A DNA stretch of 43,632 bases from Salinicola sp. (GTDB lineage Bacteria; Pseudomonadota; Gammaproteobacteria; Pseudomonadales; Halomonadaceae), in NCBI GenBank assembly GCA_002695065.1, contig NZNW01000077.1, positions 1-43,632 of the forward strand, read 5' to 3'. The translations under genes and the position numbers were made by a program. Below the pieces are notes generated by a model, which worked only from the letters and a program-made list of their open reading frames with translations, did not search any database and was not told the DNA's origin. Positions within the stretch are counted from its first letter, which is position 1. Every line of letters starts with the position of its first letter. This document shows, one piece after another, positions 1 to 43,632 of this stretch.

Positions 1-41
1 CGAAGCGCGGTTTCCTGAAGGGCGCGACTGTTCATTGCCAT
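1..41 (-). CDS. Divergent gene, 5' end only (possible LysR-type regulator)
   Basis: Only about 13 codons lie in the window. Reading leftward from 41, an ATG (second in-frame ATG at 35) opens MAMNSRALQETALR and runs off the edge. A good GGAGG ribosome binding site sits 8 bases upstream of the first ATG. The gene is divergent from the peptide transporter operon, and the intergenic space holds a T-N11-A dyad typical of LysR-type regulators, so a LysR-type activator or repressor of the operon is a reasonable guess. The start resembles LysR N-termini, but too little protein is visible to name the family. Confidence 0.5.
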   Translation of the reverse strand, partial: MAMNSRALQETAL

Positions 42-90
42 TGTGCTTTCCTCCGTCTCGTCGACGGCTGTGGTGGATGTTGTTTTTATT

Positions 91-115
91 AACCTTTGCC
101 GAAATGGCAACGGTT
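91..115. promoter_or_regulatory. Dyad operator in divergent promoter region (T-N11-A type)
   Basis: A 25-bp interrupted palindrome: AACC, one unpaired base, TTGCC, a GAAAT centre, GGCAA, one unpaired base, GGTT. Nine of the ten outer base pairs match. The inner part TGCC-N5-GGCA (97-109) is a T-N11-A box with dyad symmetry, the LysR-type recognition shape. It lies about 50 bp from the start of the minus-strand gene and about 190 bp from the transporter's binding-protein gene. That it binds the divergent regulator is inference. Confidence 0.6.
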
Positions 116-252
116 GGTTCTAAACATTGTACTTGTGGCATGGGTGGGCGTTCGATAGCTTCGATGAAAACGGCGTCGGCCGAAGGGGATGCACAACAAG
201 ATCCGATCGCCGCCACGACACCGCCAGCGGCACGGCGGATGCTCCAGCAAGA

Positions 253-288
253 CGCTCTCAGCCAACAACACGCTCTCAGCCAACAACA
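253..288. repeat. Tandem 18-bp direct repeat in leader
   Basis: Two exact head-to-tail copies of CGCTCTCAGCCAACAACA (253-270 and 271-288) end 16 bases before the start codon of the binding-protein gene and just before its ribosome binding site. No known element was recognised; it is most likely a slippage duplication within the 5' untranslated leader. Confidence 0.85.
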
Positions 289-304
289 CAACAATGAGGT
301 CGAA

Positions 305-1825
305 ATGCGCTCCAACCTGACGCTTCGCCACATCGTGGCCGGCACGGCGCTGTGCTGCCTGTCGCTACCGGCGCTGGCCAACAAGGCCAACGACACGCTG
401 ATCTACGCTTCCGACAGCGAACCCGAGAACATCAGCCCGTATCACAACAATCTGCGGGAAGGGGTGATCATCTCGCACCTGGCCTGGGATACTCTGATCT
501 ACCGCAACCCCGAGACCAACGATTACGAGCCGATGCTCGCCACCGAATGGCACTGGGTCGACGACACCACCCTGGAGATGACGCTGCGTCAGGGCGTGAC
601 GTTCCAGAACGGCGAGCCGTTCGACGCCGACGACGTGGTCTTCACCTTCAACTACGTGGTGTCGCCGGACTCGAAGGTGGTCACCCGCCAGAACACCGAC
701 TGGATCAAGAGCGTCGAGAAGATCGACGACACCCATGTCCGCTTCCATCTCAACGGGCCTTTCCCGGCGGCATTGGAGTATCTCTCCGGTCCGCTTCCGG
801 TCTTCCCGGATCAGTACTTCCAGAAAGTCGGCCTCGAAGGTTTCAGCAAGCAGCCGATCGGCACCGGCCCTTACCGGATTACCGAAGTGACGCCGGGGGA
901 AGGCGTCAAGATGGTCCGCAACGATGACTACTTCGCCGATAGCCCGGTCGGCCAGCCCAAGATCGGCAAGCTCGAGTTCAAGGTGATTCCCGATCAGGAC
1001 TCCCGCGTGGCGCAGCTGATGACCGGCCAGGTCGACTGGATCTGGCGCGTCCCGGCAGACCAGGCCGAGCAGATGGAGGCCATGCCCAACCTGACCGTGG
1101 ACAGCGGCGAGACCATGCGGGTCGGCTATCTCTCCTTCGATGCCGCCAGGCGCGAGAGCTCGCCGCTGAGCCATCTCGAGGTTCGCCAGGCGATCAATCA
1201 CGCGATCAATCGCCAGGGCATGGCCGACAACCTGGTGCGGGGTGGCAGTCGTCCGCTCTATGCCCCTTGCTTTCCGGCCCAGTTCGGCTGCGAGACCCAG
1301 GATGTCGTCGAGTACGACTACGACCCCGACAAGGCGCGCCAGCTACTGGCGGACGCAGGCTACGGCGATGGCTTCGAGCTGAACCTCTACGCCTATCGCG
1401 AGCGGGACTATGCCGAGGCGATGATCGGCGATCTGCGCAATGTCGGCATTCGCGCCAATCTGCGCTTCATGACCTCGCCGGCGCTGCTGGAGCAGCAGCG
1501 CGGGGGCAACACCGACATGTCATTCAAGACCTGGGGTTCCTACTCGGTCAACGATGTCTCCGCATTCACCAGCGTCTACTTCGGCGGCGGCGCCGACGAT
1601 CACTGGCAGGACGAGCAGGTCCAGCAGTGGCTCCATGCCGCCGATACGTCCGTCGACCCTGAGGTGCGCAAGGAGAATTATCGCAAGGCGCTGCAGCGGA
1701 TCTCGGAACAGGCCTACTGGGCGCCGCTGTTCTCCTACTCCACCTACTACGCCTATACCGCCGACCTGAATTTCACGCCCTATCCGGATGAGCTGCCGCG
1801 CTTCGCCGAGGCCAGTTGGAAGTAA
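305..1825 (+). CDS. ABC transporter periplasmic peptide-binding protein (DppA/OppA family)
   Basis: 506-residue solute-binding protein of the SBP_bac_5 family, which captures oligopeptides or related solutes in the periplasm and delivers them to the permeases encoded next. A signal peptide is clear (MRSNLTLRH, hydrophobic core, cleavage after LPALA), and the mature part carries family hallmarks such as LATEWHWVDDTTLEMTLRQG and FNGEPFDADDVVFTF-like text. The start at 305 is chosen because GAGG lies 5 bases upstream and the signal peptide begins there; an in-frame ATG at 35 would add 90 residues that do not look like protein. First gene of an operon with two permeases, two ATPases and two M20 peptidases. 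Exact ligand unknown: dipeptides, oligopeptides or N-acylated amino acids are all possible. Confidence 0.93.
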   Translation: MRSNLTLRHIVAGTALCCLSLPALANKANDTLIYASDSEPENISPYHNNLREGVIISHLAWDTLIYRNPETNDYEPMLATEWHWVDDTTLEMTLRQGVTFQNGEPFDADDVVFTFNYVVSPDSKVVTRQNTDWIKSVEKIDDTHVRFHLNGPFPAALEYLSGPLPVFPDQYFQKVGLEGFSKQPIGTGPYRITEVTPGEGVKMVRNDDYFADSPVGQPKIGKLEFKVIPDQDSRVAQLMTGQVDWIWRVPADQAEQMEAMPNLTVDSGETMRVGYLSFDAARRESSPLSHLEVRQAINHAINRQGMADNLVRGGSRPLYAPCFPAQFGCETQDVVEYDYDPDKARQLLADAGYGDGFELNLYAYRERDYAEAMIGDLRNVGIRANLRFMTSPALLEQQRGGNTDMSFKTWGSYSVNDVSAFTSVYFGGGADDHWQDEQVQQWLHAADTSVDPEVRKENYRKALQRISEQAYWAPLFSYSTYYAYTADLNFTPYPDELPRFAEASWK

Positions 1826-1899
1826 CGCTTTCGATATCCGTAACCCGCTGGCGTGGCCCCGTGTTGGATTGACGAGGTTGCGTGGCGTGAGGAGGTTCC

Positions 1900-2817
1900 A
1901 TGGGCACTTTCATCATCCGCCGGGTTCTGGTCGCGATCAGCGTGGCGCTCACCATCTCGGTCGTCAGCTTCATGCTGCTGCATCTCTCCGGCGATCTGGC
2001 CACATCGATCGCCGGGCCGGAGGCCACCGCCGAGCAGGTCGAGCGAATCCGCGTCGACTACGGGCTCGATCGACCCATCGTCAGCCAGTACCTGGACTGG
2101 CTGGGGGGCGCGCTGACCTTCGACTTCGGCCGTTCCTACTACTACCAGAGCACGGTGGTGGAGCTGATCGCCGATCGCATGCCAATCACGTTGACGCTGG
2201 GCGGCCTCGCGCTGGCGCTGGCGGTGAGCATCTCGATTCCGCTGGGCGTGTTGGCGGCGCTCAAGCGCGATACCTGGATCGATCGGCTGGCGCTGCTGTT
2301 CGCCGTGGTGGGTCAGGCGATGCCGAGTTTCTGGTTCGGCCTGACGTTGATCGTGGTCTTCGCGGTGACGCTGCAGTGGCTGCCGGCCGCCGGTAGCGAC
2401 GGCTGGCAGCATTTCGTGCTGCCGGCCATCGCACTGGGCTACTACGCCACGCCCGCGATGATGCGCCTGACCCGGACCGGCATGCTCGAGGTACTCGAGT
2501 CCGACTATATCCGCACCGCCCGCGCCAAGGGGCTGCGCGCGGGTTCGGTGATCTTCAAGCACGCGCTTCGCAACGCAGTCATCCCGGTGGTGGCGCTGGC
2601 CGCCGTCGAGCTCGGTTTCATGCTGGGCGGTTCGGTGGTCATCGAATCGGTCTTCTCGCTCAACGGCCTCGGCCAGCTGGCCTGGGATGCGATCTCGCGC
2701 AACGACTATCCCGTGGTGCAGGCCGTGGTGCTGATCATCGCGCTGTTCTACATCGTGTTGACGCTGCTGGCGGATGTCGCCAACGCCGCGCTCGACGCCC
2801 GTATCCGCACCCGTTGA
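1900..2817 (+). CDS. Peptide ABC transporter permease (DppB-like)
   Basis: 305-residue inner-membrane permease, usual DppB/OppB length. The N-terminus MGTFIIRRVLVAI starts the first membrane helix, and a TM block with about six helices follows. The cytoplasmic EAA-type loop that docks on the ATPases is visible around residues 195-220 (ESDYIRTARAKGL then the HALRNAVIPV stretch). GGAGG lies 5 bases before the ATG. The gene follows the binding protein by 74 bases and is followed 10 bases later by the DppC-like partner, with which it should form the heterodimeric channel. Confidence 0.94.
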   Translation: MGTFIIRRVLVAISVALTISVVSFMLLHLSGDLATSIAGPEATAEQVERIRVDYGLDRPIVSQYLDWLGGALTFDFGRSYYYQSTVVELIADRMPITLTLGGLALALAVSISIPLGVLAALKRDTWIDRLALLFAVVGQAMPSFWFGLTLIVVFAVTLQWLPAAGSDGWQHFVLPAIALGYYATPAMMRLTRTGMLEVLESDYIRTARAKGLRAGSVIFKHALRNAVIPVVALAAVELGFMLGGSVVIESVFSLNGLGQLAWDAISRNDYPVVQAVVLIIALFYIVLTLLADVANAALDARIRTR

Positions 2818-2827
2818 GGAGAACGAC

Positions 2828-3760
2828 ATGACGACTTCCCATGCTTCGCCTCGCGTTTCTTCAGCTGCGACCTCGGCTATCTCCGGCGAGATTCCGCTGC
2901 CGGCGCCGGCCTGGTCGTGGGTAACCCGCAGGCTGTTCGGCCATCGCGGGCTGGCAATCGGCCTGGTACTGGTCGCGCTGGCGATGTTGATCGCCATCTT
3001 CGCGCCGCTGCTGGCCCCGCATGACCCCTATCACCAGGACATCGCCAACCGGATGGTGCCGCCGGTGTGGCACGACAAGGGCTCATGGACGCATGTGCTG
3101 GGCACCGACAAGCTGGGCCGCGACACCCTGAGCCGGCTGCTGTTCGGGACTCGCATCTCGTTGACCATCGGGCTGGTGGCGGCGCTGATATCCGGCGTCA
3201 TCGGCACCACGCTGGGGGTGCTTGCGGGCTATTTCGGCGGCCGCGTGGATGCGGTCATCAGCTACATCATCACTACCCGCCTGGCGATGCCGGTGGTGCT
3301 GGTGGCGCTGGCGCTGGCTTCGCTGACCGGCGGCTCCCTGACCACCGTGATCGTACTGCTGGGCCTGCTGCTGTGGGACCGCTTCGCGGTGGTTTCGCGT
3401 TCGGTCACCCAGCAGATGCGCGATGCCGAGTACGTCTACGCGGCGCGCACGCTGGGCTGCTCGCTGCCCTACATCCTGTTGCGGGAAGTGCTGCCCAATA
3501 TCGCCGGCTCGCTGATCGTGGTGATGACGCTGGAAATGGCCCACGCGATCCTGCTCGAGGCGACGCTGTCGTTCCTCGGCATGGGGGTGCAGCCGCCGCT
3601 GCCGTCGTGGGGGCTGATGGTCGCCGAGGGCAAGGCCTACATGTTCTTCCAGCCCTGGGTCATCGCGATCCCCGGTATCGCACTGTTCGTGCTGGTGCTG
3701 GCGATCAACCTGCTCGGCGACGGACTGCGGGATCTCAACGCACCGGGAGGACGCAACTGA
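2828..3760 (+). CDS. Peptide ABC transporter permease (DppC-like)
   Basis: 310-residue second permease of the channel. It has a polar N-terminal extension of about 35 residues, a first helix around GLAIGLVLVALAMLIAIFAP, then the OppC-type N-terminal segment (LLAPHDPYHQD), the LGTDKLGRDTLSRLLFGTR motif and the BPD_transp_1 helices with the EAA loop (YVYAARTLGCSLPYILLREV). Start at 2828 is chosen over an in-frame upstream ATG at 2774 because GAGGAGA sits just before it and the earlier start would overlap dppB. The stop codon overlaps the next ATG by one base (TGATG), indicating translational coupling. Confidence 0.93.
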   Translation: MTTSHASPRVSSAATSAISGEIPLPAPAWSWVTRRLFGHRGLAIGLVLVALAMLIAIFAPLLAPHDPYHQDIANRMVPPVWHDKGSWTHVLGTDKLGRDTLSRLLFGTRISLTIGLVAALISGVIGTTLGVLAGYFGGRVDAVISYIITTRLAMPVVLVALALASLTGGSLTTVIVLLGLLLWDRFAVVSRSVTQQMRDAEYVYAARTLGCSLPYILLREVLPNIAGSLIVVMTLEMAHAILLEATLSFLGMGVQPPLPSWGLMVAEGKAYMFFQPWVIAIPGIALFVLVLAINLLGDGLRDLNAPGGRN

Positions 3761-4761
3761 TGCCACTACTGGACGTGAACAACCTGCGCGTCGACCTGCC
3801 GGTGGAGGCGGGCATGCTGCATGCCGTGCGCGGGATCGACTTTCATGTCGAACGCGGCGAAATGCTCTGCCTGGTGGGGGAGTCCGGCTGCGGCAAGTCG
3901 ATGACCTCGCTCGCCCTGATGGGGCTGCTGCCGCGCAAGGCCAGGCTCAGTGCTGATCGCCTCGAGTTCGACGGGACCGATCTGGCAACGCTCTCCGAAC
4001 GCCGTCGCAGCGATCTGCGCGGGGCGCGCATGGCGATGATCTTCCAGGAGCCGATGACCGCACTGAATCCGGCCTACACCCTGGGCAATCAGCTCTGCGA
4101 AGGGTTGATCCGGCACCGCGGCGTCAGCCGGCGCGAGGCTCGCGAGCGGGCGATCTATCTGTTGGGAAGAGTCGGTATCAGCGCCGCGAAAGAGCGCCTG
4201 GACCAGTATCCGCATCAGCTCTCCGGCGGACTGCGCCAGCGAGTGATGATCGCCATGGCGCTGATGTGCGAGCCCGACCTGATCATCGCCGACGAGCCGA
4301 CCACGGCCCTCGACGTGACGATCCAGGCGCAGATCCTGCGCCTGCTGCGCGAGCTGCAGCAGGAATTCGGTACCGCGGTGATCTTCATCACCCACGATCT
4401 CGGCGTCGTGGCGCGTATCGCCGACCGGGTCGCGGTGATGTACGCCGGCGAGGTGATCGAATCCGCGCCGACGCCGGCACTCTATGCCGCCCCCGGGCAC
4501 CCCTATACGCGCGGGCTGTTGAGCTGCATCCCCACGCCGGGAAGGACACTCCCCGGTAGCCGACTGCAGGCGATTCCCGGCGTCGTGCCCAGTCTCGTCG
4601 GTGACGTCAAGGGGTGCGCCTTCCGCAATCGCTGTCCGCAGGCGCAGCCGACCTGTGAACGGACGCCACCGTTGATGTCGTTACCCGGCGATCACCGGGC
4701 CCGCTGTCACTTTGCTGATCGGCCGGTACCGGCGCCGCGTCAACCGGAGACGATGTCATGA
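3760..4761 (+). CDS. Peptide ABC transporter ATPase (DppD-like)
   Basis: 333-residue ATPase that powers uptake from the cytoplasmic face. Visible motifs are Walker A GESGCGKS (residues 40-47), the ABC signature LSGGLRQR, Walker [13 protein letters not shown] and the switch histidine in FITHDLGVV. The C-terminal oligopeptide-transporter extension carries the family's cysteine cluster ([15 protein letters not shown]). The start overlaps the upstream stop by one base and the end overlaps the next gene by four bases (ATGA). A much longer upstream in-frame reading exists but runs inside the permease gene in another frame and is not coding. Confidence 0.94.
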
Positions 4762-5789
4762 ACGTCGATTCGACCATCGAGATAGCCGGACCGCGCCCGT
4801 TGTCGACGGCGCCGAGCGCCTCATCGACATCGCGAACGCCGCCGGCGCTGGAGCTTTGCGGACTGTCGAAAACCTTCACCCTGGGTGGCGGGCTGTTCAA
4901 GCGGGGGCGCGCGCTGGGCGCCGTCAGCGATGTCTCGCTGCGGATTCCCCGTGGCCAGGTCATGGGCCTGGTGGGGGAGTCGGGCTGCGGCAAGAGTACG
5001 CTGGCCAAGATGCTGCTGGGGCTGACGACGCCGAGCGAGGGTGACGTGCTGGTCGATGGCAAGCCGCTGCGGGGCGCCAACCAGAAAGCGCTGGCGCGGC
5101 ACGTTCAGCCGATCTTCCAGGACCCTTACTCCTCGCTCAATCCGCGCAAGCGGATCGCCCAGATCGTCGGATTGCCGTTGCAGGTGCATGGCATCGGCAC
5201 GGCCCGCGAGCGAGCGGCACGCGTCGCCGAAACCCTGGATGTGGTCGGGCTGCCCCGGCGTGCCGCCGACCAGTTCCCGGGCCAGCTCTCCGGCGGCCAG
5301 CGCCAGCGCGTGGCCATCGCCCGCGCGTTGATCATGCGTCCGGATATCGTGATCTGCGACGAGCCGACCTCGGCGCTGGACGTCTCGGTCCAGGCGCAGA
5401 TCCTCAACCTGCTGCTGGATCTCAAGGCCGAGTTCGGGCTGACCTATCTGTTCATCAGCCACGATCTGGCCGTGGTCGAGCACCTGGTGGATCGGGTCGC
5501 GGTGATGTACCTGGGTCGCATCGTCGAGGAGGGAACGCGGGAGCAGATCTTCGGTGCGCCGCGCCATCCCTATACCCGGGCACTACTGGACTCGGCGCTG
5601 ACCCCGGAGCCGGGACTGGGCGTGCCGGATATCGGGCTGGGCGATGCCATGCCGGACCCGAGCGATCCGCCCGCTGGTTGCGCGTTTCACCCGCGCTGTC
5701 CCAGGGCGCAGCCGGTTTGCCAACAGCAGCGGCCGCGACTGGAGGATATCCGTGGCGACAACGCCCGGGTGGCCTGCCATCTCGCTTGA
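4758..5789 (+). CDS. Peptide ABC transporter ATPase (DppF-like)
   Basis: 343-residue second ATPase of the transporter. It shows Walker [10 protein letters not shown], signature LSGGQRQR, Walker [12 protein letters not shown] and switch ISHDLAVV, followed by the oligopeptide-type C-terminal domain with [15 protein letters not shown]. The first 30 residues are a Ser/Thr/Pro-rich extension before the ABC domain proper ([10 protein letters not shown]), so a slightly later start cannot be excluded, but the ATGA overlap with the preceding ATPase gene favours this one. It should pair with the DppD-like subunit as an asymmetric ATPase dimer. Confidence 0.94.
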
Positions 5790-5849
5790 GGTCGTCCGCC
5801 GCGGCCGACGGCCCGTTCAACCCTTTTCGCATCCAATGAGGAGAGATTC

Positions 5850-7268
5850 ATGGCGCGAGCAAAAGCGCTGCAACACGCCTGGCAAGCCTTCGACAGCGGC
5901 GATTTCCTGCGACAGCTCGACGCCCGTGTCGCGGTGCGCAGTGAAAGCCAGGAAACGGGGCGCGACGGTGAGCTGCGCCGTTACCTGACCGACTTCGTAA
6001 TCCCCGAGATCGAGAAGCTGGGGTTCACCTGGGAGATCGTCGGCAACCCCGTCGGTGGCTTCGGGCCGTTCCTGCTGGCCGAGCGAATCGAGGCCGATGC
6101 GGCTTTGACGCTGCTCACCTATGGCCACGGGGATGTAGTGCGGGGCTACGATGCGCAGTGGCGGGAAGGGTTGTCGCCCTGGCATATCGTGGTCGAGGGC
6201 GAACGCTGGTACGGCCGCGGCACCGCCGACAACAAGGGCCAGCACACGCTCAATTTCGCGGCGCTGGCGAGCGTCATCGACGCGCGTGGCGGAACACTCG
6301 GCTATAACGTCAAACTGATCCTGGAGATGGGGGAGGAGACCGGCTCACCGGGCTTGAAGGCGGTCTGCGAAGCCAATCGCGAGCGCCTGGCAGCGGATCT
6401 GTTCATCGCCTCCGACGGGCCGCGGCTGTCGGCGGACTCGCCGACGCTGTTTCTCGGTTCCCGCGGGTCGTTCAATTTCGATCTGCGCCTGCGCGCCCGC
6501 GATGGCGCGCATCATTCGGGCAACTGGGGGGGCGTGCTCTCCAATCCGGCCACCCGGCTCGCCAACGCCTGGGCGACGCTGGTCGATGCCCACGGCAAGA
6601 TCCTGATCGAGGGCCTGCGCCCGCCGGCGATTCCTGCGCCGGTTCGCGACGCCGTTGCCTCGCTCGAGGTCGGGGCGACACCGGGGGATCCGGCGATCGA
6701 TACGAACTGGGGCGAACCGGGCCTGCTGCCGGCGGAAAGGCTGTTCGCCTGGAACACCCTGGAGCTGCTGGCGATCAAGGCCGGCAACCCGGAGGCGCCC
6801 GTCAATGCCATTCCCGGCGAGGCATATGCCCATTGCCAGCTGCGCTTCGTGGTCGGCAGTGACCGCGAGCGCTTCCTCGAACACCTGCGTCGGCATCTCG
6901 ACGCTCACGGCTTCGAGGATGTGGAGGTCAGCAGCGCGCGGATGTCGCAGATGAATGCCACGCGACTCGATCCGTCGGATCCGTGGGTCCGCTGGGCGCT
7001 GGCATCGATGCATGAGTCCAGCGGCAAGACACCGACGCTGCTGCCCAACCTGGGCGGCTCGCTGCCCAACGATGTCTTCGCCGAGACGCTGGGACTGCCG
7101 ACGCTGTGGGTGCCGCACTCCTACCCGGCCTGCTCCCAGCACGCCCCCGACGAGCACGCATTGGCGAGCATCCTGCGGGAAGGTCTGGGTATCATGGCCG
7201 GGTTATGGTGGGATCTGGCCGAGCAGGGTCGAGACATCAATAAGGAGCGCGAACGATGGCACCGCTGA
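5850..7268 (+). CDS. M20 family metallopeptidase (first of two)
   Basis: 472-residue zinc-dependent exopeptidase or amidohydrolase of the M20 (ArgE/DapE/dipeptidase) family. Metal-binding and catalytic motifs are in order: YGHGDVV (His ligand and catalytic Asp), YGRGTADNKGQ (bridging Asp), EMGEETGS (catalytic Glu and ligand Glu), and a late QHAPDEH that supplies the last His ligand. An insert around residues 195-320 matches the M20 dimerisation lid. A GAGGAGA site lies 6 bases before the ATG. Sixty bases downstream of the last transporter gene and overlapping the next peptidase by 13 bases, it probably hydrolyses whatever the transporter imports. The family alone does not fix the substrate. 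Confidence 0.9.
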   Translation: MARAKALQHAWQAFDSGDFLRQLDARVAVRSESQETGRDGELRRYLTDFVIPEIEKLGFTWEIVGNPVGGFGPFLLAERIEADAALTLLTYGHGDVVRGYDAQWREGLSPWHIVVEGERWYGRGTADNKGQHTLNFAALASVIDARGGTLGYNVKLILEMGEETGSPGLKAVCEANRERLAADLFIASDGPRLSADSPTLFLGSRGSFNFDLRLRARDGAHHSGNWGGVLSNPATRLANAWATLVDAHGKILIEGLRPPAIPAPVRDAVASLEVGATPGDPAIDTNWGEPGLLPAERLFAWNTLELLAIKAGNPEAPVNAIPGEAYAHCQLRFVVGSDRERFLEHLRRHLDAHGFEDVEVSSARMSQMNATRLDPSDPWVRWALASMHESSGKTPTLLPNLGGSLPNDVFAETLGLPTLWVPHSYPACSQHAPDEHALASILREGLGIMAGLWWDLAEQGRDINKERERWHR

Positions 7269-8449
7269 CCGACGCGGAGACGATGATGGCCACGGCCTGC
7301 GAGTGGCTGGCCGGGCGGCAGGCGGAGATGATCGAGTGCCTGCAGACACTGGTGGATATCGATTCCAACAGCTACGACAAGGCCGGCACCGATGCGGTGG
7401 CGGATGTCATCGTGGGCTGGCTGGAGGCCGACGGGATTGCCGTGGCGCGCACGCCGCGCCCGGACGCCGGCGATATTCTCGAGGCGCGACTGGAGGGGGA
7501 CGGCCGCGATGCGAGCGCCGGCCACGTGCTGATGATGGGGCATCGCGATACGGTGTTTCCGACCGGCACCGTCGCCGAGCGCGGCTTCACCCGCGAGGGC
7601 GATACCGCTTTCGGTCCTGGTGTCGCCGACATGAAATCGGGGCTGGTGCTCAATATCTTCGTGCTGAGGGCACTCAAGCGGCTGGCGCCGTTGCCGTTCC
7701 CGGTGCGGGCGCTGTTCACGGCGGACGAGGAGATCGGCTCCCGCGACGGTACTGCCTTCATTCGCGAAGCGGCCAGCGGCGCGCGGGCCGTGCTCAACGC
7801 CGAACCGGGGCGCATCAGCGGTAACGTGGTCACCGGCCGCAAGGGCGGAGCGGCCTTTCTGATCGAAGTGACCGGCAAGGCGGCCCACTCGGGCGTCAGC
7901 CATGCCGACGGCGCCAGCGCCATCGAAGCGCTGGCGCGCAAGATCGTCAAGCTCCATGCGCTGACCGACTACGCCAGCGGCGTGACCACCAACGTCGGTC
8001 TGATCGAGGGGGGCGTGTCGCGCAACACCGTGGCGCCCTCGGCCACGGCACAGCTGGACACGCGCTTCGTCACCAACCAGCAGCGGCTCGATCTGCTGGC
8101 GGCGATCGAGACGATCATTGCCGAGGAGGAGATTCCTGGAACGCAGGCGACGATCCGTCAGACCTCCGGCTTCCTGCCGATGGAGCCGGCCATGAGCGAG
8201 GCGCTGTTCGCGCGCTACCGGGCCCAGGCCGAGAAGCTTGGCTTCAACGTCGGCGGCGAGTTCACCGGCGGCTGTTCGGACGCGGGGACAACGGCGAGTC
8301 TCGGTATTCCCACGCTCTGCGGCACCGGCCCGGTGGGCGCCAAGATGCATACCGACGACGAATACTGTCGGCTGGAGACGTTGGTGCCGCGGGCGCAGGC
8401 CGTTGCGGCGACGATCATCGACCTCGCGGTCGAGAGGATGCCGGCCTGA
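7256..8449 (+). CDS. M20 family carboxypeptidase, CPG2-like (second of two)
   Basis: 397-residue M20 peptidase resembling glutamate carboxypeptidase (CPG2) types. Motifs: LMMGHRDTVFPTG, GPGVADMKSG, FTADEEIGS and GAKMHTDDEYC, together giving the expected His, Asp, Glu and His residues of a two-zinc site; the dimerisation domain spans roughly residues 185-300. It has AAGGAG 8 bases before its ATG, placed inside the end of the preceding gene. It is clearly not a recent duplicate of the upstream M20 gene: length and motif wording differ throughout. Its stop codon is part of a 7-bp stem (8448-8470) that may mark the operon end, though without a T run. Likely cleaves imported glutamyl or acyl-amino acid substrates; this is inference. 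Confidence 0.9.
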   Translation: MAPLTDAETMMATACEWLAGRQAEMIECLQTLVDIDSNSYDKAGTDAVADVIVGWLEADGIAVARTPRPDAGDILEARLEGDGRDASAGHVLMMGHRDTVFPTGTVAERGFTREGDTAFGPGVADMKSGLVLNIFVLRALKRLAPLPFPVRALFTADEEIGSRDGTAFIREAASGARAVLNAEPGRISGNVVTGRKGGAAFLIEVTGKAAHSGVSHADGASAIEALARKIVKLHALTDYASGVTTNVGLIEGGVSRNTVAPSATAQLDTRFVTNQQRLDLLAAIETIIAEEEIPGTQATIRQTSGFLPMEPAMSEALFARYRAQAEKLGFNVGGEFTGGCSDAGTTASLGIPTLCGTGPVGAKMHTDDEYCRLETLVPRAQAVAATIIDLAVERMPA

Positions 8450-8685
8450 ACCGCGATATCGGGGCGGTTCGCCAGTCGGTGTAACGTATCTTTGTGTTAC
8501 GCCCGATGACGGTTGGTTTTCATTGTGTCGATCAATGACACGTTTCGGCCCCCTCGCGGCGCTTGCGGCGTTTCATAATCGAGTTGCCCCGTTGCACGGG
8601 AGCCAGCAGAACGCGCGAGGTTCATGCCGATGTCATGGAGCCGCGCCACAATCATCGAAACGAACTTCTGCCAGGGAAAAAGCCG

Positions 8686-9138
8686 ATGTCTAGTGTGACG
8701 CCGACGGGCAACAGCCCCGCCAACCAGCCGTCTTCCTTCTCTTCCTTCGAAGATCAACTCAGCGTCTCCCAGTCCAGCAAGATCCTTGCGGACTACGTCA
8801 AGAACCATGGTGGCGCGGTATGGAAAAGCGATCTCGAGGCGCTGGCCAACGACACCAGCGGCAATACGCCGCCGGAAGTTTCCGCGGCCGCCAGCTATAT
8901 GCTGAGCCATCCCGATGTCTACACCGCTATCGAGACCCTCGACAATCCGAACGCGGATGGCCTGTCCGGTCACTGGAACTTTCAGGATGCGGCCAATGGC
9001 GCGCTGGGCAGTACCGGAACGATGGCCGACCTGAAAGACGTCTTCGACCGCGCCATCAAGAGCTCCGCCGAGATCACCAAGCTGACCACCGAGAAAAAAA
9101 CGGGACTGGATGCCACCAAGCAGCGCCCCCAGAACTGA
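8686..9138 (+). CDS. Small protein with HrpF/NolX-like repeat
   Basis: 150-residue protein. After a Ser/Thr/Pro-rich N-terminus (about 25 residues) comes one unit with the pattern SDLEALANDT, PPEVSAAASYMLSHPDVY, ETLDNPNADG and WNFQDAAN. This recalls the repeat of HrpF/NolX-type proteins (a helix, LPxDVxAAAxxLLxxP, then a DGxISxxDL loop). No signal peptide, membrane helix or cysteine is visible. The C-terminus is Lys/Thr/Gln-rich and likely disordered. The start at 8686 has only a weak AGGGAA site; in-frame ATGs at 8635 and 8563 are alternatives but add Arg-rich text. No secretion-system gene is nearby. Family assignment is from remembered pattern only. Confidence 0.6.
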   Translation: MSSVTPTGNSPANQPSSFSSFEDQLSVSQSSKILADYVKNHGGAVWKSDLEALANDTSGNTPPEVSAAASYMLSHPDVYTAIETLDNPNADGLSGHWNFQDAANGALGSTGTMADLKDVFDRAIKSSAEITKLTTEKKTGLDATKQRPQN

Positions 9139-9160
9139 GTCGGCTCGGCTCGGCTCGCAG

Positions 9161-9187
9161 CGACGGGAAGCCGGCGGCTTCCCGTCG
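9161..9187. terminator. Terminator-like hairpin between convergent genes
   Basis: A 12-bp perfect stem CGACGGGAAGCC / GGCTTCCCGTCG with a 3-base loop lies between the converging small-protein and proline iminopeptidase genes. T runs are weak on both sides, so it may be a bidirectional terminator or simply an mRNA 3'-end stabiliser. Just upstream (9141-9157) a CGGCT pentamer is repeated three times. Confidence 0.6.
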
Positions 9188-9224
9188 TTCGTCGTGTTTC
9201 ACGGTCGCGGTCCGTGACCTCGAA

Positions 9225-10346
<1,122 letters not shown>

Positions 10347-10417
10347 CTATACACGGCAGCGCGCCGATACTCGGTCACGTTAGAGGGCAGTCGCCAACCC
10401 GACTGCAACGGACATCC

Positions 10418-10789
10418 ATGAAATCTCGCGATACCGGTTTTCGCCACCTGGTCTACTCCACCGGATACTCACTGAAGGGGCTGGTGGCGGCATTCCGCAA
10501 CGAGACCGCCTTTCGCCAGGAAGTGGCGCTCTGCATCGTGCTGGTGCCTTTTGCCTGGTGGATCGGCAAGAATCCCGTCGAGTGGCTGGTGCTGGTCGGC
10601 AGCTGCATCTTCGTGCTGATCGTCGAGCTGCTCAACAGTGCGGTGGAGACGGTGGTCGACCGGATCGGCCCGGAGCATCACGAGCTCTCGGGGCGTGCCA
10701 AGGATATCGGCTCGGCGGCGGTGATGCTGGCGCTGGGAATGGCGGCGGTGACCTGGGGGCTGCTGGCCTGGGACAAGTTCTTCGGTTGA
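10418..10789 (+). CDS. dgkA: Diacylglycerol kinase
   Basis: 123-residue integral membrane kinase, the same size as E. coli DgkA (122). It phosphorylates diacylglycerol to phosphatidate, recycling lipid left by membrane-derived oligosaccharide synthesis. The N-terminal amphipathic part and ETAFRQEV precede three membrane helices. The family signature ELLNSAVETVVDRIG, with the catalytic Glu and Asn, is followed by HELSGRAKDIGSAAV. Divergent from pip and convergent with the MocA-like gene, with only 13 bases between stops. The ribosome binding site is weak. Confidence 0.96.
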   Translation: MKSRDTGFRHLVYSTGYSLKGLVAAFRNETAFRQEVALCIVLVPFAWWIGKNPVEWLVLVGSCIFVLIVELLNSAVETVVDRIGPEHHELSGRAKDIGSAAVMLALGMAAVTWGLLAWDKFFG

Positions 10790-10802
10790 CGCGGCGCGCG
10801 CC

Positions 10803-11414
10803 TCATGACGGATCGGGCAGCTCCTGAGGCGTATCGATATCCCGCCAGATACCCTCGTCGTCGACATCGACGAGATGAACGGCTTCTCGATTCGCCTTCA
10901 CGATGGCTCTCGCGCCGTCTCCTTCCTTCAACTGTGCCAGCGCCGGCCAGAAAGTGCGCCCGAACAGCACCGGGTGGCCGCGTCTTCCACGATGACGGGG
11001 AATGACGATGCGCTCGGCATGGGCATGCCGCTGGAGTCGTGCACAGGTGGTCGCTTTCAACCACGGCATGTCGGCCAGCACCACGGCGGCGGCGATCGCC
11101 GTCTCCTCTTCAGCGATCAGATGACGGAACGCGTCGCCGAGGCTCCCCCCCAGCCCGTTCCGTGCATGGTCGGCGATCAGTCGTCTGTGGCGGGCGGGAT
11201 CGAACGCCTCTCCCGGTTCCAGGTCATCCTCCGGGCGCGTGACCAGCCACCAGCGGGGGTAGGCCCGGGCTACCGTCGTCAGCGTGGTCGCCAGCAGGGT
11301 ACGACCGTCCGTCAGCCTGGCCCGGCGCTTGTCGCTACCGAACCGCTGGGAGACACCAGCCGCCATGACCAGCGCCACGACGGCTGGCGGCTCGGTCTGA
11401 GGGTCAGAGTTCAT
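10803..11414 (-). CDS. mocA: Molybdenum cofactor nucleotidyltransferase (MocA/MobA-like)
   Basis: 203-residue NTP-transferase fold. It has the nucleotide-binding signature VMAAGVSQRFGSDKRR, a LADMPWL motif and GRRGHPVLF. In MocA proteins this fold transfers CMP to molybdopterin to make the cytosine dinucleotide cofactor used by xanthine dehydrogenase-type enzymes. Its start overlaps the end of the XdhC gene by 11 bases, which supports the role. Start 11414 (MNSDPQTEPP) is preferred; an in-frame ATG at 11447 would extend it into XdhC by 11 more residues. CTP versus GTP specificity cannot be told from this reading. Confidence 0.85.
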   Translation of the reverse strand: MNSDPQTEPPAVVALVMAAGVSQRFGSDKRRARLTDGRTLLATTLTTVARAYPRWWLVTRPEDDLEPGEAFDPARHRRLIADHARNGLGGSLGDAFRHLIAEEETAIAAAVVLADMPWLKATTCARLQRHAHAERIVIPRHRGRRGHPVLFGRTFWPALAQLKEGDGARAIVKANREAVHLVDVDDEGIWRDIDTPQELPDPS

Positions 11415-12375
11415 GGCGTGACTTGCCGCGTCGCACGCGGAGCACATCGGCGACGACGGCGAGGGCGATCTCGGACGGCGTCTTGCTGTCGAGGTTCAGC
11501 CCGATCGGCATCTGGATGCGCGCGATGGCATCGTCGTCCAGCCCGCCGGAGCGCTTGAGGCGTTCGGCCCGCTTTTCGGAAGTACGTTTCGACCCCATCA
11601 CGCCGATGTAGAACGCCGGCGTGCGCACGGCTTCGATCATGGCCAGATCGTCGATCCGGGGGTCGTGGGTCAGCGCGACGATGGCGGTGGCGGCATGCGC
11701 GGCGCCGGAGCCGATGAACAGCGACGGCAGCACCGACTGCAGCTCGATCCCCTCGATCGGGAAATCGCGCCGGGCCTCTTCCCTGGGATCACAGACGATC
11801 ACCTCGAAGCCCAGTGCACGGGCGAATTCGGCGCAGAAGCGGGAAACCGGCGAGATTCCGGCGATGATCAGGCGCAGCGCCGGCCCCACGCGAAGGTGGA
11901 TGATCTCGCCGTCGCGCTCGACACGGGGGCCGTTCTCGCCGGCCTCGACGAAGCGTTTGCGCCCGCTCTCCAGGTCGATTCGGCGCACCAGCGAGCGCTG
12001 GCCGAGCAGGGTCGCGTGAAGCACCTCCAGGTGCGTCAGGGTCTCGGTATCCGGCGTCAGGCGCTCGACGAGCACATCCAGAATCCCGCCACAGGGCAGC
12101 GAGACCTGGGGCGATTCGTCAGCCCCTTCGCCGTAGCGAACCACCGACAGCGCATCGACGAAATGCCCTTCGGCGATCCTGCCGAGGAAATCCTCCTCGA
12201 TGCAGCCGCCGGAGAGCGAGCCGACATGGCTGCCGTCCGCTTTCGCGACCAGCATCGAGCCGGGCTCGCGCGGCGACGAGCCGAACGTCGCCAGTACGCT
12301 GCAGAGCCAGATCGTCTCGCCGTCGTTGGCCCATTCGAGCGCCGCGTCGAGTACCTGTAGATCAAGGTGTTGCAT
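11404..12375 (-). CDS. XdhC/CoxI family molybdenum cofactor insertion protein
   Basis: 323-residue member of the XdhC/CoxI family, which binds Moco, promotes its sulfuration and delivers it to xanthine dehydrogenase-like hydroxylases. N-terminal XdhC_CoxI domain: ATFGSSPREPGSMLV, SLSGGCIEEDF and LPCGGILDVLVE. C-terminal Rossmann-like XdhC_C domain: IAGISPVSRFCAEFARALGF, VALTHDPRIDD, IGVMGSKRTSEKR and IGLNLDSKTPSEIALAVVADVL. Conserved cysteines of the CGG and GGC motifs are present. Transcribed with the MocA-like gene, but no molybdo-hydroxylase subunit is in the window, so the client enzyme must be encoded elsewhere. Confidence 0.92.
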   Translation of the reverse strand: MQHLDLQVLDAALEWANDGETIWLCSVLATFGSSPREPGSMLVAKADGSHVGSLSGGCIEEDFLGRIAEGHFVDALSVVRYGEGADESPQVSLPCGGILDVLVERLTPDTETLTHLEVLHATLLGQRSLVRRIDLESGRKRFVEAGENGPRVERDGEIIHLRVGPALRLIIAGISPVSRFCAEFARALGFEVIVCDPREEARRDFPIEGIELQSVLPSLFIGSGAAHAATAIVALTHDPRIDDLAMIEAVRTPAFYIGVMGSKRTSEKRAERLKRSGGLDDDAIARIQMPIGLNLDSKTPSEIALAVVADVLRVRRGKSRHEL

Positions 12376-12452
12376 GGGCGGGGTCCGTTCGAATCATGGG
12401 GATGACCTCAGACACGGATGAGGAAGTCACCTAGCGTAGTCGATATGGGGGG

Positions 12453-12500
12453 CGGATCCTCGAGCGATGGCGGGTCGTCGCCGCCGTTTCGGAGGATCCG
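12453..12500. other. Composite inverted repeat downstream of the SIR2-like gene
   Basis: Nine-base arms CGGATCCTC (12453-12461) and GAGGATCCG (12492-12500) enclose a second stem GGCGG / CCGCC (12469-12473, 12481-12485). It sits just past the stop of the SIR2-like gene on the minus strand and before the XdhC gene. No T run follows on either strand. It could be a weak terminator or a 3'-end stabilising structure. Confidence 0.45.
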
Positions 12501-12523
12501 GCAGCACTCCCGGACTTTTGGGC

Positions 12524-13678
12524 TCATGCGCTCGTCACCTTGTGGCAGAAATCCTCGAAGCGGCCGCTGTAGTAGTGCTCGCGGGGCCAGCCGGTGCGTG
12601 GCAGATAGAAGAACATCTCCTCGAGCCGTGACTTGATGGTCGCATGATTCTTGGTGTCGATGACGAATACGTGCTTGCCCTTGGCGTCATTGGGACTCTC
12701 CGCCAGTTGGCGCAGGATGAAGCGTACCAGCGAATCCTCCTGGGGCATGCTGTAACCGACGATCACCAGCACGTCGGTCTCCCGCAGCAGGCGAACGGCC
12801 TTGGGGAAGACCTGGTGGAAGTAGGGTTCGTCGTAGTCCTGGACCTGGGAGGGCAGGATCAGCAGCGGGGGCTCCTGCCGAATCTGGGTGTCGCTGCGAC
12901 GGCGATACTCGAAATCGAACCCCTGCGCCGTGGGCAGGATCTCGAAACCGCCGTTGATCTTGATCACGTTGCGGTCGACGGTGCGTGGCAAGTGCTCCCA
13001 GATCGAGCCGCCGCAGATGCGCTGCGGGGTGATGCCCCGGTAGAGCCTGCCGAATACCGGCGCCTGCTGCCGGTAGACATGCTCCAGGATGGTTTCGATG
13101 GTGAAGTCGTAGTTGGTGGTCAGGAAGTGGTAGAGCGGCCAGTTCTCGCCGAGGCCGGCCTGGCCGGCGCGATCTTCCAGCGCGGCGAAGAACCGGGTGA
13201 TCGCCCGCTGGCCGTCGCTGTCGTACGGCGAGGTGAAGCGCAGCGTCCTGTCATCCACGTTGTGGATGTCGCAGGCCGCCGTGAAACGACGCATCACCAG
13301 GGTGCGCAGCTCGTGGATGCTCAGTCGCAGGTTCTGGTCGTCGAAATAGCGGTTGCGGATATCGGGATAGCGCACCTGCATGTCCAGCACGTAGCGCAGG
13401 TTCTTGAAACGCTCGAAATCCAGGTGACGGTAGTCCTCCCAGCCGATTACATGCATCACGTGTCGAAGATTGGGAAAATCCTGGATATCGTCGAGATCGA
13501 TGGCGAACAGCTCGCCATCCGTGGGCGAGCGGGGATCCCAGGCCTTGGAGAACCCCGCGCCGCACCAGAAGGTGATGACGGGTGGCTTGCGCAGCCCGAA
13601 ATCCTGATCCAGCAGCTCCGCCATGAGCGACTCGAAGGCGGCCACGGTGGCCGTGTTGTTGATGTCGGTGGAGGACAT
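12524..13678 (-). CDS. SIR2-like domain protein, co-transcribed with nadC
   Basis: 384-residue protein of the bacterial SIR2-like (SIR2_2) class. Visible landmarks are a sirtuin-type FWCGAGFSKAWD near residues 38-46 (GAG of the NAD pocket), FLTTNYDF near 183-190 (the TxNYD strand whose Asn contacts NAD ribose) and VIVGYSMPQEDSLVRF near 303-315. At the place where sirtuins and SIR2-like NADases have KLHG with the catalytic His, this protein reads KINGG (about residues 237-241, Asn codon AAC), so NAD hydrolysis may be lost or altered. No zinc-binding cysteines are seen. The ATG lies 4 bases after the nadC stop with a weak ribosome site, implying coupling. Family members act in phage defence or unknown roles; function here is open. 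Confidence 0.8.
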   Translation of the reverse strand: MSSTDINNTATVAAFESLMAELLDQDFGLRKPPVITFWCGAGFSKAWDPRSPTDGELFAIDLDDIQDFPNLRHVMHVIGWEDYRHLDFERFKNLRYVLDMQVRYPDIRNRYFDDQNLRLSIHELRTLVMRRFTAACDIHNVDDRTLRFTSPYDSDGQRAITRFFAALEDRAGQAGLGENWPLYHFLTTNYDFTIETILEHVYRQQAPVFGRLYRGITPQRICGGSIWEHLPRTVDRNVIKINGGFEILPTAQGFDFEYRRRSDTQIRQEPPLLILPSQVQDYDEPYFHQVFPKAVRLLRETDVLVIVGYSMPQEDSLVRFILRQLAESPNDAKGKHVFVIDTKNHATIKSRLEEMFFYLPRTGWPREHYYSGRFEDFCHKVTSA

Positions 13679-13682
13679 CGAA

Positions 13683-14624
13683 TCAATTGCACCGCGGCGA
13701 CACGGGCGATGAGGGTGGCGTTCGGACAAGGTCGTCCGGTACATCGTCCAGGCCGATGTCGACGGCCGGCGCCGACTGGGTGAGACGTCCGACCGAGATG
13801 AAATCGACGCCGGTCTCGGCAATGTCGCGTATGGTCTCCAGGCGCACGCCGCCGGAGGCTTCCAGCGGCACGCGGCCGGCCACCAGCTCGACGGCGCTTT
13901 TCATCGTCGTCGTCGACATATTGTCGAGCATGATGATGTCGGCACCGGCCGCCAGCGCCTCTTCGACCTGGTCGAGCCGGTCGCATTCGACCTCGATGCG
14001 GGTCAGCACCGGCACGCGCGATCTCGCTCGAGCCACGGCGGCGGTGATGCTCCCGCAGACCGCGATGTGGTTATCCTTGAGCATCACGCCACTGTCCAGG
14101 CCTAGCCGATGGTTGCGACCTCCGCCGCAGGCCACGGCGTGCTTCTCAAGCGCTCTCAGGCCGGGGGTGGTCTTGCGGGTATCCACCAGTTGCGCCCTGG
14201 TGCCGGCGATCCGCTCGGCATACTGCGCAGTGAGAGTGGCGATACCCGATAGGTGCTGGATCAGGTTCAGCGCCGTCCGCTCCACGGTCAGCAGGCTGCG
14301 AGCAGGGCCCTGCAATCGCATCAGAGTGGTGCCCTCGGCCACCGTCTCGCCGTCCGTCGCCGACATTTCGATGTCGATGGTCGGGTCGTAGAGCGAGAAC
14401 ACCCGGGCCGCCACCGAGAGCCCGGCAAGGGTCATCGGCTCACGCGCCCGCATCTCGAACCGGCCGATCGAGTCTTCGTCGATCATCAGCGTCGCGGTCA
14501 GGTCCACGTGGCCGATATCCTCGCTCAGGAAGTCACGCAGTCGCGCGTCGAGTGCCATGGGGTCCATCTGCCAGAGGGGGGCCACGCTGGCGGGAACATG
14601 CGTTGTCGTCATCGAAAAATCCAT
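13683..14624 (-). CDS. nadC: Nicotinate-nucleotide pyrophosphorylase (quinolinate phosphoribosyltransferase)
   Basis: 313-residue enzyme converting quinolinate and PRPP to nicotinate mononucleotide, CO2 and pyrophosphate in de novo NAD synthesis. The N-terminal domain (LSEDIGHVDLTA) leads to the type II PRTase barrel with VDTRKTTPGLRALEKHAV, CGGGRNHRLGL, GVMLKDNH and IEVECD, then a run of Asp/Gly motifs (IIMLDNMS, LEASGGV, ISVGRLT), all matching NadC active-site segments. It carries about 20 extra N-terminal and about 15 extra C-terminal residues relative to typical NadC. A second in-frame ATG at 14612 is an alternative start; neither has a strong ribosome site. The SIR2-like gene follows at once. 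Confidence 0.95.
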   Translation of the reverse strand: MDFSMTTTHVPASVAPLWQMDPMALDARLRDFLSEDIGHVDLTATLMIDEDSIGRFEMRAREPMTLAGLSVAARVFSLYDPTIDIEMSATDGETVAEGTTLMRLQGPARSLLTVERTALNLIQHLSGIATLTAQYAERIAGTRAQLVDTRKTTPGLRALEKHAVACGGGRNHRLGLDSGVMLKDNHIAVCGSITAAVARARSRVPVLTRIEVECDRLDQVEEALAAGADIIMLDNMSTTTMKSAVELVAGRVPLEASGGVRLETIRDIAETGVDFISVGRLTQSAPAVDIGLDDVPDDLVRTPPSSPVSPRCN

Positions 14625-14663
14625 TGCGGTTTCATCGTCCCCGAGACTATCGCGTTATCATGA

Positions 14664-14675
14664 CCGCTGCAGCGG
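14664..14675. promoter_or_regulatory. 12-bp perfect palindrome in divergent intergenic region
   Basis: CCGCTGCAGCGG is fully palindromic and sits between the divergent nadC and symporter operons, 40 bases from the nadC start. It is a candidate operator; no matching known regulator site was recognised and such a GC-rich palindrome can occur by chance. Confidence 0.3.
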
Positions 14676-14777
14676 ATCGCGCAGGGCCGATGGCGAAATG
14701 TCGGGAATCCGCGGCAGCATCCCAGGAAAGCACTTTCCAGCAACATTCTGTCTAAAAACATAGCAGGGGAATCGCCA

Positions 14778-15002
14778 ATGAGTGCTCGGCGTTGGATATG
14801 GGGCGTCTGGATTCTGGTCCTTTCTTGTTACGTCGTGCCGTATGGCCTGCTCGGTCAGGTCCAGGCTTGGTACGGCAGCTTCCTGTTCTGGTGCGTCGTC
14901 GGCGTGCTGGTCATCGTGGCCAATATCATGATCACTCGCTCCTTCCCCTCCACGGCGTCGCGTGCGGACGAGCGAGCGGCCGACGACGAGGTGTCGCGAT
15001 GA
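14778..15002 (+). CDS. Small two-helix membrane protein, symporter partner
   Basis: 74-residue protein with two hydrophobic segments (about residues 9-27 and 33-53) and a charged, likely cytoplasmic C-terminal tail. AGGGGA lies 7 bases before the ATG. Its stop overlaps the start of the sodium:solute symporter by four bases (ATGA), so the two are translationally coupled. Small membrane proteins in this position (DUF3311, DUF4212, YhdT types) recur before SSS-family symporters and are thought to be accessory subunits; which of these families it belongs to could not be decided by eye. Confidence 0.8.
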   Translation: MSARRWIWGVWILVLSCYVVPYGLLGQVQAWYGSFLFWCVVGVLVIVANIMITRSFPSTASRADERAADDEVSR

Positions 15003-16483
15003 CGATCGAGTTGATCTGGGGCGCGGTCGGAATCTACCTGATCGTAGGGCTGGGGGTCGCCTTTCTCTCTCGCGCCAGAGTGACCAACGGCCCCGGCGTC
15101 GACATGTCGGGTTATTTCCTGGGCAACCGTCAGATGAACGGCTTCGTCTCGGCGCTGAGCTACAGCGCCACGACCTACAGTGCGTTCATGATGGTGGGGC
15201 TGGCGGGGCTCACCTACGCCGGCGGCGTCGGGGCGTTCGGGTTCGAGATCGTCTACTTCGCCGGGGTGTCTCTGGTGGCGATCTTCGGGCCCAGGTTCTG
15301 GGCGGTGGGCAAGCGTTTCGGTTTCGTCACGCCGAGCGAAATGCTCGGCCACCGCTACGCCGACGACAAGGTCGCGGTGGCGACCGCCGTCGCCAGCTGC
15401 GTGTTCCTGATCCCTTATGCCGCGGTGCAGCTGGCGGGCGTCGGCTACCTGCTGGCGGGCATGAGCGGCGGGGCGATCTCGTTCACCACCGGGGTGATCG
15501 TGTCGACGCTGCTGGCGATCCTGTTCTCCTATATCGCCGGGATTCGTTCGGTGATGTGGACCGATTCGCTGCAGGCGCTGTTCATGATCGTCGCTTCGAC
15601 GCTGGTGGCGCTGCTGGTGGTCCATTCGCTCGGCGGTTTCTCGGCACTGTTCGATACGCTGGCCACGGAGCACCCGGCCTCTCTCAGCGTCCCCGGGCCG
15701 GGCCTGTTCAGCTTCACGACGTTTCTGGGGCTGACGATCCCGTGGTTCTTCTTCAGCCTCTCCAACCCCCAGGTCAGCCAGCGGCTGTTCATGCCGGCGT
15801 CGCTCAGGTCGATGCGCCAGATGCTGATCGGCTTTCTGATCTTCGGTTTCATCTACACCGTGGTCTCGGTGCTGTGGGGCTTCTCGGCGCTGGTGGCGTT
15901 CCCCGATCTGCGCCAGTCCGATCTGGCGACACCGACGCTGCTGGCTTCCGAGCACGTGCCGCCGGTGCTCGGCGTGATCGTCATGGTGGGTATTCTGGCC
16001 GCGGCGATCTCCACCATCGACTCGATCATGCTGACGCTCTCCTCGATGCTGTCGCGGGACGTCTACGCCAATGTCGTCGCCGACGCCAGCGAGGCGAAGC
16101 AGCTCAGGGTGGGCAAGTGGGTGCTGCCGGTCATCGCGATTCTCGCCTTCCTGTTCGCGGAGCTTCAACTCAACCTGATTGCGGTGCTCTCCGTGGCGGC
16201 CTCGACGGGCCTGGTGGTGATCGTGCCGGCGATCATCGGGGCCTTCTACTGGAAGCGCGGCACGGCGGCGGGGGCACTGGCGAGCATCGTCGGCGGCGGC
16301 GCGGTCGTCATCTATCTCTACCTGAGCGGCGTCAAACCACTGGGGCTGCCGGCGGGTATCTGGGCGCTGCCGGTCGCGCTGGCGCTGTTCGCGGCGGTCA
16401 GCCTGGTGACCCGGGCCAATCGCGAGCGGGCCGATGAGTTCATGGAAGCCGCGAGAATCGTTCGGTCGCGAGAGGCGCGTTGA
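14999..16483 (+). CDS. Sodium:solute symporter (SSS family)
   Basis: 494-residue Na+-coupled transporter with about 13 predicted membrane helices. SSS features are visible: GYFLGNRQMNGFVSALSYSATTYSAFMMVG in the first third, TPSEMLGHRYADDKVAVATA, the long helix-rich middle, and an AAAISTIDSIMLTLSSMLSRDVYANVV stretch that matches the family's Na2-site helix (Ser/Thr-rich, then SRDVY). The start was chosen by the ATGA overlap with the small membrane protein; longer in-frame readings start inside that gene. The substrate (amino acid, pantothenate, acetate or similar) cannot be read from sequence alone. A terminator follows 20 bases after the stop. Confidence 0.92.
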   Translation: MTIELIWGAVGIYLIVGLGVAFLSRARVTNGPGVDMSGYFLGNRQMNGFVSALSYSATTYSAFMMVGLAGLTYAGGVGAFGFEIVYFAGVSLVAIFGPRFWAVGKRFGFVTPSEMLGHRYADDKVAVATAVASCVFLIPYAAVQLAGVGYLLAGMSGGAISFTTGVIVSTLLAILFSYIAGIRSVMWTDSLQALFMIVASTLVALLVVHSLGGFSALFDTLATEHPASLSVPGPGLFSFTTFLGLTIPWFFFSLSNPQVSQRLFMPASLRSMRQMLIGFLIFGFIYTVVSVLWGFSALVAFPDLRQSDLATPTLLASEHVPPVLGVIVMVGILAAAISTIDSIMLTLSSMLSRDVYANVVADASEAKQLRVGKWVLPVIAILAFLFAELQLNLIAVLSVAASTGLVVIVPAIIGAFYWKRGTAAGALASIVGGGAVVIYLYLSGVKPLGLPAGIWALPVALALFAAVSLVTRANRERADEFMEAARIVRSREAR

Positions 16484-16501
16484 GCCGTCGACGCACATCC
16501 A

Positions 16502-17704
16502 TCAAGCCCAGCTTCGCGCTGGGCTTTTTCTTGCACCGTTTCGAGACAGCACCAGCACGGCCCACATCGCCGCCACCAGCGGGATCAACATGACATTGAG
16601 CGTCTGCCAGCCGAGCCAGGCGTTGAGCGGGCCGGCCAGCAGTGCGGAGAGGGTGGTCAGCGAGAAGACCGCGCAGTCGTTGATGGCCTGGACGCGAGGC
16701 GCCTCGCCGGGCCGATAGGTCGTGGTGAGCCAGGCGCTGGCGGGCAGGAAGGTGAAGTTCCAGCCCAGGCCCAACAGGAAAAGCCCGATCGCAAAGGTCC
16801 AGAACGTGGTCGGAAGCAGGGCGCAGAGCAGGCTGGCCAGCAGGGCCGCCGAACCCACGGCGATCATCGGCCGGTGACCGAAGCGCCGGGTCAGGTCGCC
16901 GGTGACGAACGAGGGGGCGAACATCGCCAGGATGTGCCACTGAATCACGTTGGTGACGTCGCCGAAGCCGTGGCCGGCATGGGTCATGGCCAGCGGCGTC
17001 GCGGTCATGGCCAGGTTCATGGTGGCGTAGCTCAAGGTGGCGATGACCACCGCCGCCAGCAGTCGTGGCTCTCGCAGTAGCTGGCCGGGGCGGCGGGGCG
17101 ATTCACCGTCCATCGCGCCCCGGGGCGAAGGCAGCTCGAGCCGCGAGAGCAGCAGCAGCGCCAGGACGTAGAGTCCCGCCAGGCCGACGAAACAGCCCAG
17201 GAACGGCGTCGCGAAGGCGTGTTGCGTGTAGCGCGCCAGCCAGGGCCCGGCGAAGGCGGCGATGACACCGCCCGCCATCACCAGGCTGAGGGCGCGATCG
17301 CGCTGCGACGGGCTTGCCGCATCGATGGCGGCGAAGCGGTAGAGCATGCCGGCGCCGATACTCATGCCGATGGCGAAGGTGCCGAGATTGAACAGCGGGA
17401 AGGCGGCACTCTTCAGCGCCAGCAGGCAGATGGCGATGCCGATGAGTCCGGCGCCGTTGCCGATCAAGAAAGTGCGCTTGCGTCCCAGGCGCGCGGTCAA
17501 CCAGCCGGAGGGGAGTGTCGCTGCGGTCAATCCCAGCAACTGGGCGGCGACGGGCAGCGTGCTCCAGTCGGCATCGCCGGAGAGCTGGCTGCCCACCAGC
17601 GGCGAGACGGCGATGAGCAGGATATTACCGCTGACCAGCAGCGCCTGGCATAGCGCCAGACCCCAGACGGTGAGCGGCAGGCGGGAAGGTGCGGAGGTCG
17701 TCAT
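16502..17704 (-). CDS. MFS transporter
   Basis: 400-residue major facilitator with about 12 helices in two halves. The loop-2 motif is present as GWLTARLGRKRTFLIGN (G-x-L-x-x-R-x-G-R-R/K family signature), and the central loop lies around residues 195-215 (PSPRGAMDGESPRRPGQ). The start overlaps the stop of the upstream AraC-type regulator by four bases (ATGA), so the pair is an operon in which the regulator probably controls the exporter. The 3' end encodes SPARSWA across the convergent terminator stem. Substrate unknown; drug or metabolite efflux is typical for regulator-linked MFS proteins. Confidence 0.9.
   Translation of the reverse strand: MTTSAPSRLPLTVWGLALCQALLVSGNILLIAVSPLVGSQLSGDADWSTLPVAAQLLGLTAATLPSGWLTARLGRKRTFLIGNGAGLIGIAICLLALKSAAFPLFNLGTFAIGMSIGAGMLYRFAAIDAASPSQRDRALSLVMAGGVIAAFAGPWLARYTQHAFATPFLGCFVGLAGLYVLALLLLSRLELPSPRGAMDGESPRRPGQLLREPRLLAAVVIATLSYATMNLAMTATPLAMTHAGHGFGDVTNVIQWHILAMFAPSFVTGDLTRRFGHRPMIAVGSAALLASLLCALLPTTFWTFAIGLFLLGLGWNFTFLPASAWLTTTYRPGEAPRVQAINDCAVFSLTTLSALLAGPLNAWLGWQTLNVMLIPLVAAMWAVLVLSRNGARKSPARSWA
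16504..16532 (+). terminator. Rho-independent terminator of symporter operon
   Basis: Stem AAGCCCAGC / GCTGGGCTT with a 5-base loop (TTCGC), then a T-rich run TTTTTCTT. It lies 20 bases past the symporter stop. The hairpin DNA also encodes the last codons and stop of the convergent MFS gene, so the two genes share it. Confidence 0.9.
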
Positions 17705-18711
17705 GAGGCGTCTCGGTTGCTGGCATGGGTCGGGGCCGGGTTGGGCAGGGGGCGGCCGAAGCGGGCGCGGTAGGCGCTGGGCGCGAGTCCGTAGCGGCGC
17801 TGGAACTGGCGGCGCAGCTGTTCGGCGCCACCGATGCGGCAATGGTCGGCAATCCGTGCCAGCGGGGCATCGCTCTCGGCCAGTAGCCGTCGCGCCGACT
17901 CCAGCCGCAGCCGGGTCAGGAACTCCACCGGCGTCATCGAGAGTTGCTGGCGGAACAGGCGTTGAAAGTGGCGTGGTGTCACCGCCATCGCCGCGGCCAG
18001 ACTGTCGCTGTTCCAGTCGGCCAGCGGATCGTTCAGCACACGATCGACCAACGCGCGCAGCCTGCCATGGCTGGCGAGCTGGCAGCGCAGGCCTTCGCTG
18101 AATTGCGCCTGGTCGCCGGGCCGGTGCAGGAACATCACCAGCTCGCGGGCGACCTCGCTGGCCAGGCGATGATCGTGATCCGCCGCGACCAGGGCGAGCG
18201 CCAGATCCATGCCGGCGGTGACCCCGGCACTGGTGTAGAGGTTGCCGCATTGCCGGTAGAGCGCATCGGCCGCGACGTCGATCCCGGGAAACTCCCGCGC
18301 CAGGCGTTCGGCCTGACGCCAGTGGGTGGTGACGCAGCAGCCGTCGAGCAGTCCGGTTCTGGCCAGCGCGAAGGCCCCGCTGCAGATCGAGCCGACCCGG
18401 GACACCGAGGCGGCGCGTTCGGCGAGCTTGCGGATGACGGTGTCGTCCAGTTCATGCACGCCATGGCCGCCGGCCACCAGCAGCGTGCCGCTCGGGATGG
18501 TCGTGGCCGGCGACGGCGTTTCCAGGGCATGGGTGGCGACCAGCGTCATGCCGCCATTGGTCCGGACCTCGCCGGGTTCGATGGCAGTGAGGCGGAGCTC
18601 GTAATGCGGCCGGCCCAGCAGCGTATTGGCGCTGGCGAAGACCTGCCAGGGGCCGCTGGCATCCAGCAGTTGGCAGTCCGGGTAGACGAACAGATCGACG
18701 GTGTGGGTCAT
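17701..18711 (-). CDS. GlxA family AraC-type regulator (DJ-1/PfpI domain plus HTH)
   Basis: 336-residue two-domain regulator. Residues 1-190 form a DJ-1/PfpI (class I glutamine amidotransferase-like) domain with the nucleophile elbow GSICSGAFALARTGLLDG and TTHW; residues about 225-330 form the AraC DNA-binding domain with two helix-turn-helix units (SLAAAMAVTPRHFQRLFRQQ and ARIADHCRIGGAEQLRRQFQ, then the PSAYRARF end). This FtrA/GlxA architecture is usually a ligand-sensing transcription factor, not an enzyme. The start at 18711 (MTHTVDLFVYPD) is where the domain begins; the in-frame extension upstream has no domain features. It is coupled to the MFS gene by a four-base overlap. Confidence 0.93.
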   Translation of the reverse strand: MTHTVDLFVYPDCQLLDASGPWQVFASANTLLGRPHYELRLTAIEPGEVRTNGGMTLVATHALETPSPATTIPSGTLLVAGGHGVHELDDTVIRKLAERAASVSRVGSICSGAFALARTGLLDGCCVTTHWRQAERLAREFPGIDVAADALYRQCGNLYTSAGVTAGMDLALALVAADHDHRLASEVARELVMFLHRPGDQAQFSEGLRCQLASHGRLRALVDRVLNDPLADWNSDSLAAAMAVTPRHFQRLFRQQLSMTPVEFLTRLRLESARRLLAESDAPLARIADHCRIGGAEQLRRQFQRRYGLAPSAYRARFGRPLPNPAPTHASNRDAS

Positions 18712-18953
18712 GGCATCGTCCGGTGGTGTTAGACAGGCAGTTTGCGCCGGGCGAGGTATGTCGGCAATGATGCCATGACCACCGAAAACGACATTCGACC
18801 CGCCGTCGCTGTGGGGCTGGTGGTGGCGGCGATTCATCCTTTAGTCGGCTTTGTCGCCTGGAGTGGTTCGACCGGCTATCGAAGCGGGGCCGCCGGGATT
18901 ATCATTCTTGGCGCATTAGTAACGTGCTAATTATTTTTTCAGGAGTTCAGGTC

Positions 18954-20264
18954 ATGATGGATGTCACGTTGCGGGTCATCAAAATCGGTGGGGCGTGGGC
19001 GGTGCTGCTGGGCGGTCTCGGGGTCATCGGCCAGGTGCAGGCCTACTCGGCATTTTCTCCGGATTCCCCTTATCTGCTGGGGGACTGGGGAGGCGAGCGC
19101 ACGGCGCTGGAGAGCGCCGGGATCTCCTTCGACTTCGATTACGTGGGCGAGGCGGCCACGATCCTCGATGGCGGTTACCACGACAGTCACGTGGCGAAAT
19201 ATTCGGACCAGTTCGCGGTCGGTGCCAATTTCGATCTCGACAAGCTGGCTGGCATTCCCGACGCGGAATTCCAGCTCACCGTCACCAACCGTAATGGCCA
19301 TAGCGTCAATGACCGGATGAGCGATCCCGGCGCCACCGTTGGTGGCTCGTCGGTGCAGGAAGTCCAGGGGCGCGGGCCGGTCACCAGGCTGACCCAGTTC
19401 TGGTACCGCCAGCGTTTCTTCAATGACGCGCTTGCCGTCAAGCTCGGGCGAATTCCGTTCGGCGACGACTTCGCCACCATCGACAGCAACTTCCAGAACC
19501 TGGCATTCGGCGGCGCACAGCCGGGCAACTGGGGCAATAACATCTACAACTGGCCGATCGCCCAGTGGGCTGCGGTGATCCGCGCCAACGTCACGCCCGA
19601 GTGGTATGCCCAGGTGGGCGCTTTCAACATCAACGACAGCAACCTAGAGAACGACAACGGTTTCGACCTGCGCACCAGCGGCACCGAGGGCACCCTGTTC
19701 CCCGTGGAAGTGGGCTACACGCCGAAGCTGGATGGCATGGCCGGCGCCTACAAACTCGGCTTCTACACCCAGAACGTGGAGAATCGCGCCTATGGCGATG
19801 GTCCGGATACCCGCACCAGTGACACCAACACCGGGCTCTACTACGTGGTCCAGCAGCAGGTGACCCAGCGTGGCGGCAACGCGGATCGTGGCCTGACGCT
19901 GTTCAGCATGGGCAACGCCAACAACGGTGACACCGCGGGCATCGATCGCTACGTCTCTATCGGCGCGACCTACGCAGGGCCGTTCGATGCGCGTCCGCAG
20001 GATGACGCCGGCATCGGCCTGGCGTATCTTCACGTCAACGACGACGTCAACGATTATGTCGGCTACTACAATGCCACGCCGGCCGGTTCGCTCTCGCCCC
20101 TGCCGCGTCAGGGTCACGAATACGACGCCGAGGTCTACTACAGCTTCAACCTGACCAACTACCTGACGTTACGGCCCAACCTGCAGTACGTGGCCAATCC
20201 GTCGGCGGTGGATTCGGTCGACAATGCCTGGGTGGCGGGCACCATGATCACGGCGAGTTTCTGA
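18954..20264 (+). CDS. OprB family carbohydrate-selective porin
   Basis: 436-residue outer-membrane porin of the OprB type. A signal peptide (MMDVTLRVIKIGG, hydrophobic core, cleavage after QVQA) is followed by YLLGDWGGERTALESAGISFDFDY, the recognisable OprB N-terminus, then alternating amphipathic beta strands and a C-terminal aromatic residue (TMITASF) needed for outer-membrane insertion. AGGAG lies 8 bases before the first of two adjacent ATGs; an in-frame ATG at 18924 precedes the ribosome site and is not used. It probably lets sugars or small organic acids diffuse in. The tctCBA transporter on the other side of the terminator could be a functional partner; no shared transcription. Confidence 0.92.
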   Translation: MMDVTLRVIKIGGAWAVLLGGLGVIGQVQAYSAFSPDSPYLLGDWGGERTALESAGISFDFDYVGEAATILDGGYHDSHVAKYSDQFAVGANFDLDKLAGIPDAEFQLTVTNRNGHSVNDRMSDPGATVGGSSVQEVQGRGPVTRLTQFWYRQRFFNDALAVKLGRIPFGDDFATIDSNFQNLAFGGAQPGNWGNNIYNWPIAQWAAVIRANVTPEWYAQVGAFNINDSNLENDNGFDLRTSGTEGTLFPVEVGYTPKLDGMAGAYKLGFYTQNVENRAYGDGPDTRTSDTNTGLYYVVQQQVTQRGGNADRGLTLFSMGNANNGDTAGIDRYVSIGATYAGPFDARPQDDAGIGLAYLHVNDDVNDYVGYYNATPAGSLSPLPRQGHEYDAEVYYSFNLTNYLTLRPNLQYVANPSAVDSVDNAWVAGTMITASF

Positions 20265-20308
20265 TCAGGGCCGGTTTGCAACCTCATGTGCGATCGGTTC
20301 CACGCAAG

Positions 20309-20334
20309 AACGGCTGCCCTTGGGCAGCCGTTTC
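20309..20334. terminator. Bidirectional terminator between porin and tctA
   Basis: An 11-bp stem AACGGCTGCCC / GGGCAGCCGTT with a 2-base loop (effectively a CTTG tetraloop), flanked by TTTCC on the plus side and by TTCTTG on the minus reading. It lies midway between the converging porin and tctA genes and can serve both. T runs are short on each side. Confidence 0.75.
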
Positions 20335-20405
20335 CGTGATGGTGCTTCGATACCGTCCGCGCCAAGCGTTGGCTTCGAATCGCGCATGGCCGCGACAGGC
20401 TCCTC

Positions 20406-21932
20406 CTATGCGGGCCGTGTTCCCAGCCCGTTATCCTTGGGCTTGCGAATCACCATGAAGTAGAAGAACACCGCGGTCAGCGCGATGAAGAAGAGGCTGT
20501 CCGGGCTGGTGAAGAAGATCAGCGGGTTACCGTCGTTGATGGAAAGCGCTCGACGGCAGTACTCCTCCAGGCTCGGACCGAGCACGAACCCCAGCAGCAG
20601 GCAGACGGTGGGATACTTCTGCTTGCGCAGGTAGTAGGCCAGCACGCCGAACACCAATGCCAGCGCCATCTGGAACGTGGAGTAGGTGGCCACGTAGCTG
20701 CCCACCAGTGCGACGATGGCAATGCTCGAGTAGAGCACGTCACGGCGGATCGACACGATCTTGAGAAAGTAGGGGCCGAGCAGGTAGAGCGTCAGCGGGA
20801 TCAGGATCAGGGCGCTGACGAACAGCGAGGCGAACATCGGCGCGATCAGGTCGAGCTGCTGGGTCATGAACTGCGGGCCGGGCTGCAGACCGTTGATGAC
20901 CAGCACGCCGAGCACGATGGCGGTGGTCGGATCGCCGGGGATGCCGAACGTCAGCATCGGTACGAACGCGCCGCCGCACATCGAGTTGTTGGCGCATTCT
21001 GCCGCCGCGATACCTTCCGGGTTGCCCTTGCCGTAACGCTCCGGATGCTTGGAGGAGCGCATCGATTCGGCGTAGGAGACGAAAGCCGCCATCGAGCCGC
21101 CGGCGCCGGGGAGAATGCCGACCGCGTAGCCGATGACCGCGCTTTTCAGGTAGCGCAGCGCGCCGATCTCGCGGACTTCGGAGAGCGGCGGGATGAAATC
21201 GCGACGTCTCACCTTGGCCGCCTTGATCATGCTCGGGTCGACGGTGCGGGTGCTACGGCTGTCGGCTTGGACCAGTAGCTCGCTGATGGCGAAGGTGCCG
21301 ATGATCAGCGGCATCATGTCGATGCCCTGGACCAGCACGCCGGTGCCGAAGGTGAAGCGGGCCAGCGGCTGGACCACGTCGATGCCGATGGTGGCGACCA
21401 TGACGCCGAACAGGGTCGCGATCATGCCCTTGGTGATCGATCCGCGCTGGGAAATGATGATCACGATCAGCGCAAAGGCGATCAGCGAGAACTTGCCCGG
21501 CGTGCGGATCAGCAGGGCCACGTCCGCCGCCAGCGGCGCCATCACCATCAGCAGCAGGGCGCCCAGCGAACCGCCGATCATCGAACCCAGTGCGGCGTGA
21601 CCGAGCGCCTTGGCACCCTCGCCGCGCTGCTGCATCGGGTAACCTTCCAGGGCGGTCATCATCGACGAGGGCGCCCCGGGAATGTTGATGGTGGTGGCGG
21701 TGATGCTGCCGCTGCACATCCCGGCCATGAAGATGCTGGCGCAGGCGACCAGCGCCGTGGTCACGTCGAGGCTGTAGGTCAGCGGCAGCAGCAGGGCAAT
21801 GGCCAGTACCGAGGTCAGCCCCGGCACCGCGCCGAAGAAGGTGCCGATCAGGAATCCCCCGATCATGTAGAGCAGGGTTTCGGGATTGGCGAGGGCGGCG
21901 AAACCACCCAGCAGCCCGGAGATCGCGTCCAT
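20406..21932 (-). CDS. tctA: Tripartite tricarboxylate transporter large membrane subunit TctA
   Basis: 508-residue inner-membrane protein with about 12 helices, the main transport subunit of a TTT-family secondary carrier for citrate-like carboxylates. Family signatures include GGFLIGTFFGAVPGL, MCSGSITATTINIPGAPSS (repeat 1), PGAGGSMAAFVSYAESMR, EGIAAAECANNS and FGIPGDPTTAIVLG (repeat 2). The start at 21932 (MDAISGLLGG) has GGAG 9 bases upstream; an ATG two codons earlier (21938) overlaps the tctB stop as ATGA and is the alternative. Last gene of the minus-strand tctCBA operon. Confidence 0.94.
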   Translation of the reverse strand: MDAISGLLGGFAALANPETLLYMIGGFLIGTFFGAVPGLTSVLAIALLLPLTYSLDVTTALVACASIFMAGMCSGSITATTINIPGAPSSMMTALEGYPMQQRGEGAKALGHAALGSMIGGSLGALLLMVMAPLAADVALLIRTPGKFSLIAFALIVIIISQRGSITKGMIATLFGVMVATIGIDVVQPLARFTFGTGVLVQGIDMMPLIIGTFAISELLVQADSRSTRTVDPSMIKAAKVRRRDFIPPLSEVREIGALRYLKSAVIGYAVGILPGAGGSMAAFVSYAESMRSSKHPERYGKGNPEGIAAAECANNSMCGGAFVPMLTFGIPGDPTTAIVLGVLVINGLQPGPQFMTQQLDLIAPMFASLFVSALILIPLTLYLLGPYFLKIVSIRRDVLYSSIAIVALVGSYVATYSTFQMALALVFGVLAYYLRKQKYPTVCLLLGFVLGPSLEEYCRRALSINDGNPLIFFTSPDSLFFIALTAVFFYFMVIRKPKDNGLGTRPA

Positions 21933-21934
21933 GA

Positions 21935-22483
21935 TCATTGACTCCAGAGAGTGGGCAGGCGGACCTGGAAGACGACCTCGAACAGCAGGTAGCCCGCCAG
22001 GGTGATGGCAATGGCGGCGATCAGCTTGGTCAGCCATTTATCGCGGAAGCCACCGCCGAACAGACAGCAAAGCAGCAATACGTAGACGAACGTCGCGACG
22101 AAGTAGCCGATCAGATCGAACGCCAGCAGATAGCCCGCCGTCAGCACGACGACGCCGATCGCGCCGAGGGAGAGCCCGGCGTACTGGCGGCCGCTGGGAA
22201 TCTCATCGTGGCTTTCCGCGTCGATGGACGACGATTCGGCGGATGCCCTGGCCCTGCCGCGCAGCGCATGAATCATGGCGCAGGAGAGCGCAATCAGCAT
22301 GATGATCGCGGTCGCGATGGGGAAGAAGGACGCGGTCATGTTGCCGGCCTTCATCGGTGGCCCGAGCTGGATCGCCGAGACCAGATAGATCAGGGTGATG
22401 ATCGCGAGCGCCGCTGGGACACAGAATTCACCGCCTAGTCCAGCGCGTCGGGAAGAGTGCGGAGATGATGGTTTCAACGACAT
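21935..22483 (-). CDS. tctB: Tripartite tricarboxylate transporter small membrane subunit TctB
   Basis: 182-residue membrane protein with four helices (around residues 24-42, 46-68, 100-120 and 125-145, with a further one near the C-terminus) separated by a charged, likely cytoplasmic loop (RGRARASAESSSIDAESHDEI). This is the usual shape of TctB, which is poorly conserved in sequence and recognised mostly by its position between tctC and tctA. The start at 22483 has AGGTG 4-5 bases upstream; in-frame starts further upstream run through a hairpin and are unlikely. Essential partner of TctA in the TTT carrier. Confidence 0.88.
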   Translation of the reverse strand: MSLKPSSPHSSRRAGLGGEFCVPAALAIITLIYLVSAIQLGPPMKAGNMTASFFPIATAIIMLIALSCAMIHALRGRARASAESSSIDAESHDEIPSGRQYAGLSLGAIGVVVLTAGYLLAFDLIGYFVATFVYVLLLCCLFGGGFRDKWLTKLIAAIAITLAGYLLFEVVFQVRLPTLWSQ

Positions 22484-22504
22484 AGGGCACCTGAAGTCGC
22501 AGCG

Positions 22505-22531
22505 CTGCGCCATGCGAACGGCATGGCGCAG
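22505..22531 (-). other. Strong hairpin in the tctC-tctB junction
   Basis: Perfect 11-bp stem CTGCGCCATGC / GCATGGCGCAG with a 5-base loop in the 74-base gap between the tctC stop and the tctB start. No T run follows on the minus strand, so it is not a normal terminator. In binding-protein operons such hairpins often protect the upstream mRNA and keep the soluble receptor in excess of the membrane subunits; that role is inferred here. Confidence 0.7.
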
Positions 22532-22557
22532 TGTGGATAGGAACGAACGCGGGTGGC

Positions 22558-23538
22558 TTATTTCTCCAGCACGCCCTGGTCGACCAGATCGTCCATGGTG
22601 TTGAAGAGCTGCTGCTGGGTATCGCTCGCCCACTGGGTCACGTCGTCGGCTCCCAGCCAGGCGGGCGTCACGCCGATCTGTTTCAGCCACTGCTGGAATT
22701 CGTCACTCTCATAGGCCTTGTGGTACGTGGCTTCCAGCTTCTCGATCACGTCGTCCGGCGTACGCGCCGGGGCCACCATGATGATGAAGCTGCCCATCTG
22801 CAGGTCGAGGCCGGTATCGGTCTCGGTGACCGGCGGTACATTGGGGAAGCCTTCATTCTGAGTGTCGGAAAATTCGACCAGACCGCGCGCCTGGCCGGAC
22901 TCGATCAGCGGTGCCAGATCGCCGAGACTGGTGACGACGGCATCGACTTCGCCGTTGAGCAGGGCTTCCTTTTGCGACGCTGCGCTGTTGTCGTAGGAGA
23001 CGATCTTGAACTTGGCGCCGGTCTGTTCCTGGAGCTGCAGCAGCGTCAGGTGGGTTCTGGCCCCCATGTTCTGGATGCCGACGCGGATACTGCTGGGCTT
23101 CTCCTTGGCCGCGGCGATCAGGTCGTCCAGCGTCTTGTAGGGAGAGTTTTCCGGCACGGTGATCGCATCGGCTTCGCTGGTGATGCGCGCGATCATGCGC
23201 ATCTTGTCCATGTCGAAGCCGGGCAGCATGTTCTTCCACGGGATCGTGATGATGCTGTCGTAGGTGATCGCGGCGATGGTCTGCCCGTCCGGGCGCGCTT
23301 TCATCAACTGGAGCAGGCCGGTTGCGGTCATGCCGCCTTCCACGTTCTCGACATACATCGAGACGGGCAGCGACTCTTCGGCGATGTTGGAGGCCTTGCG
23401 AACGATGGCGTCGGTACCGCCGCCGGCGGCTGCCGGCACGATGACGCGGATATCCCGATTCGGGAAGTCGGCTTGGGCGGTGCCTACCGTCAGTGATGCC
23501 AGGCAGGCGATTCCCAGCAGGGTTTTCTTGAACGTCAT
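22558..23538 (-). CDS. tctC: Tripartite tricarboxylate transporter periplasmic binding protein TctC
   Basis: 326-residue periplasmic receptor of the TctC/Bug family. A signal peptide (MTFKKTLLGIACLASLTVGTAQA) precedes the mature start DFPNRDIRVIVPAAAGGGTDAIVR, where the PAAAGGGTD loop is the Bug-family carboxylate-binding motif. Later landmarks are VENVEGGMTATG and the closing helices (DDVIEKLEATYHKAYESDEF). AAGGA lies 7 bases before the ATG. It feeds TctB/TctA; typical ligands are citrate, tricarballylate or other carboxylates. First gene of the operon, with 298 bases of upstream space shared with divergent glnE. Confidence 0.94.
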   Translation of the reverse strand: MTFKKTLLGIACLASLTVGTAQADFPNRDIRVIVPAAAGGGTDAIVRKASNIAEESLPVSMYVENVEGGMTATGLLQLMKARPDGQTIAAITYDSIITIPWKNMLPGFDMDKMRMIARITSEADAITVPENSPYKTLDDLIAAAKEKPSSIRVGIQNMGARTHLTLLQLQEQTGAKFKIVSYDNSAASQKEALLNGEVDAVVTSLGDLAPLIESGQARGLVEFSDTQNEGFPNVPPVTETDTGLDLQMGSFIIMVAPARTPDDVIEKLEATYHKAYESDEFQQWLKQIGVTPAWLGADDVTQWASDTQQQLFNTMDDLVDQGVLEK

Positions 23539-23836
23539 GAGGTAATCCTTGGCAGTGGGTGGACTTCGAGAGCGGGCCGGCAGATTGAGGAGCGCTTGTG
23601 ATTGTAGGAGTGCACATGGACCCGGCTGATTGGCTTGTGCCTTTGTAGTCGGTTTATTCGTACGATGTAATACAACCTTGGTTTGACACCGTGCATCTGG
23701 CCTAGCCACGGCGCCAATCGGTCGAGGCATCGGCACTTAGTCAACGACCTTCGTCGCTTGGGTCTCGCTAGAGGCTTTCGTTATGCTGGTCGGGCCTATC
23801 CGCGTTGACCCGCCCATCGCCTGCCTGGAGCCCCTG

Positions 23837-26797
23837 ATGCCGTTACCCGAGTGCTGGTTTGCCGACATGGATCTCCCCGCGGAGCTGGAAAGTGCCAGGC
23901 GCGAAGCCAGGCAGCGGCTGGATGAGGCGTTAGGCGCCGGCGTGGAGCCGGCGGTCGCCGAGGCGTGGCATTCGCTGGACGGGACCCGGGGAGGCGAGCT
24001 GGCCCGTCTGGTGCTGCTGTCGGACTTTGCGCTGGATGCCCTGGCTACGCGCCCGGCGCTGTTGCCCGCCGCGCTGGAGATGGGCGAGCTTGAAGCGGCT
24101 CCGGACCGGGCGCTGCTGGAGGAGATACTGCGCGAGGCGCTGGCGATGGCGGACAGCGAGGAGACGCTTCACCGCGTCTTGCGTCGTTTCCGCCAGGCGC
24201 GAATGCTCGGCATCGTCTGGCGCGACCTCAACGGTGGCGACATGTGGCGGACCGCCCGCGCCGTCTCCGAACTGGCGGAAATCTGCCTCGAAGGGGCGCT
24301 GGGGTGGCTCGAGGGGCATTTCGCGGCCCGCTGGGGGACACCGGCTCCACGCGCCGACGGCGCGGCCCAGCGCCTGATCGTGCTGGGCATGGGCAAGCTC
24401 GGCGCCGGCGAACTCAATCTCTCCTCGGACATCGACCTGATCTTCGCCTTTCCCGAAAAGGGCACCACCCAGGGGGGAGCGCGAGAGTACGAGCACCAGC
24501 AATATTTCACCAAGCTGGGGCAGAAGCTGATCGCCGCACTGGACGCGATCTCCGCCGACGGCTTCGTGTTCCGGGTCGACATGCGACTGCGCCCGCTGGG
24601 CGATGGCGGGCCGCTGGTCGGCAGCTTCAACACCTTCACCAGCTACTACCAGGACCAGGGGCGGGAGTGGGAGCGCTATGCCATGCTCAAGGCGCGCCCC
24701 GTCGCCGGCGACATCGATGCCGGATACCAGCTGCTCGGTGAACTCAAGCCTTTCATCTACCGCAAGTATCTCGACTTCGGTGCGATCGAGTCGCTGCGCG
24801 ACATGAAGGCGATGATCCATCGCGAGGTCAAGCGGCTGGGACGGGACGACAACATCAAGCTGGGGCGAGGGGGGATCCGGGAGGTCGAGTTCGTGGTCCA
24901 GGCGTTTCAGTTGATACGTGGCGGCCGGGACACCGAACTTCAGGTGACCTCGCTGCGGGATGCGATGTCGCAACTGGTCGCGCTGGAGCTGCTGCCGCAG
25001 GCGGTGGTCGACGAGCTGCGCGAGGATTACGTCTTCCTGCGGGATCTGGAACATGCGCTGCAGGCGCAGCAGGACCGCCAGACGCAGACGCTGCCGGGCG
25101 ACCCGGAGAACCAGGCGAGGTTGGCAATGGCCATGCGGATGCCGGACTGGGGAGCGTTGAGAGAGGCGCTCGCGGCCTGTCGTGAGCGGGTGCGACGTCA
25201 TTTCGACGCGGTGATCGCCGATCCCGATGACGAATCGCCGTCCCCGGAGGACGAGACGGGCCGGCACGACGTCGCCTGGCGGCAGCTGTGGCAGGGGGAG
25301 ATGGACGACGCCGAGGCGGAGCGAACGCTGGCGGCGGCAGGCTTCGAGCTGCCCGAGTCGCTGCGGCGACTGGGCGCCTTCCGGGACTCCCGCGGCGTGA
25401 AGTCGATGCAGCGGATCGGCTACGAGCGTCTCGATGCCGTCATGCCGCTGCTGCTGGAAGCGGCGGCGGAGAGCGAAGCGCCGAGCGTGGCCCTGGAGCG
25501 CGTGCTGCCGCTGATCGAGGCGGTGCTGCGGCGTACCGCCTACCTGTCGCTGCTGCGCGAGAATCCGCAGGTGCTGCCGTCGCTGGTCCGGCTCTGCTCG
25601 GCCAGCCCCTGGATTGCCGAACAGCTGGCCCGCCATCCCATCCTGCTCGACGAGCTGCTGACCCCCGCGACGCTCTACTCGCCGGCCGACAAGCAGCGGC
25701 TGGCGGATGAACTGCGCCAGACCCTGGCGCGGATTCCCGAAGACGACGAGGAGGGGTGGCTGGAGGCGATGCGGGTCTTCAAGCAGACCCAGGTGCTGCG
25801 CGTGGCCGCCTCCGACATCGCCGGGGGGCGCGTATTGATGAAGGTCAGCGACTACCTGACCGCGATCGCCGAGGTGGTGCTGGATAGCGTATTGCGGATG
25901 GCGTGGCGCTCGCTGACGGCACGATACGGCCAACCCAGCGCCCGGGATTCGGCGGATCAGGCGGGTTTCCTGATCGTCGGCTACGGCAAGCTGGGTGGCA
26001 TCGAGCTGGGATACGGCTCCGATCTCGACCTGGTGTTCCTATACGACGCCGCGCCGCAGGGCGTCACCGACGGTGCCAAGTCGATCGACAACCTGGTGTT
26101 CTTCACCCGTCTGGGCCAGCGGATCATTCATCTGCTCACCGCCACCACGCCAAGCGGCACGCTCTACGAGGTCGACATGCGCCTGCGCCCTTCGGGCAAT
26201 GCCGGGTTGCTGGTCTCCTCGCTGGACGCGTTCGCCGAGTACCAGCGCAAGGAGGCCTGGATCTGGGAGCATCAGGCGCTGGTGCGCGCGCGGGCGGTGG
26301 CCGGCGACGATGCCCTGGGCGAGCGTTTCGAGGCCGTCCGCCGGGAAGTGCTGGGGCGAGAGCGCGACTGCGACGAGCTGCGTCGGGAAGTGGTCGGGAT
26401 GCGGCACAAGATGCGCGAGCATCTGGGTAGCGGTGCCGAGGCAAGAGAGGCGGGGCAGTTCCACCTCAAGCAGGATGCCGGTGGCCTGGTGGACATCGAG
26501 TTCATGAACCAGTACGCCGTGCTGGCCCTGTCGGCAACGACGCCGGCCCTGCTCGAGGTTACCGACAATATGCGGCTGCTGGATGCGCTGGCCCAGAGCG
26601 GCAGGTTACCCGAGCAGGATGCCCGCGATCTGCAGGCGGCCTATCTGGCCTATCGCGACGCCAGTCACCGGGCGGCACTGGCCAAGGGGCGCAGCCTGGT
26701 GTCGGGGGAGGTCTTCGCCGATCATCGCGACACCGTCTCCCGGCTGTGGGATCGCTGGATGCGCCCGGCGTCCGACGATGAGACGAAAGATCACTGA
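23837..26797 (+). CDS. glnE: Bifunctional glutamine synthetase adenylyltransferase/deadenylylase
   Basis: 986-residue enzyme that adds and removes AMP on glutamine synthetase in response to PII and glutamine. Both nucleotidyltransferase domains are intact: GMGKLGAGELNLSSDIDLIF near residue 185 (N-terminal adenylyl-removing half, followed by RGGIREVEFVVQAFQLI) and YGKLGGIELGYGSDLDLVF near 715 (C-terminal adenylylating half, followed by DMRLRPSGNAGLLVSS and DAGGLVDIEFMNQY). The paired Asp residues of the GSDxDL motifs are present in each. Start 23837 (MPLPECWF) has TGGAG 6 bases upstream; an in-frame ATG at 23783 would add 18 residues. A perfect TTGACA lies about 150 bases upstream but no good -10 box. 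Confidence 0.96.
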   Translation: MPLPECWFADMDLPAELESARREARQRLDEALGAGVEPAVAEAWHSLDGTRGGELARLVLLSDFALDALATRPALLPAALEMGELEAAPDRALLEEILREALAMADSEETLHRVLRRFRQARMLGIVWRDLNGGDMWRTARAVSELAEICLEGALGWLEGHFAARWGTPAPRADGAAQRLIVLGMGKLGAGELNLSSDIDLIFAFPEKGTTQGGAREYEHQQYFTKLGQKLIAALDAISADGFVFRVDMRLRPLGDGGPLVGSFNTFTSYYQDQGREWERYAMLKARPVAGDIDAGYQLLGELKPFIYRKYLDFGAIESLRDMKAMIHREVKRLGRDDNIKLGRGGIREVEFVVQAFQLIRGGRDTELQVTSLRDAMSQLVALELLPQAVVDELREDYVFLRDLEHALQAQQDRQTQTLPGDPENQARLAMAMRMPDWGALREALAACRERVRRHFDAVIADPDDESPSPEDETGRHDVAWRQLWQGEMDDAEAERTLAAAGFELPESLRRLGAFRDSRGVKSMQRIGYERLDAVMPLLLEAAAESEAPSVALERVLPLIEAVLRRTAYLSLLRENPQVLPSLVRLCSASPWIAEQLARHPILLDELLTPATLYSPADKQRLADELRQTLARIPEDDEEGWLEAMRVFKQTQVLRVAASDIAGGRVLMKVSDYLTAIAEVVLDSVLRMAWRSLTARYGQPSARDSADQAGFLIVGYGKLGGIELGYGSDLDLVFLYDAAPQGVTDGAKSIDNLVFFTRLGQRIIHLLTATTPSGTLYEVDMRLRPSGNAGLLVSSLDAFAEYQRKEAWIWEHQALVRARAVAGDDALGERFEAVRREVLGRERDCDELRREVVGMRHKMREHLGSGAEAREAGQFHLKQDAGGLVDIEFMNQYAVLALSATTPALLEVTDNMRLLDALAQSGRLPEQDARDLQAAYLAYRDASHRAALAKGRSLVSGEVFADHRDTVSRLWDRWMRPASDDETKDH

Positions 26798-26865
26798 AAA
26801 CACCGTTTGATTAAGATAACATTAACGGGTCATGACGCCTGCGTTACGGTTCGGAGTGGCCCACC

Positions 26866-27483
26866 GTGTATCGACTTTCCCATCTCAATGAAATTGCCCA
26901 CGGCAACGATCGGGCGATCTACCGGCATCCGGATCGGCCCGAGCGCTGCATCAAGGTGCCCCGCTTTCCCGAGCGCGGCAGCCACCAGAACGAGCGGGAA
27001 CAGGTCTACTTCGACGTTCTGAAGGCGCGCGGCCTCGACGACTGGCGCCATGTCCCGGAATATTTCGGAGCGGTGGAGACCGATCATGGTCCGGGGCTGG
27101 TGTTTGGGCTGGTGACCGATGCCGATGGCCAGATCTCCTCCACCATTCGACAGTACCGTGATCGGGGCGAGACGGCCTGGTTCGCCACCCGTGCGTTCGC
27201 CGACGAGCTTCAGGGGCTGTATCACTATCTTCGCGACAACTGGATCGTGCCGTCCGATATCAACGACCGCAACATCGTCTGCCAGCGCCTGGCCGACGGC
27301 TCTCGGCGGCTATGGCTGATCGACGGCGTCTCCAATCCGGACTTCATGCCGCTGGCCAACGTCTGGCCCTGGTTCGCGCGTCATAAAGTCGATCGGCGGA
27401 TGCGACGTTTCTTTGCCAAGTTGAGTGGCTACGGCTTGCTGCCCGAACCGGACCGAAAGGAGCTGGTGCGCAGCGCGCACTGA
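26866..27483 (+). CDS. yrbL: YrbL family protein (protein-kinase-like fold)
   Basis: 205-residue protein of the YrbL family, named from the PhoP-regulated E. coli gene. Kinase-like landmarks are visible: RCIKVPRF (candidate ATP-binding Lys about residue 30), an E in the NEREQVYF helix, SDINDRNIVCQ (catalytic-loop-like D and N) and LIDGVS in the DFG position. The activity is not established for the family. GTG start at 26866 with GGAG 9 bases upstream; an ATG at 26832 is in another frame. It lies 68 bases after glnE and ends in a strong terminator. Confidence 0.88.
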   Translation: MYRLSHLNEIAHGNDRAIYRHPDRPERCIKVPRFPERGSHQNEREQVYFDVLKARGLDDWRHVPEYFGAVETDHGPGLVFGLVTDADGQISSTIRQYRDRGETAWFATRAFADELQGLYHYLRDNWIVPSDINDRNIVCQRLADGSRRLWLIDGVSNPDFMPLANVWPWFARHKVDRRMRRFFAKLSGYGLLPEPDRKELVRSAH

Positions 27484-27516
27484 GCCGGCCCCGGCGACAC
27501 CCTCGGCGTTCGAATG

Positions 27517-27548
27517 ACGGCCTCCCGAAGCGATCGGGAGGCCGTTTT
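27517..27548 (+). terminator. Rho-independent terminator after yrbL
   Basis: Stem ACGGCCTCCCG / CGGGAGGCCGT (11 bp) with a 7-base loop, then TTTT. It lies 34 bases past the yrbL stop and just before the end of the convergent trhO gene, which may share it. Confidence 0.9.
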
Positions 27549-27558
27549 GCATCCGGCG

Positions 27559-28506
27559 TCAGGCGTTCGACGTTTCGCGCGGGTTGCGGCCGATCGGATG
27601 CGGCTGGTTGCGGGCTCGGGCCAGCTCGATCTGCTTCTGCCGCTCGCGGGCACTGGCCCGCGTCTTTTCCGGTAGCGAATCCCAGCAGTGGGGGCAACTG
27701 ATCCCCGGCGTGTACTTGTCCGACGACTGGTCCGCGGTGGAGATCGGCATGCGACAGGCATGGCACTGCTCGAACTCGCCCTCGCTCAGGTCGTGGCGAA
27801 CGGTGACCCGGTTGTCGAACACGAAACAGTCGCCGCGCCAGCGGCTCTGTGCCTCCGGCACCCGCTCCAGATAGCTCAGGATGCCCCCCTTGAGGTGGAA
27901 GACTTCCTCGAATCCCTCATTGAGCATGAAGCTCGACGCCTTCTCGCAGCGGATGCCCCCGGTGCAGAACATCGCCACCTTCTTGTGGCGGCTGGGATCG
28001 TAGTGTTGCCTGACGTACTCGGGGAACTCGCGGAACGACTTGGTCCTGGGGTCGACCGCACCCTCGAAGCTGCCGATGGCCACTTCATAGTCGTTGCGGG
28101 TATCGATGACCAGCACCTCGGGATCCTCGATCAGCGCGTTCCACTGCTCCGGCTCGACATAGGTGCCGACCCGACGGTTCGGGTCGACGTCGGGTACGCC
28201 CATGGTGACGATCTCGCGCTTGAGCTTGACCTTGGTGCGGTAGAACGGGTGCGCGTCGCAGTAGGACTCCTTGTGGCCCAGCTCGGCAAAGCGGGGATCG
28301 CGCTTGAGCCAGCCGAGCAGCGCGTCGATGCTCTCGCGGGTGCCGGAAACGGTACCGTTGATGCCCTCGTTGGCGAGCAGCAGCGTGCCCTTGATATCGA
28401 GGCGCTGCATCTGGGCGAGCAGCGGCTCGCGCAGGGCTTCGAAGTCGTCGAGAGTGACGAACTGATACAACGCCGCGACTACGATCGCGGGATCGCTTGA
28501 TGACAT
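27559..28506 (-). CDS. trhO: tRNA uridine 34 hydroxylase (rhodanese-type, YceA)
   Basis: 315-residue rhodanese-family protein matching TrhO (YceA), which hydroxylates uridine 34 of certain tRNAs on the way to 5-methoxyuridine derivatives. The N-terminal acylphosphatase-like UPF0176 domain ([31 protein letters not shown]) is followed by the rhodanese domain with [20 protein letters not shown] and the active-site loop [14 protein letters not shown]-terminal cysteine-rich segment ([15 protein letters not shown]) resembles a zinc-binding tail found in many gammaproteobacterial members. CAGGAG lies 7 bases before the ATG. Confidence 0.94.
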
Positions 28507-28560
28507 GCTCAGACTCCTGGTAGTCGCCCTCGCAAAGGGCGGACCGGGTTGATAAAAAGG

Positions 28561-28644
28561 GCGCGGTCACGGGCGCCTTGGACAGTTTTCTGGCGCGGTC
28601 ACGGGCGCCTTGGACAGTTTTCTGGCGCGGTCACGGGCGCCTTG
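28561..28644. repeat. 32-bp tandem direct repeat, 2.6 copies
   Basis: Unit begins GCGCGGTCACGGGCGCC and ends in GACAGTTTTCTG. Two exact copies (28561-28592, 28593-28624) and a 20-base partial third (28625-28644) stand in the 213-base gap between trhO and the ornithine cyclodeaminase-like gene. Each unit holds a short inverted repeat GGCGC-N8-GCGCC. No transposase, terminal inverted repeats or spacers were seen, so it is not a CRISPR and not an obvious IS remnant. Confidence 0.9.
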
Positions 28645-28719
28645 ATAGCCGAACGCCGCGCATTCTACGCCGCTGAGCGTCGGCGTCCAGTGACCGAGCG
28701 TCGCAGCGGGCGGTGCGGG

Positions 28720-29646
28720 CTACCGCGCGGTTGCGGCGATATAGCGGGCAATCATCAGGTCGAGGTGGGCACCGCCACCATTCTTGAACACGGTGATATC
28801 GCTCTCCGCCTGGCGGCCCGGGGCGCCGGCGAGCAGGTCGCGAAAATCGGCGAGGACGTCGGCCTCGGCGATGACGCCGGCGGCGAGGGGAATCTTCAAC
28901 TCGCCGATATGGCCGAGCGTGGTCTCGCGGCTGTCCACGAACAGCCGGGCCTTCTGCAGCAGCGTATCGTCCGCTTCACGCATGTCGGCCTTGAACGCGC
29001 CGATCAGGTCGACATGGGTGCCTGCGCGGATCCACTCGCCCCGGAGGAACGGGGTTCGCGCCATGGTGGCGCTGGCGATGATATCCGCCGATCCGGCCGC
29101 CGTTTCCAGGTCGCTCACCGCCACCACGTCCAGGCCGCGAGCTTCACAGGCGCTGGCGAGAGCCCTTGCCTTGTCGTGAGTCCGGTTCCACAGGCTGATG
29201 CGCTCGAGGCCGGGGAACAGGGCGGTGTAGGCGTCGATCAGGCTGGCCGCGACATTGCCGGCGCCACAGATGAGCAGATGGCGGCTCTCCTGCCGGGCCA
29301 GCAGCAGCGCGCCCAGCACGGAGTCGCTGGCCGTCTTGATCTCGGTGACCAGTCGGCTCTCGATGATCGCCTTCAACTGGCCATCCTCCGGGGCGAAATA
29401 GAGCATGGCGCCCTGAACGGTATCCAGGCCGCGGGCGGCATTGCCGTCGAAGACGGTGACCGCCTTGGCGCCATAGCCGATGCCGGGGATGAAACAGGAG
29501 CGATTGAGCAGCGTCCTGTCGGCAGGCCCCAGGAAGGTGTCGTCGATCTCCGGTCGGGCCGCGAGATGGCCTTGGCGCAGGGCCTCCACGGCGCCGGCCC
29601 AGGAGAGCCGGTCGCGGGCTTCGGTATAGGTGATGAGTCGGGTCAT
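28720..29646 (-). CDS. Ornithine cyclodeaminase/mu-crystallin family protein
   Basis: 308-residue NAD(P)-dependent protein of the OCD/mu-crystallin family, which includes ornithine cyclodeaminase, alanine dehydrogenase of archaeal type and cyclic imine reductases. Landmarks: GYGAKAVTVFDGN with the candidate catalytic Lys near residue 60, GAMLYFAPEDGQLKAIIESRLVTEIKTASDSVLG, the Rossmann turn ICGAGNVAASLIDAY, and IGAFKADMREAD with the family Asp. Its ATG overlaps the OsmC-like stop by four bases. Last gene of the five-gene operon; substrate unknown, probably an amino acid or cyclic imine. Confidence 0.9.
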   Translation of the reverse strand: MTRLITYTEARDRLSWAGAVEALRQGHLAARPEIDDTFLGPADRTLLNRSCFIPGIGYGAKAVTVFDGNAARGLDTVQGAMLYFAPEDGQLKAIIESRLVTEIKTASDSVLGALLLARQESRHLLICGAGNVAASLIDAYTALFPGLERISLWNRTHDKARALASACEARGLDVVAVSDLETAAGSADIIASATMARTPFLRGEWIRAGTHVDLIGAFKADMREADDTLLQKARLFVDSRETTLGHIGELKIPLAAGVIAEADVLADFRDLLAGAPGRQAESDITVFKNGGGAHLDLMIARYIAATAR

Positions 29647-30125
29647 GGGGTCTCTCGGGGTTCGACGATCTCGGTGACGACGGCGGTCTTGACCGAGTTG
29701 GCGATGAAGCAGCCCCGGTGGGCCTGGTGGTGCATCGTCTCGAGCTGTTCGGGCGTCGGTCGGCGCTCGCCGGAAAACGTCACCGCCGGGCGTAGCGTGA
29801 CCTGCGTCATCGCCAATCGGCCGGCGTCGTCCTTTTCCAGCACGCCGACGGCGTTGTCCTCGTAGTGCTCGACGACGAAGCGTCGTTTGGCAACGATACC
29901 GAGAAACACCAGCATATGGCAGCTGGAGAGCGCCGCGACGAAGGCTTCCTCGGGATCGACGTTGGCATCGACCGAGTAGGGGAGCGGGACGATATGGGGA
30001 GAGGAGGAGGCCGGGACCGTCACGCCGCCATCGAAGTGCCAGTGATGGCCTCTACTGTATTGGCTATCGATGAAGGTCTCCGTTAGCTGACGCTGCCAGC
30101 GCACGATTGCGTTGTATTCGGACAT
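29643..30125 (-). CDS. OsmC family peroxiredoxin-like protein
   Basis: 160-residue OsmC/Ohr superfamily protein, a thiol-dependent organic hydroperoxide reductase fold. Both redox cysteines are visible in context: ALSSCHMLVFL (peroxidatic type) and HRGCFIANSVKT. The N-terminus has WQRQLTETFIDSQYSRGHHWHFDGG and DANVDPEEAFVAAL, as in many OsmC-like proteins. GGGAAAG precedes the ATG. It sits 15 bases after the PaiB-like gene and overlaps the following gene by four, suggesting a shared detoxification or stress role. Confidence 0.92.
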   Translation of the reverse strand: MSEYNAIVRWQRQLTETFIDSQYSRGHHWHFDGGVTVPASSSPHIVPLPYSVDANVDPEEAFVAALSSCHMLVFLGIVAKRRFVVEHYEDNAVGVLEKDDAGRLAMTQVTLRPAVTFSGERRPTPEQLETMHHQAHRGCFIANSVKTAVVTEIVEPRETP

Positions 30126-30140
30126 AGGGCTTTCCCGATC

Positions 30141-30776
30141 TCATTCGATTCCACTTAGGGTTTTGGCATTATCGGGAGGGTGACCGTATTCGCTTTGAAG
30201 ACCCTCAAGAATGGCCTCGCGCTCCTCGATAGGCTTGTTCTGGCTCGCCTTGCGTTTGCCCTCGATGCGCTGGATGGTCAACTCGACGCCGACGATGGCC
30301 CGACACATCTTGGTGATGAAATCCGCCGGCGCGTCGTCGATCGACCAAGGTAAGGCGCGTTCGCGCTCGAAGCGCTCGGTCAGCGCGCCTACCACGCCAT
30401 ACAGCCACGCGGGGTCGTCGATCAGATGCAGTCTGCCATGGACATGAACCACTTCGTAGTTCCAGGTGGGGACGACCCTGCCGTGCGCCTTCTTGGCCGG
30501 ATACCAACTAGGCGTGATATACGCCTGGGGGCCGTGAAAGATCGCCAGCGCCCGATGATCGAACGCGCGCGATGCCAACGGGTTGGCCCGAGCGATATGC
30601 CCGCGAAGCCTACCCCCCGACAGGTTGCCCTCGGCGGGTTCGAACAAAAGCGGCAGATGGTCGGCGGTTAGCCCGCTTTCGGCGCCGTGGGTGACCAGCG
30701 TGGCAAAGGGCGATTGCTCGATGGTCAACTGCAGGGTTTCGGCATCGTCGAGTCGAAAATGGCTCGGTTGGTACAT
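30141..30776 (-). CDS. PaiB family FMN-binding protein
   Basis: 211-residue protein of the PaiB (FMN-binding, split-barrel) family, first described as a negative regulator in Bacillus. Landmarks: MYQPSHFRLDD start, FATLVTHGAESGLTADHLPLLF, GPQAYITPSWYPAKKAHGRVVPTWNYEVVHVHG (the FMN and dimer region), and GVELTIQRIEGKRKASQNK. Start 30776 matches the family N-terminus; a GTG at 30788 would overlap the acetyltransferase gene. It follows a GNAT gene with a 1-base gap, echoing the paiA (polyamine N-acetyltransferase) and paiB pairing of Bacillus. Biochemical role unproven. Confidence 0.93.
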   Translation of the reverse strand: MYQPSHFRLDDAETLQLTIEQSPFATLVTHGAESGLTADHLPLLFEPAEGNLSGGRLRGHIARANPLASRAFDHRALAIFHGPQAYITPSWYPAKKAHGRVVPTWNYEVVHVHGRLHLIDDPAWLYGVVGALTERFERERALPWSIDDAPADFITKMCRAIVGVELTIQRIEGKRKASQNKPIEEREAILEGLQSEYGHPPDNAKTLSGIE

Positions 30777-30777
30777 G

Positions 30778-31524
30778 CTAGCGCTCACTTCTCGTCAGTT
30801 GCTCGGTCATGCTCGACAGCGATCGTCGTTGGCGCCCGTTGGCGTCGAAGTTCTCGGCTGCGAGCCACTGCTCGTGGCAGGCGTGGATCGCCGGCCACTC
30901 GTCGTCGACGATCGAGAACCAGGCCGTGTCGCGGTTGCGTCCATTGACCACCCGGTGCTGGCGGAAGACGCCCTCCGGACGGAAGCCCAGCCGCTCGGCC
31001 GCGCGTCGGGACGGGACATTGAGGGAATCGCATTTCCACTCCACGCGGCGGTAGCCGAGCGCGAAGGCGTATCGAATCAGCAACATCAACGCTTCGCTGG
31101 AGATCGGCGTTCGTGCCATGCGTACCGAGAAGTTGAGATGACCGATCTCCAGCGTGGCGTCGGCCGGGACGATGCGCAGGTAGGTTGCCATGCCCACGGC
31201 CTGGCCGTCGGCCGGATCGATGATGGCGTAGCAGACCGGGTCGCTGTCGCCACTCATCGCCTCCAGCCAGTGCTCGCATCCCGCCTGATCGTCGAAAGCA
31301 CGGCCGCCCAGGTAGGTCCAGCGTGCCCTGGCCTCGCGATCGTTGGCGATATCGGGATCCGGCATCTGCCACGCTTGCCATAGCGATGGCGCATGCCGGC
31401 GTGGATCGAGCGGCTCCAGACGACAGAAGCGACCTTCCCGGACGTTCGCGTCCGGAAAAGGTGGCTCGCACCAGTTCGGGATATCGCCGCCCACGGGCTG
31501 GCCGTATTCGTTGGTTGTCGTCAT
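30778..31524 (-). CDS. GNAT family acetyltransferase (RimJ/RimL type)
   Basis: 248-residue N-acetyltransferase of the RimJ/RimL-like type. The N-terminus MTTTNEYGQPVGGDIPNW and GRFCRLEPLDPRRHA are typical of a subgroup seen next to metabolic operons; the acetyl-CoA core shows VGMATYLRIVP, LEIGHLNFSVRMARTPISSEALMLLIRYAF and RRVEWKCDSLNVPSRRAAERLGFRPEG. Start 31524 is preferred; a GTG at 31536 is possible but would overlap the upstream gene's stop. Four bases separate it from that gene. Target (protein N-terminus, amine or amino acid) unknown. Confidence 0.9.
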   Translation of the reverse strand: MTTTNEYGQPVGGDIPNWCEPPFPDANVREGRFCRLEPLDPRRHAPSLWQAWQMPDPDIANDREARARWTYLGGRAFDDQAGCEHWLEAMSGDSDPVCYAIIDPADGQAVGMATYLRIVPADATLEIGHLNFSVRMARTPISSEALMLLIRYAFALGYRRVEWKCDSLNVPSRRAAERLGFRPEGVFRQHRVVNGRNRDTAWFSIVDDEWPAIHACHEQWLAAENFDANGRQRRSLSSMTEQLTRSER

Positions 31525-31528
31525 GGCA

Positions 31529-31975
31529 TCAGACACTCAACAGAAAGGTGTGGAAGGCGTCGTCGCGTTTCCAGCCGAGCGCGCGGTAACGGGACTGGGC
31601 GGCGGTGTTGTCGACCTGGGTGCGCAGCATCAGTTGGGCAACGCCGTGGTCGGACGCCAGCTCCCTGGCGGCCTGCAGCAGGGCGCTGCCGATGCCGCGG
31701 CAACGACCCTCGGGGACGACGAAGAGATCGTTGAGGATCCAGCGCGAACCGAGGGTGGTGGTCGAGGGTACCGGGAACAGCTGGGCGAAGCCGACGGCGG
31801 TGCCGCCAGCGTCATGGGCCACCAACAGGTGAGCGTCTCCGCGCCGGTAGCGTTCGCCCAGAAAGGCCCGGGCGCCCTCGGGGTCGCTTGGCTGTCGATA
31901 GAACTGGCGGTAGCCATCGACCAGCGGTGCGATGTCGTCGATGTCTTCGGGGGTGGCGATGCGGATGTCGGGCAT
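31529..31975 (-). CDS. GNAT family acetyltransferase
   Basis: 148-residue single-domain GNAT. The fold is clear: MPDIRIATPEDIDDIAPLVDGYRQFY, VGFAQLFPVPSTTTLGSRWILNDLFVVPEGRCRGIGSALLQAARELA (the acetyl-CoA loop R-x-x-G-x-G/A), VAQLMLRTQVDNTAAQSRYRALGWKRD. TGGAG lies 7 bases before the ATG at 31975, which begins the family core; the in-frame extension upstream crosses the divergent promoter region and is not coding. First gene of the operon divergent from the MocR-type regulator. Confidence 0.9.
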   Translation of the reverse strand: MPDIRIATPEDIDDIAPLVDGYRQFYRQPSDPEGARAFLGERYRRGDAHLLVAHDAGGTAVGFAQLFPVPSTTTLGSRWILNDLFVVPEGRCRGIGSALLQAARELASDHGVAQLMLRTQVDNTAAQSRYRALGWKRDDAFHTFLLSV

Positions 31976-32004
31976 GCGGGGCTCCAGCAGGATCGGCGTG
32001 ACTT

Positions 32005-32046
32005 GCCAGCAGTCTGGCGTCATGCTGGTTCTTCGATAAGAGCCAG
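32005..32046. promoter_or_regulatory. Paired dyads in MocR divergent promoter region
   Basis: Two adjacent inverted repeats in the 94-base gap between the divergent genes: GCCAG-CAGT-CTGGC (32005-32018) and CTGGTTCTT-CGAT-AAGAGCCAG (32025-32046, one G/T mismatch in 9 pairs). Both share CTGG/CCAG ends, so together they could be the binding site of the adjacent MocR-type regulator. Direct evidence is only the symmetry and location. Confidence 0.5.
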
Positions 32047-32069
32047 TTAACGCAGGAGCGAGGGAACCA

Positions 32070-33569
32070 GTGAAGCAGCCCAATGCGCATCGCCCGTGGA
32101 TCGTCGAAGCGTTGACGATGCGCCTCGCCACGCCGTCGTCGCTGACCCTGACCCAGCGCCTGTACCAGTCGCTGCGAGACTGGATCCAGCAGGGCAAGCT
32201 CAAGCCGGGCAGCGCGCTGCCCTCGTCGCGGCAATTGGCGCGCGAGCTCGGGCTGGGTCGCAACACCGTGCTGGGCGCGGTCGATCGATTGACCGCCGAG
32301 GGGTTCCTCGAGAGTCGGCCCGGCGCGGGGGTGTTCGTCGCCGAGTGGGGCGCGGCGGCGGTGGCGGGAAGGCGTCCGATGCCGGAGAGGGTGGCCGTAT
32401 CGGCGGCACTTTCCGGCCGCGGCCAGCGCATTCTCGATGTCAGCGGCGTGTTGAGCGATCGCCACGCCGCCTTCGTGCCGGGCGTGCCCGCGCTGGACCG
32501 GTTCCCGCGCGAGCGCTGGCAGCGGTTGCTGCGTCGTCACCAGCAGCAGGCGCCGCTGGAGTGGCATGACTATCAGCATCGGGGAGGCGTGCCGGCACTT
32601 CGCGAGGCGCTCTGCGACTATCTGCGGTTGTCGCGATCGGTACGCTGCCGGCCCGATCAGATCCTGGTGACCCAGGGCGCCCAGCAGGGCTTCGAACTGA
32701 TCGCCCGGTTGCTGGCCGATACGGGGGAGACGGTCTGGATGGAGGAGCCGGGCTACGGCGGTGCGCACGCCTGCTTCCTCGCCGCCGGGCTCGACATCGT
32801 GCCGGTACCGGTGGATGACGAGGGCATGGCAATCGCCACCCTGCCGTCCTCGGTGGCGACGCCCCGGCTGATCTACGTGACACCCTCGCACCAGTATCCC
32901 AGCGGCGTGACGATGAGTCTCAAGCGACGCACGGCGCTGATCGAAGCGGCCCAGCGTCACGGCGCCTGGATCGTGGAGGACGACTACGATAGCGAGTTTC
33001 GCTATGCCAGCGCGCCGATCGCCTCGCTACAGGGGCTCGTCGACGACGCACCGGTCATCTACGTCGGCACCTTCAGCAAGGTGATGTATCCCGGCTTGCG
33101 CTTGGGCTATCTGGTACTGCCGGATCCCCTGGTCGAGCCATTTCGGCGGGCCAATGCGCGACTCCACCGCGAGGGGCAGTACGTGGCACAGGCCGCGCTG
33201 GCGACGTTCATTACCGAAGGGCATTTCGCGCGCCACGTCTCGCGGATGCGGGAACTCTATCGGCAACGCCAGGCGGCCTTGCGCCATGCGCTGGCCCCGG
33301 CGGTGGCGAATGGCCTCGTGCTGTCGGCGGGAACGGCGGGCATGCACCTGGTTGCCGAATTGGAAAGCCCGGCGCTGGAGGCCGAGCTGGTCTCTCGGGC
33401 AGAGCAGGCGGGGGTGCTACTGTCGCCGCTATCGCGCTATTTCCTGCGCGCTCCCGCCCGGCCAGGCCTGGTGCTGGGGTACGCCGGCGCCACCGACACC
33501 GAGATCGCCGCGGCTGGCCGCTGGCTGAGCGATGCCTGGTGCGCGCTGGGTCATCGTGGCGGGGCCTAG
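32070..33569 (+). CDS. MocR/PdxR-type transcriptional regulator (GntR HTH plus aminotransferase domain)
   Basis: 499-residue regulator with an N-terminal GntR winged helix (about residues 25-90: LTQRLYQSLRDWIQQGKLKPGSALPSSRQLARELGLGRNTVLGAVDRL) fused to a fold-type I aminotransferase domain (about 120-490). The PLP-binding Lys is in VGTFSKVMYPGLRLGYL, and other cofactor contacts include VTQGAQQGFELIARLL and VEDDYDSEFRY. Members of this class sense PLP or an amino compound. GTG start at 32070 with GAGGGA 4 bases upstream; a downstream in-frame ATG at 32118 is the alternative. Divergent from the GNAT-PaiB-OsmC-OCD operon, which it very likely regulates. Confidence 0.93.
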   Translation: MKQPNAHRPWIVEALTMRLATPSSLTLTQRLYQSLRDWIQQGKLKPGSALPSSRQLARELGLGRNTVLGAVDRLTAEGFLESRPGAGVFVAEWGAAAVAGRRPMPERVAVSAALSGRGQRILDVSGVLSDRHAAFVPGVPALDRFPRERWQRLLRRHQQQAPLEWHDYQHRGGVPALREALCDYLRLSRSVRCRPDQILVTQGAQQGFELIARLLADTGETVWMEEPGYGGAHACFLAAGLDIVPVPVDDEGMAIATLPSSVATPRLIYVTPSHQYPSGVTMSLKRRTALIEAAQRHGAWIVEDDYDSEFRYASAPIASLQGLVDDAPVIYVGTFSKVMYPGLRLGYLVLPDPLVEPFRRANARLHREGQYVAQAALATFITEGHFARHVSRMRELYRQRQAALRHALAPAVANGLVLSAGTAGMHLVAELESPALEAELVSRAEQAGVLLSPLSRYFLRAPARPGLVLGYAGATDTEIAAAGRWLSDAWCALGHRGGA

Positions 33570-33595
33570 CCCCGAGATCGCCGCGCAACCGGGGA

Positions 33596-34861
33596 TCAGG
33601 CGTCGCCCTCTTCCTGGGAATCGTCGGCGGGGCCCGGGGCCCTGGAGGGTTGGCGTTTACCGCGGGAAGAGCGGGGCGCGCCGTCGCCGCTGTCACCCGA
33701 TTTCCGCTCACGGTCCAGTTGGGTCCCGTCTCGTTCGCCATCCTCGCGATCCAGGCCCTCGGGAAGATAGAGCCGAGATGCCGGAAGGGCCAGGCGGGCG
33801 CCGTGCCGGTCGATGATGTCACGGATCTTCAGCAGGATGGTCTGCTTGATCTCATGGAATCGCTGCCAGTCCGTCTCGTGGGTGAAGGCGTAGATCATGA
33901 TGTCCAGCGAGTACTGACCGTAGGTGACGAAATTGACCGTGATCAGCTCGTCCTGGTTGATCTCCTCGTGTTGCTGCAGCAGGTCGCGAATATCGCCGGT
34001 GATGTTCTCGATCTTGCCGATATCCTGATAGCGGATACCGATGGTCTCCCACAGGCGGCGGCTGACCATCCGCGTCGGGGTCTCGACGGAAATCTGGCTG
34101 AACCAGGCATTGGGCACGTACAGCGGCGGCCCGGCAAAGGTCCGCACCGTGGTGAGGCGCCAGCCGATGTCCTCGACGATGCCCTCGATCTGGCGCTCGG
34201 GCGAGCGGATCCAGTCGCCGACCACGAAGGGCTTGTCCAGATGGACCACCATGCCGCCGAAGAAGTTGGCGATGACGTCCCGCGCGGCAAAGCCGATGAC
34301 CAGACCACCGAAACCGCCCATGGCCAGGATGCTCGACATCGACACCCCCAGGATCTGCAGCCCGATCAGCAGCAGCGTGACGATCAGCACGGCGCCGACG
34401 ATCTTGGTCAGCGCCGATGCCGAGGTCGGGTCGACGGGCTTGGCATGGCAGTTGACCGGTGGGAATACCAGCCGCTGCTCCAGCCGCCGGAACAGGCGAA
34501 TGCCGCCCCAGGCGACGAGCAGCAGCGTGATCAAGGCGCCGAGACGCGAGAACACGGTGGTCAGGCGCTCGATCTCGAAGTGCGCGCCGATGATGCCCAG
34601 GTCGACCATCAAGGCGGTGATCCAGACCCACCAGCGCAACGGCAGACGCAGGCCGTGGAGGATGGGGTCGTCCCAGCGGCGGGGCGAATCGCGCAGGCGG
34701 CGCTCCATCCGGTTGAGGGTGAAGTACAGCGCGAGATCGATGATGAAAGCGACGAGGAGAATCAGCGCCGGGAGCACTATCCAGCCGGGGATGTGCAGCC
34801 ACTGGCCGAGGGCTTCCTGCGCTTGGCTGAGGAGGTTGGTGGCGCTATCGGAAATTTCCAT
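33596..34861 (-). CDS. MscS family mechanosensitive channel
   Basis: 421-residue small-conductance mechanosensitive channel relevant to hypo-osmotic shock survival. Four to five N-terminal helices (first near residues 25-48) precede the pore-lining TM3 region SSILAMGGFGGLVIGFAARDVIANFFGGMVVHLDKPFVVGDWI, the MscS signature, at about residues 178-225. The beta domain and the C-terminal alpha/beta cage follow, and a charged, Ser/Arg/Asp-rich tail of about 50 residues ends the protein. Longer than E. coli MscS (286) and closer in size to the YbdG/YnaI group. Convergent with the MocR gene, 26 bases between stops. Confidence 0.92.
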   Translation of the reverse strand: MEISDSATNLLSQAQEALGQWLHIPGWIVLPALILLVAFIIDLALYFTLNRMERRLRDSPRRWDDPILHGLRLPLRWWVWITALMVDLGIIGAHFEIERLTTVFSRLGALITLLLVAWGGIRLFRRLEQRLVFPPVNCHAKPVDPTSASALTKIVGAVLIVTLLLIGLQILGVSMSSILAMGGFGGLVIGFAARDVIANFFGGMVVHLDKPFVVGDWIRSPERQIEGIVEDIGWRLTTVRTFAGPPLYVPNAWFSQISVETPTRMVSRRLWETIGIRYQDIGKIENITGDIRDLLQQHEEINQDELITVNFVTYGQYSLDIMIYAFTHETDWQRFHEIKQTILLKIRDIIDRHGARLALPASRLYLPEGLDREDGERDGTQLDRERKSGDSGDGAPRSSRGKRQPSRAPGPADDSQEEGDA

Positions 34862-35020
34862 TCACCTGCTTTTCGTGTTCGCACATCGAAGCGCCATGGC
34901 GCCTCGAAAGGATTGATGGGCACACCGGAGCGTCGCGGATGGTGCATCGACAGGAGAAAAGCGTAGCGGGGCGCCGCAGCGCGGTCCACTTGCCTGCGGC
35001 TCGGCCATGGAGAAGCGGTG

Positions 35021-35536
35021 TCAGCGCAGGCAGCAGCGTTTGGCTTTGCTGCCGCTTCCACACGGACAGGGAGCGTTGCGCGACGGGCTTCCGGCGGGAG
35101 GTGGATCGATGACGCCATCGATGTAGAGCCAGTCGCCGCGATGACGCCGGAAACGAGAGCGCTCGTGAAGCGTCTGGACCGGTCCGGCGGAGACGGCGTT
35201 CCAGGGACGAAAGCGCGCCTTGAATTCGACCGTGGCCTTCGCTCCGGTCGTGCGGGTGCCGACGATCTCGAGGCCCAGCCATTGATTGTCCCGCCGGTCG
35301 AGCGCTGCGCTCGTGAGGGTCGGCTCGATCGCGTCGGGATCCCAGGTTCTGACCAGGTAGCTGCCCAGCCCGCCCAGCGCAAAGGCCGAATAGCGGGAGC
35401 GCATGAGCGCCTCCGGCGTCGGTGCGGTTTGCTCCAGGCGATGGTAGATCCCGCAGCAGCGATCGTAGTGCCAGCCACTGCCGCAGGGACATGAACGGGG
35501 ATCCGACGCTTCGTTGACTGTGGTTGGAACATTCAT
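35021..35536 (-). CDS. YchJ family SEC-C motif protein (UPF0225)
   Basis: 171-residue YchJ-type protein with zinc-binding SEC-C motifs at both ends: CPCGSGWHYDRCC (residues 16-28) and APCPCGSGSKAKRCC at the C-terminus. The central domain is the NTF2-like/YchJ core (EALMRSRYSAFALGGLGSYLVRTW, WLGLEIVGT, VEFKARFRPWN, HERSRFRRHRGDWLYIDG). Function unknown; zinc binding is expected. Ribosome site weak; an upstream ATG is not evident. Divergent from the DUF3581 gene. Confidence 0.9.
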   Translation of the reverse strand: MNVPTTVNEASDPRSCPCGSGWHYDRCCGIYHRLEQTAPTPEALMRSRYSAFALGGLGSYLVRTWDPDAIEPTLTSAALDRRDNQWLGLEIVGTRTTGAKATVEFKARFRPWNAVSAGPVQTLHERSRFRRHRGDWLYIDGVIDPPPAGSPSRNAPCPCGSGSKAKRCCLR

Positions 35537-35684
35537 TTGGGTAAACTACGCTATCATTTGTCTCTAAATGTTAATGGTGCGCTGCGCTTTGAACGAAGTT
35601 GTGGTACAAGAGCGGCGCCGATTGTCAGAACCATCGTCAAGCCAGAACCAACGCCAAGTCACTCGACATGTGGGTCGACCACCT

Positions 35685-36398
35685 ATGTTTCTCGACGAGT
35701 TCCATTCTACCGACGCGAACCGTATCTGTATCACGGCGGAGCAGGCCAGTCGGTTCGCGCGACAGATCGCGGGCGATTACAACCCGATTCACGATCCCTG
35801 CGCGCGCCGCTTCTGTGTCCCGGGCGACCTGCTGTTCGCACTGGTGCTGTCTCGCTATGGATTGTCACAGCACATGACCTTCCACTTTTGCGGGATGGTG
35901 GGCGATCGCGTGGCGCTGAGCTTCTGCGAGGAGGAGGCGGGAACCGTCAGTGTCGTGGACGAAAACGGCAAGCGTTATCTGAGCGTCAAGCGCAGCGGCT
36001 GGACGATCCGCGACCCCGCCACGGTGGAGACCTTCACCCGTCGTTACGTCGCCTTTTCGGGTCGCAACTTCCCGCATTACCTCAAGCCGCTGCTCGAGGA
36101 AAAAGGCGTGATGTTCAATCCCCGGCGTCCGCTGGTGATCTACGACAGCATGGGGTTCTCGCTCGAGGATCACGATCCCTGCGATCTGGATCTCGATTTT
36201 GCCGGTGCCAACCTGGACGTGAAGGGCAAGCGCGGCGAAGCGCACCTCGAGTTTCGCATGAGCTGCAATGGCCGTGACGTGGGTATCGGCTCCAAGAAAC
36301 TGGTCATCAGCGGCCTGCAGGACTACGACGCGGAGAAGATGGATACCTTCGTGACCAACTTCGCCCAGTTGAAAGCCGCCAATCCCTGCTCGGCCTGA
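35685..36398 (+). CDS. DUF3581 family protein
   Basis: 237-residue protein of DUF3581, a family of gammaproteobacterial proteins of unknown function. The start MFLDEFHSTDANRI followed by ITAEQASRFARQIAGDYNPIHD and RRFCVPGDLLFALVLSRYGLSQHM has the MaoC/hotdog dehydratase-like look (a D-x-N-P-x-H motif near residue 30), so an acyl-CoA-related hotdog fold is possible. The ribosome site is weak and 39 in-frame codons extend upstream, but they lack family resemblance. No signal peptide or membrane helix. Confidence 0.88.
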   Translation: MFLDEFHSTDANRICITAEQASRFARQIAGDYNPIHDPCARRFCVPGDLLFALVLSRYGLSQHMTFHFCGMVGDRVALSFCEEEAGTVSVVDENGKRYLSVKRSGWTIRDPATVETFTRRYVAFSGRNFPHYLKPLLEEKGVMFNPRRPLVIYDSMGFSLEDHDPCDLDLDFAGANLDVKGKRGEAHLEFRMSCNGRDVGIGSKKLVISGLQDYDAEKMDTFVTNFAQLKAANPCSA

Positions 36399-36555
36399 CA
36401 CCGGGATCCGGTGAGCGCGTCGACGCCGCCTCCAGGCCGCGCTTGAGGCCGCATCAAACCGGACGATTCGCGTTTTACCGACCAAACCGCTGATAATGTC
36501 ATTCACCCCGATCCTGCCGCGGTCCAATGGTCGCCGGTGCGGGTCGTTCACGTGA

Positions 36556-37374
36556 ATGGGACTCGTCGTGAAAGAACACGTTACGCCGTTTCAGTTTTTT
36601 ATCCTGGCGCTCTCTTTCTATGTCCTGGGGGCCATGCTCGCCGACATATTCTTCGCTTTGCCCCCCGAGATCAGCCGGCTCTTCGACTATCTGGATTACC
36701 TGGTCTGTTTGTTCTTCTTCATCGACTTCTGCCAGCGGTTCTATCGGGCGCCCAGCAAATGGCGCTACATGCGATGGGGGTGGCTGGACCTGCTGGCCTG
36801 CATACCCGCGGGATGGTTCCAGGCGGCGCGGCTGGTGCGAGTCGTTCAGGTCATTCGCGTGCTGCGCGCGTTACGGTCGCTGGAGTTGATCTGGCAACTG
36901 CTGTTCCGCAATCGCGCCGAGGGCGTGCTCGCCTCGGCCGCGACCGCTACCGTGATGCTGGTGGTGCTCGGCGCGATGACGGTGCTGATGGTGGAGACCC
37001 CGAATCCCGCCAGTCCGATCAATACCGCCGAGGAGGCGCTGTGGTGGGCCGTGGTGACCGTCACCACGGTGGGCTACGGCGATTACTATCCGGTCACCAC
37101 GATGGGACGCGTGGTGGCCGTGATGCTGATGGTCTGCGGTGTCGGCCTGTTCGGCAGTTTCGCCGCTTACGTCAGCTCGCTGTTCGTCGAGGACCAGGGC
37201 GAGTCCGAATCGCGCCAGCACAAGGCGAACCGGCGGATGATGCGCCATATGATCGAGCAGGTGAGCGAACTTCAGTTGGAGATCGAGTCGTTGCGACAGG
37301 AGCTGCGCGACCACCGCCAGGAGTTGGCCGAGCGCCATGGGGGCGAGCGCGGCGGCGATAGCACGGAGCGATGA
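36556..37374 (+). CDS. Voltage-gated-type potassium channel (ion transport domain)
   Basis: 272-residue channel with an S1-S6 layout. A short voltage-sensor-like S4 (RLVRVVQVIRVLRALRSL, Arg at about every third position) lies near residue 92; the pore has the K+ filter TVGYGD near residue 175 after TAEEALWWAVVTVT, then S6 (VVAVMLMVCGVGLFGSFAAYVSSLF). The cytoplasmic tail (about residues 210-272) is highly charged and heptad-like, so a coiled coil is likely and there is no RCK domain. Start 36556; GTG at 36568 is an alternative. Confidence 0.9.
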   Translation: MGLVVKEHVTPFQFFILALSFYVLGAMLADIFFALPPEISRLFDYLDYLVCLFFFIDFCQRFYRAPSKWRYMRWGWLDLLACIPAGWFQAARLVRVVQVIRVLRALRSLELIWQLLFRNRAEGVLASAATATVMLVVLGAMTVLMVETPNPASPINTAEEALWWAVVTVTTVGYGDYYPVTTMGRVVAVMLMVCGVGLFGSFAAYVSSLFVEDQGESESRQHKANRRMMRHMIEQVSELQLEIESLRQELRDHRQELAERHGGERGGDSTER

Positions 37375-37393
37375 GAGCGATTGCGATATTGCA

Positions 37394-37422
37394 TTGTCAG
37401 GGAAATATAAGGGTGCTAACAT
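37394..37422 (+). promoter_or_regulatory. Sigma-70 promoter candidate for small RNA
   Basis: TTGTCA (5 of 6 match to TTGACA), a 17-base spacer, then TAACAT preceded by TG-C, an extended -10 element. Predicted transcription start is near 37429. Placed 20 bases after the channel gene stop, it is the basis for calling a separate RNA. Confidence 0.5.
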
Positions 37423-37428
37423 ATTTCC

Positions 37429-37527
37429 ATCGAATGCAGGATTCCTTCGCAGCAGTCGTTCGAGTCGCGTCTCCTAGTAACACCCCGCCTCGCCCGCGCA
37501 TCCCCCCCTCTTGCGCGGGCTTTTTTT
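37429..37527 (+). ncRNA. Candidate small RNA with C-rich terminator loop
   Basis: About 100 nucleotides from the predicted start at 37429 to the T run at 37527. No open reading frame with a ribosome site is present. The 3' end is a terminator hairpin whose 11-base loop is TCCCCCCCTCT, and the body holds CGCGTCTCCTAG, so two pyrimidine stretches could pair with G-rich ribosome binding sites. The next plus-strand gene begins 5 kb further on, so this is not a leader. It could equally be the channel gene's 3' untranslated region. Confidence 0.45.
37492..37527 (+). terminator. Strong rho-independent terminator
   Basis: Nine-base stem GCCCGCGCA / TGCGCGGGC with an 11-base C-rich loop, then seven T residues. 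It ends plus-strand transcription of the potassium channel gene or of the candidate sRNA, before the convergent nirD. Confidence 0.93.
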
Positions 37528-37592
37528 GTGCCGGCTTCAAGGGCCCGGCGTTGTCGCAAGCCCGCGGCTATCAGTCTTTGTCGGGCAGCCTG

Positions 37593-38081
37593 TCAGGCAC
37601 GGATCGTTCGTGGCTCCCGCAGCATCACGTCGTCGCCGTCGAAGGCGACCGACCAGTGGCGCAGACACTGACCGGGATCTTCCAGGCACTGGCCATCTCT
37701 CAGCCGAAAATGGTGCTTGTAGATCGGTGAGGCAACCACCAGCTCCCCTGCGAGGTCGCCAATAATGCCGCGGCCGATCACGTTGGCGCTGGAAAACGGA
37801 TCGTGGTTGTCCACGGCGTAAAGCTCACCGACGGCTTCGGGTCGGGTAGACAGCTCACCGACGGGCTCGGGTCGGGTAGACAGCTCACCGACGGCTTCGG
37901 GTCGATTAGACGACTCACCGGCCGCTTCGGGCCGACCCGGTAGATAGAAAATCGCGATCTGATGGCCCTCGTGCCAGGCGACGACACCAGAGCCAGCGAC
38001 CAGATCCTCCCGCGAGCAGAGGCGGACACGCTTTTTTCCCGCCACGGCGAGTTCAGAGGCTTCGAGAATGGCAGTGCTCAT
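37593..38081 (-). CDS. nirD: Nitrite reductase (NADH) small subunit NirD, with repeat insertion
   Basis: 162-residue NirD, a Rieske-fold subunit without the usual cluster ligands that pairs with NirB. Core text is recognisable: VRLCSREDLVAGSGVVAWHEGHQIAIFYLPG, then ELYAVDNHDPFSSANVIGRGIIGD, VVASPIYKHHFRLRDGQCLEDPGQCLRHWSV. Between these, about 40 residues of a ten-residue repeat (RPEAVGELST type, four units) interrupt a loop where family members usually read straight through; NirD is normally about 105-120 residues. The ATG overlaps the nirB stop by four bases. The reading frame is intact, so the enlarged protein is probably made. Confidence 0.93.
   Translation of the reverse strand: MSTAILEASELAVAGKKRVRLCSREDLVAGSGVVAWHEGHQIAIFYLPGRPEAAGESSNRPEAVGELSTRPEPVGELSTRPEAVGELYAVDNHDPFSSANVIGRGIIGDLAGELVVASPIYKHHFRLRDGQCLEDPGQCLRHWSVAFDGDDVMLREPRTIRA
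37822..37941. repeat. 30-bp minisatellite within nirD
   Basis: Four 30-bp units: 37822-37851, 37852-37881, 37882-37911 and a diverged fourth 37912-37941. Units one to three differ by only a few bases. Because 30 is a multiple of three, copy changes keep nirD in frame. The unit encodes RPEAVGELST on the minus strand. Confidence 0.92.
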
Positions 38082-40696
38082 GAGGTAATCTCCGTAGCCA
38101 GGGCGGCGATTTCTTCTTCTCTAGCCGGGCGCGGTTGATCGCGCTCGCTGACCGCAATGATGTCCGGATCGCTGCGCTGGTCGTTGACGAAAGTCCGGAA
38201 ACGCTTGAGCTTGTCCGGATCCTTGAGCGCGTTGGCCCATTCACACTCGTACTGATCCACCACGTGCTGCATCTGGGCCTCGAGTTCATGCCCCAGCCCC
38301 AGGCTGTCCTCGAGGATGACCGCCTTGAGATAATCGAGCCCGCCATCGAGGTTCTCGCGCCACACCGAGGTACGCTGAAGGCGATCGGCGGTGCGGATAT
38401 AGAACATCAGCAGCCGGTCGATGATGCGCAGCAGTTCGGTATCGTCGAGATCGGTGGCGAACAGCTCGCCATGGCGTGGGCGCATGCCGCCATTGCCGCA
38501 CACGTAGAGATTCCAGCCGTGCTCGGTGGCGATCACGCCGATGTCCTTGCTCTGGGCTTCGGCGCACTCCCGGGTGCAGCCGGAGACGGCGAACTTCAGC
38601 TTGTGCGGCGAGCGCAGCCCCTTGTAGCGATTCTCGATTCTCAGTGCCATGGCCACGCTGTCCTGCACGCCGTAGCGACACCAGGTGTTGCCGACGCAGG
38701 ATTTCACGGTGCGGGTGGATTTGCCGTAGGCGTGGCCGGTCTCGAAGCCGGCGGCGATCAGCTCGCCCCAGATCTCCGGAAGTTCGTGCAACTGGGCGCC
38801 GAACAGGTCGATACGCTGGCCGCCGGTGATCTTGGTGTAGAGATCGTACTTCTTGGCCACCGCGCCGATGGCGAGCAGCTTGTCCGGAGTGATCTCCCCA
38901 CCGGGAATACGCGGCACCACCGAATAGGTACCGTTCTTCTGCATATTGGCCATGAAGGTATCGTTGGTGTCCTGCAGCGGCACCAGCGAGGGGTTGGTGA
39001 TCGGCGCGTTCCAGCACGAGGCCAGGATCGAGGCGACGGCCGGCTTGCAGATATCGCAGCCCAGCCTTCCCTTGCCGTGACGGGCATGGAGCGCCTCGAA
39101 ACTTTGAATGCCCTCGACCCGCATGAGGCCGTAGAGCTCCTGGCGGGTATAGGCGAAGTGCTCGCAAAGGCTGCGGTCGACTTCGACCCCGCGACTTTCC
39201 AGCTCATGCTCGAAGACCTGCTTGAGCAGTGCCGTGCAGCCGCCGCAGCCGGTGCTGGCCTTGGTCTCGGCCTTGAGCGTGCCGAGGTCGGTGCAGCCGG
39301 CGTCGACCGCCTGGCAGACAGCCCCTTTGGAAACGTTGTGGCACGAGCAGATCGTGGCACTTTCCGGCAGGGCATCCGCGCCCAGCAGCGGCGCGCCCTC
39401 GCCCTGGGGCAGGATCAGGCTGGCCGGATCGGCGGGCAGCGCGATGCCGTTCTGCACGTACTGCAACAGCGTGTCGTAGCCGCTGTTGTCGCCCACCAGC
39501 ACGGCGCCCAGGGCGCGCTTGCCGTCGCCGGAGACCACCAGTCGGCGGTAGCCGTGGCCGGCTTCGTCGATGAAGCGGTAGCTCACGGCGCCTTCGGTCG
39601 ACGCATGCGCATCGCCGATGGAGCCCACGTCGACGCCAAGCAGCTTGAGCTTGGTCGACATGTCGGCGCCGCTGAACGGCTCGCCGCTATCGACCAGGCA
39701 GCCGGCTGCCGTGCGCGCCATGGTGTAGCCGGGGGCGACGAGGCCGAAGACCTGGCCGTTCCACAGCGCGCATTCGCCGATGGCGAAGATGTCCGGATCG
39801 GAGGTGTGGCAAGTGTCGTCGATCACGATACCGCCACGCTCCCCGATCTCCAGCCCGCAGTCGCGGGCCAGCCGGTCCTGCGGACGGATGCCGGCCGAGA
39901 ACACGATCATGTCGGTCTCCAGCCACTCGCCGTCGGCGAAGTTCATGCGGTAGCGGTGGGTGTCGCCAGCGACAATCTCGCTCGTCGCACGATCGAGATG
40001 CACCTGCACGCCCAGCGCTTCGATCTGACGCTTGAGGGCCTCGCCGCCCTCGGCATCCAGCTGCACCGGCATCAGGCGGGGGGCGAACTCGACCACGTGG
40101 GCCTCGAGCCCCAGCGACTTGAGCGCGTTGGCGGCCTCGAGGCCCAGCAGGCCGCCCCCGACCACCACGCCGCGGCGGATGTCCCGATCTTCCAGCGACA
40201 ACGCCGCCTCGCGGATGCGGTCGAGATCGTCCAGCGTTCGGTAGACCAGGCGGGCATGGCCGCCATCGTCGGTCTTTGGCGTCGGTATCGGCGGCACGAA
40301 GGGGTAGGAGCCGGTCGCCAGAATCAGCTGGTCGAAGTCGTGCAGGCCGCGATCGGTGGCGACGTTGCGGGCGTGGCGATCGATCGAAGTGACCGCTTCG
40401 CCCAGGCGCAGGTCGATACCGTGACGTGCGCAGAAATCCGCTTCGCCCAGCGCCAGCGCATCGGCGTCGCTGCCGCTGAAGTAGTCGGACAGGTGCACGC
40501 GGTCGTAGGCGCGATGGCGCTCCTCGCCGAAGACGGTGATCGCGTAGCGATGGTGAGCACCGCGCTCCACCAGTTGCTCCAGGCAGTAGTGGCCGACCAT
40601 GCCGTTGCCGACCACCAGCAGGCGGGGCTTGTCGGTCGTCGTGGCCGGGGCGTGTGTCGTGATAGGGGAAGGTGTCGTACCAGGAGCGTGAGTCAT
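38078..40696 (-). CDS. nirB: Assimilatory nitrite reductase (NADH) large subunit NirB
   Basis: 872-residue siroheme nitrite reductase, converting nitrite to ammonium with NADH in the cytoplasm. Domains in order: FAD/NAD reductase (residues about 25-330; GNGMVGHYCLEQL, VVVGGGLLGLEAANALK), NirB-type linker, BFD [2Fe-2S] domain with CSCHNVSKG and STGCGGC (about 447-485), a second BFD-like segment (CEHFAYTRQELY to CDICKP), then the ferredoxin-like and siroheme/[4Fe-4S] domains. The siroheme cluster ligands fit C-x5-C (CVGNTWC) and C-x3-C (CTREC) around residues 664 and 705. Ribosome site GGAGGAAG 6 bases upstream; the ATG overlaps the flavoprotein stop by four bases. Confidence 0.96.
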   Translation of the reverse strand: MTHAPGTTPSPITTHAPATTTDKPRLLVVGNGMVGHYCLEQLVERGAHHRYAITVFGEERHRAYDRVHLSDYFSGSDADALALGEADFCARHGIDLRLGEAVTSIDRHARNVATDRGLHDFDQLILATGSYPFVPPIPTPKTDDGGHARLVYRTLDDLDRIREAALSLEDRDIRRGVVVGGGLLGLEAANALKSLGLEAHVVEFAPRLMPVQLDAEGGEALKRQIEALGVQVHLDRATSEIVAGDTHRYRMNFADGEWLETDMIVFSAGIRPQDRLARDCGLEIGERGGIVIDDTCHTSDPDIFAIGECALWNGQVFGLVAPGYTMARTAAGCLVDSGEPFSGADMSTKLKLLGVDVGSIGDAHASTEGAVSYRFIDEAGHGYRRLVVSGDGKRALGAVLVGDNSGYDTLLQYVQNGIALPADPASLILPQGEGAPLLGADALPESATICSCHNVSKGAVCQAVDAGCTDLGTLKAETKASTGCGGCTALLKQVFEHELESRGVEVDRSLCEHFAYTRQELYGLMRVEGIQSFEALHARHGKGRLGCDICKPAVASILASCWNAPITNPSLVPLQDTNDTFMANMQKNGTYSVVPRIPGGEITPDKLLAIGAVAKKYDLYTKITGGQRIDLFGAQLHELPEIWGELIAAGFETGHAYGKSTRTVKSCVGNTWCRYGVQDSVAMALRIENRYKGLRSPHKLKFAVSGCTRECAEAQSKDIGVIATEHGWNLYVCGNGGMRPRHGELFATDLDDTELLRIIDRLLMFYIRTADRLQRTSVWRENLDGGLDYLKAVILEDSLGLGHELEAQMQHVVDQYECEWANALKDPDKLKRFRTFVNDQRSDPDIIAVSERDQPRPAREEEIAALATEITS

Positions 40697-42012
40697 GCCG
40701 CTTCCTCCAGTTTATCAGTGGCGTTGTCGGCCAGAAGTCGTGTGGCGTCATCGGCGCCGAACAGCAGTACGTCGCGGCAGGCGCTCAGGTCGTGGGCTTC
40801 ACGGGCGTGATGGAAATAGCCGGGGCCGGCGATGGTATCGCCGTAGAGCACCGCGCCGACGAGACGATCGTCGTGCAGCAACAGCCGACGGTAGTCGCCG
40901 TTCTCGGCATCGGCGTAGGTCAGCGTCTCGTGCCCTGGCGGAATCTCGACCGGGCCGAAGGCAAAGATCGAGATATCCGCGACCTTGAGACGGGTTGCAC
41001 ACGGGATCTCGCGGTAGGGGGCGCTGCGCTGGCCGCAGAGCCGAGCGGCGAGCACATCCACCTGTCGCCAGATCGGGTCGACCAGACCGTAGGTGTTGCC
41101 CTCGAACTCGCAGCAATCGCCGAGGGCGTGAATGGCGGGGTCGCTGGTCGTCAGCGTCGCGTCGACGACGATACCGCGGGCGACATGCAATCCGGACTGT
41201 CGGGCCAGTGCCGTATGGGGCTTGATACCGGCGGCGACCACCACGCAGTCGGCAGGCAGTCGGCGGCCATCCTCCAACCGTACCGCGACCACGTTGCCAT
41301 CGGTATCGCCTTCGCAGGCGGCCAGGTGAGCGTGGGTTTCTATGGTCAAGCCGCGGCTCTCCAGTTCGGTACGCAGCCAGCTCGCCGCCGTCTCATCCAG
41401 TTGCCGGTTCATCAAGCGCTCGCTGCGCTGCAGCACGCTGACGGTCAGCCCTCGCTTGCGCAGACCTTCCGCCGCCTCCAGCCCCAGCAGCCCGCCGCCG
41501 ATGACGACCGCACGGCTACCCACGGGTCGCGACGTGAGCCAGGCGGTATCGACGAAATCGCGGAACCCGCCGACATTGCCCAGCCGAATGCCGGGAACGT
41601 CCGGCAGGGCAGGGCGCGAGCCTGTCGCCAGTACCAGGCGGTCGTAAGCCACCTGTTCGCCCCGGTCGGTCCGGATCCGGCGTCGTCGCCGGTCGATGGC
41701 GACCACCCGTTCGCCCAGCCGCCATGTCACGCCCGCTGTCGCGACGTCCTCGAGGGGGAGGTCGAGTGCGCTGCGTTCGATCTCGCCGGCCAGCCACGGC
41801 GACAACAGGATGCGGTTGTAGGCCGGCGAGGCTTCCTCGCCGATGACCGTGATGCGGTCGGGGCGGTCCGGACGTTTCAGCAGCGCGCTCAGCAGGCGAT
41901 GGCCGGCCATGCCGTTGCCGACGATCACCAGATGCGCCGGGGCGCTGCAGGTATCCGAGGGCGGGTTCCGGGAAGCGTTCGGAAACCCGTTGAGGGAATC
42001 GTTCTGGGACAT
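40693..42012 (-). CDS. NirB-like FAD/NAD(P) oxidoreductase, probable nitrate reductase electron-transfer subunit
   Basis: 439-residue flavoprotein with two dinucleotide-binding motifs: GNGMAGHRLLSALL (FAD, about residue 30) and VVIGGGLLGLEAAEGLRKRG (NAD(P), about 170), plus an ATGSRPALPDVPG segment, an AIHALGDCCEF FAD motif near 300 and a NirB-type C-terminal domain. It closely mirrors the first third of the adjacent NirB but lacks the Fe-S and siroheme domains. Size and position match the NADH oxidoreductase subunit of assimilatory nitrate reductase (NasC of Klebsiella, NasB of Bacillus), so it likely feeds NasA. GGGAGAG precedes the ATG. First gene of the operon, with a regulated leader. 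Confidence 0.82.
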   Translation of the reverse strand: MSQNDSLNGFPNASRNPPSDTCSAPAHLVIVGNGMAGHRLLSALLKRPDRPDRITVIGEEASPAYNRILLSPWLAGEIERSALDLPLEDVATAGVTWRLGERVVAIDRRRRRIRTDRGEQVAYDRLVLATGSRPALPDVPGIRLGNVGGFRDFVDTAWLTSRPVGSRAVVIGGGLLGLEAAEGLRKRGLTVSVLQRSERLMNRQLDETAASWLRTELESRGLTIETHAHLAACEGDTDGNVVAVRLEDGRRLPADCVVVAAGIKPHTALARQSGLHVARGIVVDATLTTSDPAIHALGDCCEFEGNTYGLVDPIWRQVDVLAARLCGQRSAPYREIPCATRLKVADISIFAFGPVEIPPGHETLTYADAENGDYRRLLLHDDRLVGAVLYGDTIAGPGYFHHAREAHDLSACRDVLLFGADDATRLLADNATDKLEEAA

Positions 42013-42065
42013 GAGGTCTCTCCCATCCGGCGTCGTGGCCGCCCCGTCAGGTGCTGGCCAATAAC

Positions 42066-42117
42066 GAAAAAGGCGCCTGATGACACGAAGCGGGGCTTCG
42101 CGGCATCAGGCGCCTTT
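42066..42117 (-). terminator. Leader attenuator of the flavoprotein-nirBD operon
   Basis: On the minus strand a large composite hairpin: a 14-bp perfect outer stem (AAAGGCGCCTGATG / CATCAGGCGCCTTT), a small internal loop and a 6-bp inner stem (CGAAGC / GCTTCG) with a GGG loop, then TTTTT directly after the hairpin in minus-strand direction. It ends 54 bases before the flavoprotein ATG, so it is an intrinsic terminator in the 5' leader. Readthrough would be needed for expression. Confidence 0.88.
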
Positions 42118-42158
42118 GCCTGAAATTCGAACAGTGTCTGTCTCGCTGTCATGCGGTG

Positions 42159-42182
42159 GATGCCGGCGGCATTGCGGGCATC
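42159..42182 (-). promoter_or_regulatory. ANTAR-type RNA hairpin P2 (minus-strand leader)
   Basis: Minus-strand RNA: 6-bp stem GATGCC / GGCATC, a C-C mismatch, two more pairs, and a six-base loop AATGCC. Loop position 1 is A and position 4 is G, the rule for ANTAR (NasR/NasT) recognition hairpins. It lies 41 bases before the leader terminator. Confidence 0.75.
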
Positions 42183-42191
42183 GTTTCGCGT

Positions 42192-42215
42192 CGACGCGAC
42201 CGCCGTTGGTCGTCG
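42192..42215 (-). promoter_or_regulatory. ANTAR-type RNA hairpin P1 (minus-strand leader)
   Basis: Minus-strand RNA: 5-bp stem CGACC / GGTCG closing a six-base loop AACGGC (A at position 1, G at 4), with a further CGA / TCG pairing across a 2-base bulge. It begins within a few bases of the predicted transcription start near 42218 and precedes P2 by about 10 bases. Confidence 0.75.
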
Positions 42216-42228
42216 TCACGTCGTAGGA

Positions 42229-42245
42229 AGCGAAAAGCGTGCCAG
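42229..42245 (-). promoter_or_regulatory. Sigma-54 promoter of the flavoprotein-nirBD operon
   Basis: Minus-strand CTGGCACGCTTTTCGCT. It matches the sigma-54 consensus YTGGCACG-N4-TTGCW with one mismatch (TCGC for TTGC), and GG and GC are spaced exactly 10 bases apart. Predicted start is near 42218. Confidence 0.8.
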
Positions 42246-42309
42246 CGCGATCCCGATATCGTCATTTCAGCGAGATGAGGGGACTCTTCGGGCGCCGGGA
42301 TATCGAGTT

Positions 42310-42357
42310 TGCGCAACATCGGTGCGCAGGCGGCGATGGCTGCACCAATGCGGGCCG
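42310..42357. promoter_or_regulatory. Two NtrC-like binding sites 31 bp apart
   Basis: TGCGCAACATCGGTGCG (42310-42326) and TGCACCAATGCGGGCCG (42341-42357) each match about 10 of the 14 specified bases of the NtrC consensus TGCACYAWWWTGGTGCA. Their starts are 31 bases apart, about three helical turns, as in classical NtrC enhancers. They lie between the two divergent sigma-54 promoters, some 90-140 bases from each predicted start, and could serve both. Confidence 0.6.
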
Positions 42358-42443
42358 TAGCGCCCGTCGACGCGTGGGGCGAAGCCGACGACGCCATGGG
42401 TCGAATGCGGCAAATCCTTGTTCTTCGGCTTTTCTGGCGATGT

Positions 42444-42459
42444 TGGACCCGTTCTTGCC
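42444..42459 (+). promoter_or_regulatory. Sigma-54 promoter of nasA
   Basis: TGGACCCGTTCTTGCC. GG and GC are spaced by exactly 10 bases, with TGG at -24 and the full TTGC at -12; the middle of the -24 element departs from consensus. Predicted transcription start is near 42470, one base before hairpin P1. Confidence 0.72.
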
Positions 42460-42470
42460 TGTTTCAGGTC

Positions 42471-42486
42471 ATCAAATGAAGTTGAT
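42471..42486 (+). promoter_or_regulatory. Six-base-loop hairpin P1 of nasA leader
   Basis: Stem ATCAA / TTGAT (5 bp) with six-base loop ATGAAG. Position 1 is A as in ANTAR hairpins, but position 4 is A rather than G, so this copy is weaker than the other three. It starts at the predicted 5' end of the nasA transcript. Confidence 0.5.
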
Positions 42487-42512
42487 CAGAGAGTCCTCGT
42501 CCCGATGGACAC

Positions 42513-42538
42513 GATCGATGCCAACGGCGGCATCGATC
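42513..42538 (+). promoter_or_regulatory. ANTAR-type RNA hairpin P2 of nasA leader
   Basis: Perfect 10-bp stem GATCGATGCC / GGCATCGATC closing a six-base loop AACGGC (A at position 1, G at 4). The loop is identical to that of P1 in the divergent leader. It precedes the leader terminator by about 70 bases. Confidence 0.78.
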
Positions 42539-42608
42539 CAGCCAGGGCGATGAGATTATCGATAACGCGCGGACGGGCAGTCATCTGTTTCGCCGCCAGC
42601 AGGCAACG

Positions 42609-42649
42609 AGGCCTGACGTCACCTTGAGTGATGTCAGGCCTTTTGCGTT
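42609..42649 (+). terminator. Leader attenuator of nasA
   Basis: A 14-pair stem (one G-T wobble) from AGGCCTGACGTCAC to GTGATGTCAGGCCT with loop CTTGA, followed by TTTTGCGTTTTT. It ends only a few bases before the GGAGG ribosome site of nasA, so transcription must read through it for expression: a classic nas-type attenuator. Confidence 0.9.
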
Positions 42650-42663
42650 TTTGGAGGCTCGCA

Positions 42664-43632
42664 ATGTCAGATCGGCAGGCCAAGGGCCGTTCGATTACCG
42701 AAGACACCGCTACCGGTCCGGCGATTACGGACGCCACCACCTGTCCTTATTGCGGCGTCGGGTGTGGGGTCGTCGTCGAGCACGACGGTGAACGGGTGAG
42801 CGGCGTCGAGGGCGATCGGACGCATCCGGCCAATTTCGGCCGGCTCTGCGTCAAGGGTAGCGCCCTTCACGAGACCCTGGGCGACGAAGGGCGCTTGCTG
42901 CGCCCCCGTGTCGACGGCAAGTCGGTGGACTGGACGACGGCGCTGGACGCCGTGGTCACCCGGTTGGCGTCGACGCAGCGCGAGCACGGCCGGGGCGCGG
43001 TAGCGGCGTATCTCTCCGGCCAGCTGCTGACCGAGGACTATTACGTCGCCAACAAGCTGTTCAAGGGCTTTCTCGGCACGCCGCATGTGGATACCAATTC
43101 ACGGCTCTGCATGGCCTCGGCAGTGGCGGCCTACAAGCGCGCCTTCGGGGCCGATGCCGTGCCGTGCTGCTACGAGGACCTGGAGTGCGCCGAGCTGGTG
43201 GTACTGGCGGGTTCCAATCTGGCCTGGAACCATCCGGTACTCTATCAGCGCCTGAAGGCGGCCAAGGCGCGTAATCCATTGATGCGGGTGGTGGTGATCG
43301 ATCCGCGCGTGACCGACAGTTGCGAAATCGCCGATCTCTACCTGGGGCTCGAGCCGGGCAGCGATGCGCGGCTGTTCAATGGCCTGCTGGCGTGGATGGA
43401 GGAGAAAGGACGGGTCGATCGCCGTTATCTGGAGCGCCACACCCAAGGATTCGAGGCGGCACTGAACGCCGCCCGCGAGGACGACACCCGCCTCGCGGCC
43501 ATCGCCCGCGACTGCGATGTCGATCTCGAACGGTTGGAGACCTTCTTCTACTGGTTCGCGACCCATCTGCACGTGGTGACGCTCTACTCCCAGGGCATCA
43601 ACCAGTCGAGCAGCGGCACCGACAAGTGTCAG
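42664..43632 (+). CDS. nasA: Assimilatory nitrate reductase catalytic subunit, 5' part
   Basis: The first 323 codons are in the window; the gene continues beyond the edge. This is a molybdopterin oxidoreductase that reduces nitrate to nitrite. The N-terminal [4Fe-4S] motif is CPYCGVGCGV with the fourth Cys in GRLCVKG; next come YLSGQLLTEDYYVANKLFKGFLGT, NSRLCMASAV (where dissimilatory relatives differ), LAGSNLAWNHPVLY and VVVIDPRVTDSCEIADLYLGL, all typical of the NasA/NarB group. GGAGG lies 6 bases before the ATG. No signal peptide, so cytoplasmic. Transcribed divergently from the flavoprotein-nirBD operon under a sigma-54 and attenuator-controlled leader. Confidence 0.95.
   Translation, partial: MSDRQAKGRSITEDTATGPAITDATTCPYCGVGCGVVVEHDGERVSGVEGDRTHPANFGRLCVKGSALHETLGDEGRLLRPRVDGKSVDWTTALDAVVTRLASTQREHGRGAVAAYLSGQLLTEDYYVANKLFKGFLGTPHVDTNSRLCMASAVAAYKRAFGADAVPCCYEDLECAELVVLAGSNLAWNHPVLYQRLKAAKARNPLMRVVVIDPRVTDSCEIADLYLGLEPGSDARLFNGLLAWMEEKGRVDRRYLERHTQGFEAALNAAREDDTRLAAIARDCDVDLERLETFFYWFATHLHVVTLYSQGINQSSSGTDKCQ

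Follow-up and report, generated by a model that had tools for sequence, protein, structure and literature searches.

The gap between nasA and the flavoprotein-nirBD operon of a Salinicola draft genome very probably holds two back-to-back antitermination leaders that respond to nitrate or nitrite and share one NtrC enhancer. The parts, their conservation, their covariation and their co-occurrence with ANTAR genes are read from sequence. Our window, a stretch of 43,632 nucleotides, is one entire contig of this genome (4.68 Mb, 96% complete), and the gap spans positions 42013-42663, with nasA on the plus strand and the operon on the minus strand. The first-pass annotation had described it as a mirror-image control region with common NtrC sites, two sigma-54 promoters and two leaders; its observation is confirmed, and its interpretation is supported.

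The gap and its flanking genes

The genes on either side, and the ribosome-binding site of nasA, are as follows.

37593..38081, minus strand: nirD, nitrite reductase small subunit (TIGR02378, 85 bits, cut-off 74.65)
38078..40696, minus strand: nirB, nitrite reductase large subunit (TIGR02374, 1046.8 bits, cut-off 578.35)
40693..42012, minus strand: NirB N-terminal-like pyridine-nucleotide/FAD oxidoreductase of 439 aa, which opens the left operon (Pfam Pyr_redox_2, 1e-58)
42653..42657, plus strand: nasA ribosome-binding site GGAGG, read from the sequence (ATG at 42664)
42664..43632, plus strand: nasA, catalytic subunit of the assimilatory nitrate reductase, truncated by the contig end (Molybdopterin and Fe4S4 domains)

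The start of nirB overlaps the end of the flavoprotein gene, whose own match to TIGR02374 is partial and under the cut-off. The flavoprotein is 94% identical to that of Salinicola acroporae, 92% to that of S. socius and 86% to that of S. corii, the nearest named relatives. For nasA, NF041323 (NasA) is the top of 22 families, yet under its cut-off because the gene is truncated. We also observed in nirD (37822-37931, minus strand) an in-frame 30-base tandem repeat of 3.7 copies, which gives a ten-residue repeat (TRPEAVGELS-like) placed after the N-terminal part and before residues 85-154, where the Rieske-type match lies.

The elements within the gap are listed below, where P1 denotes the early (5') hexaloop hairpin of a leader and P2 the last one, which overlaps the terminator.

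42069..42117, minus strand: left intrinsic terminator, 22 pairs with one mismatch, T-rich tail
42107..42122, minus strand: left P2, caggc-AAAGGC-gcctg, loop starts at 42117; excludes the terminator
42159..42182, minus strand: left middle hexaloop hairpin, gatgccCgc-AATGCC-gcCggcatc, loop starts at 42173 (hairpin search)
42197..42212, minus strand: left P1, cgacc-AACGGC-ggtcg, loop starts at 42207 (hairpin search, covariation)
42229..42244 (read 42244-42229), minus strand: left sigma-54 promoter TGGCACGCTTTTCGCT (pattern match)
42310..42326, no strand: NtrC-like site A, 9/12 positions
42341..42357, no strand: NtrC-like site B, 31 bp from site A, 9/12 positions
42444..42459, plus strand: right sigma-54 promoter TGGACCCGTTCTTGCC (pattern match, weak)
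42513..42538, plus strand: right P1, gatcgatgcc-AACGGC-ggcatcgatc, loop starts at 42523 (hairpin search, covariation)
42600..42615, plus strand: right P2, caggc-AACGAG-gcctg, loop starts at 42605; overlaps the terminator
42608..42642, plus strand: right intrinsic terminator, 15 pairs with one mismatch

Read 5' to 3', both strands carry a GG-N10-GC sigma-54 element, C:G-closed A1/G4 hexaloop hairpins and a terminator, so that the proposed mirror order stands for these parts, but the mirror is inexact. The left P1 loop lies at about +12 of the predicted transcript, whereas about 54 nt separate the right P1 from its predicted start (promoter-P1 distance 79 nt on the right versus 37 on the left). 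A hairpin at the right transcript start, as had been claimed, must therefore be given up, since the actual P1 is further in and the six-base-loop hairpin closest to the start, with loop ATGAAG, has no G4, is absent from the predicted folds and appears, by eye, impossible in the related locus L004. The count of two hexaloop hairpins per leader is correct for the right side, but the left side has a third, the middle hexaloop, which is also found in L003, occurs in L005 with an altered loop and was not detected in L004. The right sigma-54 element is weak, with four of eight scored positions besides GG and GC, and L004 and L005 carry TGGCCCCATTCTTGCT at its position.

On each side the 3' arm of P2 is part of the 5' arm of the terminator, and P2 and the terminator are therefore mutually exclusive; on the left, the 5' arm of the terminator starts with the P2 loop and takes in the 3' half of P2. 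In predicted folds of the full leaders the terminator forms (on the left with a rearranged P1), and in those of leaders shortened before the 3' arm of the terminator P1 and P2 form. C-G-closed A1/G4 hairpins number three on the left and two on the right, against means of 0.037 and 0.049 in 2000 dinucleotide shuffles, and the observed numbers were reached by none of the shuffles on the left and by 0.2% on the right. The same search found no such hexaloop hairpins on the opposite strands of both leaders. The C:G closing pair was itself a search criterion, and its presence in the window hairpins is hence a matter of choice; a search without it recovered four of these five and one additional hairpin. 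An Rfam match to mir-2766 was rejected as a chance fit to the palindrome of the right P1.

Regulators, relatives and the probable enhancer

A genome search for nasST or nasR, suggested by the first-pass annotation, gave a single ANTAR match in this 96% complete genome: a 430-aa protein with an N-terminal NIT domain (3.9e-51) and a C-terminal ANTAR domain (3.2e-21), which matches Klebsiella NasR (4akk, 6e-50). By its domains and this match the protein is NasR, and control by NasT in this genome was rejected because the sole ANTAR match carries NIT. Aligned to 4akk, with the numbering mapped by eye, R340, K347 and R366 are kept, and K345 is replaced by R, W362 by Y and N373 by S; the available part of the Klebsiella NasR study indicates that R is tolerated at K345 (PMC7496416). 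NtrC (747.7 bits) and RpoN (480.5 bits) are also encoded, both above their cut-offs. Together with the conservation of both leaders, these regulators favor the joint nitrogen-status and nitrate/nitrite control that had been proposed, as far as sequence can indicate it.

On contig C97, nasR precedes a gene for a NarK-family transporter, and a third leader lies between them.

L001 1169-1301, minus strand: narK leader between nasR and narK, with three hexaloops, one near the promoter and two forming a compact pair with a spacing of 26 nt

A sigma-54 element is followed there by the hexaloops AAAGGC, AACGAC and AACGGC, the last of which lies, by eye, inside the 5' arm of the terminator. R1, a 52-position model of promoter plus P1, includes the left leader (50.5 bits) and the narK leader (42.0 bits) among its own sequences, and its recovery of both is therefore built in. 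The right P1, with its longer promoter-P1 distance, fits it poorly (11 bits, E 0.25). Across the genome R1 gave no further strong match, the next (25.3 bits) lying inside a gene. A candidate fourth leader at G000:C66:5196 (R1 E 0.01) was rejected, as it lies inside a 689-aa reading frame judged by eye to encode a trimethylamine-dehydrogenase-like oxidoreductase. Similar weak R1 matches occur in five genomes of the same genus. In two relatives (L181 and L183), nasR, narK, nasA and the flavoprotein gene all lie within about 10 kb, and in G001 some 23 kb separate nasR and the flavoprotein gene; the separation of nasR-narK from nasA-flavoprotein here (contigs C97 and C74) may reflect assembly breakage.

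Flavoprotein matches were obtained in 67 of 117 related genomes, and the upstream DNA was read in 66, our own included, as 30 loci of that search and 36 of 40 additional stretches (G088 was left out). nasA is divergent in 36 of these 66 loci, again counting our own, all of them in the window's family (f1). An ANTAR gene is present in 33 of the 36 genomes: NasR in 18, called by adjacent NIT and ANTAR matches, and NasT in 15, called by the absence of NIT there. Five of the 15 NasT were checked, and all have a receiver plus ANTAR, with an NMT1-like gene next in line, which fits nasS. The accessible text of a study on Halomonas describes NasR and NasST as nearly mutually exclusive (PMC8014003). 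On the flavoprotein side, P2 plus terminator was found in 33/33 of the divergent loci whose genome has an ANTAR gene versus 0/3 of the others; the corresponding counts are 28/33 versus 1/3 on the nasA side and 28/33 versus 0/3 for both sides together (Fisher's test, 1.4e-4 left, 0.09 right and 0.008 both sides, for species that are not independent). The five ANTAR-positive divergent loci that lack the nasA-side structure are G016, G061, G071, G048 and G026. The single nasA-side positive in an ANTAR-less genome (G051, with a palindromic ATCGAT loop) is probably due to chance. The three ANTAR-less loci fall in two genera (g15 and g19) that also hold a positive, and thus represent at least two separate absences. 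The expected tie between leaders and ANTAR proteins is borne out in that the flavoprotein-side leader is absent where the ANTAR gene is absent. In the 30 loci with a non-divergent nasA, the flavoprotein strand carries a hexaloop in 14 of the 26 that have an ANTAR gene and in 0 of the 4 that have none; outside the divergent order the leader is thus frequently missing or located elsewhere. In G010, a relative of the same genus that has no flavoprotein match at 1e-60, hexaloop hairpins occur on both strands of possibly the same gap (L179, about 6035-6560).

All three ANTAR-less loci retain a TGGCAC-type sigma-54 element on the flavoprotein side, although that of G053 is very near the estimated gene start and its placement is uncertain, and two of the three have a TGGCCC-type element on the nasA side as well. 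An NtrC-like pair at 31 or 32 bp is present in G053 and G051; G064 has no 31-bp pair, its NtrC-like sites being unpaired. The two layers of control thus appear to separate naturally, as three relatives without ANTAR gene and leaders keep their sigma-54 elements. These three loci (L012, L105 and L106) keep a divergent nasA along with the sigma-54 elements, with no leader seen.

The P1 stem covaries. In 35 promoter-P1 sequences, a set that includes narK leaders and loci of the Rfam narK RNA, 98.3% of 175 cells are paired and 44 are changed on both sides, versus 12.1 in shuffles, and every slid register gives 57.1% pairing or less. The left P1 alone is 97.9% paired, with 22 both-side changes versus 7.0 in shuffles, and the right P1 alone 95.7%, with 18 versus 4.6; in the left alignment the promoter-proximal hairpin was entered for five leaders that also offered a middle hairpin. 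The closing C:G and A1/G4 are invariant in the P1 set, but are also its selection rule. Among 28 leaders in which both were found, the left P1 is exactly 37 nt from the promoter in 18 and 34-51 nt in all.

It could be supposed that these hairpins are ordinary terminators or chance inverted repeats unconnected with ANTAR proteins, given that the region is rich in palindromes and that the hexaloop rule also fires at the palindrome in G051. We regard this as extremely improbable in view of the shuffle and opposite-strand controls, of two genera with positive members in which leaders and ANTAR gene are missing together, and of the position of the hairpins between sigma-54 promoters and genes.

The enhancer was sought with the NtrC pattern TGCACY-N5-RGTGCA. 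Measured from its centre, site A precedes the predicted left start by about 100 bp and the predicted right start by 152 bp; site B precedes them by about 131 and about 121 bp, respectively. A score of 9/12 was also reached by 85 of 500 shuffles of the window centre, and this score and the weak match of the right sigma-54 element count against our explanation, as do the five divergent loci lacking the nasA-side structure, the non-divergent loci that have an ANTAR gene but no flavoprotein leader and the missing 31-bp pair of G064. Across 33 loci 53 NtrC-like sites reach 9, versus 17.7 in shuffles. In 15 representatives the mean best pair score is 17.9 at 31 bp and at most 16.1 at other spacings from 17 to 69; the maximum of 60 shuffles is 14.7, a value that many real spacings also slightly exceed. 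The 31-bp spacing is best or tied best in 13 of the 15 and among the top three in 14, and the fifteenth has 32. NtrC enhancer sites are classically spaced by about three helical turns. The putative NtrC pair, in one copy per locus, is the dominant conserved signal, and the common sites of the first-pass annotation are in this respect upheld. Alternatively, both leaders might answer to NasR while their promoters have separate enhancers, the central pair serving just one of them. The centre does contain other, weaker NtrC-like sites, and four of the five loci with only a left leader keep a 31-32 bp pair (G016, G071, G048 and G026); nevertheless, the dominance of one pair per locus at this spacing, and its location in the window 100-152 bp from both predicted starts, make such an arrangement unlikely.

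We infer the transcript starts, the binding of NtrC and NasR and the direction of control. Under nitrogen shortage, phosphorylated NtrC bound at sites A and B would activate both sigma-54 promoters. Each transcript would fold P1 early and then reach the intrinsic terminator. Without nitrate or nitrite the terminator would form and the transcript would end; with either present, NasR would bind P1 and P2, and P2 would occupy the loop and arm that otherwise build the 5' arm of the terminator, allowing read-through into nasA to the right and into flavoprotein-nirBD to the left. With the narK leader beside nasR in the same regulon, uptake, nitrate reduction and nitrite reduction would be induced together, and the region would explain how Halomonadaceae coordinate these three steps.

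Spacing of the hexaloops

In the window the loop-to-loop distance between P1 and P2 is 90 on the left and 82 on the right, with linkers between the stems of 74 and 61 nt. Published linkers are far shorter, 5-12 nt in eut (PMC3369931) and 2-25 nt as used for actinobacteria (PMC8164766), and extending the EutV linker by 20 nt abolished antitermination in vitro (PMC8934654), according to the available parts of these sources; both window leaders depart from the short linker of known ANTAR leaders. The same holds among 61 leaders taken, with no promoter demanded, from the 33 ANTAR-positive divergent loci, which come from related genomes and are not independent. In none of the 61 do the 36 nt preceding the P2 loop contain a C-G-closed hexaloop of at least four pairs. 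A canonical close P1 beside P2 was rejected, as loose rules recovered a close partner in only 3 of the 61, as 3-4-pair stems. A 5-pair C-G-closed hexaloop lies 37-230 nt upstream of P2 in 48 leaders (median of the most distal, 82), and 13 have none up to 260 nt upstream. The lack of close C-G-closed partners of at least four pairs counts against the explanation we favor, since the EutV work, in its accessible sections, would predict such leaders to be non-functional (PMC8934654). Halomonadaceae leaders would accordingly have another geometry, a linker that folds to join the loops, or a relay through the middle loop.

Alternatively, P2 might be the only NasR target and P1 have a separate role, for instance as a landing site or 5'-end stabiliser, so that these would be single-hexaloop antiterminators. 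The long and variable P1-P2 distance without a canonical close partner, the 13 leaders without a 5-pair C-G-closed loop 37-260 nt upstream, and the one hexaloop that the EutV structure study, in its available part, defines as the minimal binding motif (PMC8934654) would all agree with this. Against it, the P1 stem covaries, the left P1 is fixed relative to the promoter in most leaders, and NasR needs both hairpins for full affinity according to the accessible text of PMC7496416; we consider a P2-only target rather doubtful.

We propose, tentatively and with slightly less than even confidence, a class of long-range ANTAR leaders, in which NasR or NasT would load on a 5' hexaloop and act at a terminator hexaloop some 40-230 nt on, across a foldable linker and sometimes a relay hexaloop. 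Two such leaders on one NtrC enhancer would form a bidirectional two-signal gate in which the sensor (NasR or NasT) is exchanged and the RNA targets are kept. The published spatial rule rests on EutV, and the 61 leaders here appear not to follow it. If true, the long-range reading would break that rule, add a class of ANTAR RNAs missed by present models and Rfam, and provide a natural system for studying how an antiterminator bridges two hairpins.

Comparison with known systems

The nearest Rfam model is the narK RNA (RF03032), which reportedly comes from Weinberg 2017. At E 0.001 it has matches in 21 of 398 genomes from the phylum, in 16 of them above cut-off, and all 21 have an ANTAR gene, versus 155 of 398 overall (1e-9, with 16 of the 21 in one family). 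Of 36 listed matches, 30 loci (L135-L164) were read; 28 of these begin with GG-N10-GC, and 28 have a C-G-closed A1/G4 loop at position 33-41, features shared with the Salinicola leaders. Their next loop follows 20-25 nt on in 18, 32-44 nt on in four and is lacking in eight, and in this they differ from the Salinicola leaders, the left of which scores 24 bits under a cut-off of 43.2 and the right of which is not among the matches. RF03032 thus looks largely like a sigma-54 promoter plus a two-hexaloop ANTAR P1-P2 target, seemingly the compact form, which suggests the nature of Rfam's narK RNA; a literature search, with subscription titles mostly out of reach, found no statement tying this RNA to ANTAR proteins. 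Thirteen of 16 genomes of family f21, presumably Pseudomonadaceae, have two or three narK-RNA matches each. Bradyrhizobium NasT also has several targets, as the available part of PMC6759348 reports. Control of more than one leader, which the first-pass annotation had singled out as new, therefore has precedents, although the twin leaders here stand.

Twenty stretches adjoining nasR-like genes in other families were compared as well: five have two or more fitting loops, and 15 have one or none. The loop distances of the five are 25, 29, 29, 39 and 36+26 nt (L226, L227, L228, L230 and L240), and the 25-29 nt of L226-L228, whose genomes we take to be enterobacterial, contrast with the 90 and 82 of the window. 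In Klebsiella oxytoca, one nasF leader precedes one operon. The likeness to that system is otherwise close, with a NIT+ANTAR NasR, a P1P2 hexaloop motif, P2 opposed to the terminator and nitrate-dependent read-through, and the C:G closing pair was also found there by NasR SELEX (PMC7496416, accessible text). Pseudomonas nalA/nirBD shares the sigma-54/NtrC start and ANTAR antitermination before nirBD, but uses NasS-NasT where Salinicola has NasR, and the available part of the report makes no mention of a mirrored pair (PMC12830290). Enterococcus eut/EutV resembles our leaders in its dual hexaloop, A1/G4 and a P2 overlapping the terminator (PMC3369931, PMC8934654), and differs in the length-sensitivity of its short linker, again as far as the accessible portions of these papers extend. 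Divergent paired leaders were not encountered in a literature search to which most subscription papers were closed. We suggest that the mechanism is very likely of a known type, that of Klebsiella nasF and Pseudomonas nalA, set in a new arrangement, whose mirrored leader pair and stretched geometry look new.
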